From NCBI GenBank assembly GCA_027486415.1, contig JAIXPC010000006.1, positions 1 to 64,000 on the forward strand: DNA of 64,000 nucleotides. The letters are read 5' to 3'. The DNA comes from Sphingomonadales bacterium (GTDB lineage: Bacteria > Pseudomonadota > Alphaproteobacteria > Sphingomonadales > Sphingomonadaceae). The notes under the pieces are model-generated. The model saw nothing but the letters and a program-made list of their open reading frames with translations. It searched no databases and was not told the origin of the DNA. The first letter of the stretch is position 1, and the number at the start of each line of letters is the position of its first letter. The position numbers and the translations under genes were made by a program. This document shows, piece after piece, positions 1 to 64,000 of the stretch.

Positions 1-1109
1 TCAACGATCTTCATTTCGACACCGAACAGCCCACGGCCCTGCTTTATACGAACATTGAGTTCATCGGCGTAAGGCATTGCATCGGTTTCCGGAACGCCCG
101 TACCCACGGTGCCGAGCGGGGACATTTCTGTCATACCCCACAGCTGCAAGACGCGCACGCCGAGCTTGTCATACGCCTCGATCATGGCGCGCGGCACAGC
201 TGAACCACCAATGGCGGTGCGGTTCAGCTTGCCCATCGTCTCACCGGTTTTTTCCAGGTGCTGCATCATGCCCAGCCAGATGGTCGGCACGGCCAGCGCC
301 AGATCCACCTCTTCCTCCACAATCAGCTTGTGCAGCGTTGGCGGATCGAAATTGGGGCCGCCCATCACCAGTTTCGCGCCGGCCGCAGCCGCCGTGTAGG
401 GGATGGACCAGGCATTGGCGTGATACATCGGCGCAATCGGCAACACGACGGTGCGGGCACCCATGGCAAACACGTCGGTGGCACAGGCGGCCATGGCGTG
501 CAGCACGTTGGAACGGTGGCTGTATTGCACGCCCTTGGGATTGCCGGTGGTACCGCTGGTGTAGCACAGGCCCGCCGGCGCATTCTCCGGCACATCGGTC
601 CACGGCGCGTCCACGCTCTCAGCGGCCAACAGATCCTCATAGCACAGCAGGTTCAGGCTGGATTCCGGCATGTGGGCACGATCAGTGAGCAGCACGAAAT
701 GCTCTATAGTGGAAAGACTTGGAGCCAGTTTCTCAACCAGTTTCACAAACGTCAGATCGAAGAACAGCACCCGGTCTTCGGCGTGGTTGGCGATGTAGAT
801 GATCTGCTCTTCAAACAGGCGCGGGTTGATGGTGTGGGCAACCCCGCCCATGCCGGAAATGCCATACCAGCTTTCGACGTGGCGCCAGGTGTTCCAGGCC
901 AGCGTGGCAACACGATCGCCGGGCTGCATACCCAGCCGGCGCAGCGCCCCCGCCACCTGCCGCGCCCGGCTGCGAACCTGGGCCCAATTGGTGCGGTGCT
1001 TGATGCCTTCGCAGCTCAACGACACGATTTCACGGGTCGGATGATAGGTCGCGGCGTGGTCGATCAGCTTCCACACCAGCAATGGCCAATCCTGCATCGT
1101 GCCGTGCAT
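1..1109 (-). CDS. AlkK-type fatty-acid-CoA ligase, C-terminus cut off by the window edge
   Basis: Acyl-adenylate-forming ligase that should activate medium- or long-chain fatty acids to acyl-CoA using ATP, in the cytosol or at the inner membrane face. About 369 codons are visible and the gene runs off the left edge, so the C-terminal lid domain is missing. The AMP-binding signature YTSGTTGNPKG starts near residue 183, followed by an APMYHANAW segment and the LWGMTEMSP motif. The text resembles the AlkK/FadD branch throughout, including HTINPRLFEEQI. The chosen ATG is preceded by GGGGAGAA about 5 bases upstream. The gene is divergent from the small LexA-boxed gene at 1280. The substrate cannot be told from sequence; the family is near certain. 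Confidence 0.9.
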   Translation of the reverse strand, partial: MHGTMQDWPLLVWKLIDHAATYHPTREIVSLSCEGIKHRTNWAQVRSRARQVAGALRRLGMQPGDRVATLAWNTWRHVESWYGISGMGGVAHTINPRLFEEQIIYIANHAEDRVLFFDLTFVKLVEKLAPSLSTIEHFVLLTDRAHMPESSLNLLCYEDLLAAESVDAPWTDVPENAPAGLCYTSGTTGNPKGVQYSHRSNVLHAMAACATDVFAMGARTVVLPIAPMYHANAWSIPYTAAAAGAKLVMGGPNFDPPTLHKLIVEEEVDLALAVPTIWLGMMQHLEKTGETMGKLNRTAIGGSAVPRAMIEAYDKLGVRVLQLWGMTEMSPLGTVGTGVPETDAMPYADELNVRIKQGRGLFGVEMKIV

Positions 1110-1225
1110 CACATTCTCCCCATAATGGCCAGCAGCAACACACCTCTGGTCACCCCGGTGTCACGCCTGGTCAACGCCACAGTCATAGCCGGCAGCCATT
1201 GGCGGCGAAAGGGGCTTGACGAACG

Positions 1226-1240
1226 GAACAGATGTGGAAC
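1226..1240. promoter_or_regulatory. LexA/SOS box 1 upstream of the small membrane protein gene
   Basis: GAACAGATGTGGAAC is a perfect GAAC-N7-GAAC, the reverse-complement form of the alphaproteobacterial SOS box GTTC-N7-GTTC. Its complement, GTTCCACATCTGTTC, is nearly the same as the recA box in this window, GTTCCACACTTGTTC. It lies between a TTGACG (1216-1221) and a TACAAT (1242-1247); that spacing of 20 is long for a sigma-70 promoter, so the promoter assignment is tentative. Confidence 0.82.
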
Positions 1241-1249
1241 ATACAATCG

Positions 1250-1264
1250 GAACAAAGAATGAAC
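1250..1264. promoter_or_regulatory. LexA/SOS box 2, in tandem with box 1
   Basis: GAACAAAGAATGAAC is a second perfect GAAC-N7-GAAC, nine bases after the first and 15 bases before the ATG at 1280. Two exact boxes within 39 bases are very unlikely by chance. The position just downstream of the candidate -10 fits repression of this promoter by LexA. Confidence 0.8.
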
Positions 1265-1279
1265 GAAAGGAACAGGGCA

Positions 1280-1456
1280 ATGACGATGATGCTGATGCTG
1301 CTGGCCTGCTCGGCCGCCTGGGCTCTGGTGGTGGTGATGCTGGGCGATGCTCGCCCGGTGCTGATCAATGCCCTGCGCGGGCAGCCCGTTCAGGGCGGCG
1401 GCTGGATGCCTTCGGCGGTGCCCGTGGCCCGCAAGCGCGCCTGCAACCGTCTGTAA
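1280..1456 (+). CDS. 58-residue single-span membrane protein, predicted SOS-induced
   Basis: Small protein of unknown family. Residues 2-21 form one hydrophobic span (MLMLLACSAAWALVVVM), followed by a short loop, a Gly-rich stretch (GQPVQGGGW) and a basic tail (ARKRACNRL). AAAGGA lies about 10 bases before the ATG; an in-frame ATG at 1259 would add seven residues but would sit inside LexA box 2. The last 67 bases overlap the 3' end of convergent pssA. The tandem LexA boxes directly upstream argue that it is expressed and induced by DNA damage. By analogy with Caulobacter SidA, a tiny SOS-induced inner-membrane division inhibitor, it may block division; that function is inference from regulation, size and topology only. 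Confidence 0.6.
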   Translation: MTMMLMLLACSAAWALVVVMLGDARPVLINALRGQPVQGGGWMPSAVPVARKRACNRL

Positions 1457-2196
1457 CTGCTCACAGAAAACGGCAGCAGCGCTGCATAGACGGTGACGAC
1501 CACTGTCAGCGTTGCCCACGGATTGCTGAACAGGGCCCCGGCAAACAGCCCGACCCCGGCCAGCGCCGGCAGCCGCCATGACCGCCGCAAGCGCAGCGAT
1601 CCCCAGCTGAAACTCGGCAGACTGGACACCATCAGGAACGCCGACATCAACGCCGTGACCGCCACGATGCTGGCCCTGACCGCGGTATCTTCAAACACCG
1701 CTGGTTCCAGCCAGAACTGCACATAGAGCGGGGCAAGGGTCAGACCAGCGCCAACAGGTGCAGGGATTCCCGTGAGATAGCCCAGTTTTTTGTGCGGCTG
1801 ATCCTCCGCATCGATCTGCGCGTTGAAGCGCGCCAGCCGCAATGCACAGGCAATCGCATTGGACAGCGCAATGACCCAGCCCCAGCCGCCGGGCAGATAT
1901 TGCAGCGCCCACAGATACAGGATCAGGGTCGGCGCCACGCCAAAAGCGGTCACGTCAGACAGCGAATCCAGCTCTGCCCCGAACCGGCTGGTACCCTTCA
2001 GCAGCCGGGCAATGCGGCCATCAATACCATCAAGCACGCCGGCCAGCACGATCGCCAGAACCGCCTTCTCCCACTCTCCGCTCATGGCAAAGCGCACGCT
2101 GGTCAGGCCGCAGCACAGGGCCAGCACAGTGACCGCATTCGGCACGAGGGCGCGGAGCGATATGCCCTGTCGGCGGGGGAGACGCGGGTCAATCAT
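1390..2196 (-). CDS. pssA: CDP-diacylglycerol-serine O-phosphatidyltransferase
   Basis: Integral membrane enzyme that makes phosphatidylserine from CDP-diacylglycerol and serine, the step before decarboxylation to phosphatidylethanolamine. The 268-residue protein has the CDP-alcohol phosphotransferase signature with all aspartates present: D56, D59-G60, A63-R64, G73, D77 and D81. Several further hydrophobic segments follow, as expected for a type II bacterial PssA. It is 45 bases downstream of psd, so the two form a compact PE-synthesis operon in the order psd-pssA. The 3' end overlaps the convergent small gene at 1280. Confidence 0.96.
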   Translation of the reverse strand: MIDPRLPRRQGISLRALVPNAVTVLALCCGLTSVRFAMSGEWEKAVLAIVLAGVLDGIDGRIARLLKGTSRFGAELDSLSDVTAFGVAPTLILYLWALQYLPGGWGWVIALSNAIACALRLARFNAQIDAEDQPHKKLGYLTGIPAPVGAGLTLAPLYVQFWLEPAVFEDTAVRASIVAVTALMSAFLMVSSLPSFSWGSLRLRRSWRLPALAGVGLFAGALFSNPWATLTVVVTVYAALLPFSVSSYRRLQARLRATGTAEGIQPPP

Positions 2197-2241
2197 GGCC
2201 GCAGCATCGGCTCGGAGGGGCCAAGTTGCAAGCTGGCAGGC

Positions 2242-3105
2242 TTACTGTGCCTGCGCGCCCTGCATCAGCGGCGCACCCTTCACGGCCAACACCGTTTCCC
2301 CGGCGATGGCCCGCTGCCCAACGGCGACGGCCGGCACATAGCCCGCCGGCAGGAACACGTCGACGCGGCTTCCGAAACGGATCAGGCCGAAACGTTCGCC
2401 CACCTTCAGCATCTGGCCAACATCCACCCATTTCATGATGCGCCGCGCCACCAGGCCGGCGATCTGGGTGAAACCGACGCGCACGCCGTTGGCATCTTCC
2501 ATCACGAAATACTGCCGCTCGTTCTCGTCGCTGGCCTTGTCCAAATCCGCGTTCAGGAACTTGCCGGGCACATAGACGATGCGCGTCATCCGACCCGGGA
2601 TCGGCGCGCGGTTCACATGCACGTCAAACACGTTCATGAACACCGAAACGCGGGTCATCTGCCCCGGCTGCAACCCGCCCTCACCCAGCAGTTGGCGCGG
2701 CACTTCGACATTGGTGATCAGGCTGATCAGGCCATCGGCAGGCGAGACGATCAGATTGTCCCCCACCGGCGTCACCCGCACCGGGTCGCGGAAAAAGGCC
2801 GCAACCCAGATGGCGATCCCGATCAGGATGAAGCTGACCGCCGTCCATTGCATCACGAGGCCGGTGAACATCACGGCGGCCAGCGCGATCCCCAGGAACT
2901 TGCGGCCTTCCGGATGCATATCGGGCAGCCGATACTTGGCCGATTCCCCTGGCACCAACGGCAGAGGGCCCGACGGCACCTCGGGCGCTGGCGGCGGTTC
3001 GGTGGCCGGCACCTGGGCTTGCGCTGCCACGACAGGTTCAACCGGCAGGAGTTCGGTCGGAATGGCCGGAGTCGGCTCCGGGGGGGTGTTGTCACGATCT
3101 TTCAT
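2242..3105 (-). CDS. psd: Phosphatidylserine decarboxylase proenzyme
   Basis: Pyruvoyl-dependent decarboxylase that turns phosphatidylserine into phosphatidylethanolamine at the inner membrane. It belongs to the short bacterial (PSD-A) class: the self-cleavage Gly-Ser lies in RFGSRVDVF near the C-terminus, and VFMNVFDVHVNRAP is the conserved core. A hydrophobic stretch (ALAAVMFTGLVMQW and following) forms the membrane anchor. Unusually, about 60 residues rich in Pro, Ala and Glu precede the conserved domain, and no start codon with a better fit was found further in. First gene of the psd-pssA operon; divergent from the LOG-family gene with an 81-base gap. Confidence 0.95.
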   Translation of the reverse strand: MKDRDNTPPEPTPAIPTELLPVEPVVAAQAQVPATEPPPAPEVPSGPLPLVPGESAKYRLPDMHPEGRKFLGIALAAVMFTGLVMQWTAVSFILIGIAIWVAAFFRDPVRVTPVGDNLIVSPADGLISLITNVEVPRQLLGEGGLQPGQMTRVSVFMNVFDVHVNRAPIPGRMTRIVYVPGKFLNADLDKASDENERQYFVMEDANGVRVGFTQIAGLVARRIMKWVDVGQMLKVGERFGLIRFGSRVDVFLPAGYVPAVAVGQRAIAGETVLAVKGAPLMQGAQAQ

Positions 3106-3186
3106 CGCGCCGCTTTACCCCTGCCATACGCCCGTTGCAATTCGCAGCCGATTGCGCGGGCGCCGGCGATACGCCACAGGGCGGTG

Positions 3187-3744
3187 ATGATCCGCTCGCT
3201 CCTGCTTTTCTGTGGTTCCCGTCCCGGCCATGATCCGGCCTATGCCGAACTGGCCGCCGGGCTCGGTCGCCTGTGCGCCGCACATCGCATCACGCTGGTC
3301 TATGGCGGCGGCCAGGTCGGGCTGATGGGCGTGGCCGCCCGTGCCTGCAAGGCCGATGGTGGCCGGGTGATCGGCATCATCCCGCGCCTGCTGATGACGA
3401 CCGAAGTCGCGCAGGACGGCCTCGACGAACTGCACGTTGTCGAGACCTTTCACGAGCGCAAGGCCCTGATGCACCGCCTGTCCGATGCCATCATCGCCCT
3501 GCCCGGCAGCATCGGCACACTCGACGAATTGTTCGAAAGCCTGACCTGGCGCGAACTCGGCATCCACGACAAGCCGATCTGGTTGCTTGGCACACGGGAT
3601 TACTGGCAACCCCTTACCGCTCTCCTAGGCCACATCGCCAGTGCCGGCTTTGGCCCGCCGCATCTCGATACGCTGGCCGAACCGCTCGACAATCTCGCCA
3701 GCCTGTCGGAAAAGTTGGGGCCGCAAGGGGTTGCCGGCCATTGA
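3187..3744 (+). CDS. LOG-family protein (TIGR00730 Rossmann fold)
   Basis: Putative nucleoside-5'-monophosphate phosphoribohydrolase of the Lonely Guy family, which releases free base from cytokinin-type or ordinary nucleotides. The 185-residue protein has [10 protein letters not shown] and the MHRLSDA helix, followed by the phosphate-binding motif. That motif reads [10 protein letters not shown] where the family normally has PGGxGTxxE, so the second glycine is serine; the catalytic Glu is present. The open frame extends far upstream, but that region is antisense to psd and pssA, so the ATG at 3187 is chosen. It is followed closely by icd on the same strand. Confidence 0.88.
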
Positions 3745-3808
3745 CCGCCTCCGGCCTGACCTCATAAAAGACTGCTTCATTACGTCGCAGAAGAGTCAGG
3801 ATACCCCA

Positions 3809-5032
3809 ATGCCGAAGATCAAGGTCGAAAACCCCGTCGTCGAACTCGACGGCGATGAGATGACCCGGATCATCTGGCAATGGATCCGTGAGCAGCTGAT
3901 CCTGCCCTATCTCGACGTCGATCTGAAATATTACGACCTCGGCATCGAGAATCGTGACGATACCAACGACAAGGTGACGGTCGAATCGGCCAACGCGATC
4001 AAGCAGTTCGGCGTTGGCGTGAAGTGCGCCACCATCACGCCCGACGAAGCCCGCGTGAAGGAATTCGGCCTGAAGCGGATGTGGAAATCGCCGAACGGCA
4101 CCATCCGCAACATCCTTGGCGGCGTCGTCTTCCGCGAACCGATCGTCATCAAGTCCGTGCCGCGCCTGGTGCCGGGCTGGACCGATCCGATCGTGATCGG
4201 CCGCCACGCTTTTGGCGATCAATATCGCGCCACCGATTTCAAGGTGCCCGGCCCCGGCAAGCTGACCATGCGCTGGGAAGCGCAGGACGGTTCCGGCGTG
4301 ATCGAGGAAGAGGTGTTCGAATTCCCGTCGGCCGGCGTCGCCATGGGCATGTACAACCTGGATGACAGCATCCGCGATTTTGCCCGCGCCTGCCTCAACT
4401 ATGGCCTCGATCGCGGCTGGCCAGTCTATCTGTCGACCAAGAACACCATCCTCAAGGCCTATGACGGCCGCTTCAAGGACCTGTTCGAGGAAATCTACAC
4501 CGACGAATTCAAGGCCCAGTTCCGCAAGGCCGGCATCGTCTACGAACACCGCCTGATCGACGATCTGGTCGCCTCGGCGCTGAAATGGTCGGGCAAGTTC
4601 ATCTGGGCCTGCAAGAATTATGACGGCGATGTGCAGTCCGACATGGTGGCGCAGGGCTATGGCAGCCTGGGCCTGATGACCTCCATCCTGATGACGCCCG
4701 ATGGCAAGACGGTGGAGGCCGAAGCCGCCCACGGCACGGTGACCCGCCACTACCGAATGCATCAGGAAGGCAAGCCGACCAGCACCAACCCGATTGCCAG
4801 CATCTTTGCTTGGACGGGGGGCCTGAAGCATCGCGGCAAGCTGGACGGCACGCCGGCAGTGACCAGGTTCGCCGAAACGCTGGAACGCGTCTGTGTGGAA
4901 ACCGTGGAGCAGGGTGCCATGACCAAGGATCTGGCGCTGCTGATCGGCCCCGACCAGGCCTGGATGACGACGGAGAAATTCTTCGAAGCCATCCGCGCCA
5001 ACCTCGATGCGGCCATCGCCAAGGGCTTGTAA
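3809..5032 (+). CDS. icd: NADP-dependent isocitrate dehydrogenase
   Basis: Oxidative decarboxylation of isocitrate to 2-oxoglutarate in the TCA cycle. At 407 residues it belongs to the dimeric IDH1/IDH2-like branch shared by eukaryotes and many alphaproteobacteria, not the E. coli type. Visible landmarks are the start [20 protein letters not shown], the substrate segment [12 protein letters not shown], the metal-binding signature [19 protein letters not shown], and the NADP-site segment [14 protein letters not shown] lies about 8 bases before the ATG. A rho-independent terminator follows at 5055. Confidence 0.97.
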
Positions 5033-5054
5033 GCCTCCACATTCCCAACGAAAG

Positions 5055-5095
5055 ATCGTCATGCCGAACATGGCTTCGGCATGACGATTTTTCTT
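5055..5095 (+). terminator. Rho-independent terminator of icd
   Basis: A perfect 14-bp stem (5055-5068 with 5075-5088), loop CATGGC, followed by TTTTTCTTT. It ends 63 bases after the icd stop and before the next gene, as expected of an intrinsic terminator. The stem is palindromic in composition but the T-run is on the plus strand. Confidence 0.88.
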
Positions 5096-5120
5096 TGCGG
5101 CCAGCCGAGGGACACAGCAG

Positions 5121-6938
5121 ATGCAGGATTACACCATCAACCGGCGCCAGTTGCTGGCCGGCACTGCGGCCGTCGGCCTTGCCGGGCCGGCAATGGCGCA
5201 GACCAGTGCCGATGCCGGGGCCGATCAGCGCCTGCTGGCACTGTTTGACGCAATGTTCGCTGAAGGCATCGCCGATTCGCCGGAGCGGGCCACGGCACTG
5301 GGCCTTGATACCGGCGCCAATGCCGGCCTGAAAGCGCGCTTGTCGGACTACAGCCGTGCCGGTCGCGCCGCCGATCTGGCCCGCGCCAAAAGCCAGCTGG
5401 AACGGTTGCGCGCCATCCCGGCGTCGCAGCTGTCGCCCGCTCGCCTGCTCGACCGCGACGTGGTGGAATATGATCTGTCGCGCCGGGTGGCCAACGAACA
5501 GCGCTTTGCCTTCGGCAGCGCCGGCGGCAACTTTGCGCCCTACGTGCTCACCCACAGCGAGGGTGCCTATCGCGATGTCCCCGGTTTCCTGGAAAACCAG
5601 CACCGCATTGCCAACCAGGGCGACGCCGAAGCCTGGTTGTCGCGCCTGTCGGCCTTTGCCGTCGCACTGGACCAGAATACGCAGCGCCTGAACGAAGAGG
5701 CTGCGATGGGCGTGGTGCCCCCGGCCTTCCTGCTTGATCTCGCCCTGCCCCAGATGCAGCGCCTGCGCGCCACCCCGGCGGCTGAAACCGTCCTCGTCAG
5801 CGCGCTGACCCGCAAGACCGTGGCTGCCAATGTGGCTGGCCCGTGGGGCGGCCGCGCCGTGGAGATCGTCGAAAAGGAGGTGTTCCCGGCGCTTGATCGC
5901 CAGATGGCCGCCGTCACCGCCCTGCGCGCCACGGCCAGCATGGATGCCGGCGTGTGGAAGCTGCCGGAAGGCGCGGCCTATTACGATGCCGCAGTCAAAT
6001 CCTCGACGACGACCAACTATACCGCCGAAGAGGTGCACCAGCTGGGGTTGGCGCAGGTTGCCGAAATCTCGGGGCAGCTCGACACGCTTCTCAAGGGCCA
6101 GGGCCTGACGCAGGGCACTGTTGGCCAGCGGCTGGTGGCGTTGAACGAACGGCCCGATCAGCTCTATCCCAACACAGATGCGGGCAAGGAGGACTTGCTG
6201 ACCGAACTGCGCGCCCACGCCGCCGCCATGTATCCGCGGCTGGACAAGCTGTTCATCTCGCAGCCGAGGTCAAAACTCGATGTCCGCCGCGTGCCGCTCG
6301 CCATCCAGGAAGGTGGCGCCGGCGCCTATTATCAGGCCGGCACTGTTGACGGATCGCGCAACGGCACTTTCTTCATCAACCTCACCGACAGTTTCGATCG
6401 GCCGAAGTTCGGCCTGCCCACCGTCACCTTCCACGAAGGTGTGCCTGGCCATCATTTCCAGGTGATGCTGGCGCTGGAAAGCCCGGATGTGCCACCGATC
6501 CGTCGCCGCGCCGGCTATTCGGCTTATACCGAAGGCTGGGCGCTCTATGCCGAAACGCTGGCCGACGAGATCGGCACCTACGACGGCAACCCTCTGGGGC
6601 GCATCGGTTATCTGCAAAGCCTGCTGTTCCGGGCCACGCGGCTGGTGGTTGATACCGGCCTGCACCACAAGCGCTGGACCAAGGATCAGGCCATCGACTG
6701 GATGGTGGGCGCGACCGGCTTTGCGAGGGGCCGCACGACCCGCGAAATCGTGCGCTACGCCGCCGCGCCCGGCCAGGCCCTCAGCTACAAGATCGGCCAC
6801 ACTCGCTGGGTGGAACTGCGCAACCGCGTGAAGGCGAAGCAGGGCGACAGGTTCGATATCCGCCAGTTCCACGAGATCCTGCGGCTGGGCGCCATGCCGC
6901 TGGTGCTGCTGGAGCGCGAGGTGATGCGCCGGGCGTAA
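5121..6938 (+). CDS. DUF885 family protein with Tat-like signal peptide, putative metal-dependent peptidase
   Basis: 605-residue exported protein. The N-terminus has a twin-arginine-type leader (NRRQLLAGTAAVGLAGPAMAQ) and a likely signal peptidase cut after AMA-Q. The DUF885 hallmark HEGVPGHHFQ begins at H438 and resembles a zinc-peptidase active site (H438, E439, and the later histidine pair), with ATGFARGRTTREIVRY towards the C-terminus. Members of this family are annotated as uncharacterised or carboxypeptidase-like, and the true substrate is unknown. GAGGGA precedes the ATG. It stands alone between the icd terminator and the antiporter gene 48 bases downstream, with which it may be co-transcribed. 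Confidence 0.9.
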   Translation: MQDYTINRRQLLAGTAAVGLAGPAMAQTSADAGADQRLLALFDAMFAEGIADSPERATALGLDTGANAGLKARLSDYSRAGRAADLARAKSQLERLRAIPASQLSPARLLDRDVVEYDLSRRVANEQRFAFGSAGGNFAPYVLTHSEGAYRDVPGFLENQHRIANQGDAEAWLSRLSAFAVALDQNTQRLNEEAAMGVVPPAFLLDLALPQMQRLRATPAAETVLVSALTRKTVAANVAGPWGGRAVEIVEKEVFPALDRQMAAVTALRATASMDAGVWKLPEGAAYYDAAVKSSTTTNYTAEEVHQLGLAQVAEISGQLDTLLKGQGLTQGTVGQRLVALNERPDQLYPNTDAGKEDLLTELRAHAAAMYPRLDKLFISQPRSKLDVRRVPLAIQEGGAGAYYQAGTVDGSRNGTFFINLTDSFDRPKFGLPTVTFHEGVPGHHFQVMLALESPDVPPIRRRAGYSAYTEGWALYAETLADEIGTYDGNPLGRIGYLQSLLFRATRLVVDTGLHHKRWTKDQAIDWMVGATGFARGRTTREIVRYAAAPGQALSYKIGHTRWVELRNRVKAKQGDRFDIRQFHEILRLGAMPLVLLEREVMRRA

Positions 6939-6986
6939 CGGCCGCCAAGGGGTGACATTGCCGACTCGAGACGCCATGGTGACCCC

Positions 6987-8738
6987 ATGGCCCTCAACCT
7001 GGAATCCTCCGCCTTCAAGGACATGGTGCTCGTGCTGGGCGCCACCGGGTTGGTGATCCCGGCCTTTGCCGCGCTCCGGATCTCGCCAGTCATCGGTTTC
7101 ATTCTCGTCGGCATCGCCGCCGGCCCGTTCGGGCTGGGGCAACTGCCCGGTCTGCACTGGCTGGCACTGTCCAGTCCGCAAAGTCTCGCCGCACCGGCAG
7201 AGCTGGGGGTGGCATTGCTGTTGTTCGCGCTGGGCCTTGAACTTAGCCTTGATCGCATCCGGACCATGCGAAACCTGATCTTCGGGTTGGGCAGCCTCCA
7301 GATGCTGGTCTGCACCGGCCTGATCGCGGCCGTGCTGTATCTTGCCGATCTGCCCCTGCCCGCCGTGGGCGCGCTGGCGGCGGCGATGGCGCTGTCCTCC
7401 ACTGCCGTTGGCCTGCAATTGCTGTCTGCCAGTGGCCGCATCAACAGCCAGGCCGGGCGGCGCACGCTGGGTGTGCTGCTGTTCCAGGATCTTGCCATCG
7501 CGCCGATCCTGCTGCTGATCGCGGCCGGGAGTGCCAAGGACGGGGGCGGCAGCTTTGGCAGCAGCCTGGTCATCGGTGTCGGTGCGCTGGTCGGTATCGC
7601 GCTGTTTGCCCGTCATGCCGTGCCGCCGCTGTTCCTGCAGGCCGCGCGCACCCGCCGTTCGGAATTGTTCCTTGCCGCCGCGCTGGTGGTGTTGATCGCG
7701 TCAACCGCCACGGCCGCCGCCGCCGGTCTTTCCCCCGCCGTTGGCGCCCTCACCGCCGGCTTGATGCTCTCGGCCAGCGATTATCGCCGCCAGATCGAAG
7801 CGGCCATCCTGCCGTTTGAAGGCCTGTTGCTCGGCGTATTCCTGATCTGGGTGGGCAGCGGCCTTGATCTGGGCGCCATCGCTGCCGATCCGTGGCCGGT
7901 GCTGGGCGGCACTGCGGCCGTGCTGGCGATCAAGGGCGTCGCCACCTATGTGCTGCTGCGCGTGCAGAAGGCCCGGCACGGCGTTGCCGGCCATGTCGCA
8001 CTGATGCTCGCCAGCCCGTCGGAAACCAGCCTGATCGTGCTGGGCGCTGCCGCCACTGCTGGCCTGCTCGGCGGCGATATGTTGCAGCGGGCGCTGGCCA
8101 TTGCCTCGCTGACGCTGGCGCTCGCCCCGCTGCTCGGCATGGCTGGTGCCCGGCTGGAAGCCGAAAGCCGCGAAGACCAGGATGAACCGACGCCCGAAAC
8201 CGGCGCGCAGCAGACGGTGATCATCGGCTTTGGCCGTGTTGGCCGTCTGGTGGCGCAGATGCTCGACATGCATGGCCAGAAATGGCTTGCCGTGGACAGT
8301 GACCCCGACGAGGTGCAGCGCCTCAAACGCGCCGGCAAACGCGTGGTGTATGGCGATGCCCGCCGGCCCGAACTGATCGACAAGCTCAAACTTGATCGCG
8401 CCCGCGCCGTCGTGCTGACCATCGACGACATGCGGATGCTCGATCTGCTCATCCGCCGCATCCGCACCTCCCATCCCGATCTGTGCATCGTCGTGCGGGC
8501 GCGCGACGCCGATCACGCGTCGATGCTGTATCGCGCCGGCGCCACCGATGCCGTGCCCGAAACCGTGGAAAGCAGCCTGCAGCTGGCCGAAGCCGTGCTG
8601 GTGGACCTGGGCGTACCGATGGGGCCGGTGATCGCATCGGTTCACGAGAAGCGCGACGAGTTGCGCGCCCGGATCAAGGGCAGCGGCGTCACACTGAAAC
8701 GCCCGCCCCTTCGCACCCTGCGCCGTTCCCGCGACTGA
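6987..8738 (+). CDS. KefB/KefC-type monovalent cation:proton antiporter (CPA2) with TrkA-N domain
   Basis: 583-residue inner-membrane antiporter. Residues 1 to about 395 are a chain of hydrophobic helices typical of CPA2 exchangers, with LGVALLLFALGLELS and LGVLLFQDLAIAPILL as family landmarks. A cytosolic RCK/TrkA-N domain follows, with the nucleotide-binding GFGRVGRLVAQ at about residue 413 and a conserved acidic D in AVDSDP. Such proteins exchange K+ (or Na+) for H+ and, in E. coli, are gated by glutathione adducts; gating here is unknown. Convergent with alaS, with only 11 bases between the stops. Confidence 0.93.
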   Translation: MALNLESSAFKDMVLVLGATGLVIPAFAALRISPVIGFILVGIAAGPFGLGQLPGLHWLALSSPQSLAAPAELGVALLLFALGLELSLDRIRTMRNLIFGLGSLQMLVCTGLIAAVLYLADLPLPAVGALAAAMALSSTAVGLQLLSASGRINSQAGRRTLGVLLFQDLAIAPILLLIAAGSAKDGGGSFGSSLVIGVGALVGIALFARHAVPPLFLQAARTRRSELFLAAALVVLIASTATAAAAGLSPAVGALTAGLMLSASDYRRQIEAAILPFEGLLLGVFLIWVGSGLDLGAIAADPWPVLGGTAAVLAIKGVATYVLLRVQKARHGVAGHVALMLASPSETSLIVLGAAATAGLLGGDMLQRALAIASLTLALAPLLGMAGARLEAESREDQDEPTPETGAQQTVIIGFGRVGRLVAQMLDMHGQKWLAVDSDPDEVQRLKRAGKRVVYGDARRPELIDKLKLDRARAVVLTIDDMRMLDLLIRRIRTSHPDLCIVVRARDADHASMLYRAGATDAVPETVESSLQLAEAVLVDLGVPMGPVIASVHEKRDELRARIKGSGVTLKRPPLRTLRRSRD

Positions 8739-8749
8739 GGCGGCCTGTC

Positions 8750-11395
<2,646 letters not shown>

Positions 11396-11455
11396 GCGGC
11401 AGCGCTTACCGCCCTCACGCCCCAGCGTAAAGGGCAGCTTGGGTGGCGGCGGCAA

Positions 11456-12289
11456 TCAGGCCCGCGCGGTGACCAACCAGACGGCGCCAGGCAGGCGCAC
11501 TTCGCCGTCCTTCAGGAACGGCTGCAACGCTGCAGCCAGTTGCGGGCGGGCCGCATCGCCAATGCCGGCTTCGCGCACCGCCTTTGCCGCCGGGCCGATC
11601 CGCAGGTTGAAGGTGACGGCCTGCGTGATCGGATCATCACCTGCGCCGATCATCATTTCGAACGGAACGCTGTGAAAGGCCAGATCATGCCAACCGGCGG
11701 CTTCCAGAAACGTCGCCACCCGGCCGGCGTCGGCAAAGGCGAAGGGGCCGGGAGCGTGCGGATCCGATGCGGCTTGCGACGGCAAGAGATCGGCCAGCGC
11801 GATGAGCGGCAGCGTGGCCCACAGGTTGCGCGCCGCAGGTTGCCAGCAGGCAAAGACCAGGCGGCCGCCGGGCGCGGCAAGACTGTGCAGATGGGCGAAT
11901 GCGGCTTGCGGATCAGCAAAGAACATCACGCCAAAGCGCGAGATGATGAGATCAAAGCCCGTCTCGTCGGCCCATTTCGAGGCATCGGCAGCGATGAACT
12001 CAGCCTCGCAAAGCAGGGCCTCGGCGCGTTCGCGGGCGCGGGCCAGCAGCGGCTCGGAAATGTCGAGACCGATGGCGTGGCCGCCCTCTCCCACCACCGC
12101 GTCGATGGCGAGAGTCGTCTCCCCGGCACCGCAGCCGATATCAAGTACGGTTTCGCCGGCCTGCGGGTTGGCTGCCGCCAGCAGGGCACCGGTAACGGGC
12201 GTCAGGGCAAGGTCCATGCGCTCCTGCATGCTGACCCAGGTCTCCCCGACCTTGCCGTTCCAATACTCGATCTGATCGGCGTTGTTCAT
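11456..12289 (-). CDS. Class I SAM-dependent methyltransferase
   Basis: 277-residue soluble protein with a Rossmann methyltransferase fold. Motif I is VLDIGCGAGE at residues 48-57, motif II/acidic loop GLDISEPLLARARERAE, and motif IV DLIISRFGVMFFADP. This pattern is typical of ubiquinone/menaquinone-methylase-like (UbiE/COG2226) proteins of unknown substrate. It precedes alaS on the same strand, which may reflect co-transcription rather than related function. The substrate cannot be inferred from the window. Confidence 0.85.
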   Translation of the reverse strand: MNNADQIEYWNGKVGETWVSMQERMDLALTPVTGALLAAANPQAGETVLDIGCGAGETTLAIDAVVGEGGHAIGLDISEPLLARARERAEALLCEAEFIAADASKWADETGFDLIISRFGVMFFADPQAAFAHLHSLAAPGGRLVFACWQPAARNLWATLPLIALADLLPSQAASDPHAPGPFAFADAGRVATFLEAAGWHDLAFHSVPFEMMIGAGDDPITQAVTFNLRIGPAAKAVREAGIGDAARPQLAAALQPFLKDGEVRLPGAVWLVTARA

Positions 12290-12358
12290 CGCTACCCGTC
12301 CGCTTGCCTTGATATCGGGCTATTGGGCCTTGGCGCCGCGCTGGTCAATTGGCCGCGC

Positions 12359-12386
12359 TTGACGAGGATCAGGACTGAATTACAGT
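12359..12386 (+). promoter_or_regulatory. Putative sigma-70 promoter of the exported protein gene at 12393
   Basis: TTGACG (12359-12364) and TACAGT (12381-12386) are 16 bases apart. The expected transcription start coincides with the ATG at 12393, and no Shine-Dalgarno sequence is visible, so a leaderless mRNA is possible. Confidence 0.4.
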
Positions 12387-12392
12387 TAAGTA

Positions 12393-13301
12393 ATGATCCG
12401 TCTGCTTGCGATGACGACGCTTGTCATGCTTTCGGCCGAAGTTGCCAAGGCAGCGCCTCAGCCGGCAGATCCGATGACGGTGACGGCCGAACGTCTGACA
12501 CGAGGCGCACTGAGGGCGCAGGCCTCCCGCTTTGTCCGCACGGTGATGGCGGCTACACGCAGCGGGCAAAATGCGCGCTGGTATGACCGGCTGTGCCCCA
12601 CGACCATTGGCGTGCGCGACGATGTGGGACGCTTGTTCACCAATCGCATCGCAGATGTGGCACGACACGTCGGCCTGCAGATGGACACCGATGCCGATTG
12701 CGATCCGAATATCGCAGTGGTGTTCACCACCGATCCACGGGCCCTGACGCGGTTGATAGACAAACGACAGAGCGGCGCTTTGAGCAGCAATCTGCCCGTC
12801 GATGATCGCGGGTTGCTGTTCAAATCAAATCTGCCTGTGCGCTGGTGGCATTCCACCCTGCCAGAAGGAGCAGACGGAAAGCCGTTCGGGCCCGGTGCAG
12901 CCGGGCTTGGTGCCAGTGCTGGCTTGCCGGCAGAAGTGACGTACAACAATAACACGCGGGCTTCCCGCATTGACCTGCCATCGCGGCTGCGGATTACCGG
13001 TGCAGTCGTCATGATCGATATCGGCCGGATGGGACAGGTTCCTGTATCTGCGCTGACGGATTACGTGGCGATGGCGGCGTTGGTCCGGCTGCAAATGAAG
13101 CCTGCCAACCAACCAGAGGACACCATCCTGGCAATGTTCAATCCCGGCGCACCACGTTTCGAAGGCTTCACCGACCAGGACGAGCGCTTCATTGAAGCGG
13201 TTTATGACAGCAAGGCCAACGTGGAAGGCTGGCGGCAGCGCGCTGACATGGCCGGTCGGATGGCTGACGCCGCGCTGTTGCCCGAACGGCCTCGCCGTTG
13301 A
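12393..13301 (+). CDS. Exported protein of unknown function
   Basis: 302-residue protein with a clear signal peptide (MIRLLAMTTLVMLSAEVAKA, likely cut after AKA). The mature part contains WYDRLCPTTIGV near the N-terminus and DADCDPNIAVVFTTDPRAL, the two cysteines perhaps forming a disulfide, then an alanine-rich helix ALTDYVAMAALVRL near the C-terminus. From memory this arrangement recurs in uncharacterised sphingomonad secreted proteins, but no function is known to me. No ribosome binding site is visible. The gene is alone, with a promoter-like sequence upstream and a long shared hairpin between it and convergent recA. Confidence 0.75.
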   Translation: MIRLLAMTTLVMLSAEVAKAAPQPADPMTVTAERLTRGALRAQASRFVRTVMAATRSGQNARWYDRLCPTTIGVRDDVGRLFTNRIADVARHVGLQMDTDADCDPNIAVVFTTDPRALTRLIDKRQSGALSSNLPVDDRGLLFKSNLPVRWWHSTLPEGADGKPFGPGAAGLGASAGLPAEVTYNNNTRASRIDLPSRLRITGAVVMIDIGRMGQVPVSALTDYVAMAALVRLQMKPANQPEDTILAMFNPGAPRFEGFTDQDERFIEAVYDSKANVEGWRQRADMAGRMADAALLPERPRR

Positions 13302-13307
13302 CGGCAT

Positions 13308-13347
13308 ATGAACAAGGGGCGGCCAGTGAAAGCCGCCCCTTGTTCAT
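13308..13347. terminator. Long hairpin between convergent genes, likely bidirectional terminator
   Basis: A perfect 16-bp stem (13308-13323 with 13332-13347) around the loop CAGTGAAA, starting 6 bases after the exported-protein stop and ending 20 bases from the recA stop. It has no long T-run on either side, so it may act as a weak bidirectional terminator or as an mRNA 3'-end stabiliser. Confidence 0.6.
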
Positions 13348-13367
13348 CGAGAAGAGCCCGATGGGAA

Positions 13368-14435
13368 TTACATGTCGTCGGTATCGTCTTCGGCTGAAGG
13401 GCCGACCAAAAGCGCTTCCGAAATGCCAGCCGCGTTATCGCGGATGATCTTTTCAATCCTGGCGCAAACATCCGGATTTTCGCGAAGATATTTCTTCGCA
13501 TTTTCACGTCCTTGGCCGATACGAACGCTATCGTGGCTGAACCAGGCGCCCGATTTCTCGACAACGCCCGCCTTGACGCCGAGATCGAGAATCTCACCGA
13601 TCTTGGAGACGCCTTCGCCATACATGATGTCAAATTCGACCTGCTTGAACGGCGGTGCCACCTTGTTCTTCACGATCTTCACGCGCGTGGTGTTGCCCAC
13701 GATGTCATCGCGATCCTTGATCTGACCGGTACGACGGATGTCGAGACGAACCGAAGCATAGAATTTCAGCGCGTTGCCACCGGTGGTCGTCTCCGGATTG
13801 CCGTACATCACGCCGATCTTCATGCGGAGTTGGTTGATGAAGATCACCAGGCAGCGCGAGCGGCTGATCGAACCGGTCAGCTTGCGCAGAGACTGCGACA
13901 TCAGGCGGGCCTGCAGGCCGACGTGGCTGTCGCCCATCTCGCCTTCGATTTCCGCACGCGGCACCAGCGCGGCCACCGAGTCGACAACCAGCACGTCAAT
14001 GGCGTTGGAACGCACGAGCGTATCAACGATTTCCAGCGCCTGCTCGCCCGTGTCGGGCTGCGAGACAATCAACTCATCGATGTTGACGCCCAGCTTCTTG
14101 GCATAGACCGGATCGAGCGCGTGTTCGGCGTCGACAAAGGCAGCCGTGCCGCCGTTCTTCTGCGCTTCTGCAATGGCATGGAGCGCCAGCGTCGTCTTGC
14201 CGGAGCTTTCTGGCCCATAGATTTCCACGACGCGGCCACGCGGCAGACCGCCGATGCCTAGCGCGATATCAAGACCGAGCGAGCCAGTGGAGATCGCCTC
14301 CACCTCCATTGCGTCGCGCTGACCCAGCTTCATCACCGAGCCCTTGCCGAACGCACGGTCGATCTGCGCCAGGGCTGCTTCCAGAGCTTTTTGCCGATCC
14401 ATTCCCGATTCCACCACTTTCAGAGCAGATGCCAT
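13368..14435 (-). CDS. recA: DNA recombinase RecA
   Basis: Strand-exchange ATPase of homologous recombination and co-protease for LexA cleavage in the SOS response. The 355-residue protein has Walker A GPESSGKT at residues 74-81, Walker [10 protein letters not shown], the loop-1 region [16 protein letters not shown] and the signature [13 protein letters not shown]. An upstream in-frame ATG would add 26 residues, but AAGGAAC before ATG 14435 and the family start decide for the latter. A perfect SOS box overlaps the predicted -35 about 80 bases upstream, so the gene is LexA-controlled. It is convergent with an exported protein and lies just after the cckA-like gene on the same strand. Confidence 0.98.
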
Positions 14436-14484
14436 GACCCGTTCCTTTCCCTGAAGCCGCCGTTCCGCTTCGTCAACGGCTTTT

Positions 14485-14513
14485 GATGTACCGCAAATGT
14501 TCCGCGAGAACAA
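14485..14513 (-). promoter_or_regulatory. Predicted recA promoter
   Basis: On the minus strand TTGTTC (14513-14508) and TACATC (14490-14485) are separated by exactly 17 bases. The -35 hexamer is embedded in the SOS box, so LexA binding would directly occlude it. The leader to the ATG would be about 43 bases. Confidence 0.6.
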
Positions 14514-14522
14514 GTGTGGAAC
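14508..14522. promoter_or_regulatory. LexA/SOS box of recA
   Basis: On the minus strand GTTCCACACTTGTTC is a perfect GTTC-N7-GTTC, the form recognised by LexA in alphaproteobacteria. It overlaps the predicted recA -35 and is almost the same as box 1 at 1226. Confidence 0.9.
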
Positions 14523-14535
14523 AGAATTTTTCTGC

Positions 14536-16113
14536 TCAGGGCTTCAGGGGTTGCGCCGTGGCAATGGCGGAAACAAGCTCGGCAAGAGCGAAAGGCTTGG
14601 CAAGAAAGCGAATTCCGCGGGCATCGGCGTCACGGTGGCGTGGCAGTTCGGCATATCCGGACATCAGCACGATGCCCATGTCGGGCCGCATCCGCGCCGC
14701 TTCGAAGGCAAGTTCGACGCCGTCGATCCCCGGCATCATCACGTCGGAGACCAGCACGTCAAACGCCTCTCCGTCCCGCAGCAGCGCCAGCGCCGCCATC
14801 GCGTCGCCAGCCGCAGTTACGATGCAGCCCTTGCGCTCCAAGCCGCGGGCGAACACGGCACGCACCGACGGTTCATCCTCCACAAGCAACACCCGGCGGC
14901 CAGCTGGCACGGGATCGGCATCGAGCTTGACGGTTTCGCGGGCTGCCGCAGGCGCCGCAGGGCGCGGACGACCGGGCAGGTAAAGGGAGAAGGTGGTGCC
15001 GCGACCGCCCGGCCCCGCCTTGGCGAAGATATAGCCGTCGGATTGCTTGACGATGCCATAGACGGTTGACAGGCCCAGCCCTGTCCCCTGCCCCTGCGGC
15101 TTGGTGGAGAAAAAGGGTTCAAAGATTTTCGCTGCAATTTCAGGAGGTATGCCGCTGCCCGTATCAGTGACGTCGATGGCGACGAAGTCGATCGCCGGCA
15201 TCATTTCATAGCCCAGCGCCGCCACGTCGCGGCGCGGGATATCGGCGATGGTGATGACGACACTGCCATTGCCGTCCATCGCATCACGGGCGTTGACGGC
15301 AAGGTTGACGATGACCTGTTCCAGTTGGCCGGGATCGGCGCGCACGGCGAATTTGCCCTTGGGGGCGACAATGTCGAGATCGATGGCAGGGCCGAGAAGT
15401 TTGACCAGCAAGGGCCTGAGATCATTGACGAGATCACTAACACACAGCAGCTGGCGATGCTGGGGTTGCTGGCGGGCAAAGGCGAGCAGTTGGCCAACCA
15501 GATTGGCCCCGCGCTGGCCATTTTTCAGGATCTCGGTCACCGCATCATGCTCAGGGCCAGCATCGGCAAAACGATCCAGCAACTGTTCGGCGTGGCCCAG
15601 AATAGCCGTGAGCAAATTGTTGAAATCGTGAGCAATACCACCAGCAAGTTGACCGACGGCCTGCAGACGGGTGACTGCTGCAACCTGGTTCTCCAGCCGG
15701 ATCTGATCACGGATATCCCGCATGGCGATCACGGCCTGGCCACCCATGCTGGACGGCGTGGGGATCACATGGATATCGCGCACTTCGTCGGGGCGCTCGG
15801 CGAGGGCCAACCGCAAGGTATGGGCCTCTCCGCCTGCCAGAACGTCGGCAAGGGCACGGGTCAGAAGCTCGGCATCATCCTTCACAAGCATGGCTTCCGG
15901 ACGCATGCCGGGGCGCCAGCGTGAGCCGGCATTGGCTTTCATGGCGTCGTTGCCGTTGGTGATGCGACCAGAAGAATCGAGCAATGCCAATGCGATAGGC
16001 AGGTTGAGCAACAGAGTGCCGATACCGGGAGCGGTCAACCCCTCGGCGAAAGGGGCAGGCCAGGGGGCATCCAGGGGACGAAAGTTCAGCCAGTCAGTGA
16101 CCGCGTCAGCCAT
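14536..16113 (-). CDS. cckA: CckA-like hybrid sensor histidine kinase
   Basis: 525-residue hybrid kinase. A PAS-like region (about residues 30-140, [12 protein letters not shown]) is followed by the HisKA dimerisation domain with phospho-acceptor H162 in [11 protein letters not shown], the HATPase_c domain ([29 protein letters not shown]) and a C-terminal receiver with phospho-acceptor D457 in [10 protein letters not shown]. This order and the H-box text fit CckA, which phosphorylates CtrA through ChpT. Unlike Caulobacter CckA, no transmembrane helices are evident at the N-terminus, so it may be a soluble relative. The ATG overlaps the upstream stop by 8 bases (ATGGCTGA), which decides the start. 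recA lies downstream. Confidence 0.75.
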
Positions 16114-16753
16114 AGCGTTGTTCCGTCCACGGATCGCCATCGTTGTGATAGCCGCGCACTTCCCAGAAGCCGGGATTGTCGACAGCCAGAAATTCGATCC
16201 TGGTCAACCACTTGGCGGATTTCCAGAAATACCAGCGCGGGATGATCGCACGCACCGGGCCGCCGTGATCGCGGCTCAGCGGCACGCCATCATGGCTGTG
16301 GGCCAGCAGGCAATCGTCGCCGGCGAACCGCTCCAGCGTGACATTGGTGGTATAGCCATCGGCGCCGTGGAGTACGACAACGCTGGCCATCGGCAGCGGT
16401 TTGACGACCGAAATCAGGTGCCGGGTGGACACGCCTTCCCAGCGGTTGTCGAAACGCGACCATTGGGTGACACAATGGATGTCCGAAATGTCCAACATCC
16501 GGGGTTGGGCCTGGTAGGATTCCCAGTCCCAGGTCGTCGGATGCTCAACCGCGCCGTCGATCTTCAGCCGCCATTCCGATTTCGCGACGTCCGGCTTCAC
16601 GCCCAGATCGAGCACTGGCCAGTTGGTCACCAGGCGCTGGCCGGGCGGCAGGCGGTTGGCGTGTTCGGGATCGGGCTTGCCGGTGAGCAGGCGGCGGCTT
16701 TGGGCCCAGGCCTGCTTGATGGCGATCAGCTTGTCCCGGATGCCATCGGCCAT
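16106..16753 (-). CDS. Sulfite-oxidase-like molybdopterin oxidoreductase, cytosolic
   Basis: 215-residue protein of the COG2041 family (MsrP/YuiH-like). The molybdenum ligand is expected to be C94 in DIHCVTQWSR, and the later HDGVPLSRDHGGPVRAIIP and WYFWKSAKWL segments are typical of the oxidoreductase molybdopterin-binding domain. Unlike MsrP it has no Tat signal, so it should act in the cytosol; its substrate is unknown. It lies 4 bases downstream of smpB and overlaps the cckA-like gene by 8 bases, placing it inside a dapA-smpB-this gene-cckA operon. Confidence 0.88.
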   Translation of the reverse strand: MADGIRDKLIAIKQAWAQSRRLLTGKPDPEHANRLPPGQRLVTNWPVLDLGVKPDVAKSEWRLKIDGAVEHPTTWDWESYQAQPRMLDISDIHCVTQWSRFDNRWEGVSTRHLISVVKPLPMASVVVLHGADGYTTNVTLERFAGDDCLLAHSHDGVPLSRDHGGPVRAIIPRWYFWKSAKWLTRIEFLAVDNPGFWEVRGYHNDGDPWTEQRYG

Positions 16754-16757
16754 CGCG

Positions 16758-17240
16758 TCAGCCCCGATCCCGCAGCAATCGCGCCTTGTCGCGCTGCCAG
16801 TCGCGTTCCTTCGTCGTCTCGCGCTTGTCGTGCAGCTTCTTGCCCTTGCCCAGCGCGATCTCGATCTTGGCCCGGCCAGAGCCGTTGAAATAGATCATCA
16901 GCGGCACGATGGTCATGCCCTGCCGGTTCACGGCGCTTTCCATCTTTTCGATTTCACGGGTGTGCATCAGCAGCTTGCGCGGCCGTTTCGGCTCGTGATT
17001 GAAGATGTTGCCGTGGCTGAATTCCTGGATGGTGGCGTTCACCAGCCACATCTGGCCATCCTTCACCTCGGCAAAGCTCTCCGCGATGCTGGCCTGCCCC
17101 TTGCGGAGCGACTTCACCTCGGTGCCGGTCAACATCATGCCGGCTTCCACCACGTCCTCGATATAATATTCAAAACGCGCACGGCGGTTCTCGGCGACAA
17201 TCTTCGCTTTCACGCCCACCGCAGGCTTGGGCCTGGCCAT
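16758..17240 (-). CDS. smpB: SsrA-binding protein SmpB
   Basis: Binds tmRNA and brings it to stalled ribosomes for trans-translation. The 160-residue protein has [18 protein letters not shown], the central KRPRKLLMH and the basic C-terminal tail ([21 protein letters not shown]) that probes the mRNA channel. The start is fixed by the TGATG overlap with the dapA stop. Second gene of the dapA-smpB operon. Confidence 0.97.
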
Positions 17241-18124
17241 CAGATCAGGCCGGCGTGAACCAGCGCGGCGTCCACCGCCGCCCTGGCCGCTTCCGAAGGC
17301 TCGGTGATCGGCAGGCGCACCTCCGTTCCCATCCGGCCCAGCCGGTTGAGCGCATATTTCGTCGGCCCCGGCGAGGTGTCGCTGAACAGCGCGGCGTGCA
17401 GCGGCTGCAGGCGATCGTTGATGGCCAGAGCGGCGGCATAATCGCCGCGCAGGCACGCCTCCTGCAACTGGGCACACAGCCTGGGCGCGACGTTGGCAGA
17501 CACGGAAATTGCCCCAACCCCGCCCTGCGCGTTGAAGCCCACGGCCATGTCGTCATTGCCCGAAAGCTGGATGAAATCGCCGCCGCAGGCCAGCCGCTGC
17601 TGGGCCACGCGGGCGATGTTGCCGGTGGCATCCTTCACCCCTACGATGCGCGGCAGCTCGGCCAGCCGGGCCATCGTCTCCACGCTCATGTCCGCCACGC
17701 TGCGACCGGGGATGTTGTAGATTATGATCGGCAGCGACGTCGCCTCGTGCAGCGCGGTGAAATGCGCGATCAGGCCGGTCTGGCTCGGCTTGTTGTAATA
17801 AGGCACGACGATCAGCGCGGCATCGGCACCCACCTTTTCGGCGTGGGCCAGGTGCGCCAGCGCGGTGCGGGTATCATTGCTGCCGCAGCCGGCGATCACC
17901 GGCACCCGGCCCCTGGCCACCTCAACACAGGCGGTGATCACGGCATAATGTTCATCATGGCTGAGCGTCGGCGATTCACCCGTGGTGCCCACCGGCACCA
18001 GCGCGTGGCTGCCTTCGCTGATCTGCCAGTCGCAGTGCGCGGCAAAACCATCCAGATCGACCGCCCCGTTCCTGAACGGGGTCACCAGCGCCGGCATTGA
18101 TCCCTTCAGGGAAAGTCCATTCAT
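17240..18124 (-). CDS. dapA: 4-hydroxy-tetrahydrodipicolinate synthase
   Basis: Condenses pyruvate with aspartate semialdehyde, the first committed step to lysine and meso-diaminopimelate. The 294-residue TIM-barrel protein has [15 protein letters not shown]136 in IIIYNIPGR and the Schiff-base lysine K164 in VGVKDATGN. Length and motifs are normal. It is the first gene of an operon with smpB and is divergent from slt, with only 35 bases between the two starts, so promoters must overlap coding or leader sequence. Confidence 0.97.
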
Positions 18125-18159
18125 TGCCTGTTCCTTTGCCGCACTCTAACACAGTCGGC

Positions 18160-20214
18160 ATGTTCGATGCGCGTGATAGAAGCGGCTGGGGCGCCCTGTC
18201 CAGCTTGTCGGCCGTGGCAATTGTCGCGGCAGTGGCCTCTCCGTTGCCGGCACAGGCGCTCGATCCGGCCACCATCGCCCGTTACCAGGCACGACTGGCC
18301 GACAACGACGCCGGCCGTTTCAGCGGCCTCGCCGCCGCCCCGCTGACCGGCGGGCAGGCCGTGCCCGTGCTGGACGATGTGGTGACGTGGGACCGGCTGC
18401 GGCGCGAGGCGTTCCGCGGCGCGTTCGGTGATTATGCGGCCTTCCTTGCCGATCACGCCGACTGGCCAGCCGCCACCACCATCCGCAGGCTGGCCGAACG
18501 CAGCATTGCCGATACCACGCCTGCGGCCGAGATCATCCGTCATTTCAATCGCTTCCCGCCGATCACCGTGGACGGCAAATGGCGGCTGGCACAGGCGCTG
18601 GCGGCCAGCGGACAGGCGGCCACCGCTGCCACCTGGGCGCGGGATGCGTGGGATTCCGCCGGCCTGGACGAGGCACAGGAAGCCGCCGTCTTCGCCAGCT
18701 TTGGCCCGGCCCTGCGCGCAGCCGATCACGCCAACCGCATGGATCGGTTGCTGTGGGCCGATCGCATCACGCCGGCGGCGCGCATGCTGCCGCGCGTCGA
18801 TACCGATACGCGGCTGTGGGCGCTGGCCCGCATCGCGCTGAAACGCAACGCACCCGACGTGGCGGCGCGGCTGGCAGTGGTGCCGGATCGCCTGCGCCGC
18901 GAGGCCGGGCTGATACTGGACGAGGCCAGGTGGCTGATCCGGCAGAACCGCGCTGCCGACGCCCATGCGCTGCTGGCCGGCACGCCGGCATCGCGAAGCC
19001 CGGGCGGCCCGCTCACCATCGGCACCGAAAGCTGGCTGAAGGCGCGGCTGGAGATTGGGCGGGCGCTGTGGCGGGCCGGCAATCCCGGCAGCGCGCGCGC
19101 CGTGCTCGCCGGCCATGGCCTTGATCTGGCGCGCATGGCGTCGAGGCCGGTGGCGGAACGTGCCCTGCTGCTCGATACGGAATGGCTGGCCGGCTGGCTG
19201 GCACTGCGCCGCCTTGGCCAGCCGGCGCAGGCGCTCACGCATTTCCGCGCGGCGCGCAGCGTGGCGCAAGCGCCGATCAGCCAGGCGCGCGGCGATTACT
19301 GGGCCGGCCGCGCCGCCGAAGCCGCCGGCCAGCGCGATGCCGCCCGGCAATATTATGCTGCCGCTGCTGCCCACCCGGATTATTTCTATGGCCAGCTGGC
19401 AACGGAACGGCTGGGCCGGCCGCTGGCCATCCCCGCAACGCCCCTGCCCACCCCCAACGCGCTGGCCTTCGGCAATTTCCGCGCCACCGGCCGCGTGCGG
19501 GCGATCCTTGCGCTGGGCGAGGTGGACCGCGCCCGCCAGACCCTGTTTCTGAAACAACTGGCCGATACCGCCGAAACCCCGGCGCAGGCCATGATGGTGG
19601 CAGCGCTGGCCGGGCCGCTCGAACGTCCGGATGCCGGTGTGCACGCCGGCAAGGCCGCGCGCGGCGAGGCCGGACTGGCGATGATCAGCGCCGCCTTCCC
19701 GGTGCTGGCGCTGCCGCCCGATCTGAAGGGGCGTTTCACCATCATCCACGCGATCACGCGGCAGGAAAGCCAGTTCGACCGCACCGCGCGGTCAAGCGCC
19801 AACGCGCTGGGCATGATGCAGCTGCTGCCCGGCACGGCGGCCGAAACCGCACAGAAACTCGGCCTGCCGGCCAGCCCCGCCAGCCGGCTGACCGAAGACC
19901 CGGTGTGGAACGTGACGCTGGGCAGCGCCTATCTGGAACGGCTGCGCGCCAGCTATGGCGGATCGGCGCCGATGGCGGTGGCGGCCTACAACGCCGGGCC
20001 GGGCAATGTGCGGCGGTTCGTGGCGCAACTGGGCGATCCGCGCGAAGGCGACATCGTCGACTGGATCGAAAGCATCCCGTTTGCCGAAACGCGCAATTAT
20101 GTGCAGCGCGTGCTGGAAAATGCCGTGGTGTATGAAACGCTGTACTCGGACCGGGCGGTGACGAAGGGGCCGAACCGGTTGAGCGAGTGGCTGGGAAAGA
20201 CGACGCCGGGATGA
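18160..20214 (+). CDS. Soluble lytic murein transglycosylase (Slt70-type)
   Basis: Cleaves peptidoglycan between MurNAc and GlcNAc with formation of 1,6-anhydro-MurNAc in the periplasm. The 684-residue protein has a signal peptide (VAIVAAVASPLPAQA), a long alpha-helical superhelix (about residues 40-500), and a C-terminal SLT domain whose catalytic glutamate is E536 in TRQESQFD, followed by ALGMMQLLPGTAAE and AVAAYNAGPGNV. The frame opens 21 codons further upstream inside divergent dapA, but the ATG at 18160 is closer to a normal leader. Convergent with ppk2. Confidence 0.93.
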   Translation: MFDARDRSGWGALSSLSAVAIVAAVASPLPAQALDPATIARYQARLADNDAGRFSGLAAAPLTGGQAVPVLDDVVTWDRLRREAFRGAFGDYAAFLADHADWPAATTIRRLAERSIADTTPAAEIIRHFNRFPPITVDGKWRLAQALAASGQAATAATWARDAWDSAGLDEAQEAAVFASFGPALRAADHANRMDRLLWADRITPAARMLPRVDTDTRLWALARIALKRNAPDVAARLAVVPDRLRREAGLILDEARWLIRQNRAADAHALLAGTPASRSPGGPLTIGTESWLKARLEIGRALWRAGNPGSARAVLAGHGLDLARMASRPVAERALLLDTEWLAGWLALRRLGQPAQALTHFRAARSVAQAPISQARGDYWAGRAAEAAGQRDAARQYYAAAAAHPDYFYGQLATERLGRPLAIPATPLPTPNALAFGNFRATGRVRAILALGEVDRARQTLFLKQLADTAETPAQAMMVAALAGPLERPDAGVHAGKAARGEAGLAMISAAFPVLALPPDLKGRFTIIHAITRQESQFDRTARSSANALGMMQLLPGTAAETAQKLGLPASPASRLTEDPVWNVTLGSAYLERLRASYGGSAPMAVAAYNAGPGNVRRFVAQLGDPREGDIVDWIESIPFAETRNYVQRVLENAVVYETLYSDRAVTKGPNRLSEWLGKTTPG

Positions 20215-20223
20215 CGACGGCGA

Positions 20224-21012
20224 TTATCGCAACGTCTTCCCCAGCGCCGCCTCCGCAATCGCCACCAGCTCCGCATCCGGTTCCGGCCACGTCAGATCCA
20301 CGCCCTCTCCCAACGTGTCGCAGATGATTTCCAGGCTGCGCACGCGGGCCCATTTCTTGTCGTTGGCGGCGATGACGTGCCACGGCGCTTCGGGCGGGGA
20401 GCAGCGCGCGAACATCTCCTGATAGGCTGCGATGTAATCCGCGCGCCGTGACCGGTTGTGATAATCCTCCTTGCCGGTCTTCCATCGTTTCCAGGGGGTT
20501 CGGATGCGTTCTTCCAGCCGCCTGTCCTGCTCGGCCTGGCTGATGTGCAGGAAGATCTTGGCGATCCGCACGCCATCGGCCCGCAGCAGCGCCTCGAAAT
20601 CGTTGATCTCCTGATAGGCCTCGCGCCAGCGCGGCTCGGGGGTGAAGCCATCCACCCGCTCCACCAGCACGCGGCCATACCAGGTGCGATCGAACACGGC
20701 GATTTCACGATTGGCCGGCAGGCGCTGCCAGAAGCGCCAGAGATAGTGGCGGGCGGCTTCCTCGCGGGTGGGCGCACCGATCGGCCAGACCTTGCAATAA
20801 CGCGGGTCGAGCGTGGCGTTCAGCCGCGTGACCAGCCCGCCCTTCCCCGCCGCATCCCAGCCCTCGATGGCGACGATGGCCTTCAGGCCTTGCGCGATAT
20901 AGGCGGCCTGGATGAGTTCGAGCCGGTGCTGGAGGGCGTCGAGCTGCATTTCATACTGGTCGCGGGGGAGATCGTGGTCGATCTCGAAATCGGCGAGATT
21001 GTGGGGGCTCAT
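20224..21012 (-). CDS. ppk2: Polyphosphate kinase 2 family protein
   Basis: Transfers phosphate between polyphosphate and nucleotides. The 262-residue single-domain protein has Walker A GWDAAGKGG at residues 51-59, Walker B AVFDRTWYGR around residue 108, and the lid segment EERIRTPWKRWKTG. Single-domain PPK2 proteins include class I (NDP), class II (NMP) and class III forms; the class cannot be decided by eye. It is a monocistron between slt and the repeat pair before aspS. Together with ppk and ppx 4-8 kb away it forms a loose polyphosphate group. Confidence 0.92.
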   Translation of the reverse strand: MSPHNLADFEIDHDLPRDQYEMQLDALQHRLELIQAAYIAQGLKAIVAIEGWDAAGKGGLVTRLNATLDPRYCKVWPIGAPTREEAARHYLWRFWQRLPANREIAVFDRTWYGRVLVERVDGFTPEPRWREAYQEINDFEALLRADGVRIAKIFLHISQAEQDRRLEERIRTPWKRWKTGKEDYHNRSRRADYIAAYQEMFARCSPPEAPWHVIAANDKKWARVRSLEIICDTLGEGVDLTWPEPDAELVAIAEAALGKTLR

Positions 21013-21047
21013 GGGTGGGGAGGCTGGCAGGAGCGGCCAGTGCTGAC

Positions 21048-21147
21048 AAGCCCACCCCTAACCCCTCCCGCAAGCGGGAGGGGAGCAGGACGGCGCAAGC
21101 ACACACGACTCCCCTCCCGCAAGCGGGAGGGGCTGGGGGTGGGCCTG
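21048..21147. repeat. Pair of inverted REP-like palindromes (BIME-like)
   Basis: Two hairpins, 21062-21083 and 21111-21132, share the 22-base palindromic core (arms CCCCTCCCGC and GCGGGAGGGG). The flanks CCCACCCCTAA on the left and CTGGGGGTGGG on the right are themselves near-complementary, so the two units are in head-to-head orientation. They fill the gap between convergent or adjacent 3' ends of aspS and the ppk2 start. This is the layout of bacterial REP doublets; no REP-associated transposase is in the window. Confidence 0.85.
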
Positions 21148-21151
21148 AGCG

Positions 21152-22933
21152 TCAGTCGACGACGCGAATATGCAGCTCCCTGAGCTGCTTCATCGTCACC
21201 GGCGCCGGCGCGTTCATCATCAGGTCTTCGGCCTTCTGCGTCATCGGGAAGACGATGACCTCGCGGATATTGGGCTCGTCCGCGATCAGCATGACCATAC
21301 GGTCAACGCCGGGGGCCGAGCCGCCGTGGGGCGGCGCGCCGAACTTGAAGGCGTTGATCATGCCGGAGAAATTCTCGTCGACCTGGGCCTGCGTGTAGCC
21401 GGCGATTTCGAAGGCCTTGTACATGATGTCAGGGCGGTGGTTGCGGATCGCGCCCGACGAGAGTTCGACGCCGTTGCAGACGATGTCGTACTGATAGGCC
21501 TTGATGGTGAGCGGGTCCTGCGTTTCCAGCGCTTCCAGCTCGCCCTGCGGCATCGAGAACGGGTTGTGGCTGAAGTCGATCTTCTTCGCGTCCTCGTCAT
21601 ATTCGAACATCGGGAAATCGACGATCCAGCAGAATTTGTAGGCGTTCTGCTCGATGAGGTTCAGCTCGGTGCCGACGCGGGTGCGGGCGAGGCCGGCGAG
21701 CTTGGCGGCGTCCTTTTCCTTGCCGGCGGCAAAGAAGCAGCCATCATCGGGGCCGAGGCCGAGCGCGTCATAGAGGGCGACCATGCCGGCTTCGCCGTGG
21801 TTCTTGGCGATGGGGCCGCCGAATTCGCCGTTCTTGCGGGTGACATAGCCCAGGCCGGCATAGCCTTCGGCCTTGGCCCAGTCGTTCATGTCGTCGAAGA
21901 ACTTGCGGCTCTTCTCGGCGGTGTTCGGCGCCGGGATGGCGCGCACGACGTTGCCGCTCTCGACCATCTTGGCAAAGATGCCGAAGCCCGAGCCGACAAA
22001 GTGGCTGGAGACGTCGGTGATGATCAGCGGGTTCCGCAGGTCGGGCTTGTCGTTGCCGTATTTCAGCATCGATTCGGCATAGGGGATGCGCGGGAACGCG
22101 CCCTTGGTGACGGACCACGGCTCACGGCCGCCGAAACCGGCGAACTCCTCGAACACGCCGGCAAGGACGGGCTCGATGGCGGCGAACACGTCGTCCTGCG
22201 TGACGAAGCTCATTTCGAAATCGAGCTGGTAGAACTCGCCGGGCGAACGGTCGGCGCGGGCGTCTTCGTCGCGGAAGCAGGGGGCGATCTGGAAATAGCG
22301 ATCAAAGCCGGCGACCATCAGCAGCTGCTTGAACATCTGCGGCGCCTGCGGGAGAGCGTAGAACTTGCCGGGGTGGACGCGGCTGGGCACGAGATAATCG
22401 CGCGCGCCTTCCGGGCTGGAGGCGGTGAGGATCGGCGTCTGGAACTCGGTGAAGCCCTGGTCGATCATGCGGCGGCGAAGCGAGGCGATGACCTGGCTGC
22501 GGAGCAGGATGTTCTGGTGCAGGCGGTCGCGACGCAGATCGAGGAAGCGATATTTCAGGCGGATGTCTTCGGGATATTCGGCGTCGCCGGCGACCGGCAT
22601 CGGCAGTTCATCAGCGGCAGACTGGACCGTGATCTCCTTGGCGCGCACTTCCACTTCGCCGGTCGGCAGCTTGGTATTGATGGCCCCGGCTTCGCGCAGC
22701 ACGACCTCGCCAGTGATTGTCACCACCGATTCCACGCGGATGCGATCCAGCACCGGGAAGGCCGGCGACGACGGGCCGGCGACGATCTGGGTGATGCCGT
22801 GATGGTCGCGCAGATCGACGAACAGCACGCCGCCATGATCGCGCTTGCGGTGGACCCAGCCCGACAGCCTGACGGACTGGCCGGCATCGGTGGCGCGCAG
22901 GGCGGCGCAAGTGTGGGTGCGATAAGCGTGCAT
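21152..22933 (-). CDS. aspS: Aspartate-tRNA ligase
   Basis: Class II synthetase that charges tRNA-Asp; the bacterial type in alphaproteobacteria is often non-discriminating and may also charge tRNA-Asn. The 593-residue protein has the N-terminal anticodon-binding OB fold ([19 protein letters not shown]), motif 2 [11 protein letters not shown], the bacteria-specific GAD insert, and motif 3 [12 protein letters not shown]. The frame opens 14 codons upstream, but MHAYRTHTC is the usual start. It is divergent from rnd and followed by the repeat pair. Confidence 0.97.
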
Positions 22934-23023
22934 TGTCGGGTTCCGAAGTCTTTGTGCGAAGTGGCCGGCTAGCACACGTCAATCACCGCTTTGTCAAGCG
23001 GCGAGATTGGGGTAACGGGCGCC

Positions 23024-24193
23024 ATGCAGATTCATCCGCTGGTGACCGACACCGCGACACTGGAAGCCCTTTGCGCCCGTTGGGCGGCCGCCGATTTCAT
23101 CGCGGTCGATACCGAATTCATGCGCGAGAGCACCTATTATCCCGATCTGTGCCTGGTGCAGGTGGCCTGCCTGAACGAGGCGGCGGCGATCGATCCCAAG
23201 AGCCCGGATCTTGATCTCGCCCCGCTGCTGCGGCTGCTGGTGGACGAACCGGTGCTGAAGGTGTTCCACGCCGGCGGGCAGGATCTGGAAATCATCTACA
23301 ACCTGACCGGCAAGACCCCTGCCCCGCTGTTCGACACGCAGATCGCGGCGATGGCGCTGGGGCTGGGGGAGCAGATCGGTTACACCAATCTGGTCGCCGC
23401 CTACACCAACATCCAGATCGACAAGGGCGCGCGCTTCACCGACTGGGCGCGGCGGCCGCTGAACGATCGCCAGATCGATTATGCCATCGGCGATGTCACC
23501 CACCTTGCCCGCATCTTCCCCAAGATGGTCGACAAGCTGCGCCGCACCGGCCGCGGCGACTGGCTGGACGAGGAAATGGCGCGGGCCTGCGATCCCGCCA
23601 CCTATGCCAATGATCCGGAACGCGCCTGGCTGCGCCTGCGCCTGCCCAGCCGCAAGCCCGACGTGCTGGGCCGGCTGAAGGCGCTGGCGAAATGGCGCGA
23701 GCTAGAAGCGCAGGACAAGGACGTGCCGCGCGGCCGCATCGTCAAGGACGAGACGCTGGCCGACCTCGCCTCATCGCCGCCGCGCACGCAGGCCGATCTG
23801 GCCAAGGTGCGCGGCCTGTCGGCGGCGTGGGGCGGCAATGCCATCGGGCAGCGGCTTTTGACGGCGCTGGCCGATGCCCAGCCGCTGACGCCGGAGGAAA
23901 TGCCGGCGCGCGAACCGCAGCGGCCGGGCCTGACATCGGAAGGCGCATTGATCGCCGACCTGTTGAAACTGCTGCTGAAGATCCGCGCCAAGGAAGCCGG
24001 GGTCGCGCCGCGCCTGATCGTGCGCGCCGATGATCTGGAACTGCTGGCCGCCGGTCAGCGCGACGGGCTGGACATGCTCGTGGGCTGGCGGCACGACATC
24101 TTCGGTGCCGACGCGCTGGCGCTGGTCGAAGGCCGGCTGGGCTTTGCCGTCGCCGATGGCAAGCTGAAGATGACGCAGCTGAGCGCCGATTAA
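23024..24193 (+). CDS. rnd: Ribonuclease D
   Basis: 3'-5' exoribonuclease that trims tRNA and other stable RNA precursors. The 389-residue protein has the DEDDy exonuclease residues D29 and E31 (AVDTEF), D86 (HAGGQDLEII), Y152 and D156 (DYAIGDVTHL), then an HRDC domain (about residues 205-290) and a second helical domain. ATG 23024 is chosen over an in-frame start 33 bases upstream because it matches the family start. Its stop overlaps the stop of the convergent DJ-1-like gene by 4 bases (TTAA). Confidence 0.95.
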   Translation: MQIHPLVTDTATLEALCARWAAADFIAVDTEFMRESTYYPDLCLVQVACLNEAAAIDPKSPDLDLAPLLRLLVDEPVLKVFHAGGQDLEIIYNLTGKTPAPLFDTQIAAMALGLGEQIGYTNLVAAYTNIQIDKGARFTDWARRPLNDRQIDYAIGDVTHLARIFPKMVDKLRRTGRGDWLDEEMARACDPATYANDPERAWLRLRLPSRKPDVLGRLKALAKWRELEAQDKDVPRGRIVKDETLADLASSPPRTQADLAKVRGLSAAWGGNAIGQRLLTALADAQPLTPEEMPAREPQRPGLTSEGALIADLLKLLLKIRAKEAGVAPRLIVRADDLELLAAGQRDGLDMLVGWRHDIFGADALALVEGRLGFAVADGKLKMTQLSAD

Positions 24194-24801
24194 GCCGCGA
24201 CGCGATCCAGAAACGGCGCCACCACCCGGTGCGCGGCGTCGATATAGGCCTGTTTTTCGCCCACCGGCGCCACGTAATGCAGGGCGCCCGCCGCCGCATC
24301 CCACCCGGCACCGCGCGCCATGATCCAGGCCGCCAGATAGGGCGAAGCAAGACAGCCGCCCGCAGTCGCCACGTTGCCGTGGGCCACGAACGGTGCATCG
24401 ATCACCTCGACGCCGGCGGCCTGCACCCACGGCTTGGTGATCAGATCGGTGCAGGCGGGCAGCGCACCGATCAGCCCCAGCCGCGCCAGCAGCAGCGTGC
24501 CCGAACATTGCGCCGCGATCAGCTGGCGGGCGGGATCGAGCCTGATCTGCGCCAGCAGCGCCGCATCCTCCACCACTTCGCGGGTTTTCATGCCGCTGCC
24601 GATGATCACCGCGTCGGCCTCTGCGGCGAAGGCCAGCGGGCGCTGCGCGGCGATCTCGACACCGTTCATCGACGTGACGCGCGCGCAAGGCGCAGTGATG
24701 TGCGCCTCCCAGCCCTGCCCGCGCAGCCGGTTGATAATGGCGGCGGCAACGAAACTGTCGAGCTCGTTGAAGCCATCGAAGGTGAGGACGGCGACCTGCA
24801 T
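24190..24801 (-). CDS. DJ-1/PfpI family protein
   Basis: 203-residue glutamine-amidotransferase-like protein. The nucleophile elbow is AAQCSGTLLL with C99, and the N-terminus MQVAVLTFDGFNELD is typical of transcriptional-regulator-like DJ-1/PfpI members, but no AraC DNA-binding domain is attached. Function could be stress response, deglycase or isonitrile-hydratase-like; none can be assigned. It is the last gene of ppk-ppx-this gene, with a TGATG overlap to ppx. Confidence 0.88.
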   Translation of the reverse strand: MQVAVLTFDGFNELDSFVAAAIINRLRGQGWEAHITAPCARVTSMNGVEIAAQRPLAFAAEADAVIIGSGMKTREVVEDAALLAQIRLDPARQLIAAQCSGTLLLARLGLIGALPACTDLITKPWVQAAGVEVIDAPFVAHGNVATAGGCLASPYLAAWIMARGAGWDAAAGALHYVAPVGEKQAYIDAAHRVVAPFLDRVAA

Positions 24802-26306
24802 CAGCCAATATCCAGGCGCGGCGTCAGCCCCAGTGCGATGCCCAGCAGTTTCAGCCGGCGCTGCACCGCGTCGCCGCCGGCCAGATCGCCATGGCCCGGC
24901 CCCAGTCGCAGCACCAGAGCATCGCCGTCGCGCAGCAGCCGGCTGGCCGACAGGCCGGACGCGGTGCCGCCAGTCAAACGCTGGCCCAGCCGCAGCGCCA
25001 CCCCCCACGCCCGGGCGCGCGCCAGCAATGGCGGCGGGGCCAGCAGCATCAGGGTGGCCATCACCGGCGCATCGGGATCGCCGCCAAAGCAGAAGTGCAG
25101 CGCACAGGCCAAGGCGGCGCGTTCGGCGGCCGTCACCGCCACCCAGTTGCCGTGCAGCGCCACGTCGACACCGCGTTCCGGGCGGAAATCCGGGTGGGCG
25201 CGCCACGCGATGTCGGAAAGCAGGCACGCCGCCAGCCGCAGCCGGCGTGTCGCGGGGGCTTCATCGGCAAACACGCCGTCCATCCAGGCAAACAGCATGT
25301 CGCCATGTTCCGGAAACCGCCCCTGTCGCATCCCTTCGGCGCGCGCGGCGCTGATCAGCGGATCGACCAGCCGCTCGTCTGCCGGCAGATCGGCATAGAG
25401 CAGGCCTTCGCGCACGCCAAAGCCCGACGCGATGACGCTGGAGGAACCCAGTTTCTTCACCACCGCCGCCAGCAGCATCGCCGCCCCCGGCAGGCTGGGC
25501 AGGCGCGAGGTGGACAGGTGCGGCACCGCCTTCAGCGTGGCGAGATCGGTGTGCGACAGGCTGCGGAACAGCTTGCCCGGCGCATCGGCCGGCATCTCAT
25601 ACTGGTGGACGATCGGCAGCGGGTGGCCGGTCATCCAGATGTGGATCTGCGCCAGCGCCCGCCACGATCCGCCGACCATGTAGAAGGGCTTGCCCTTGCC
25701 AACCGCGGCCCATTTCACCTTGTCGAGCGATTTCTGGATGAACGGTGCCATCGCCCGGCGGTCGCGCTTCCGCACCGCGTCCAGCCGCAGCGCGCCGATG
25801 GGCAGGCTGATGCGCTCGCCCATCTCCCCGCCCGATACCTGGATCAGTTCGAGGCTGCCGCCGCCCAGATCACCCACCACGCCATCGGCATCGGGAATGC
25901 CTGAAACGAGGCCAAAGGCCGCCATGCGCGCCTCGGTCTCGCCGTCGATCACCTCCATCGTCAATCCGCATTCGCGCGCGATGCGATCAATGAATTCGGG
26001 GCCGTTGCCGGCCTCGCGCACGGCGGCGGTGGCGATTGTCCTCAGGCTGGTCGCGCCCATCGCCTGCACCAGCGCGGCAAAGCGGCGAAGCCCGGCCACC
26101 GCCACGTCCATCGCCTGATCGGTCATCCGGCCATTGACGGCGAGGCCCTTGCCCAGCCCGGCCATCACCTTTTCGTTGAACATGGTGGCGGGCACGCGGT
26201 TGCGGCCCTGATAGACGACAAGGCGGATCGAATTGCTGCCGATGTCGATGATGGCGCAGCGATCGTCGCTGGCGGCGATGCCGTTCACAGACGTGACGAT
26301 GTCCAT
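24801..26306 (-). CDS. ppx: Exopolyphosphatase (Ppx/GppA family)
   Basis: Removes terminal phosphate from polyphosphate or from guanosine pentaphosphate. The 501-residue protein has the ASKHA ATPase motifs AIIDIGSNSIRLVVYQG (phosphate 1) and VVGDLGGGSLELIQV (phosphate 2), followed by the Ppx middle domain and a C-terminal HD-like helical part. The ATG at 26306 is 7 bases after the ppk stop, which supports this start. Co-transcription with ppk means synthesis and breakdown of polyphosphate are set together, as in E. coli ppk-ppx. Confidence 0.93.
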   Translation of the reverse strand: MDIVTSVNGIAASDDRCAIIDIGSNSIRLVVYQGRNRVPATMFNEKVMAGLGKGLAVNGRMTDQAMDVAVAGLRRFAALVQAMGATSLRTIATAAVREAGNGPEFIDRIARECGLTMEVIDGETEARMAAFGLVSGIPDADGVVGDLGGGSLELIQVSGGEMGERISLPIGALRLDAVRKRDRRAMAPFIQKSLDKVKWAAVGKGKPFYMVGGSWRALAQIHIWMTGHPLPIVHQYEMPADAPGKLFRSLSHTDLATLKAVPHLSTSRLPSLPGAAMLLAAVVKKLGSSSVIASGFGVREGLLYADLPADERLVDPLISAARAEGMRQGRFPEHGDMLFAWMDGVFADEAPATRRLRLAACLLSDIAWRAHPDFRPERGVDVALHGNWVAVTAAERAALACALHFCFGGDPDAPVMATLMLLAPPPLLARARAWGVALRLGQRLTGGTASGLSASRLLRDGDALVLRLGPGHGDLAGGDAVQRRLKLLGIALGLTPRLDIG

Positions 26307-26313
26307 CACGCCC

Positions 26314-28506
26314 TCACGCCCGTCCGGCGGCATCGCTGGCCGGGCCCTGCTCGTCGTCAGCAGCCTCCTCGTCGTCGGGCAGTTCCAGCACCGGCACGGC
26401 CGCGCCCTCCTTCATCTGGCCGCGGCCCGACAGCGAGGGATTGTCCATGAAATAACGGTGCAGGTTGAAGGGTTCGTCGCGCCCGGCCTCGATCCGGCGA
26501 TACTGGCCATCGGCGTCCATCGCCCAGCTCTGCTGATTGTCCTTGAGGTTGGCCAGCATCACCTGGTTCAGCACCTGCGCGTGCACCGTCGGGTTTTCGA
26601 TCGGCACCATGATTTCCACCCGGCGATCAAGGTTGCGCGGCATCCAGTCGGCCGACGAGATGAACACGCGGGCATGGCGGCTGGGCAGTTCATGGCCATT
26701 GCCGAACACGCAGATGCGGCTGTGTTCCAGGAACCGCCCGATCACCGATCGCACGCGGATATTGTCGGAAAGGCCGGGAACGCCGGGTTTCAGGCAGCAG
26801 ATGCCGCGCACGATCAGGTCGATCTCCACGCCGGCGGCACTGGCCTCGTAAAGCTTGTCGATGATGCCGGTATCGACAAGGCTGTTCAGCTTCACCCAGA
26901 TCGCCGCCGGCCGTCCGGCGCGGGCATGGGCGATCTCGTCATCGATCAGGCCATAAAGCCGGCTGCGAAGCGCCAGCGGCGCCATCGCCAGTTTTTCCAG
27001 CCGCGTCGGCTGCACATAGCCGGTGATATAGTTCATCACCTGCGCCGCATCGCGGGCCAGCACCGGATTGGCGGTGAAGAACGACAGATCGGTGTAGATG
27101 CGCGCCGTGACCGGGTGATAATTGCCGGTGCCGAAGTGGACATAGGTGGCGATGGCCGCGCCTTCGCGGCGCACCACCATCGTCAGCTTGGCATGGGTCT
27201 TCCATTCGACAAAGCCATAGACGACCTGCACGCCGGCCCGTTCCAGCTCGCTGGCCCAGCGGATATTCTGTTCCTCGTCGAAACGCGCCTTCAGTTCCAC
27301 CACCGCCGTCACCGACTTGCCGGCCTCGGCCGCGTCGATCAGGGCGCGCACGATGGGGCTGTTCTTGCCGGCGCGATACAGTGTCTGCTTGATGGCGATC
27401 ACGTCGGGATCGGCGGCGGCCTGGCGCAGGAAGGCCAGCACCACCTCGAAGCTTTCATACGGGTGGTGGACCACCAGATCCTTGGCGCGGATGGCGGCAA
27501 AACAGTCACCGCCATGTTCGCGGATGCGTTCCGGAAAGCGCGGCGTGTGCGGTTCGAACTTCAGGTCGGGCCGGTCTTCGTCGACCAGCAGGGCAAGATC
27601 GTTGATGCCCAGCACGCCCGATACCAGGATGGTGTCGCGATCTTCCACGCCCAGCTGGCCCTTCACCAGCGCCAGCAGGCTGGCGGGCGCGGTTTCCTCC
27701 ATGGTGAGATGGATGACCTCGCCGCGGCGGCGGCGCTTCAGCGCGGTCTGGTAGAAGCGGACGAGATCCTCGGCCTCTTCCTCGACCTCGATATCGCTGT
27801 CGCGGATGACCCGGAACGCGCCGTCGCCAACGAGATCATAGCCGGGGAACAACTGGCCGAAAAAGGCGCGGATGGTGTTTTCAAGCGAAATCCAGCGCAC
27901 GGCCTGGCCGCCGCGACTGCTGCGCGGCAGCCGGATGAAGCGCGGCAGCATGGCCGGCAGCATCAGCAGCGCGCGCAGGATCTCGTCGTCGGACTGCCGC
28001 CTGAGTTCAAGGATCAGCGAGAAGCCCTTGTTGGGGATGAAGGGGAACGGGTGCGCGGGATCGATGGCCTGCGGGGTGAGCACCGGGAATATCTGATCGA
28101 GGAAGTGCGATTGCAGCCAGTCACGTTCCATGCCGGTCAGCTTGTCGGCGGTGACGACCTGGAAATCGACATCATTCAGCTCGCGCGTCAGCAGGGTCCA
28201 GATCCGCTGCTGTTCGTCCATCAGGGCATCGGCGCGTTCGGAAATCGCCGCCAGCTGCCGCGCCGGGGTCATGCCTTCGGGGCTGCGCGTATCGATGTTG
28301 CCGCGCACCTGGCCGCGCAGGCCGGCGACGCGCACCATGTAGAATTCGTCGAGATTGTTGCCCGAAATCGACAGGAAGCGCAGCCGTTCCAGCAGCGGGT
28401 GGGCGGTGTTCATCGCTTCGGCCAGCACGCGTTCGTTGAAGGCCAGCCACGACAGTTCGCGGTTGATATAGCGTTGGCGTGCGGGGATGGCGGCAGGTGC
28501 GGGCAT
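26314..28506 (-). CDS. ppk: Polyphosphate kinase (PPK1)
   Basis: Membrane-associated enzyme that builds polyphosphate from ATP. The 730-residue protein has the N domain ([19 protein letters not shown]), the head domain, and two phospholipase-D-like C-terminal domains with the conserved histidine in [11 protein letters not shown] that carries the phospho-enzyme, and [14 protein letters not shown] near the end. The last 20 residues are acidic ([12 protein letters not shown]). The start MPAPAAI is preferred over an upstream in-frame ATG that would add 50 non-family residues. First gene of the ppk-ppx-DJ-1 operon; 64 bases downstream of hdaA on the same strand. Confidence 0.97.
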
Positions 28507-28570
28507 GGCTGTCAGCTTTACCGGCAGTTGGCGGGGCTGGGTAGGGAAAAGCGCCGGCCGCGCCGACAGG

Positions 28571-29182
28571 TCAGAAGCCGAATTCGCCCTGGCCGTCAAC
28601 GATCTCGCGCGCCAGCGGAATGGTGATGGCGCGGCGGCGGGCCAGCGCGGCGGCATCCAGCGCGGCCACCACCGATTGCGCCGCCACCAGGCTGCGTTCG
28701 ATGCGGACGACCAGCCAGCGGATCAGGTCGTCACCCACCTTGATGCCGCGTTCGGCGAACAATTTGGCCAGCACCAGGGCCAGCAGTTCGTCATCAGGCT
28801 CCCCCAGTTTCACCAGCGGTGTCGCCGCGAGGCGGCTGGCGAGATCGGGCAGGCCATGGCCCCATTCGCGCGGGGCCAGCCGGCTGGTGAGCAGCAACGG
28901 TGCCTCGCGCCGGGCGGCGTTCCAGGCGTGGAACAGGGTTTCCGGATCTTCGCGGTCGGCATTCTCAATCACCCGGCCATGATGCTGGGCGGCGAACCAG
29001 CGCGCGAGGTGCGTCTTGCCGCTGCCTTCCGGCCCGGAGACCAGCGTGACCGGCACCGGCCACAGGCCCGGCGCAGCGAGCCAGGCGGCAGCAGCGCGGT
29101 TGGCTTCGGTGATGGCGAGGCGATCGGGGCTGTGATCGACCGGCCATGCCAGCGGCAGCGCCGGTTCGGGGGCCAGCGTCAT
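28571..29182 (-). CDS. hdaA: DnaA-like regulatory inactivator HdaA
   Basis: 203-residue AAA+ protein related to the ATPase domain of DnaA. With the beta clamp it promotes ATP hydrolysis by DnaA and so limits re-initiation. Walker A is GPEGSGKT at residues 50-57. The N-terminal QL-type clamp-binding motif is poorly recognisable; LALPLAWP-like residues occupy that place, so clamp binding is inferred from the family. The DNA-binding C-terminus of DnaA is absent, which separates it from DnaA. It overlaps the DUF2066 stop by 4 bases (ATGA), and hda-DUF2066-purM order is also known in gammaproteobacteria. Confidence 0.85.
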
Positions 29183-30414
29183 GGCTTGGGCGGGGCTGGC
29201 GGTGCGGGTGGCACGGGCGCAGCGGCGGCGGGGGGGGCGGCAGCGGCTTGCGGGCGACGGCGCAGCACCTGGGCGGCTCCCACCTGTTCAAGGCCCCAAC
29301 CGCGCGGGGCCAGCGCGGCGCGCAGGGCCTCGGTGCCGCCGGGCAGCGCGATGTCGATCTGGCTGGTGCCGCCCACCGCCACCTGCCGCACCTGCACATC
29401 GCCCGACACTTCGCGCAGCAGGCGTTCGGCGGCAGCGAGGCTGGCGGCATCGGGGGTGATGGCGGCGATGGTGACGGTTTCGATCTCTGGCGGCGGCGTG
29501 CCGATCACCACGTCGGCGGCGATGATGGAGGCGACATCGACCGCCAGATCGGGATCGGCGCGCAACCGGCCATCGCGCAGGCCCTGGGCATAAAGCGCAT
29601 CGAGCCCGCGCACCCCTTCATCCAGCAGGCGCGGCAGGCCGGCCTCGCTGCCGACGCGCAACGCCAGCCGGCCAAGTTCGCGCCCTTCCGGGCCGTGGCG
29701 GGCGATGAACAGCGCGCGGATCGGCCCGCCGGGATACAGGCGCGTCAACCGCGCTTCGGCGACCAGCACATCGACCGTGTCGAACCGGGTGATGATGCTG
29801 CGCCAGCCGGCGGGATCGGTGCGCCGCACCTGGGCTGCCGACAGCCAGAGATTGTCGGCCGGATTGCCGCTGGGCAGCACATAATCGATGGGCGTCACAT
29901 TGCCCTGCCAGCGCGCCCACGCCTCGCTCCACGGGGTTTTGGCCTGGGTCACCTGCGCCGCGCCGCCATCGATCAGCAGCGGCAGCAACAGCAGCGGCGG
30001 CGATTGCGTGCCGGCAGCGCCGCCCAGATGAGCGGCGGCGCGGCTGCGATCGAACACCACGCCCAGCCGCGCGATGTAGCGGGTGGCCGAAAACCGCTCG
30101 CCCTGGCTTTCGACGCCGGCGACCATGGCATCGATCTGGCCATCGGAAAGCCGCGGGGCCTGGCTTTCGGGCTTGCCGACAAGGCGCGACCACAGGATCG
30201 GCCAGGCCTGGCGCATCGCCTGCGTCCACGCCTTGCGGCGGGCGTCGTCCACCGATTTCGCCGTCACGTCCACATCGATCCCGCCCACGGCATAGGCGTT
30301 GCCGGCCGCCGCCGTGGCGGGCGGCGGGGCCGGTGCCGCCACGCGCGGGGCCTGCGCCACCGCAACGGCGGCGATGGCGGCGGCGGCCAGCATCAGGGGA
30401 AGGACGGGTTTCAC
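29179..30414 (-). CDS. DUF2066-like exported protein
   Basis: About 411 residues with a signal peptide (VLPLMLAAAAIAAVAVAQA) and a Pro/Ala-rich C-terminal tail. The middle holds DVDVTAKSVDDARRKAWTQAMRQAWPILWSRL-type text, which is the N-terminal part of DUF2066. Start choice is between GTG 30414, giving the best signal peptide, and ATG 30393. Function unknown. In many gammaproteobacteria a DUF2066 gene lies between purM and hda, and here it holds the same place, overlapping hdaA by 4 bases and divergent from purM. The annotation rests partly on this shared order. Confidence 0.75.
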   Translation of the reverse strand: MKPVLPLMLAAAAIAAVAVAQAPRVAAPAPPPATAAAGNAYAVGGIDVDVTAKSVDDARRKAWTQAMRQAWPILWSRLVGKPESQAPRLSDGQIDAMVAGVESQGERFSATRYIARLGVVFDRSRAAAHLGGAAGTQSPPLLLLPLLIDGGAAQVTQAKTPWSEAWARWQGNVTPIDYVLPSGNPADNLWLSAAQVRRTDPAGWRSIITRFDTVDVLVAEARLTRLYPGGPIRALFIARHGPEGRELGRLALRVGSEAGLPRLLDEGVRGLDALYAQGLRDGRLRADPDLAVDVASIIAADVVIGTPPPEIETVTIAAITPDAASLAAAERLLREVSGDVQVRQVAVGGTSQIDIALPGGTEALRAALAPRGWGLEQVGAAQVLRRRPQAAAAPPAAAAPVPPAPPAPPKP

Positions 30415-30499
30415 AGGCCGCTGTTTACGTGCCCCCGCCCCCGCTTGCCAAGCGCGGTGATGCTGGCGCTGCGCCGCAACTGGCGCTATGGCGGCGCGC

Positions 30500-31588
30500 A
30501 TGACGGAAAAACGCCCCCTGACTTATGCCGATGCCGGCGTGGACATTGCCGCCGGCAACGCGCTGGTGAAGGCCATCGCCCCCCTGGCGCGCGCCACGGC
30601 GCGGCCGGGCGCGGATGCGGAACTGGGCGGCTTTGGCGGGTTTTTCGATCCGAAGGCGGCGGGGTACAAGGATCCGCTGCTGGTCGCGGCCAATGATGGC
30701 GTCGGCACCAAGCTGAAGCTGGCGATCGATACCGGGCGGCACGACACGGTGGGCATCGATCTCGTCGCCATGTGCGTCAACGATCTCATCGTGCAGGGCG
30801 CGGAACCGCTGTTCTTCCTCGACTATTTCGCCACGGGCAAATTGGAGAACGGTGTGGCCGCCCGCGTCGTTGCCGGCATTGCCGATGGTTGCCGCCAGGC
30901 CGGCTGCGCCCTGATCGGCGGCGAGACGGCGGAAATGCCGGGCATGTATGGGCCGGGCGATTATGATCTGGCCGGCTTTGCCGTCGGCGCGGTCGAGCGC
31001 GGCGAGCAATTGACCGGCGACGGCGTCGCCCCGGGGCAGCTGATCGTCGGCGTCGCGTCGTCGGGCGCGCACAGCAACGGCTACAGCCTCATCCGCCGCA
31101 TCCTCGAGCGGTCGGGTGCCAGTTTGCAAGCCCCTGCCCCGTTCGATGCCAGCCGCAGCCTGGCCGAGGCGCTGCTGGAACCCACCCGCATCTATGTGAA
31201 ATCACTGCTGCCGCTGATCCGCGCCGGGCGCATCAAGGCGCTCGCCCACATCACCGGCGGCGGGTTCCTGGAAAATATCCCGCGCGTGCTGCCCACCGGT
31301 GCCCGCGCGCTGATCGCTGCGCCCGAACTGCCGCCGCTGTTTGACTGGCTGCGGGTGGAAGGCGGCGTGGCAGCGGCCGAAATGGCGCGCACCTTCAACT
31401 GCGGCACCGGCATGGTGCTGGTGGTGGATCGCGGCGAGGCCGACGGCGTGATCGCCGCGCTGGCTGCGACCGGGGAAAGCGCGGTCGTGATCGGCGAGAT
31501 CATTGCCGGGCACAAGGGCTGCGAAATCCACGGCGCGCCCGGCCAGTGGGGCGAGGCTGCGGCCTGGACGGCGCACCACGATGCCTGA
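30500..31588 (+). CDS. purM: Phosphoribosylformylglycinamidine cyclo-ligase
   Basis: AIR synthetase, fifth step of purine synthesis. The 362-residue protein has [15 protein letters not shown] at the start, the ATP-binding FGGFFDP and [11 protein letters not shown] segments, and [11 protein letters not shown] and [13 protein letters not shown]. The ATG at 30500 is favoured because family members start close to YADAGV; an in-frame ATG at 30488 adds four residues. It overlaps purN by 8 bases and is divergent from the DUF2066 gene. Confidence 0.96.
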
Positions 31589-32519
31589 AAAGGCGCGGGT
31601 TGGCGTCCTCATTTCCGGGCGCGGCAGCAACATGGCCGCGCTGCTCTATGCCAGCCGCCAATATGACTGCCCCTACGAGATCGTCGTCGTCGGATCGAAC
31701 GATCCCGATGCCGCCGGCCTCGCGCTGGCCAGGGCGGAAGGTCTGCCCACCTTTGCCCACAGCCACGTGGGGAAGAAGCGCGCCGAGTTCGATGCGATCA
31801 TCACGGCCGAGCTGGAACGGTCCGGCGTCACCCACATCGCGCTGGCCGGCTACATGCGGCTGCTGTCGGCCGAGTTCGTCAGCCACTGGGCGGGGCGCTG
31901 CCTCAACATCCACCCGTCGCTGCTGCCCAAGCACAAGGGCCTTCACACCCACGCCGCCGTGCTGGCCGCCGGCGAGACAGAGAGCGGCTGCACCGTGCAC
32001 GTGGTGACGCCGGAGCTGGACGATGGGCCCATCCTGGGCCAGGCCCGCGTCGCCGTGCTGCCGGGCGATACGGAGGCCAGCCTCGCCGCCCGCATCCAGT
32101 ATGCCGAACACCAGCTTTATCCGCGCGTGCTGGCCGATTTCGTCTCCGCCGCCAGCCGGCCACAGGCGCTGCTGGAACGCGTGCGCGGCCTGGCGCTGAG
32201 CCTGCCGGCGACGGCCGAGAAACTGTCCCACGGCTCGCCCGGATTTTTCGTCGAGGGCGGCAAGTTCTTTGCCTATTTCAGCGACAATCATCACGGCGAC
32301 GGCGTCACCGCCCTGCTGCTGAAGGTTTCCGGCCTTGATGAGGCCGCCATGCGACAAGAGCAGGACCCGGATCGCTTCTTCCGCCCCAAATATTTCGGCC
32401 CCGCCGGCTGGGTGGGCATCGTCCTGACCGACGGGCCGGACTGGGCGATGATCGAGACGATGCTGGGCGCGGCGTGGCGACTGTGTGCGCCCAGGCGGCT
32501 GGCCGGGCTGCCGATCTGA
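31581..32519 (+). CDS. purN: Phosphoribosylglycinamide formyltransferase fused to a YjbR/MmcQ domain
   Basis: Residues 1-190 are a complete GAR transformylase using 10-formyl-THF: RGSNMAAL near the N-terminus and catalytic N109, H111 ([10 protein letters not shown]) and D147 (TPELDDGP), matching E. coli N106/H108/D144. Residues from about 195 to 312 are not part of PurN and look like the MmcQ/YjbR (DUF419) fold: [45 protein letters not shown] and a tail with [13 protein letters not shown]. There is no stop or frame break between them. Start by 8-base overlap with purM (ATGCCTGA). What the extra domain does is unknown. Confidence 0.9.
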
Positions 32520-32539
32520 CGGGCCAATGGCCCGGCTGA

Positions 32540-32893
32540 TCAGATGAGGCGGTGAACGGCCGACAGGATTTCCGACAGGCGATAGGGCTTGGCGAAGAAC
32601 AGCGCCCCTTCCACCGCGCCCGGCGCCTGGGCACTGTAACCGGTGGTATAGATCACCGGCAATTGCGGCCGCACCTCCCGCGCCCGGCGGGCGATGTCCC
32701 AGCCGTCCAGCTTTCCCGGCATCCTGATGTCGGTGAACAGCAGGTCGATCGGTGCACCGGATTCGATACGGGCCATGGCAGAGTCGGCATTCTCGGCGGT
32801 CAGCACCTCGAACCCGGCGTCCTCGAACTCCAGCATGGCGATTTCGAGCACCAGATCTTCGTCCTCGACGATCAGAACCGTGGGCTTAGTCAT
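32540..32893 (-). CDS. Single-domain response regulator
   Basis: 117-residue receiver with no output domain. Acidic pocket E10-D11-E12 (LIVEDED), phospho-acceptor D55 in LLFTDIRMPG, the T/S switch in YTTGYSA and the conserved K of FAKPYRLSEI. The start is set by the 8-base overlap with the kinase stop (ATGACTAA). Being coupled to the upstream kinase, it is probably its partner, passing the signal by protein contact or in a phosphorelay. Convergent with purN. Confidence 0.93.
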   Translation of the reverse strand: MTKPTVLIVEDEDLVLEIAMLEFEDAGFEVLTAENADSAMARIESGAPIDLLFTDIRMPGKLDGWDIARRAREVRPQLPVIYTTGYSAQAPGAVEGALFFAKPYRLSEILSAVHRLI

Positions 32894-34070
32894 CGTCGCG
32901 CCTTGTCTCGCCATCGTGGGTGGGCAGGGAAATGATTAGGGTGGTGCCTTCTCCCACCGTGCTTTCGATATCGATCTCGCCGCCCGATTGCTTGGTAAAG
33001 CCATAGACCTGGCTGAGGCCAAGGCCGCTGCCCTTGCCCACCCCCTTGGTGGTGAAGAAGGGTTCAAAGACATGGTTGATGACATCGGGCGCCATGCCGG
33101 TGCCGGTATCGGATACCAGCAGGCAGGTTCGCCCTTCCGCCGCGCGGGTGGCAATTGTCAGATGGCCACCGCCCGGCATGGCATCGCGCGCATTCAGCGC
33201 CAGGTTGAGGATGGCATTTTCGGTCTGGCCCACGTCGACAAGCACCTTCCCGGCGGCCGGATCCAGATCCAGCTGCAGATGCACCTCTGGCCCCAATGTG
33301 CGCGTGATCATTTCCGACATGCCACTGACAATCTCATTGATTTCAGAAGGTTCCGCCTGCAGCGACTGCTGCCGCGAAAAGGCCAGCAGCTGATGGGTCA
33401 GGCGGGCGGCCCGGCTGGCCCCCTTCATGGCGCTGTCCAGCGCCTTGCCGATACGGGGATCGTCGGCAGCCAGCCGGTCGGCACGTTCCAGATTGGCCAC
33501 AACGATGGTCAGCAGGTTGTTGAAATCATGGGCGATACCGCCAGTCAGCTGGCCGACGGCTTCCATCTTCTGCGCCTGTCGCAGCATGGCTTCCACGCGT
33601 TCGCGCTCGATCACTTCATTCTGCAGCGACTGGAAGGCGAGATCGCGTTCCTCCATCCGCCTGTTCAACGTGTCGTTGGCCAGTGCCAGCTGGGCCGGCG
33701 ATGGCAGCGCCACCGCACGCGGCAGCAGCGGCCACAGTGCGACAGCAGTGCCAACAGATACCACTGCCGTGATCCCCTTGATCAGGCCCTGAACGCCATA
33801 GGCCGGCATCCACAGCGTGTAGATCGCGAACAGGTGGGTGGCCCCGCAAGCCATGATGAAGGCGGCAAACATCCACACCGCCCAGCGGAACTGCACGTCC
33901 CCGCGCCGCATCACGAACACCGCCAGCACGATCGGGATGGAGAAATAGGACAGGCCTATGAGCAGATCGGCAACGACATGGGTCCAGATCAGCGTGGGAT
34001 CCCACAACAGGCAAAAGCCGTGCGGCGGCAGGCCCTGCACGTTCAGCATCTTGTCGAGATAGTCGAGCAT
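32886..34070 (-). CDS. Histidine kinase with ethylene-receptor-like transmembrane sensor
   Basis: 394-residue membrane kinase. Residues 28-118 form three hydrophobic helices that align without gaps to the ethylene-binding domain of plant ETR1: D35, Y42, P46, I72, C75 and H79 correspond to ETR1 D25, Y32, P36, I62, C65 and H69, each offset by 10. C75 and H79 ([10 protein letters not shown]) are the copper ligands in ETR1. A linker coiled coil (residues 130-168) leads to HisKA with H181 in [11 protein letters not shown] and HATPase_c ([30 protein letters not shown]). The upstream frame is open for 65 more codons, but ATG 34070 begins just before the sensor. Paired with the response regulator downstream. 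Confidence 0.92.
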
Positions 34071-34231
34071 GGCCGGCGGCCTCCACGGCTTGGGGGGAAC
34101 CGTCTGGAAAGCAAGGGTAACGCACGGTGCCGGCACGGCAAGTCCGGCCCGGGTGAATTCCGACGATTGCGGGGGCCGCACCAACAGATTTGCGACGAAC
34201 CGGGCGGAGCCGAACCTGAAAAGCCAAACAA

Positions 34232-34261
34232 AAAGGGCCGCAGCGTCTGCTGCGGCCCTTT
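34232..34261 (-). terminator. Rho-independent terminator of ndk
   Basis: 12-bp stem (34232-34243 with 34250-34261), loop CGTCTG on the plus strand, and on the minus strand a following TTTTTGTTTGG. It lies 22 bases after the ndk stop. Confidence 0.85.
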
Positions 34262-34283
34262 GCAATAGCGAAGGCGCGTCGGC

Positions 34284-34706
34284 TCAGCCAACAATCTCGC
34301 ACTGCGAGAAGAAGTAGGCGATTTCGATCGCGGCGTTCTCGTCGCTGTCCGAACCGTGCACGGTGTTGGCTTCGATCGATTCGGCCAGTTCCTTGCGGAT
34401 GGTGCCGGGTTCGGCGTTGGCCGGGTTGGTGGCGCCCATGATGACGCGATAGGCCGGAACGGCGTCTTCGCCTTCCAGCACCTGCACGACGACCGGGCCG
34501 GAGATCATGAAGGCGACCAGTTCACCGAAGAAGCCGCGCTCGCGGTGGACGGCGTAGAAGCCTTCGGCCTGGGCCTGGGTCAGGTGCAGGCGCTTGCTCG
34601 CGACGATCTTCAGGCCGGCGGCTTCGATCATCGCATTCACCTTGCCGGTGATGTTGCGACGGGTGGCGTCGGGCTTGATGATCGAGAAGGTGCGCGTGAT
34701 GGCCAT
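34284..34706 (-). CDS. ndk: Nucleoside diphosphate kinase
   Basis: Equilibrates NTP pools by ping-pong phosphate transfer. The 140-residue protein has the phospho-histidine H117 in NTVHGSDS, the start [17 protein letters not shown] and [11 protein letters not shown]. Size and motifs are normal. It is transcribed apart from the kinase downstream because a strong terminator intervenes; pepA lies 90 bases upstream on the same strand. Confidence 0.98.
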
Positions 34707-34796
34707 CGGAAAAATCCTGTGTTGCAATGCGGGAAATGCGGGTTGCGCGGCCCCCTACAGGCCGCGCCCCCGCTTTGCAAGCCGTGAGCGGCGAAA

Positions 34797-36275
34797 TCAG
34801 GCTTCGAAATTTTCGGCCACGAAGCGATCGAGCAGGCGGACGCCAAAGCCGGTGGCACCCTTGTCGTGCAGCGCGCCGGGCTTGGTGGCCCACACGGTGC
34901 CGGCGACATCGAGGTGGGCCCATTTCACGCCCGGCTTCACAAAGCGGCCGATGAACTGGGCCGCGGTGATCGAACCGCCTTCGCGCGGGCCGACATTCTT
35001 GATGTCGGCAATGTCGCTGTCGATCAGCTTGTCATAGGCATCGCCGATCGGCATCCGCCACAGTTTCTCGCCCACGGCGCTGCCAGCGGCGGCCAGCTGT
35101 GCGGCAAGGCCGTCATCATTGCAGAACATCCCGGCGTGTTCGTGGCCAAGGCTGATGATGATCGCGCCGGTCAGCGTCGCCAGATCGACGACGATTTCGG
35201 GGTTGAAGGTTTCCTGCGCCCACCAGATCGCATCGCACAGCACCAGCCGGCCTTCGGCATCGGTGTTGAGCACTTCCACCGTCTGGCCGTTCATGGTGGT
35301 GACGACGTCGCCGGGGCGCTGGGCATTGCCATCGGGCATATTCTCGACAAGGCCAACCACGCCCACCACGTGCGCCTTGGCCTTGCGGGCAGCCAGCGCG
35401 TGCATCGCGCCGGTGACGGCCCCGGCCCCGCCCATGTCCCACTTCATGTCTTCCATGCCGGCCGGCGGCTTCAGGCTGATGCCGCCGGTATCGAAGGTGA
35501 CGCCCTTGCCGACGAACACCACCGGCTTCACGTCGTCCTTGCCGGTGCCGTTCCAGCGCATGGCAAGGATGCGCGCCGGGCGGACGGAACCTTGCGCCAC
35601 GCCCAGCAGCGCGCCCATGCCCAGCCGCTTCATTTCGGCATCGTCGAGGATGATGAGTTCGACGCCCAGTGCAGCGAGGTCCATCGCCTGTTCGACGAAG
35701 CTTTCGGGATAGAGGATGTTGGGCGGCAGGGTGACGAGCGTGCGGGTGCGCGCCACGCCGCCGGCAATGCCCGACAGGCGTTCGTGGGTGGCCGCCGCAT
35801 CGCCGCCACCGATGATGGTGAGGCCAGCAAGGGTCGGCTTCTGCTTGTCCTTCAGCCGGGTGCGATACTGATCGAACCGCCACGAGCGCAGCACCGCACC
35901 ATGGGCGAGATGGGCGGCGAGCGTGCCTTCAACTGTGCCGGTCACATCGACCGTGGCAGTGGTTTCGCCGCTGGTAAGCAGACGCGCGGCAATCGCGCCG
36001 CCGATGCGTTCGGCAACGCTGGCATCGATCTTGTCGGCAGGGCCGGTGCCGACGATCAGCAGGCGCTGGGTGGCAAGGCCGGCGGGGGCAAAGAGTTCGA
36101 CGATGCTGCCCACGTCGCCTTCGAAGCGCGCGGCCCTGGCGGCGGCCTTCACCGCGCCGCCCGTGGCGGCATCGGCGGCGGCAGCGCCGGCCGACAGCGC
36201 GCCATCCGGCCCGGCCAGCACGACAAGCGCGGCAGCGGCATCAGCGGCGGAGGCGGCATAAGTGATCGACAGCAT
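34797..36275 (-). CDS. pepA: Leucyl aminopeptidase (M17)
   Basis: Cytosolic zinc/manganese aminopeptidase; in E. coli PepA also binds DNA in transcription and site-specific recombination. The 492-residue protein has GKGVTFDTGGISLKP, the family signature NTDAEGRLVL and GGSITAAQFIGRFV. The N-terminal domain is Ala-rich. A 20-residue longer frame exists upstream, but MLSITYAAS is a usual start. Divergent from lptD with a 100-base gap. Confidence 0.95.
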   Translation of the reverse strand: MLSITYAASAADAAAALVVLAGPDGALSAGAAAADAATGGAVKAAARAARFEGDVGSIVELFAPAGLATQRLLIVGTGPADKIDASVAERIGGAIAARLLTSGETTATVDVTGTVEGTLAAHLAHGAVLRSWRFDQYRTRLKDKQKPTLAGLTIIGGGDAAATHERLSGIAGGVARTRTLVTLPPNILYPESFVEQAMDLAALGVELIILDDAEMKRLGMGALLGVAQGSVRPARILAMRWNGTGKDDVKPVVFVGKGVTFDTGGISLKPPAGMEDMKWDMGGAGAVTGAMHALAARKAKAHVVGVVGLVENMPDGNAQRPGDVVTTMNGQTVEVLNTDAEGRLVLCDAIWWAQETFNPEIVVDLATLTGAIIISLGHEHAGMFCNDDGLAAQLAAAGSAVGEKLWRMPIGDAYDKLIDSDIADIKNVGPREGGSITAAQFIGRFVKPGVKWAHLDVAGTVWATKPGALHDKGATGFGVRLLDRFVAENFEA

Positions 36276-36375
36276 GAAAAACCCTTCCCGATTCGGTGCG
36301 CCGACCTGATTAGGCGGTCGCATACCCGCCGCCAAGCAGGTTGCAGGCCCGGCATGGCGCGGCTATCGACCCCAT

Positions 36376-38673
36376 GTGCGCGTTGAAAGCCCCCTTCCCG
36401 CGATCCGCCACGGCCTGTTGCTGGCCGTGGCTGCATTGGCGCTGCTGCCGGCCCCGGCGATGGCGCAGCGCATGGCCCCGGCGCTGTGGGGCAACCGCGA
36501 GCCGGCCAACCGCGATCCCGATGCGCCAGAGATCAGGCGCAACCTGCCGGCGCCGGGCGACACGGTCGATTTCGAGGCCGACCAGCTGACATATGACGAA
36601 GCCCGCCAGCTGGTGAGCGCCAGTGGGCGGGTGACGGTGTCGCGCGATGGATACAGGCTGGTCGCCGACCGGGTGGATTACACGCGCGGCGCCGATGGCA
36701 AGGATGGCGAGGTTGTCGCCATCGGCAATGTGCAGATCACCGATCCCGCCGGCAACCAGGCGCTGGGCGACCGCATCACCCTGACCGACAGCCTGAAGGA
36801 CGGCGCCATCGCCAACATGCTGCTGGTGCTGAACGACGGTGGCCGGCTGGGCGCCACGGCGGCCACGCGCAGCCCCGGCCGTTACCAGATGGATCGCGCC
36901 GTCTATTCGCCGTGCGCGGTGGTGGATGGTGACGGCTGCCCGCAGGTGCCGGTGTGGAAGATCAAGGCGGTGCGGATCGTCTATGACGAGACCCGCCATC
37001 GCATCTCCTACAAGAATGCCAGCCTGGAGATGTTCGGCGTCCCGGTGCTGTATCTGCCCAGCCTGTCCCACCCGGATGGCGACGCGCCGCGCGCGATGGG
37101 CGTGCTGGTGCCGGCAGTGGAAATCCAGCGCCAGCTGGGCGTGGGCCTGTCGATGCCGACGCACATCCCGCTGGGGCCGGATCACGACATCACGCTGACG
37201 CCCTGGCTTTATACCGCCACCAACCCGGCGCTGGCGTTCCAGGCGCGGCGGCTGCTGAAGGACGGACCGGTGCAGGTGGACGGCATGTTCACCTTTTCCC
37301 GCCGGTTCGATCTGGCACCCGATGGCGTGACCGAGGTGGACAAGGGCGAGCGGTTTCGCGGCTATCTGGGCGTGAAGGGCCGGTTGCAGCACAACAGCCG
37401 CTGGCGTTCGGTCTTCTCGGTGCGGCTGACCACCGACGACACGTTCAACCGCCGCTATGGCCTCGGCTTTGATGACACGCTGCGATCATCCTATGCCCTT
37501 GAACGGGTGACGGACGAAAGCTGGCTGTCGATTTCGGCCTGGTATTTCCAGGGGCTGCGCGCCAGCGACCGCACCGGGGAAATGCCGCTGGCGCTGCCGC
37601 TGATCGATTATGACTGGCGGCCGGATTGGGACGTTGCAGGCGGGCGCATGCGTTTTGGCGCCAATTCGCTGCTGCTGACCCGCAGCGACGGGCAGGACAT
37701 GTTCCGCGCCATCAGCTGGGCGCGCTGGGATCGCAGCCTGTTCACGCCGCTGGGCCAGCGCATCACCTTCAGCGGGCTGGCCCGCAGCGATCTTTATGAC
37801 GTGCGCGACAGCGCCAAGGCGACCTTCCCCGATTATGCCGGGCGCGATGGCTGGCGCGGGCGCGGGGTGGCGCTGGCCGCCGTCGATGTCAGCTGGCCGC
37901 TGGCCGGGCCGGCGCTGGGCGGCGAACAGGTGATCACGCCGCGCGTGCAGCTGGTGCTCAGCCCCCGCATCGCCAACTCGGGCTTTCCCAACGAGGATTC
38001 GCGGGCGTTCGAACTGGAAGACATCAGCCTGTTTGATCTCAACCGCACGCCCGGCCTTGACCGTGTCGAAAGCGGCAGCCGCATCACCTATGGGGCCGAA
38101 TACACGCTGGACCGCCCCGGCTGGCAGCTGCGCGCCGAGGTCGGCCAATCGGCGCGCATCGATGGCGACGGGATGGAATTTGCCGATGGCACCGGGTTTC
38201 GCGGCCGGCTGTCGGACGTGGTGGGCCGCATCAGCCTCAAATATGGCCGGCTGATCGAGCTGACCCACCGGTTCCGGCTGGACCAGGCCAATTTCGCCGT
38301 GCGCCGCAATGAAATCGACCTGACCGTGGGCGGCCGGCGATCCTATGTTTCGGCAGCCTACATCCGGCTCAATCGCAATGTCACGCTGGAGGACCTTGAG
38401 GACCGGCAGGAATTGCGGATCGCCGGGCGGCTGGCTTTTGCGCGGTACTGGGCGCTGTTTGGCAATGCCATCGTCGATCTGACGACGCGCGCCGAAAACC
38501 CCTTGTCGGACAGCGATGGTTTCCGCGCCATCCGCCACCGCGTCGGCATCCAGTACGAGGATGAATGTTTCCGGTTCGGCATCGGCTGGCGCCGCGATTA
38601 TGTCGGCGACCGCGATTTCCGGCCCGGCAACAATTTCCAGATCAGCGTGGCGTTCAAGACGCTGGGACAATAG
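36376..38673 (+). CDS. lptD: LPS-assembly protein LptD
   Basis: Outer-membrane beta barrel that inserts lipopolysaccharide together with LptE. The 765-residue protein begins with a signal peptide (GLLLAVAALALLPAPAMAQ), a periplasmic LptA-like domain (about 55-200, TVDFEADQLTYDEARQLVSA), and a C-terminal barrel ending in ISVAFKTLGQ. Only a few cysteines are present (YSPCAVVDGDGCPQ and DECFRFG), so the disulfide pattern differs from E. coli. The start is a GTG that keeps the signal peptide; an overlapping ATG two bases earlier is in another frame. Followed by surA, as in many proteobacteria. Confidence 0.95.
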   Translation: MRVESPLPAIRHGLLLAVAALALLPAPAMAQRMAPALWGNREPANRDPDAPEIRRNLPAPGDTVDFEADQLTYDEARQLVSASGRVTVSRDGYRLVADRVDYTRGADGKDGEVVAIGNVQITDPAGNQALGDRITLTDSLKDGAIANMLLVLNDGGRLGATAATRSPGRYQMDRAVYSPCAVVDGDGCPQVPVWKIKAVRIVYDETRHRISYKNASLEMFGVPVLYLPSLSHPDGDAPRAMGVLVPAVEIQRQLGVGLSMPTHIPLGPDHDITLTPWLYTATNPALAFQARRLLKDGPVQVDGMFTFSRRFDLAPDGVTEVDKGERFRGYLGVKGRLQHNSRWRSVFSVRLTTDDTFNRRYGLGFDDTLRSSYALERVTDESWLSISAWYFQGLRASDRTGEMPLALPLIDYDWRPDWDVAGGRMRFGANSLLLTRSDGQDMFRAISWARWDRSLFTPLGQRITFSGLARSDLYDVRDSAKATFPDYAGRDGWRGRGVALAAVDVSWPLAGPALGGEQVITPRVQLVLSPRIANSGFPNEDSRAFELEDISLFDLNRTPGLDRVESGSRITYGAEYTLDRPGWQLRAEVGQSARIDGDGMEFADGTGFRGRLSDVVGRISLKYGRLIELTHRFRLDQANFAVRRNEIDLTVGGRRSYVSAAYIRLNRNVTLEDLEDRQELRIAGRLAFARYWALFGNAIVDLTTRAENPLSDSDGFRAIRHRVGIQYEDECFRFGIGWRRDYVGDRDFRPGNNFQISVAFKTLGQ

Positions 38674-38809
38674 CGCGGCTTTCAGCCGTCATTCAGGCGA
38701 TGCCGGGCACAGCGGCCGCCGTCAGGCAAACAAGCGCTTTCCCCCATGCGCGCCCTTGCGCTAAGGGCAGACGGTGGGCGAAGCGCGGGACGCGCTGCGG
38801 AGCAGGTGG

Positions 38810-40168
38810 ATGAAGGTGAAATTGTTGAACGGGCTCTATGCCACCACGCTGGCCACGGCCATGGCCACCGCGATGCTGGTGCCTGCCGGCGGCGGCGCGC
38901 TGCTGGCCCAGGCCGCCAGCCGCAGCTTTTCGGCCGATGATCTGCCCGAACTGGCGGTGATGGGCGACGTTGATCCGACGCTTCGCAAGGCGCAGGCGAT
39001 CGTGAACGGCGACGTGATCACCGATACCGATATCGATCAGCGCCTGGGCCTGGTGCTGGCGGCCAACGGCGGCAAGATCGACGAGGCCGAAAAGCAGCGC
39101 CTGCGCCTGCAGATCATCCGCAACCTGATCGACGAGAAACTGCAGCTGCAGGAAGCGGTGGAAAACGACATCCGCATCAGCGAGGCCGATGTGACCCGGT
39201 CGTTCGAGCGCGTCGCCCAGAATTTCAAGCGCACGCCCGCCCAGTTCGACGAGTATCTGCGCCAGAGCGGTTCATCGGCCAACAGCCTGAAGGCGCAGAT
39301 CCGCGCCGAAATGGCGTGGAGCCGCGTGCTCCGCCGCAAGGTCGAACCGATGGTCAATGTCGGCGACGACGAGGTGCAGCAGGTCATCGACAAGCTGAAC
39401 GCCGCCAAGGGCAAGGACGAGTATCACGTTGGCGAAATCTTCCTGTCGGCAACGCCGGAAACCCTGAATGCGGTAATGGAGGATGCGGCGCGCATCGTCG
39501 GCCAGATCCGTGGCGGGGCGAGCTTTGTCGCCTATGCCCGCCAGTTTTCCGAAGCCTCCACCGCCGGCATCGGCGGCGATCTGGGCTGGGTGCGCGGCGA
39601 GCAGCTGAATGACGCTGTCTCCCCGGCCGTTGCGGCCCTGAATCCCGGCCAGATCACCGATCCGGTGGCGGTGCCCGGCGGCGTTGCCATCATGGCGCTG
39701 CTGGAAAAGCGCCAGGTGCTGGCCGCCGATCCGCTGATGGCGCAATTGAGCCTGAAGCAGCTGACCGTGCCGCTGAAGCCCAACACCACCGAGGAACAGG
39801 CCCGCGCCAAGGTGCAGGAAATCGGCGCGCTCACCCAGAACATGGGCGGCTGTGGCGGCGTCGAGGCACTGGCGCAGAAGCTGGGCGGCGAGGTTGCCAC
39901 CAACGACGCCATCCGCATGAAGGACCTGCCGCCGCCGCTGCAGGCCATCCTGGGCCGGATGTCGATCGGCGAATCCACCCCGGCCTTCGGTTCGGCCGAT
40001 GAAGGCCTGCGCGTGCTGGTGCTGTGCGGCCGCGACGACAGCGCGGTGCAGGCAAAGGCGCCCAATTTCGAGGAAATCTACGCCCAGATGAACGAGGAGC
40101 GGGTGAACAGCCGCGCCCGCCGTTACCTGCGCGATCTGAGGCGCGACGCCATCGTCGATTACCGTTGA
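38810..40168 (+). CDS. surA: Periplasmic peptidyl-prolyl isomerase and chaperone SurA
   Basis: Outer-membrane protein chaperone. The 452-residue protein has a signal peptide (ATTLATAMATAMLVPAG) and the N-terminal SurA chaperone domain (QAIVNGDVITDTDIDQRLGL, DEKLQLQEAVENDI). One parvulin-type PpiC domain is recognisable (VGEIFLSAT, GGDLGWVRGEQL, PVAVPGGVAIM) rather than the two of E. coli; the second may be degenerate around residues 310-420. AGGTGG precedes the ATG. It sits in lptD-surA-pdxA-rsmA, the common proteobacterial order, and shares a TGATG with pdxA. Confidence 0.93.
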   Translation: MKVKLLNGLYATTLATAMATAMLVPAGGGALLAQAASRSFSADDLPELAVMGDVDPTLRKAQAIVNGDVITDTDIDQRLGLVLAANGGKIDEAEKQRLRLQIIRNLIDEKLQLQEAVENDIRISEADVTRSFERVAQNFKRTPAQFDEYLRQSGSSANSLKAQIRAEMAWSRVLRRKVEPMVNVGDDEVQQVIDKLNAAKGKDEYHVGEIFLSATPETLNAVMEDAARIVGQIRGGASFVAYARQFSEASTAGIGGDLGWVRGEQLNDAVSPAVAALNPGQITDPVAVPGGVAIMALLEKRQVLAADPLMAQLSLKQLTVPLKPNTTEEQARAKVQEIGALTQNMGGCGGVEALAQKLGGEVATNDAIRMKDLPPPLQAILGRMSIGESTPAFGSADEGLRVLVLCGRDDSAVQAKAPNFEEIYAQMNEERVNSRARRYLRDLRRDAIVDYR

Positions 40169-41166
40169 TGGGGGCGACACTGGCGCCCCTGGCGGTTTCG
40201 ATCGGCGATCCCGCCGGCATCGGCCCCGAAATCATCGCCGGGGCGTGGGAACAGCGTGTTTCGGCCGGCCTGCCGCCGTTCCTGGCCATTGGCGACGCGC
40301 GCGCCATCCGGGCCGTGTGGGATGGGCCGATTGCTGTCCTGTCCGATCCCGCTGCCGCCGCCGCGGCCTTCGATGCGGCGCTGCCGCTGATCCAGGTCGA
40401 TGATCCCGGCGAGATCGTGCCGGGCGAGCCCAATCTTGCCGGCGCGCGCTGTGCGCTCGACAGCCTGGAACTGGCCGCCGGCATCACGCGGCAAGGCATG
40501 GCATCGGCACTGGTGACGGGGCCCGTTTCAAAGGCGCAATTGTTCGCCATCGGCTTCACCTATCCGGGGCAGACCGAATTCGTGGCCGAACGCTGCGGGG
40601 TTTCGGCGGCCAATGCGGTGATGATGCTGGCCGGGCCGACGCTTCGCAGCGTGCCGTTGACCGTGCACGTTCCCCTGGCCGACGTGCCGCGGCTGGTGAC
40701 GGCCGAATTGATCATCACCCGCGCCCGCATCACCGCCCGCGCCCTCACCCGCGATTTCGGCGTCGAAAACCCGCGCCTCGCCATTGCGGGGCTGAACCCC
40801 CATGCCGGCGAGAACGGCATGATGGGCCGCGAGGAGGTGGAGGTGATCCGCCCGGCGATCGAGGCGCTGCGCGCCGAGGGTATCGACGTGATCGGGCCCC
40901 TGCCCGCCGACACCATGTTCCACGCCGCCGCCCGCGCCCGTTATGATGCGGCGCTGTGCCAGTATCACGACCAGGCGCTGATCCCGCTGAAGGCGCTGCA
41001 TTTCGATGACGGCGTGAACCTGACCCTGGGCCTGCCCATCGTCCGCACCTCCCCCGATCACGGCACGGCGTTCGACATTGCCGGCAAGGGCGTCGCCACG
41101 CCGACCGCGATGATCGCCGCCATCCGCATGGCCGGCGCATGCGCCGCCCGCCGCGCCGGGGCCTGA
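40168..41166 (+). CDS. pdxA: 4-hydroxythreonine-4-phosphate dehydrogenase
   Basis: Pyridoxal phosphate synthesis enzyme that oxidises 4-phosphohydroxy-L-threonine with NAD. The 332-residue protein has SIGDPAGIGPEI at the start, TGPVSKAQL, GQTEFVAERCG and GLNPHAGENG, with the metal-ligand histidines in QYHDQALIPLK and SPDHGTAFD. The start is set by TGATG with the surA stop. It is followed after 3 bases by rsmA. Confidence 0.96.
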   Translation: MGATLAPLAVSIGDPAGIGPEIIAGAWEQRVSAGLPPFLAIGDARAIRAVWDGPIAVLSDPAAAAAAFDAALPLIQVDDPGEIVPGEPNLAGARCALDSLELAAGITRQGMASALVTGPVSKAQLFAIGFTYPGQTEFVAERCGVSAANAVMMLAGPTLRSVPLTVHVPLADVPRLVTAELIITRARITARALTRDFGVENPRLAIAGLNPHAGENGMMGREEVEVIRPAIEALRAEGIDVIGPLPADTMFHAAARARYDAALCQYHDQALIPLKALHFDDGVNLTLGLPIVRTSPDHGTAFDIAGKGVATPTAMIAAIRMAGACAARRAGA

Positions 41167-41169
41167 CCG

Positions 41170-41997
41170 GTGGGCCTGGCTGATCTGCCGCCGCTGCGCG
41201 AGGTGATCGCGGCGCATGGCCTCAATGCCAAGAAGACGCTCGGCCAGAATTTCCTCACCGATACCAACCTGCTGGATCGCATCGCCCGCATTCCCGGCAT
41301 CGGGGCGGGCGACCGCGTCTATGAAGTCGGCCCCGGCCCCGGCGGGCTGACCCGCGCCTGCCTGAGGACGGGGGCCAGCGTGGTGGCGGTCGAACGCGAC
41401 GACCGCGCGCTGCCCGCCCTGGCGGAACTTGCCGCCGCTGCCGATGGCCGGCTGACCGTGGTGGGTGATGACGCGATGGCCGTCGATGCCCGCGCACTGG
41501 CCGGCGACGGCGCGCACATCGTCGCCAACCTGCCCTACAATATCGGCACGGCGCTGTTCACCGGCTGGCTGGCGGGGCCGGAATGGCCGCCGTGGTGGGC
41601 CAGCCTGACGCTGATGTTCCAGAAGGAAGTGGCCCAGCGCATCGTGGCGACGCCGAGCAGCAATGCCTATGGCCGGCTCGCCGTGCTGGCGCAGTGGCGG
41701 TCGCTGCCGAAAATCGCGCTGCACGTGCCAGCCCGCGCCTTTGTGCCGGCACCCAAGGTGGACAGCGCCGTGGTGCACCTGGTGCCGACGACGCCGATGA
41801 GCGCCGCCCGCCCCGAACGCCTGGCCGCGCTGACGGCGGCTGCCTTTGGCCAGCGCCGCAAGATGCTGCGCGCCAGCCTGAAAGGCCTGCCCGGCGCGCT
41901 GGAGGCGATGGAAGCCGAAGGCATCAAGCCCGAAGCGCGGGCGGAGACGGTGCCGGTGGAGGCGTTCGCCAAGGCGGCTGCGCGGCTTTCCCAGTAA
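41170..41997 (+). CDS. rsmA: 16S rRNA m6(2)A1518/A1519 dimethyltransferase
   Basis: Also known as ksgA; dimethylates two adjacent adenosines in the 3' end loop of 16S rRNA, a late checkpoint in 30S assembly. The 275-residue protein has the start KKTLGQNFLTD, SAM-binding motif I VYEVGPGPGGLTRA and the catalytic NLPYNIGT. Translation starts at GTG 41170, three bases after the pdxA stop. Last gene of lptD-surA-pdxA-rsmA, followed by a hairpin. Confidence 0.96.
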   Translation: MGLADLPPLREVIAAHGLNAKKTLGQNFLTDTNLLDRIARIPGIGAGDRVYEVGPGPGGLTRACLRTGASVVAVERDDRALPALAELAAAADGRLTVVGDDAMAVDARALAGDGAHIVANLPYNIGTALFTGWLAGPEWPPWWASLTLMFQKEVAQRIVATPSSNAYGRLAVLAQWRSLPKIALHVPARAFVPAPKVDSAVVHLVPTTPMSAARPERLAALTAAAFGQRRKMLRASLKGLPGALEAMEAEGIKPEARAETVPVEAFAKAAARLSQ

Positions 41998-42002
41998 GCC
42001 CC

Positions 42003-42030
42003 TGCCATGCTGGCCTGCGCCAGCATGGCA
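42003..42030. repeat. Palindromic hairpin between convergent genes, same family as the gyrA-region repeats
   Basis: Perfect 12-bp stem (42003-42014 with 42019-42030) and loop CTGC, placed between the rsmA stop and the TPR gene stop. Its core ATGCTGGCCTGCGCCAGCAT matches the inverted-repeat arms at 50250-50349 and 50673-50750. It has no T-run, so it is listed as a repeat; it could also end transcription from both sides. Confidence 0.7.
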
Positions 42031-42035
42031 GCACG

Positions 42036-42530
42036 TTACGGCTGCGCCGTCTTCGGCTTGGGCGTCACCGCCGCCTGCTGGCCGGCCTTGGCGATCACGC
42101 CTTCCAGCCGTCCGGCGGCACTGCAGTCCGTCTTGCACAGCGCCTTGATGCGGGCGAGGTTGATCTGCGCCCGCGCCGTTGCGCCGCGCGCCACCAGCGC
42201 CCGGCCCTGGCCTTCCAGCGCGCCGATGTCGGACGGGTTGAGCGCCAGCGCCTCGCGGTAATATTTCACCGCCTTGCCGGGCAGGCCGAGCTTTTCATAG
42301 GCGGCAGCGATGCCGGCAAAGGCCGCGACGTTGCGCGGATCGCTGGCCAGCGCCGCTTCAAAGCTGTCGATGGCCTCCTGCGGCTTGCCGGCGGCAAGCG
42401 CGGCCTGGCCGGCAGCGCCCATCTGGACAGAGACCGGCTTCAGCTGGTCGTCCCGGCCCGGCGCGGCGCTGGCGGAACCAGCGGTGGCAACGGCGATCAG
42501 GGCAACGGCGGACAACAGGGCGAAACGCAT
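42036..42530 (-). CDS. Small exported tetratricopeptide protein
   Basis: 164 residues with a signal peptide (LLSAVALIAVATAGSASAA) and two or more TPR helices: AALAAGKPQEAIDSFEAALASDP, then NVAAFAGIAAAYEKLGLPGKAVKYYREALALNP. Two cysteines lie in LCKTDCSAAG and may form a disulfide. Such TPR proteins act as protein-binding scaffolds, and no specific role is apparent. Last gene after guaB and rsmB, 26 bases downstream of rsmB. Confidence 0.85.
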   Translation of the reverse strand: MRFALLSAVALIAVATAGSASAAPGRDDQLKPVSVQMGAAGQAALAAGKPQEAIDSFEAALASDPRNVAAFAGIAAAYEKLGLPGKAVKYYREALALNPSDIGALEGQGRALVARGATARAQINLARIKALCKTDCSAAGRLEGVIAKAGQQAAVTPKPKTAQP

Positions 42531-42556
42531 CGATGATCTCCTCGGCCGCTGTCGTA

Positions 42557-43714
42557 TCAAAGCCGGGATGACTGCGCGATGAAAAAGCCGTCGCACCCGT
42601 CATTGGCCGGGGTCAGCACGCGGGTGCGCCACGGGCCCATGCCATACACGTCGGCCAGGTGCGCCTCCCCTTCCGGCGGCAGCAGCGAGCAGACGATATA
42701 GACGAGCCGGCCACCGGGCTTCAGCAGCGACGCGCCAAGGCTGATCAGCATGGCCTGCGTCTGCACCAGCCGTTCCAGCCGCGCCGGGGTCAACCGCCAG
42801 CGGCTTTCGGGATTGCGCCGCCACGTGCCGCTGCCCGAACAGGGCGCATCAATGAGCACGGCATCGCACTGGCCTTCAAGGTCGGACAGGGCCTGCCGCT
42901 CCGCACCCGGATTGAGCAGACGGGTTTCCACCGTCACGCCCGCCCGCTCCGCGCGCGGGGCCAACTGGCTGAGACGGGCGCGATCGGTATCGCAGGCGAT
43001 CAGTCGCCCCCCATTTGCCCTGGGCCCGCGCATGTCGGCCGCCAGCGCCAGTGTCTTGCCGCCGGCGCCGGCGCACAGGTCCACCACCGTCTCGCCGGCG
43101 CGGGCGGCCATCAGGGCGGCAGCGATCTGGCTGCCGGCGTCCTGCACCTCGATCAGGCCTTCGGCATATTCGGGCAGCGCCTCGACATTGGTGCCGGCGG
43201 GCAGGCGCAGTCCGTGGGCGGTGGTGGGCAGCAATTCCCAATCCGGGTGGCCGGCGTGCACGGCATCGCGGCTCGTCCGCAGCGCATTCACCCGCACATC
43301 CAGCGGCGCACGATCCAGCAGCGCCCGCGCCTGGCGTTCGGCATCGTCGCCAAACCGATCGATCAGCAGCCGTTCCAGCCACACCGGGGCCAGGCCGGGG
43401 GCAGCCGCCGGCTCCCCATGCACCAGCGGCGGCGGGGCGTGGCCGGCAGCGCCGAACAGGCCGAGCAGTGCGGGATCGGCGCTGCGGGCATGGCCGATGA
43501 CGGCAGCGCGGCCCGAAACCGGGCGTTCGCCCAGCGACCGGATCACGGCGAACACCAGGTCGCGCACGGCGCGACGATCCTTCGATCCGGCATAGCGGCG
43601 GGTGGAGAAATAACGCTGGATGATGGTATCGGCCGCGGCCCCGGCATCGCGCGCGGCGGCGATCACCTGGTCCAGGATCTCGATGGCAGCAGCAAGGCGC
43701 GCGGCGGGGGTCAT
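42557..43714 (-). CDS. rsmB: RsmB/NOP-family RNA m5C methyltransferase
   Basis: Predicted to make m5C in 16S rRNA (C967 in E. coli). The 385-residue protein has motif I TVVDLCAGAGGKTLALA, the catalytic motif IV LIDAPCSGSGTWRRNP and motif VI with the nucleophilic cysteine in YIVCSLLPPEGE. The N-terminal region (residues 1-140) resembles the NusB-like RNA-binding part. The specific rRNA target is inferred from the family. It is 9 bases downstream of guaB. Confidence 0.85.
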   Translation of the reverse strand: MTPAARLAAAIEILDQVIAAARDAGAAADTIIQRYFSTRRYAGSKDRRAVRDLVFAVIRSLGERPVSGRAAVIGHARSADPALLGLFGAAGHAPPPLVHGEPAAAPGLAPVWLERLLIDRFGDDAERQARALLDRAPLDVRVNALRTSRDAVHAGHPDWELLPTTAHGLRLPAGTNVEALPEYAEGLIEVQDAGSQIAAALMAARAGETVVDLCAGAGGKTLALAADMRGPRANGGRLIACDTDRARLSQLAPRAERAGVTVETRLLNPGAERQALSDLEGQCDAVLIDAPCSGSGTWRRNPESRWRLTPARLERLVQTQAMLISLGASLLKPGGRLVYIVCSLLPPEGEAHLADVYGMGPWRTRVLTPANDGCDGFFIAQSSRL

Positions 43715-43723
43715 CGGGCGGGA

Positions 43724-45325
<1,602 letters not shown>

Positions 45326-45359
45326 TCAACCCGTGTTCAGCCCGTGCCGGGCGCCGTGA

Positions 45360-46586
45360 TCAGGCACCGGCAAGCACGTTGTAGAATTGCGCGATCTGGG
45401 CGCGCGGGCCACCCTTGACGGCGGCAAAGGCGGCCTTGGCACCGGCCTTGTCACCCATCTTCAGCAGGGCGGCACCCATGCGCAGGTTCACCGTGTCCTG
45501 ATCAACGTTGGCAGCGCCCACCAGCGGCTTGTAGAAGCTGACGGCCTTTTCATACTGGCCCAGGTTGGCCAGCGTGTCGGCCACCACCAGGCCGATGCGC
45601 GGGCTGGCCTTGGCTTCCTTTTCCAGGCCCGGCAGCGCAGCGCGGGTTTCGGCATTCTTGGTCGCCGCCAGCTTGACGGTTTCAGCGATGTTGGTCCTGG
45701 TCGGATCGATCAGCTTCTTGGCGATCGCTTCCTTCAGCACCGCATCGGCCTCGTTCGGCATGCCGCGTTCGATGGCAGCATCGGCATATTCCAGATAATT
45801 GTTGCCGGTGGTCATCGCGCCGGCAGCCGCCATCAGGCGACCCCAGTCGAGCAGCAGGTTGTTGTCCATGTTGCCGCTGCGCTGCTTGATCAGCTCGATC
45901 GACAGATTGTAGCTCTTGGGCTCGGGGAAGGCCTTCACCCAGCTCAGCAGCGCCGGCATCATCTTGTCGGTCATGTTGCCATCGATCACCGACTGGGCGC
46001 GGAATTCATACCAGCTGCGGTCGCCCTTCTCGCCGGCAGCCTCGCGCAGGTCAATGGCCTTGGTCAGCAGCGCGACCACGCCCAGCTTGTTGCCCAGTGC
46101 CGCGTTCACGCTGGCCGCCTGCACCGTCATGTCGACGTCGTCAGGCTTCTGCGACAGGTAGAATTCATACCATTTCCAGGACTTCTGATAATCCTTCCGG
46201 TTCGACGACAGGCCGGCGATGAACTTGGAGAAGGTCAGCTTCTCGTCGGCCGTGATCGACGGCGCCTCGACCGCTTCGGTCAGGGCTTCCTCGATCTTCA
46301 CATTGTCCTTCAGGTTCTGCGCCGAAAACAGCTTGAGCTTGGCCAGGATCAGCGCATCGTCCTTTTCGGCCTTCGGCAGCGCTGCGGCCTCGGTCAGCTT
46401 GGCCAGCGCGCCGGCATGGTCACCGGCCTGCTGCAGCTTCTGCACCGCGATCACCGCGGCCAGCACCGGCTTCGACAGCTTCGGCGGCTGCGGCTTTTCC
46501 GCTTTCTGCGCCAGCGCCGGGCTGGCGGTGCCCACAACGGCGGCAGTGCTCAGCACCAGTGCCAGTGCGGTTGCAAACGTCTTCAT
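45360..46586 (-). CDS. Exported helical-repeat (TPR-like) protein of unknown function
   Basis: 408 residues with a signal peptide (ALALVLSTAAVVGTASPALAQ). The remainder is almost wholly helical: an acidic/lysine-rich N-terminal region, a YEFYLSQKPDDVDM-type repeat and later GQYEKAVSFYKPL and LKMGDKAGAKAAF, consistent with degenerate TPR repeats. No catalytic motif was seen. The gene is lysine-rich compared with its neighbours (KDDALILAKLKLF). It is a monocistron with its own terminator; no functional link to neighbours is evident. Confidence 0.8.
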   Translation of the reverse strand: MKTFATALALVLSTAAVVGTASPALAQKAEKPQPPKLSKPVLAAVIAVQKLQQAGDHAGALAKLTEAAALPKAEKDDALILAKLKLFSAQNLKDNVKIEEALTEAVEAPSITADEKLTFSKFIAGLSSNRKDYQKSWKWYEFYLSQKPDDVDMTVQAASVNAALGNKLGVVALLTKAIDLREAAGEKGDRSWYEFRAQSVIDGNMTDKMMPALLSWVKAFPEPKSYNLSIELIKQRSGNMDNNLLLDWGRLMAAAGAMTTGNNYLEYADAAIERGMPNEADAVLKEAIAKKLIDPTRTNIAETVKLAATKNAETRAALPGLEKEAKASPRIGLVVADTLANLGQYEKAVSFYKPLVGAANVDQDTVNLRMGAALLKMGDKAGAKAAFAAVKGGPRAQIAQFYNVLAGA

Positions 46587-46750
46587 TCATGCCTCCCTCA
46601 AGCAATATCGGCTTGGGCTAAGCCGTCGCATCGCCGGCGTCAACCGGGCGAGACCGCTAGCCCCCATTCGCACCTGCAAGATGAACAATCCGTGAGTTTC
46701 AACGCCCTGCCCTTGCCGATGGCCCGCGCGCGCGCAATCATTCGTCGCAA

Positions 46751-47430
46751 ATGAACGCCATTGCATCCCTGGTTCCGCTCGGCGGCCTGCCGCTGCGCTT
46801 TCTGGCCGGGCTGGCGGTCGCGCTGGCGGCCGGTCTTGCCTATCTGCTGGCCGATCCGCTGATCAGCGGGCCCGCCGCCGTCGTGCTGAAAGGCAGCGGT
46901 GTCACCCTGCTGGCGCTGGCCGCGCTGCAATTGCCAAGTGCCGGCGCGCGCTGGCTGGCGGCGATCATGGCGCTGGGGGCGCTGGGCGACGTGCTGCTGG
47001 CGCTGCCGGGGCTGTTCATCGCCGGTGCTGCCAGCTTTGCCGCCGGTCACGCAGTGGCCATCGGCTTTTACGGGCGCCACCAGCGCCCGGCCGGCGGCTG
47101 GCTGATGCCGGCGGCGCTGATCGGCTTCGGCATCGTCATGCCGCCGCTGCTGGTGCCGGCGGGGCCGCAACTGGCGCAAGCGCTGGTCTATGCACTGCTG
47201 CTCACCGCGATGGCCGCCAGCCTTTGGCGCAGCCGCTTTCCCCGGCTGGCCGCCATTGGCGCGCTGGCGTTCGTCGCATCCGATACGCTGCTGGTGCTGC
47301 GGATGGGCGGCGGCAGGCTGATCGATCCCGCCACCGATGGCGCGCTGGTGTGGATCCTCTATTTCGGCGGGCAGTGGCTGATCACGCTGGGCGTGGGGCG
47401 CGGGCTGCTCGCCCGCGCCGCGCGGGAGGC

Positions 47431-47434
<4 letters not shown>
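46751..47434 (+). CDS. YhhN/TMEM86-type membrane protein, putative lysoplasmalogenase
   Basis: 227-residue protein made almost wholly of hydrophobic helices (about seven to eight). The acidic residues within helices, GDVLLALPG and FVASDTLLVLR, are the hallmark of the YhhN family, whose animal member TMEM86B hydrolyses lysoplasmalogen. Substrate in bacteria lacking plasmalogens is unknown. Its TAG stop shares the 14-base palindrome GAGGCCTAGGCCTC with the stop of convergent gyrA. Confidence 0.85.
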
Positions 47435-50145
<2,711 letters not shown>

Positions 50146-50173
50146 TGTATTTTTCTTATGCCTTCCGGGCGTG

Positions 50174-50188
50174 GTTCAGACGCTGTTC
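50174..50188. promoter_or_regulatory. LexA/SOS-box sequence upstream of gyrA
   Basis: GTTCAGACGCTGTTC is a perfect GTTC-N7-GTTC, 28 bases before the gyrA ATG. A single exact box is expected about twice by chance in 64 kb, so this one is less certain than the recA and tandem boxes; its place in the short gyrA leader is what makes it notable. Confidence 0.5.
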
Positions 50189-50249
50189 CGGATTAGGCGA
50201 AACATCGTGAAAAGGCCAGTGGAAAGGATGAATTCTGCCCTCTTCCCCC

Positions 50250-50349
50250 GTCATGCTGGCGAAGGCCAGTATCCATAGTGGGACGGGGGCGCTCGTGGTG
50301 CGAAATGGGCCAGTACGGGACAATGGATGCTGGCCTTTGCCAGCATGAC
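50250..50349. repeat. Inverted-repeat pair, gyrA side of the GIY-YIG gene
   Basis: A 26-base arm at 50250-50275, starting GTCATGCTGGCGAAGG, is repeated in inverted form at 50324-50349, with two mismatches. Each arm is itself a small palindrome (ATGCTGGC with GCCAGYAT). The 48-base spacer holds a second short inversion, CCCCCGTC with GACGGGGG. The same arm pair recurs at 50673-50750. Confidence 0.88.
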
Positions 50350-50355
50350 AAATGT

Positions 50356-50661
50356 TCATGACAAGGGCGGGAAACCCCAATCCACTGCCAGATCAAGCCA
50401 GTGCGGGTTATGCGTCTCGATCAGGCGCACCTTCCACTCACGCTTCCAGAACTTCATCGCCTTCTCCCGCCGGATGGCGTCGGCGATATCGTCATAGCCA
50501 TCGTTCCAGACGATGCGCTTGACGTCATAACGCGAGGTGAAGCCTTCAAAATGGCCGGCGCGATGCTGCTGCACCCGGTTCAAAAGGTTGGAGGTGACGC
50601 CGAGGTAAAGCGTGCCCCGTGGCGCGCTGGCGATGAGATAGACCCAGCCCGGCTTGGCCAC
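50356..50661 (-). CDS. Small GIY-YIG nuclease family protein
   Basis: 101-residue single-domain GIY-YIG protein of the UPF0213 type. Conserved residues are Y8 (WVYLI), Y19 (LYLG), R29 and H33 (NLLNRVQQHR) and E66 in the REKAMKFWKREWK helix, so the nuclease site looks intact. No DNA-binding extension is present. The gene is bracketed within 12 bases on each side by the two inverted-repeat pairs, and sits between gyrA and nuoF. Its role is unknown; a link with the flanking repeats is inferred from position. Confidence 0.9.
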   Translation of the reverse strand: MAKPGWVYLIASAPRGTLYLGVTSNLLNRVQQHRAGHFEGFTSRYDVKRIVWNDGYDDIADAIRREKAMKFWKREWKVRLIETHNPHWLDLAVDWGFPPLS

Positions 50662-50672
50662 CTTCCCTCCCT

Positions 50673-50750
50673 GTCATGCTGGCGCAGGCCAGCATCCATC
50701 GCGCAATCAGCGCAAGCTCAAGAGTGGATGCTGGCCTGCGCCAGTATGAC
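50673..50750. repeat. Inverted-repeat pair, nuoF side of the GIY-YIG gene
   Basis: Arms at 50673-50698 (GTCATGCTGGCGCAGGCCAG and following) and 50725-50750 are inverted copies with one mismatch, separated by 26 bases. They are the same family as the pair at 50250-50349 and the hairpin at 42003. The pair starts 11 bases from the GIY-YIG start and ends 12 bases from the nuoF stop, so it may also serve as the nuoF 3' end. Confidence 0.88.
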
Positions 50751-50762
50751 GGGCAAGTGGGA

Positions 50763-52067
50763 TTATTCCGCCGCGATCCCGTGCGGCACCTGCACAAAGC
50801 CCTTGCGCTTCGCGATCCGCGCCTCGATTTCCGGGCGGAAATGGCGGATCAGGCCCTGGATCGGCCAGGCGGCGGCGTCGCCCAGCGCGCAGATGGTGTG
50901 ACCCTCGATCTGGGTGGTCACATCCAGCAGCATGTCGATCTCGTGCGGCTCTGCGTCGCCCTTCACCAGCCGTTCCATCACGCGCCACATCCAGCCGGTG
51001 CCTTCGCGGCACGGCGTGCACTGGCCGCAGCTTTCGTGCTTGTAGAAGTAGGACAGGCGGGCAATGGCGCGCACGATATCGGTGGACTTGTCCATGACGA
51101 TGACGGCGGCGGTGCCGAGGCCGGATTTCAGATCGCGCAGGCCGTCGAAATCCATCGGCGCATCCATGATCTCGTGCGCCGGCACCAGCGGCACCGAGGA
51201 ACCGCCGGGGATGACGGCGAGCAGATTGTCCCACCCACCGCGGATGCCGCCGCAGTGGGTTTCGATCAGCTCGCGGAACGGCAGGCCCATCGCCTCCTCG
51301 ACCACGCACGGCTTGTTCACGTGGCCGCTGATCTGGAACAGCTTGGTGCCTTCATTCTTGGGCCGGCCAATGGCGGCGAACCATTCCGGGCCACGGCGCA
51401 GGATGGTCGGCACCACGGCGATGGATTCGACGTTGTTGACGGTCGTCGGGTTGCCATAGAGGCCGGCGCCGGCCGGGAACGGCGGCTTCAGGCGCGGCTG
51501 GCCCTTCTTGCCTTCCAGGCTTTCGATCATCGCGGTTTCTTCGCCGCAGATATAGGCGCCGGCGCCGCGATGGACGACGACATCGAAATCATAGCCCGAA
51601 CCGGCGGCGTTCTTGCCAATCAGGCCGGCGGCATAGGCTTCCTGCACGGCGGCCATCAGCACCTTGGCTTCCGCGATATACTCGCCGCGGATATAGATGA
51701 AGGCCGCCCGCGCCCGCATGGCAAAGCCGGCGATCAGCGCGCCTTCGATCAGCTTGTGCGGATCGTGGCGGATGATCTCGCGGTCCTTGCAGGAACCGGG
51801 TTCGGATTCGTCGGCGTTGATGACGAGGTACGACGGCCGATCCGGGTTCGGCGTCTTGGGCATGAAGCTCCACTTCATCCCCGTCGGGAAGCCCGCCCCG
51901 CCGCGCCCGCGCAGGCCGCTGGCCTTCACCGCGTCGATCAGGGCATCGGGCCCGACGCTCATCAGATCCTTGGTGTCGGCCCAGTCGCCACGCTTTTTCG
52001 CGGCGTCGAGGTTCCACGACTGGAAGCCATAGAGGTTGGTGAAGATGCGATCCTTGTCGGCCAGCAT
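50763..52067 (-). CDS. nuoF: NADH-quinone oxidoreductase subunit F
   Basis: NADH- and FMN-binding subunit of complex I. The 434-residue protein has the NADH-site [16 protein letters not shown] region [26 protein letters not shown] and the 4Fe-4S (N3) cysteines in [12 protein letters not shown] with a later cysteine near ICALGDAA. The start MLADKDRIF is set by the TGATG overlap with nuoE. It is the last nuo gene here; nuoG does not follow. Confidence 0.97.
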
Positions 52068-52660
52068 CACACCGTCTCCTTCAGCGTCGTCGGACCACCT
52101 TCGGGGCACGAGGCGGTGCGGCCGATCTGGCTGCCCGCCTTGGGCATTTCCCCGTGTGCCAGCATGTCGATGATCGCAGTCATGCTCTCGTGGGTCAGGT
52201 CTTCAAAATTGTCGTCGTTGATCTGCACCATCGGCGCGTTGGCGCAGGCGCCCAGGCATTCCACTTCCGACAGGGTGAACAGGCCGTCGGGCGTGGTGCC
52301 GCCCTTCACCATGCCCTTGTCGCGGCAGGCCTGCATGATGTCATCCGACCCGCGCAGCATGCAGGGGGTGGTGCCGCAAACCTGAATGTGGAAGCGGCCC
52401 ACGGGCTTCAGATTGTACATCGTGTAGAAGCTGGCGACTTCATAGGCGCGGATGTAGGGCATGCCGATCTGCGCGGCGACATATTCGATCACCGGCACAG
52501 GCAGCCAGGCCACGCCCGTCTGCTCACGCATCTGGTATTGCGCCAGCCACAGCAGCGGCATCACCGCGCTGCCTTCGCGGCCCTTGGGATAAAGCCCGAT
52601 GATGCGCTGCGCCTCGGCAGCGTTGTCAGCGGTCCAGGCGAAATCGGCAAACTCGCTCAC
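52067..52660 (-). CDS. nuoE: NADH-quinone oxidoreductase subunit E
   Basis: Carries the 2Fe-2S cluster N1a. The roughly 197-residue protein has the cysteines in [11 protein letters not shown] and [10 protein letters not shown], and the helical [16 protein letters not shown]. Translation most likely starts at GTG 52660, which overlaps the stop of the NTF2-like gene by 4 bases (GTGA); an upstream ATG at 52684 would overlap that gene further. Confidence 0.95.
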
Positions 52661-52989
52661 CGGATGAACTCCACGCGACTGCACTTGTCGCCTTCGAAAC
52701 TGTACACGCTCATCACTTCAAACGGTTCGCTTGTCGCCGTGCGCCACACCTTCTCGTGCAGCACGACAAATTCGCCCAGTTCATGGCCTGTGATGATCTC
52801 GGCGCGATTGTCCGGAAACTGCGTGAACATCGCCTGAAGCCCGGCGCGCACGCCCTCTTTCCCGTCCCGCAGCACTGCACCGCGATAACCGGCCTCGGCC
52901 GCATCGTCGGTCATCAGCGCGACATAGGCATCGGCATCCTGCGCGTTGTAATGCGCAATCATCGCCTCGGCGATGGCCAGCCTGCTCAC
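52657..52989 (-). CDS. NTF2/SnoaL-like small protein inside the nuo operon
   Basis: 110-residue alpha+beta cone protein: helix [21 protein letters not shown], then strands [24 protein letters not shown] and [17 protein letters not shown]. This is the NTF2-like/SnoaL fold used by isomerases, cyclases and many ligand-binding proteins; no catalytic residues can be assigned. It begins with GTG overlapping the nuoD stop by 4 bases and ends overlapping the nuoE start by 4 bases, so it is translated within the complex I operon. Such a gene is not a standard complex I subunit. Confidence 0.88.
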
Positions 52990-54230
52990 CGGTCAACCTC
53001 GCCGAACACGATGTCGAGACTGCCGAGGATCGCCGGCGCGTCGGCCAGCATGTGGCCCTTGCACAGGAAATCCATCGCCTGCAGGTGCGCCATGCCGGTG
53101 GCGCGGATATGGCAGCGCCACGGCTTGTTGGTGCCATCGGCGACCAGATAGATGCCGAATTCGCCCTTGGGGCTTTCGGTGCCGACATAGGTGTCGCCGG
53201 CCGGCACGTGGGTGCCTTCGGTGTAGAGCTTGAAGTGGTGGATCAGCGCTTCCATCGAACGCTTCATCTCGCCCCGCGACGGCGGTGCCACCTTGCGGTT
53301 GACCGTGATGTGGCGGCCTTCCGGCATCTCGCGGGCGCACTGGCGGATGATCTTCAGGCTCTCGCGCATTTCCTGCATCCGCACCATGAAGCGGGCATAG
53401 CAGTCGCCGTCGGTCGAGACGGGCACATCGAAATCCATCAGGTGATAGGCGTCATAGGGCTGCGATTTCCGCAGGTCCCACGCCACGCCGCTGGCGCGGA
53501 TGCACGGGCCGGTGAAGCCCCAACGGATGGCATCTTCCTTGGAGATGATGCCGATATCGACATTGCGCTGCTTGAAGATGCGGTTGTCCGCCACCAGCGC
53601 CTGCATCTCGTCGAGCACGCGCGGGAAGCCGTCGCACCAGTCGAGAATGTCCTGCAACAGGCCGTCCGGAATATCCTTGGCAACGCCGCCGGGGCGGAAC
53701 CAGGCGGCGTGGAAGCGCGCACCCGAGACGCGCTCATAGAATTCCATCAGCTTTTCGCGTTCCTCGAACAGCCAGAGGATCGGCGTCATCGCGCCGACGT
53801 CCATCGCGTGCGTGGTGGTGTTGAGGATGTGATTGAGGATGCGGGTGATTTCCGCAAACATCGTGCGCAGATATTTTGCCCGCAGCGGCACCTCGATGCC
53901 CGCCAGCTTCTCGACGGCGAGCACATAGCTGTGCTCCATGCACATCGGGCTGACGTAATCGAGGCGGTCCATGTAGGGCAGCGCCTGCAGATAGGTCTTG
54001 TACTCGATCAGCTTTTCGGTGCCGCGGTGGAGCAGACCGATGTGCGGATCACAGCGTTCGATGATCTCGCCGTCCAGCTCCATCACCAGGCGCAGCACGC
54101 CGTGGGCCGCCGGGTGCTGCGGCCCGAAATTGATCATGTAGTTCTGGATCTCGTTGCCGTCTTTCGGCGGCAGCACGTCCGTCGTGTCCTCGGCCGTCCA
54201 CGCGACCCCGGCATTGCCCAAGCTGCTCAT
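52986..54230 (-). CDS. nuoD: NADH-quinone oxidoreductase subunit D
   Basis: 49-kDa subunit that forms part of the quinone site. The 414-residue protein has [53 protein letters not shown]-type text near the C-terminus, and [13 protein letters not shown]. Separate from nuoC, unlike the fused nuoCD of E. coli. Overlaps nuoC by 4 bases (ATGA). Confidence 0.97.
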
Positions 54231-54874
54231 GGCTGCCCTGCCTTCTCGTCACCCGGCAGCACGTAATCCGTGCCTTCCCAGGGGCTGAGGAAATCGAAAT
54301 TGCGGAAATCCTGCGCCAGCTTCACCGGCTCATAAACGACGCGCTTGTGCTCTTCAGACCAGCGCAGTTCGACATGGCCAGTAAGCGGGAAATCCTTGCG
54401 GAACGGGTGGCCTTCAAATCCATAGTCGGTGAGGATGCGGCGCATGTCAGGATTGCCGGTGAACATCACGCCATAGCAATCCCACGTCTCGCGCTCGTAC
54501 CAGCCGGCGTTGGGATAGATCTCGGTCAAGGTCGGCACCGGGGCGGCGCCATCGGTCGACAGGCGGATACGCAGCCGCAGGTTGTGCGCCATCGACAACA
54601 GGTGGGTGACCACCTCGAAGCGTTCGGCGCGCTCCGGATAATCGGCGCCGCAGATATCGATCAGCTGGTTCAGCTTCAGATCGTCGGCATCGCGCAGTTT
54701 CAGCACCACCTCGACCAGCCGGTCGCGGACGATGTCGATGGCGACGTCACCGCAATGCTCGCTCACGGCGACGACGGCATCGCCCAGCAGGGCAGTCAGG
54801 CGGGCGGCAATATCGCTGTGCGCGGCGGTCACCGGCCAGCTGTGCTTGCCCAGTTCAGGGGCGACAATGCTCAT
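54227..54874 (-). CDS. nuoC: NADH-quinone oxidoreductase subunit C
   Basis: 30-kDa peripheral-arm subunit. The 215-residue protein has the signature [27 protein letters not shown]-type text (family pattern [27 protein letters not shown]) and [12 protein letters not shown]. It lies 3 bases downstream of nuoB. Confidence 0.96.
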
Positions 54875-54877
54875 GGA

Positions 54878-55432
54878 TCAACGCTCGAACACGCCGACGC
54901 GGCGGATTTTCCGCTGCAGGGCCAGGATGCCGTAAAGCAGGGCTTCGGCGGTCGGCGGGCAACCGGGCACATAGATGTCCACCGGCACGATGCGATCGCA
55001 GCCGCGCACAACCGAATAGCTGTAGTGATAATAGCCGCCGCCATTGGCGCAACTGCCCATCGAGATGACATAGCGCGGCTCGGCCATCTGGTCGTAGACG
55101 CGGCGCAGCGCCGGGGCCATCTTGTTGCACAGCGTGCCGGCGACGATCATCACGTCCGACTGGCGGGGCGAGGCGCGCGGGGCGACACCGAACCGCTCCA
55201 GATCGTAACGCGGCATGTTGGTGTGCATCATCTCGACCGCGCAGCAGGCGAGGCCAAATGTCATCCACCACAGGCTGCCGGTGCGGGCCCAGTGAAACAG
55301 ATCCTCGGTCGAGGTGACGAGAAAGCCCTTGTCGGCCACTTCCTTGTCCACATCAGCAAGAAAGCCGTCGCGGTTGCCCGGCGGCAGGATCACGCCACCC
55401 TTGGTGACGGCCAGATCAGAGGAGTCGCTCAT
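54878..55432 (-). CDS. nuoB: NADH-quinone oxidoreductase subunit B
   Basis: Carries the terminal 4Fe-4S cluster N2 next to the quinone site. The 184-residue protein has the cysteine pair in [11 protein letters not shown], then [18 protein letters not shown] and the last ligand in [11 protein letters not shown]. The frame opens 39 codons upstream within nuoA, but the ATGA overlap with the nuoA stop sets the start at 55432. Confidence 0.97.
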
Positions 55433-55806
55433 TCCCACTCCAGCGCTCCCACCTTCCAGGCATAGACGAGGCCGATGCCGAGCTCGCCCAGAAATTCCAT
55501 CATCGCCCACCAAGCCGTTTCGCCGCCCCAGTGCAGCGACACCGCCCACGGGAACAGGAAGGCCGCTTCCAGATCGAAGACGATGAACAGGATGGCCACG
55601 AGGTAGAACTGCACGTCGAACTTGGTGCGGGCATCCGAAAAGGCCGGGAAGCCGCTTTCATATTCCGACAGCTTGACCGCTTCGGGCTTGGCGGTGCCGA
55701 TCAGGCCGGACACCGCGATGGGCGCCGAAACGAAGATCAGCGCGAACGCGATGCCCACTGCAAAGAACAGCAGCACCGGCAGATATTCAGAGGCAATGGC
55801 CGACAT
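55429..55806 (-). CDS. nuoA: NADH-quinone oxidoreductase subunit A
   Basis: Small membrane subunit with three transmembrane helices. The 125-residue protein has [39 protein letters not shown], in which YESG and the FDxE residues are the family signature. It opens the nuoABCD-(NTF2-like)-EF operon; a promoter-like pair lies about 40-65 bases upstream. Confidence 0.96.
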
Positions 55807-55842
55807 GGCCTTGGGGCTTCCAACGACTGTTGCGATGCACCA

Positions 55843-55871
55843 TGATTAGCCGCCCTGCCCGCCCCCGGCAA
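55843..55871 (-). promoter_or_regulatory. Putative promoter of the nuo operon
   Basis: On the minus strand TTGCCG (55871-55866) and TAATCA (55848-55843) are separated by 17 bases. A transcript would start around 55836, giving a 30-base leader to nuoA. Confidence 0.4.
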
Positions 55872-55926
55872 CCTCAAAGGGCGGAAAAATGCGACATTTT
55901 GTCAGGCCTGTGACGGTGCCCCGCCC

Positions 55927-56724
55927 TCAGCGCAGCGCGCCGGCTATCAGTTTGTGCAGGCGCGATTGGATGGCCTGGTTGCCGGCGATGATCTCGCGGC
56001 GGCCCACCATGGCATCCTGCCCGCGGAAGTCGCTGACGAAGCCGCCGGCTTCCTTGATCAGCAGCAGGCCGGCGGCGATGTCCCAATAGGACAGGCCGGT
56101 TTCCCAGAAGCCATCGAAGCGCCCGGCGGCCACCCACGCCATGTCGAGGCTGGCAGCGCCAAAGCGGCGGACGCCAGCAACTTCGGGCATCACCGCGTTC
56201 AGAATCTGGCTGAACTGGGCGCGGTCGCCATGGCCCTGGTAGGGGATGCCGGTGGCGATCAGGCAATCATTCAGTTCGCGCCGGCCCGACACGCGCAGGC
56301 GCTGCGTCTGCAGCCAGGCGCCGCGCCCCTTTTCCGCCCAATAGCTTTCGCCGGTGAGCGGCTGGTGGATGAGGCCGGCGACAACCTCGCCATCCACTTC
56401 GGCAGCGATGCTGATGGCAAAATGTGGCAGGCCGTGCAGAAAGTTCGACGTGCCATCCAGCGGATCGACGATCCAGCGGCAGCGTTCGTCCGCCCCCTTG
56501 ATCTCGCCGCCCTCCTCCAGCACCAGCCCCCAATCCGGGCGGGCGTGGCGCAGCACTTCGACCACCGACGCTTCGGCGGCCTTGTCGGCGTTGGAGACGA
56601 AATCGGCAGGGCCCTTGCGGCTGACCTGCAATGCATCAACTTCCCCGAAATCGCGGCGCAGGCGCGGTGCGGCCTTGCGCGCGGCCTTTTCCATGACGGT
56701 GATGAGCGACGAATGGGCGACCAT
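55927..56724 (-). CDS. suhB: Inositol-monophosphatase family protein (SuhB-type)
   Basis: 265-residue Mg-dependent sugar-phosphate phosphatase. The metal site is seen in EEGGEIKG, WIVDPLDGTSNFLHGLP and the C-terminal YWDIAAGLLLIKEAGG; FGAASLDMAWVAAGRFDGFWE is the family's substrate-site segment. SuhB also takes part in rRNA antitermination in E. coli; which role holds here cannot be told. It is a single gene facing the nuo promoter region at its 3' end. Confidence 0.92.
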   Translation of the reverse strand: MVAHSSLITVMEKAARKAAPRLRRDFGEVDALQVSRKGPADFVSNADKAAEASVVEVLRHARPDWGLVLEEGGEIKGADERCRWIVDPLDGTSNFLHGLPHFAISIAAEVDGEVVAGLIHQPLTGESYWAEKGRGAWLQTQRLRVSGRRELNDCLIATGIPYQGHGDRAQFSQILNAVMPEVAGVRRFGAASLDMAWVAAGRFDGFWETGLSYWDIAAGLLLIKEAGGFVSDFRGQDAMVGRREIIAGNQAIQSRLHKLIAGALR

Positions 56725-56842
56725 GGCAAAATCCTTTGGCGCGGCAGGGCCGGCCAGAAACGGGGAACAGTGATGCGAAAGAACGGGCCGGCCTTAGCGG
56801 AAGTGGCCGGTGTGGGCAAGGCTGGCCCCCTGCCCCACCATT

Positions 56843-57679
56843 TTATCGCGCCGCCTTGAGATAGGGCATCACGTCCACATCGCGATAGCCGGGCGTGAAC
56901 CGCGCGAAGTGGCGCAGCCAGAAGCCATGGCCACCGCCATAGACAACCAGCACCCGGTCACCCGGCCTTGCCACCAGCATCAGCTTGGCAAAGATCTTGG
57001 CGTTCCTGAGATACCAGCCAGCATTGAAATCCGCGCCGGTCTGATCGTCGCGATCACCGATCGACAGCGCGCCATAATAAGGCTCCATGCCGCCCTGCAG
57101 TCCGCTGGTATCGTTCATCCGCATCAGCAACTGGCCGATGCTGCTGGTCTTTTGCGCAGCGTCGAAATCCTTCACCCAGGCCGCGACCCCGGCGTTGAGG
57201 TTGTCCAGCTGGGCGGTCTTGCCCAGCCGTGCCGCCGTCGCCTGCAGGCGACCATAGGGGAAATAGTCCGGCTCGCCCTCGCCTGACTGTTCGTCGATGC
57301 CGTGCACCTGGGCCAGGCCCGCCAGCTTCGCGGTGCGATAGCCGATCTGCACGATTTCGTTGGGCTGGCTGGCCAGCATGGCCGTGTCGAACGACTGGTA
57401 ATCGGCGACTGTCAGATCCGGCGCGGTGCTTTCCATTTCCACCATCACGCGGGTGGGGCGAAAGCGCAGCAGGGCATCGGCGACCCGCTGCAATTCCTGC
57501 TGGCGCTGCGGCGTGAGCACCGAATCCGCCTTGACGTTATTGAGATCAAGGCCGGGATTGGCGAAATGATAGGTGCCCAGCACCATGACCTCGACAGGCG
57601 GATCGGCCGGTGCGGCCTGAGCCGCTGCGGCGCCGATCAGCCCGCAGGCCAGCACCACCGCCTTGATTGCCCCGCGCAT
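56843..57679 (-). CDS. DUF5694-type exported protein
   Basis: 278 residues with a signal peptide (AVVLACGLIGAAAAQAAP). The mature part starts VEVMVLGTYHFANPGLD and contains MVEMES and VYGGGHGFWLRHF, a histidine-rich pattern shared with DUF5694 and related TraB/ChaN-like hydrolase folds. The histidines could bind a metal or haem; function unknown. ATG 57679 gives the best signal peptide; 13 extra codons are open upstream. Monocistronic. Confidence 0.82.
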   Translation of the reverse strand: MRGAIKAVVLACGLIGAAAAQAAPADPPVEVMVLGTYHFANPGLDLNNVKADSVLTPQRQQELQRVADALLRFRPTRVMVEMESTAPDLTVADYQSFDTAMLASQPNEIVQIGYRTAKLAGLAQVHGIDEQSGEGEPDYFPYGRLQATAARLGKTAQLDNLNAGVAAWVKDFDAAQKTSSIGQLLMRMNDTSGLQGGMEPYYGALSIGDRDDQTGADFNAGWYLRNAKIFAKLMLVARPGDRVLVVYGGGHGFWLRHFARFTPGYRDVDVMPYLKAAR

Positions 57680-57750
57680 CCGTTCCTCCCGTATTGTTTG
57701 CACAACACGGTGAAACATGGGTCAAGCAAGGTCAAGGGGTTGGAAACGGC

Positions 57751-58449
57751 TTACCAGCCCAGCACGTCGCCAAAGGCCTTCACGCCGGCACCCGGCCCGC
57801 CTTCATGATCCCACACCGCGCGCACCACGGCGATGAAATCGGCCCCGGCCTCGACCAGCGGGGCTGCGTTGTGGGGGAAGATGCCACCGATGGCGACGCA
57901 GGGCAGCTGGCTGAGCGTGATCCACCAGCTCAGGATGTCGGGCGTCGGGCGATAGTGCGACGGCTTGGTGGTGGTATCGTAAAACGCCCCGAACGCGACA
58001 TAATCGGCACCCTGCTCGCCGGCTTCCATGGCGAGATGGCGGCTGTCGTGGCAGGTGCGGCCAATCTGGGCATTGGCACCGAGCAGCGCGCGCGCTTCCG
58101 CAATGCCGCCATCGCCCTGCCCCAGGTGGACGCCATCGGTGCCGGCCTTTTTGGCGAGATCGGCGCGATCGTTCAGGATGAAGGCCACGTCTGCCGCCCG
58201 GCACACCGGGACCAGCGCTTCGCAGGCGCGCAGCACCTCGTCGTCCGGCACGTCCTTCAGCCGCAGCTGGAATGCCGCCACTGGCCCGCCATCAAGCGCC
58301 GCCTTCAGGCTGTCGACAAACGCCGGCAGCACGATCTGCGGCGGCGAGACGACATAGAGCTGGCACGGCGGGCGCGGATCATTGTCGAACCGGCCCGCGA
58401 AGTCGGACGGAAGCGGGATGAGGTCGTCGTCGCTCACGCCCAAGATCAC
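57751..58449 (-). CDS. thiE: Thiamine phosphate synthase
   Basis: TIM-barrel enzyme that joins HMP-PP and thiazole phosphate to give thiamine phosphate. The 232-residue protein has FQLRLKD (family LQlR.K), FILNDRADLAKKAGTDGVHLGQGD and GGIFPHNA. The DGVHLGQ motif is intact; the usual G.S.H is GRTCHD here, so a TenI-like role is a weaker alternative. It starts with GTG, overlapping the fbaB stop by 4 bases, so it is the last gene of tkt-gap-pgk-fbaB-thiE. Transketolase uses thiamine diphosphate, which may explain the link. Confidence 0.85.
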   Translation of the reverse strand: MILGVSDDDLIPLPSDFAGRFDNDPRPPCQLYVVSPPQIVLPAFVDSLKAALDGGPVAAFQLRLKDVPDDEVLRACEALVPVCRAADVAFILNDRADLAKKAGTDGVHLGQGDGGIAEARALLGANAQIGRTCHDSRHLAMEAGEQGADYVAFGAFYDTTTKPSHYRPTPDILSWWITLSQLPCVAIGGIFPHNAAPLVEAGADFIAVVRAVWDHEGGPGAGVKAFGDVLGW

Positions 58450-59360
58450 GCCTTGCCGAGATAGATGTCGACGATCTTGTCCAGCATCGCCATCGCGTCG
58501 GCGCGCGGACGCTGGAAGGTGTTGCGGCCGATGATGCTGCCGTTGCCGCCGCCATCACGGATGGCCACCGCGTCCTCGAACACGGCATCGGTGCCCTTGG
58601 TGGCCCCGCCGGAGAACACGACGAGGCGGCGGCCGTTGAGGCACGACTTCACCACGTGGGCGACGCGCTTGGCCTGGGTCGACCAGTCGCCGCCTTCATA
58701 GGCCTTCACCGCGTCCTTCTGCTCGATGTGCGCGGTCGGCAGCTTCACCTTGATGATGTGCGCGCCCAGCAGCGCCGCCATGTGGGCGGCATAGGCGCCG
58801 ACGTCCAATGCCAGTTCGCCGTCCTTCGTCAGCTTGCCGCCGCGCGGGTAGGACCACAGCACGGTGGCGAGGCCGACCGACTTGGCTTCGGCGGCGAGCT
58901 CGCGAAATTCCTCCATCATGTCGAACACATCGTCGGCGCCCGGATAGATGGTGAAGCCGATGGCCGAGCAGCCGAGGCGCAGCGCATCATGCACCGTGCC
59001 GGTGACGGCCTGGTTGATGCCGGTGGCGTGGCTGTTGCTGCTGTTGACCTTCAGGATGGTCGGGATCTGGCCGGCAAAGCTGTCGGCACCCGCCTCGATC
59101 ATGCCCAGCGGCGCGGCATAGGCCGACAGGCCGGCATCGATGGCGAGCTGGAAGTGATAGTGCGGATCATAGGCATCGGGGTTGGGCGCAAAGCTGCGCG
59201 CCGGGCCGTGTTCGAAGCCCTGGTCCACGGGCAGGATCACCATCTTGCCGGTGCCGCCCAGGCGGCCCTGCATCAGGATGCGCGCCAGGTTGGCCTTGGT
59301 GCCGGGGCTGTCGCTTTCATAATTGGCGAGAATGGCCTTCACGGCCGGCGTGATCGACAT
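58446..59360 (-). CDS. fbaB: Class I fructose-bisphosphate aldolase (FbaB/DhnA type)
   Basis: Cleaves fructose-1,6-bisphosphate to glyceraldehyde-3-phosphate and dihydroxyacetone phosphate by a Schiff-base mechanism. The 304-residue protein has LPVDQGFEHGPARSF, IGFTIYPGADD and the lysine-bearing AHIIKVKLPT strand, then the phosphate loop VVFSGGATKG and GNGSIIGRNTFQRPR. It is the archaeal/DhnA-like class I form, not the class II zinc enzyme. Eleven bases downstream of pgk. Confidence 0.93.
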   Translation of the reverse strand: MSITPAVKAILANYESDSPGTKANLARILMQGRLGGTGKMVILPVDQGFEHGPARSFAPNPDAYDPHYHFQLAIDAGLSAYAAPLGMIEAGADSFAGQIPTILKVNSSNSHATGINQAVTGTVHDALRLGCSAIGFTIYPGADDVFDMMEEFRELAAEAKSVGLATVLWSYPRGGKLTKDGELALDVGAYAAHMAALLGAHIIKVKLPTAHIEQKDAVKAYEGGDWSTQAKRVAHVVKSCLNGRRLVVFSGGATKGTDAVFEDAVAIRDGGGNGSIIGRNTFQRPRADAMAMLDKIVDIYLGKA

Positions 59361-59371
59361 TGCATCTATCC

Positions 59372-60565
59372 TTATCGCTGGAGGGCCACGACACCCGGGA
59401 GCGGCTTGCCTTCCATCCATTCGAGGAAAGCACCGCCCGCGGTGGAAATGAAACTGAAATCGCGCGTCACACCGGCGTGGGCCAGTGCTGCCACCGTATC
59501 ACCGCCGCCTGCCACGGTGAGCAGGCTGCCGCCCTGCGTCAAGGCCGCCGCGGTGCGGGCAAGCGTGACGGTGGCAGCATCGAACGGGGGGATTTCAAAC
59601 GCGCCCATCGGCCCGTTCCACAGCGCGGTGGCGCAGATCTTCAGGGCATCGCCCAGCGCCTCGACCGCCGCCGGGCCGATATCGAGGACCATTTCATCAG
59701 CGGCGATATCGTGGATGTTGGCGACACGGTTCTCGGCGTTGGCCTTGAATTCCTTCGCCACCACCACGTCATAGGGCAGATGGACGGTGCAGCCGGCGGC
59801 TTCGGCGCGCGCCATGATGTCGAGCGCGGTGGCCTTCAGATCATGTTCGCACAGCGATTTGCCGACATCGATGCCGCGCGCGGCCAAAAAGGTGTTGGCC
59901 ATGCCGCCGCCGATCATCAGGTGATCGACCTTGTCGACAAGATGGGTGAGCACGTCGATCTTGCTCGACACCTTGGCACCGCCGACGATGGCGGCGACCG
60001 GGCGCTTGGGGCTGCCCAGCGCGGCTTCCAGCGCCTTCAGTTCGGCTTCCATGGTGCGGCCGGCAAAGGCAGGCAGCACATGGGCCAGGCCCTCGGTGCT
60101 GGCATGGGCGCGGTGGGCAGCCGAGAAAGCGTCGTTGACGTAATAATCGCCCAGTTTCGCCATGTCGGCGACGAAGGCCGGATCATTGGCCTCCTCGCCG
60201 GCGTGGAAGCGGGTGTTTTCCAGCACGGCAACGCCGCCGGCGGGCAGCGCCGCCAGCGCGGCCGCCGCCGCATCGCCCACGCAATCATCGATGAAGCTGA
60301 CCGGCCGGCCGAGCACATGGCCGAGCGCGGTCGCGACGGGGGCAAGGCTGTTCTTCGCATCGCGGCCCTTGGGCCGGCCAAAGTGCGACAGCACCGCCAC
60401 GCGCGCGCCGGCATCGGCCAGCGCCGCAATCGTGGCGACGGCGGCGCGCAGGCGGGTGTCATCGCTGACCTGCCCATCGGCCATCGGCACATTCAGATCG
60501 GCGCGGACCAGCACGGTCTTGCCGGCCAGGGCCGGCATGTCATCGATGGTGCGAAAGCCGGCCAT
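59372..60565 (-). CDS. pgk: Phosphoglycerate kinase
   Basis: Transfers phosphate between 1,3-bisphosphoglycerate and ADP. The 397-residue protein has [36 protein letters not shown] and the nucleotide loop [11 protein letters not shown]. The start ATG 60565 is four bases after the gap stop; a longer open frame upstream is discarded. Second enzyme step after gap in the same operon. Confidence 0.97.
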
Positions 60566-60569
60566 GTGA

Positions 60570-61577
60570 TTACAGGAACTTGCCCATGGCAACGGCGGTA
60601 TCGGCCATGCGGTTGGAGAAGCCCCATTCATTGTCGTACCAGGTCAGCACGCGCACCAGATTGCCGCCGATGACGGCGGTTTCCAGGCTGTCGACGCTCG
60701 ACGAGGCCGGGCTGTGGTTGAAGTCGATCGACACCAGCGGTTCAACGGCGAAATCGAGCACGCCCTTGAGTTCGCCTTCGGCAGCGGCCTTCAGCACGGC
60801 GTTGACTTCGTCCTTCGTGGTGGCGCGGCCCGCTTCGAAGGTGAGATCGACAACCGAGACATTCGGCGTCGGCACGCGGATCGCCGAACCATCGAGCTTG
60901 CCCTTCAGCTGCGGCAGCACTTCGCCGACGGCGCGGGCGGCACCGGTGGTGGTGGGAATCATCGACAGCGCGGCAGCGCGGGCGCGGCGCGGATCGTCGT
61001 GGATCTGATCGAGGATCTTCTGGTCGTTGGTATAGGCATGGACCGTCGTCATCAGGCCCTTGACGATGCCGAACTCGCGATCGAGCACCATGGCCACCGG
61101 CGCCAGGCAGTTGGTGGTGCACGAGGCGTTCGACACGATATTGTGATCGGCGGTCAGCTTGTCGTGATTGACCCCGTAAACCACCGTCAGATCGACGTTC
61201 TTGCCCGGCGCGGAGATCAGCACCTTCTTCGCACCCGCGGTGATGTGGGCGCCGGCCTTGGCGGCATCGGTGAAGAAGCCGGTGCATTCCATGGCAATGT
61301 CCACGCCCATGGCGGCGTGCGGCAGCTTGGCCGGGTCACGCTCCGCCGTCACGGCGATGCGCTTGCCGTTCACCACGATGGCATCGCCATCCACGCTCAC
61401 CGTGCCGGGGAACGGGCCGTGCACGCTGTCGCGCGCCAGGAGACGGGCATTGGCCTCAGGGCTCGCGAGATCGTTGATCGCCACCACCTCGATATCGGTG
61501 CGGCCGGATTCGACGATGGCGCGCAGCACGTTGCGGCCGATGCGCCCGAAGCCGTTGATTGCAACCTTCACAGCCAT
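60570..61577 (-). CDS. gap: Glyceraldehyde-3-phosphate dehydrogenase, type I
   Basis: NAD-dependent glycolytic dehydrogenase. The 335-residue protein has the nucleotide fold [16 protein letters not shown] with D36 in AINDL, which favours NAD, and the catalytic cysteine C153 in [12 protein letters not shown]; the catalytic histidine follows in VHAYTNDQ. 24 bases downstream of tkt. Confidence 0.97.
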
Positions 61578-61601
61578 GTCTGTCTTCCTTTGCGGTGGGT
61601 T

Positions 61602-63587
61602 TCAGCAGCCAAGACGCTGCCGGATGCGCGCGGTGATGGCCGGCGCGGTCAAGCCGAATTCGGCATAAAGCTGTTCGGCAGGCGCCGATGCGCCGTAATG
61701 ATCAAGGCCGATGGTGAGGCCATCGCCGACATATTTCTGCCAGCCGGTGGTGACGCCGGCTTCGATCGACACCTTCAGCACATCGGCCGGCAGCAGATCG
61801 GCGCGATAGGCGGCATCCTGCGTATCGAACAGCTCGCAGCACGGCATCGACACCACGTCGGCCCCGATGCCATCGGCTTCCAGTGCGGCGGCGGTGGCGA
61901 CGGCGATCTCGACTTCCGAACCGGTGGCAACGATCACCACGCGGCGCGGTGCGGTGGCGGCCTGCAGGCGATAGGCGCCCTTGGCAGAACGGTTCGTTGA
62001 CGCCGACCAGTCGGCATCACCCGGCCCGCGCAGCTGCGGCAGGTTCTGCCGGGTCAGCGCCAGCACCGACGGGGTTTCCGGGGTGGAGAGAGCCAGCGCC
62101 CAGCATTCCGCCGTCTCGATGACATCGGCGGGGCGATAGACATTCATGTTGGGCATCAGCCGCAAGCTCATCACATGCTCGATCGGCTGGTGGGTGGGGC
62201 CATCCTCGCCAAGACCGATGCTGTCGTGGGTCAGCACATAGACAACCCCGACCTTCTGCAGCGCCGACAGCCGCATGGCGTTGCGCATGTAATCCGAGAA
62301 GACGAGGAAGGTTCCGCCATAAGGCACCACGCCGCCGTGCAGGGCCATGCCGTTCATGGCGGCAGCCATGCCGAATTCGCGGATGCCATAGTGGACATAG
62401 CGGCCGGCATAATTGTCGGCGCTGTAGACGGCGGTGGCCTTGGTGCGGGTGTTGTTGGAACCGGTCAGGTCGGCCGAGCCGCCGACCAGTTGCGGCAGCG
62501 CTTCGGTCAGCACGCCCAGCGCCATTTCCGATGCCTTGCGGGTGGCGACCTTCTGCGGCGCGGCGGCAAGGCCCTGAATATAGGCTTCCAGCGCCGGGCC
62601 CGCCAGATCGGCCACGCCCTTCATGTGGTTTTCAAAGGCGGCGCGCTTGCTGGTATCAGCTGCCAGCCGGGCCTCCCAGTCGGCGCGGGCGGCCTTGCCG
62701 CGCGCGCCGAGCCCTTCCCACCACGCCTTGATGTCGGCGGGGATCTCGAACGGGCCATGGTTCCAGCCCAGCGCGGCGCGGGTGCCTTCGATTTCCTTCG
62801 CGCCCAGCGGGCTGCCGTGGCTGCCGCTGGTGCCAGCCTTGGTCGGCGCGCCCTTGCCGATGGTGGTCTTGGCGGCGATCAGGCTGGGGCGCGGATCGGC
62901 CTTCGCCGCTGTCAGTGCCGCATCGATGCTGGCGAAATCATGGCCGTCGCAGGCGACAACGTGCCAGCCGGCGGCTTCGAAGCGCTTGGCCATGTCTTCC
63001 GACGACGACAGGCTGATCGGGCCGTCGATGGAGATGCCGTTGTCGTCCCAGATGACGTTGAGGCGGCCAAGCTTCAGGTGGCCGGCAAGGCTGATCGCTT
63101 CCTGGCTGATGCCTTCCATCAGGCAGCCGTCACCCGCGATGACCCAGGTGTGGTGATCGACAAGGGCATCGCCGAACACGCCGTTCAGATGCCGTTCCGC
63201 CATCGCCATGCCGACCGACATGGCCAGCCCCTGCCCCAGCGGGCCGGTGGTGCATTCAACGCCCGGCAGCTCAAAATTCTCAGGGTGGCCGGCGCACGGG
63301 CTGTGCCACTGGCGGAAGCGGCGAATATCATCCAGCGTCGGCCGCGCATAGCCGGTCAGATGCAGCAGCGCATAGATCAGCATCGACCCATGGCCAGCCG
63401 ACAGCACGAAGCGGTCGCGATCGGGCCAGTGCGGGGCGACGGGATCATATTTCAGATGATTGGCAAACAGCACCGTCGCCACGTCTGCCATGCCCATCGG
63501 CATTCCGGGGTGGCCGCTGTTGGCAGCTTCCACTGCATCCATCGCCAACGCGCGGATGGCGTTGGCGCAACGCGAAAGGTCGGTCAT
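61602..63587 (-). CDS. tkt: Transketolase
   Basis: Thiamine-diphosphate enzyme of the pentose phosphate (and Calvin) pathway. The 661-residue protein has SGHPGMPMGMADVATVLF, the ThDP motif AGDGCLMEGISQEA, and the pyrimidine-domain segments FSDYMRNAMRLSAL and THDSIGLGEDGPTHQPIEH. The frame opens 31 codons upstream, but MTDLSRCANAIRALAMD is the family start. First gene of the tkt-gap-pgk-fbaB-thiE operon, divergent from the zapA locus. No phosphoribulokinase or RuBisCO gene is in the window, so this is not evidence for carbon fixation. Confidence 0.97.
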   Translation of the reverse strand: MTDLSRCANAIRALAMDAVEAANSGHPGMPMGMADVATVLFANHLKYDPVAPHWPDRDRFVLSAGHGSMLIYALLHLTGYARPTLDDIRRFRQWHSPCAGHPENFELPGVECTTGPLGQGLAMSVGMAMAERHLNGVFGDALVDHHTWVIAGDGCLMEGISQEAISLAGHLKLGRLNVIWDDNGISIDGPISLSSSEDMAKRFEAAGWHVVACDGHDFASIDAALTAAKADPRPSLIAAKTTIGKGAPTKAGTSGSHGSPLGAKEIEGTRAALGWNHGPFEIPADIKAWWEGLGARGKAARADWEARLAADTSKRAAFENHMKGVADLAGPALEAYIQGLAAAPQKVATRKASEMALGVLTEALPQLVGGSADLTGSNNTRTKATAVYSADNYAGRYVHYGIREFGMAAAMNGMALHGGVVPYGGTFLVFSDYMRNAMRLSALQKVGVVYVLTHDSIGLGEDGPTHQPIEHVMSLRLMPNMNVYRPADVIETAECWALALSTPETPSVLALTRQNLPQLRGPGDADWSASTNRSAKGAYRLQAATAPRRVVIVATGSEVEIAVATAAALEADGIGADVVSMPCCELFDTQDAAYRADLLPADVLKVSIEAGVTTGWQKYVGDGLTIGLDHYGASAPAEQLYAEFGLTAPAITARIRQRLGC

Positions 63588-63735
63588 GGCGGCCGTTCCT
63601 GTTAACCAAGCCGCGCGGCGCAGGGCAGCAACGCGGCCGGGATCGATTCCCGAGTGTGCGGCGGCTTTGGCCCACCCCACGCGCGCACGTCAACCTTGCA
63701 ATTGCCCTTCCCGGTTGTTCACCATGGTCCAAGGC

Positions 63736-63765
63736 TTGACCAAGGCTGACATACCGTCTTATCAA
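63736..63765 (+). promoter_or_regulatory. Putative promoter of the small ORF-zapA unit
   Basis: TTGACC (63736-63741) and TATCAA (63760-63765) are 18 bases apart. The predicted start is near 63772, ahead of the 57-residue frame. The hexamers are only a partial match. Confidence 0.35.
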
Positions 63766-63802
63766 TGCGCCGCAACTTATTGAGCCAGCGGGGGCAAGGG
63801 CA

Positions 63803-63976
63803 ATTTCTGAGCTGACCAGCCTGTTTGTGCGTCTTGAAACCGCCCTGGCCGCGATCGAAGCCCGGCGCGCCGCCGATGCCGCGTCGGCCGCTGCCGAGCG
63901 TGTGCGGCTGGAACGCATCGAACAGGCCGCCGCCGAAGCCGTTCGCGCGCTTGACCTTCTGATCGGGCAGGAGTGA
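63803..63976 (+). CDS. Short coiled-coil protein upstream of zapA, start codon uncertain
   Basis: A 57-residue frame, almost wholly helical and charged (ALAAIEARRAADAASAAAERV and following), as in the small coiled-coil proteins that precede zapA in sphingomonads (from memory). In-frame sequence back to a stop at 63737 contains no ATG, GTG or TTG before residue 9; ATT 63803 follows GGGCAAGGG and gives a natural start, and GTG 63827 is the first canonical alternative. It ends 4 bases before zapA. Function unknown; a link to division is inferred from its neighbour. Confidence 0.6.
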   Translation: MSELTSLFVRLETALAAIEARRAADAASAAAERVRLERIEQAAAEAVRALDLLIGQE

Positions 63977-63980
63977 TTCG

Positions 63981-64000
63981 ATGGGCCAGGCGATGATCGC
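63981..64000 (+). CDS. zapA: Start of zapA, cut off by the window edge
   Basis: Only six codons are visible (MGQAMI). The identity rests on position: in Sphingomonadales a short coiled-coil gene and zapA lie divergent from tkt. ZapA would stabilise FtsZ filaments. The sequence to the right would settle it. Confidence 0.4.

Follow-up and report, generated by a model that had tools for sequence, protein, structure and literature searches.

We describe a gene for a 58-residue membrane protein that is preceded by two LexA boxes in a genome of the Sphingomonadaceae. We consider it moderately probable that the product is an SOS-induced checkpoint protein which would block a late step of division, as SidA does, and which in most of its family would be cleared by ClpXP through a C-terminal Ala-Ala. 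Several features are well supported at the sequence level: the LexA boxes, the promoter layout, a selected reading frame, a membrane helix, a tail rich in basic charge, a fixed place at the side of pssA and selection for Ala-Ala across the family. Beyond them, we infer induction itself, the membrane topology, turnover by ClpXP, and division arrest together with its target. The analysis started from a sequence-only reading of the window (G000:C7:1-64000, the whole stretch of 64,000 nucleotides that was analysed; the host genome has 2.71 Mb), which had proposed LexA control of a genuine small membrane protein. Both parts of that proposal now find strong support in the conservation of the frame, the boxes, the promoter layout and the genomic place.

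LexA boxes and promoter layout

The two exact GAAC-N7-GAAC boxes reported just before the 58-residue frame are present at the positions first given for them (Table 1). The promoter elements of the window are ordered TTGACG, box 1, box 2 and then the start codon, and the likely -10 region overlaps the second half-site of box 1. A strict sigma-70 scan returned no promoter at the small gene, and a match to the -10 consensus was likewise absent there. Conservation of the boxes, of this layout, of the frame and of its place argues strongly that the gene is under LexA control.

Table 1. Features of the small gene, its convergent neighbour and the recA operator in the window.
Feature	Position	Strand	Basis or remark
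-35-like hexamer TTGACG	1216-1221	+	Sequence; TTGAC recurs at family loci
LexA box 1, GAACAGATGTGGAAC	1226-1240	+	Exact GAAC-N7-GAAC; position kept across the genus
Likely -10 region, ACATACAAT	1238-1247	+	Inferred from sequence alone; choice of hexamer ambiguous
LexA box 2, GAACAAAGAATGAAC	1250-1264	+	Exact GAAC-N7-GAAC; near the expected transcription start
Small membrane protein gene, 58 aa	1280-1456	+	ATG at 1280, stop ends at 1456; genus profile; dN/dS outside pssA
Helix predicted at residues 2-32, which contains the membrane span	1283-1375	+	AlphaFold2
Antisense overlap where the small gene and the pssA-type gene meet at their 3' ends	1390-1456	.	67 nt; small frame from about residue 37
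pssA-type CDP-alcohol phosphatidyltransferase gene, convergent neighbour	1390-2196	-	PF01066, 81.8 bits (cut-off 22)
LexA box GAACAAGTGTGGAAC upstream of recA	14508-14522	+ (recA on the minus strand)	RecA: TIGR02012, 576.5 bits

The GAAC-N7-GAAC pattern occurs five times in the window against 1.06 occurrences expected, and none of 100 shuffled sequences contained five or more. Genome-wide, we counted 58 matches against 33 for a reversed control pattern, and a box that stands by itself therefore says little; several of the other boxes lie inside long reading frames and may be chance matches. Boxes 1 and 2 are convincing because they are conserved in relatives.

The genome encodes one LexA above the family cut-off, and a box lies 28 nt outside the part that matches. 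Boxes were also found upstream of lexA, recA (L008), uvrA (L245) and a dinB-type polymerase gene (L251); these names come from profile matches, and the stretches for UvrA and the polymerase are partial or score under the equivalog cut-offs. The genome therefore combines a LexA protein with known SOS genes that are boxed in the same way as the small gene, as expected of a LexA regulon. Box 1 and the recA box differ at two of the seven spacer bases, which bears out the near-identity noted earlier. For comparison, the accessible text of a study of the Caulobacter SOS response gives the consensus as GTTC-N7-GTTC, the same as here, with about 97% of SOS promoters carrying a single box (PMC12700426).

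One locus (L247) was first taken as imuA-like; it has no match in Pfam or NCBIfam, and we dropped the name, which came from reading only. Another box in the window (50174-50188, minus strand) lies 43 nt upstream of a gyrA-type gene that is identified by the NCBIfam gyrA models and Pfam PF00521 and is truncated by the stretch examined. LexA control of gyrase would be unusual.

The reading frame and its place beside pssA

Further in-frame ATGs at 1232 and 1259 would extend the frame (ORF of 74 aa), and the start at 1280 is favoured because relatives align from there. AlphaFold2, run with 14 family sequences, predicts a single helix at residues 2-32 with block pLDDT values of 96 and 95 for residues 1-20; the model as a whole has a mean pLDDT of 76.4 and a pTM of 0.41, and its tail is poorly defined. 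Hydropathy and the model agree on one hydrophobic helix, in line with the single membrane span assigned from the letters, and the small size and predicted single span are those of SidA-like proteins. The lack of resemblance to any family held up as well: the window protein has no Pfam or NCBIfam match at E ≤ 10, and eight relatives gave only matches under the cut-offs (best E 0.063). The LysM domain of the YneA/ChiZ kind was found neither in the window protein (no Pfam match at E ≤ 10) nor in the eight relatives at E ≤ 1. Homology to known division inhibitors was not demonstrable, the comparison with SidA being made by description only. The gene is filed as a new family of LexA-controlled small membrane proteins and not as SidA.

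We built a genus profile on 18 proteins, and it matched 24 of the 24 genomes of the genus (E from 4e-22 to 1.3e-5). Six of these genomes were outside the build: two closely duplicate a member, and the remaining four are independent, with E values of 4.9e-13, 2.9e-12, 2.0e-11 and 1.3e-5. The weakest of them (G006, locus L106) has a TGA within the profile match and an open frame of just 46 codons. At least one exact upstream box was present in all 24 genomes, and 12 carry two exact boxes 23-25 nt apart. By reading, PssA and the small gene lie on opposite strands at all 24 loci. The same small protein also occurs in Sphingomonadales bacterium UBA6157 (L165). Loss of the frame with retention of the boxes in close relatives had been named beforehand as an outcome that would speak against the proposal; box and frame were instead found together throughout the genus, with the frame shortened in G006.

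Selection on the frame was measured over codons 1-36, which lie outside pssA. The dN/dS ratio was 0.08-0.18 between L032 and L033-L036 and 0.24 between L037 and L038. For the window gene compared with its closest kin, L032-L036, it ranged from 0.14 to 0.61, with 0.49 for L032, the nearest of them. Over all 66 pairs of 12 sequences, the mean pN was 0.206 against a mean pS of 0.384, and the highest ratio, 1.07, came from distant pairs. On these codon comparisons, we conclude that the frame is under purifying selection between close relatives, and together with the profile matches and boxes throughout the genus this marks it as a real gene. The values of 0.49 and 1.07 weigh against our preferred account. 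A chance frame next to chance boxes would fit the genome-wide counts, in which single boxes are often fortuitous, but the box, the frame and its place are all conserved and the frame is under selection; we regard coincidence as extremely improbable.

Sequence similarity alone does not carry past the genus: at E ≤ 0.1, the genus profile (A1) picked up 24 of the 199 genomes of the family. Eight of the weaker matches were inspected, of which three showed a box and a small frame (G131, G195 and G080) and five appear fortuitous. Other genera were reached through the promoter pattern and the genomic place, and then through loci fetched by PssA. The pattern TTGAC-N(3-11)-box was present in 37 of 39 family genomes, and 32 of the 39 showed, by reading, a boxed small membrane frame; G024, G030, G066, G069, G071, G072 and G075 did not (the match in G075 was not inspected). 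Leaving out L155, which has a GTG start, we compared 31 frames from outside the genus, and 29 of them are convergent with pssA; in the other two (L116 and L162), no PssA lies in the stretch covered. In the window itself, the best NCBIfam model for the neighbour is TIGR00473 pssA, at 98.6 bits and under its cut-off of 107; the overlap with this gene had escaped the sequence-only reading.

For a test that is independent of the small gene, we chose 80 loci by PssA alone (the best 80 of at least 595 matches), which comprise 70 family and 10 outgroup loci. Among the 70 family loci, 66 had a box, 64 had a small membrane frame under a strict filter and 62 had both; the reversed control motif was found in two of these 70 regions. 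Three of the loci (L197, L231 and L234) do not bear Sphingomonadales titles and were included because their PssA is 51-56% identical; leaving them out gives 63, 61 and 59 of 67. Of the 66 boxed loci, 64 have TTGAC within 20 nt upstream of a box, and multiple boxes occur at 17. No box was found at the 10 distant outgroup pssA loci (Zavarzinia, Asaia, Thalassospira, Labrenzia, Bradyrhizobium and five others) or at 21 pssA loci of seven other families of the order, these being the loci with 700 nt available among 23 taken. On these distributions, the gene appears to be a feature of the GTDB family that contains Sphingomonas, Sphingobium, Novosphingobium, Erythrobacter, Croceicoccus and Polymorphobacter.

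The exceptions among the family loci are of several kinds. One locus has no such gene (L194), one has the frame without an exact box (L222) and two contigs stop 245 and 60 nt past pssA (L221 and L236). The frames of L210 and L212 failed the strict filter and are present with a longer start, and L205 has a 35-aa frame that ends in -GRG. Joint conservation of boxes and frame in relatives had been put forward as a check; in this wider family set, two of the 70 loci have a box and no frame. These two loci, of Sphingorhabdus type (L186 and L189), have an exact box 36 nt past the end of pssA and lack TTGAC as well as the small frame; that box may be a remnant or a chance match. At six loci (L187, L193, L201, L214, L220 and L223), an extra box lies 5' of TTGAC, so the operator layout differs between lineages.

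This constant neighbourhood raises another explanation, in which the protein binds or modulates PssA, or in which the convergent transcript interferes with pssA during the SOS response. The convergent place is conserved in the counts above, overlap of the two genes is frequent, and the single terminator-like site near the end of the small gene is on the opposite strand. Convergent pairs do not, however, require a functional link, and the box and the protein persist where the small gene stops short of pssA: it ends 3-13 nt before pssA in the genus of L348-L354 and 93-183 nt before it at L178, L179 and L215. We therefore judge a role in phospholipid synthesis to be quite improbable.

The basic tail and the C-terminal Ala-Ala

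The tail that follows the span is net positive in all 64 family frames that passed the filter (mean net charge +5.9, mean length 56.5 residues), and the segment ahead of the span is never net positive (net charge -1 to 0). Under the positive-inside rule, the positively charged side of a membrane protein stays in the cytoplasm. The positive tail and the uncharged N-terminus thus lead us to predict a cytoplasmic tail. Such a membrane-anchored basic tail might serve the SOS response in some other way, for instance by holding DNA or a repair factor at the membrane, and the constancy of its charge would suit that role. Its sequence differs widely among genera, however, and neither Pfam nor NCBIfam finds a domain or motif in it; we judge another SOS function of this kind to be as improbable as the role in phospholipid synthesis.

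In most of the family, the C-terminus may mark the protein for turnover. Ala-Ala is the C-terminal pair in 55 of the 64 frames and Ala is the last residue in 60; for comparison, the window has 43 ORFs of 150 aa or longer, and none of them ends in Ala-Ala. Because most frames overlap pssA, we tested whether the coding of the opposite strand accounts for this end. The codons of pssA were swapped for synonyms according to each gene's own usage (with pseudocounts), conditional on the stop and without correction for relatedness. By itself, the coding of pssA would give Ala-Ala at 12.7 of the 55 overlapping loci, whereas 49 have it; none of 20,000 simulations came out that high. Among the distinct proteins that end outside pssA, 12 of 15 have Ala-Ala (6 of 9 in a first set and 6 of 6 in a second), a count that includes L188, with a 4-nt overlap, and drops L352, which is identical to L230. 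In the second set of non-overlapping loci, two of 14 (L356 and L359) yielded no candidate. Both the codons used for alanine and the stop differ among members, a sign that selection acts on the residues. The idea that Ala-Ala is a mere shadow of pssA coding is countered by both the codon test and the proteins that end outside pssA, and the family thus shows the end of ClpXP substrates beyond what the opposite strand would impose.

The window protein itself ends in -NRL and its genus mostly in -RA. We discarded -RA as a selected motif, since by reading it is the antisense of SYAR, a conserved PssA motif. The degron reading therefore leaves out the window protein and its genus, whose ends are, on this reading, explained by pssA coding. 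C-terminal Ala-Ala is described in the accessible part of PMC11034885 as a common ClpXP degradation signal, one that matters for CdnL in Caulobacter.

On the pssA side, the codon under the antisense stop is arginine AGG at 25 of the 55 overlapping loci. Codon choice in pssA appears here to be set by the end of the small gene on the opposite strand, and the locus offers a natural instance of such an effect.

Proposed role and comparison with known systems

In the mechanism that we propose, LexA bound to one or two promoter boxes would repress the small gene, and DNA damage would lead through LexA cleavage to a burst of the small protein. The protein would enter the inner membrane with its N-terminus outside and its basic tail in the cytoplasm, and there it would keep the late division machinery (FtsW/FtsI/FtsN) from acting while repair is under way. 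In most of the family, the C-terminal Ala-Ala would deliver it to ClpXP, and the block would lift shortly after LexA is restored. Conserved sequence is the basis for the promoter step, and the division block is suggested by analogy with SidA, DidA, YneA and SosA. If this account is true, we expect induction by mitomycin C, filaments on expression and a fast turnover that needs Ala-Ala and ClpXP.

A more specific version appears rather unlikely to us: a checkpoint of the Sphingomonadaceae's own, built on a division inhibitor with a cytoplasmic tail, timed by a ClpXP degron in most members and locked in antisense into the end of pssA, which would tie together DNA damage, division and phospholipid synthesis.

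The alphaproteobacterial SOS division inhibitor is known from Caulobacter, in the form of SidA. The locus described here offers one conserved candidate checkpoint for Sphingomonas, Sphingobium, Novosphingobium, Erythrobacter and their kin. Among the matches listed in open-licence literature, searched by titles and the openings of abstracts, none deals with a small membrane protein under SOS control in Sphingomonadales, which does not prove that no such paper exists. The terms 'Sphingomonad' and 'small membrane' are absent from the main text of a 2026 Caulobacter SOS paper (PMC13384398).

We also scanned by promoter pattern 58 genomes of the class, of which two belong to the same family; 39 matched, and 42 of the matches among those listed were inspected. 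In four other alphaproteobacterial families (L283, L285, L286 and L287), hydrophobic frames of 30-44 codons directly follow TTGAC and a box. They lie about 1 kb into each 2-kb locus, are SidA-sized and lack the basic tail; by size and description, they are possible SidA-like genes. In another family of the order (L318 and L323), this promoter pattern is followed by a frame which resembles, by reading, a single-stranded DNA-binding protein.

Not every SOS-induced membrane peptide acts on division. DinQ of Escherichia coli is described in the available text of PMC3567139 as a toxic, SOS-controlled single-transmembrane peptide which causes membrane depolarisation and a fall in ATP, with filamentation unaffected. 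A protein of the DinQ/TisB kind would slow growth in this way with no specific divisome target, and it would share with ours its regulation, its size class and its single membrane helix. DinQ and TisB belong to a type I toxin-antitoxin arrangement with an antisense RNA. Neither is known to have a basic tail or C-terminal Ala-Ala of this kind. The members of our family are longer, with the long basic tail and the selected C-terminus, and we consider a DinQ/TisB-like role unlikely.

The division-inhibitor role that we prefer has its models in known systems. SosA of Staphylococcus aureus (77 aa) and YneA of Bacillus subtilis are, in the parts of the published accounts available, SOS-induced single-span division inhibitors cleared by proteolysis; their tails are extracellular and removed by CtpA, and YneA also by DdcP. 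Here the tail is predicted to be cytoplasmic and a ClpXP signal is proposed. Turnover is thus a known part of such checkpoints, and the same need would be served from the cytoplasmic side. DidA of Caulobacter crescentus is likewise small and single-span: the accessible text of PMC4211646 presents it as a 71-aa division inhibitor induced by damage, acting through FtsN and driven independently of SOS by DriD, whereas the gene described here carries LexA boxes. SidA of the same species, in the same text, is a 29-aa, SOS-induced and LexA-controlled inner-membrane protein that interacts with FtsW (PMC4211646). The protein described here resembles SidA in its putative LexA control, its very small size, its predicted inner-membrane location and its alphaproteobacterial host; it differs in being about twice as long or more, in its conserved basic tail and in the Ala-Ala found across its family.
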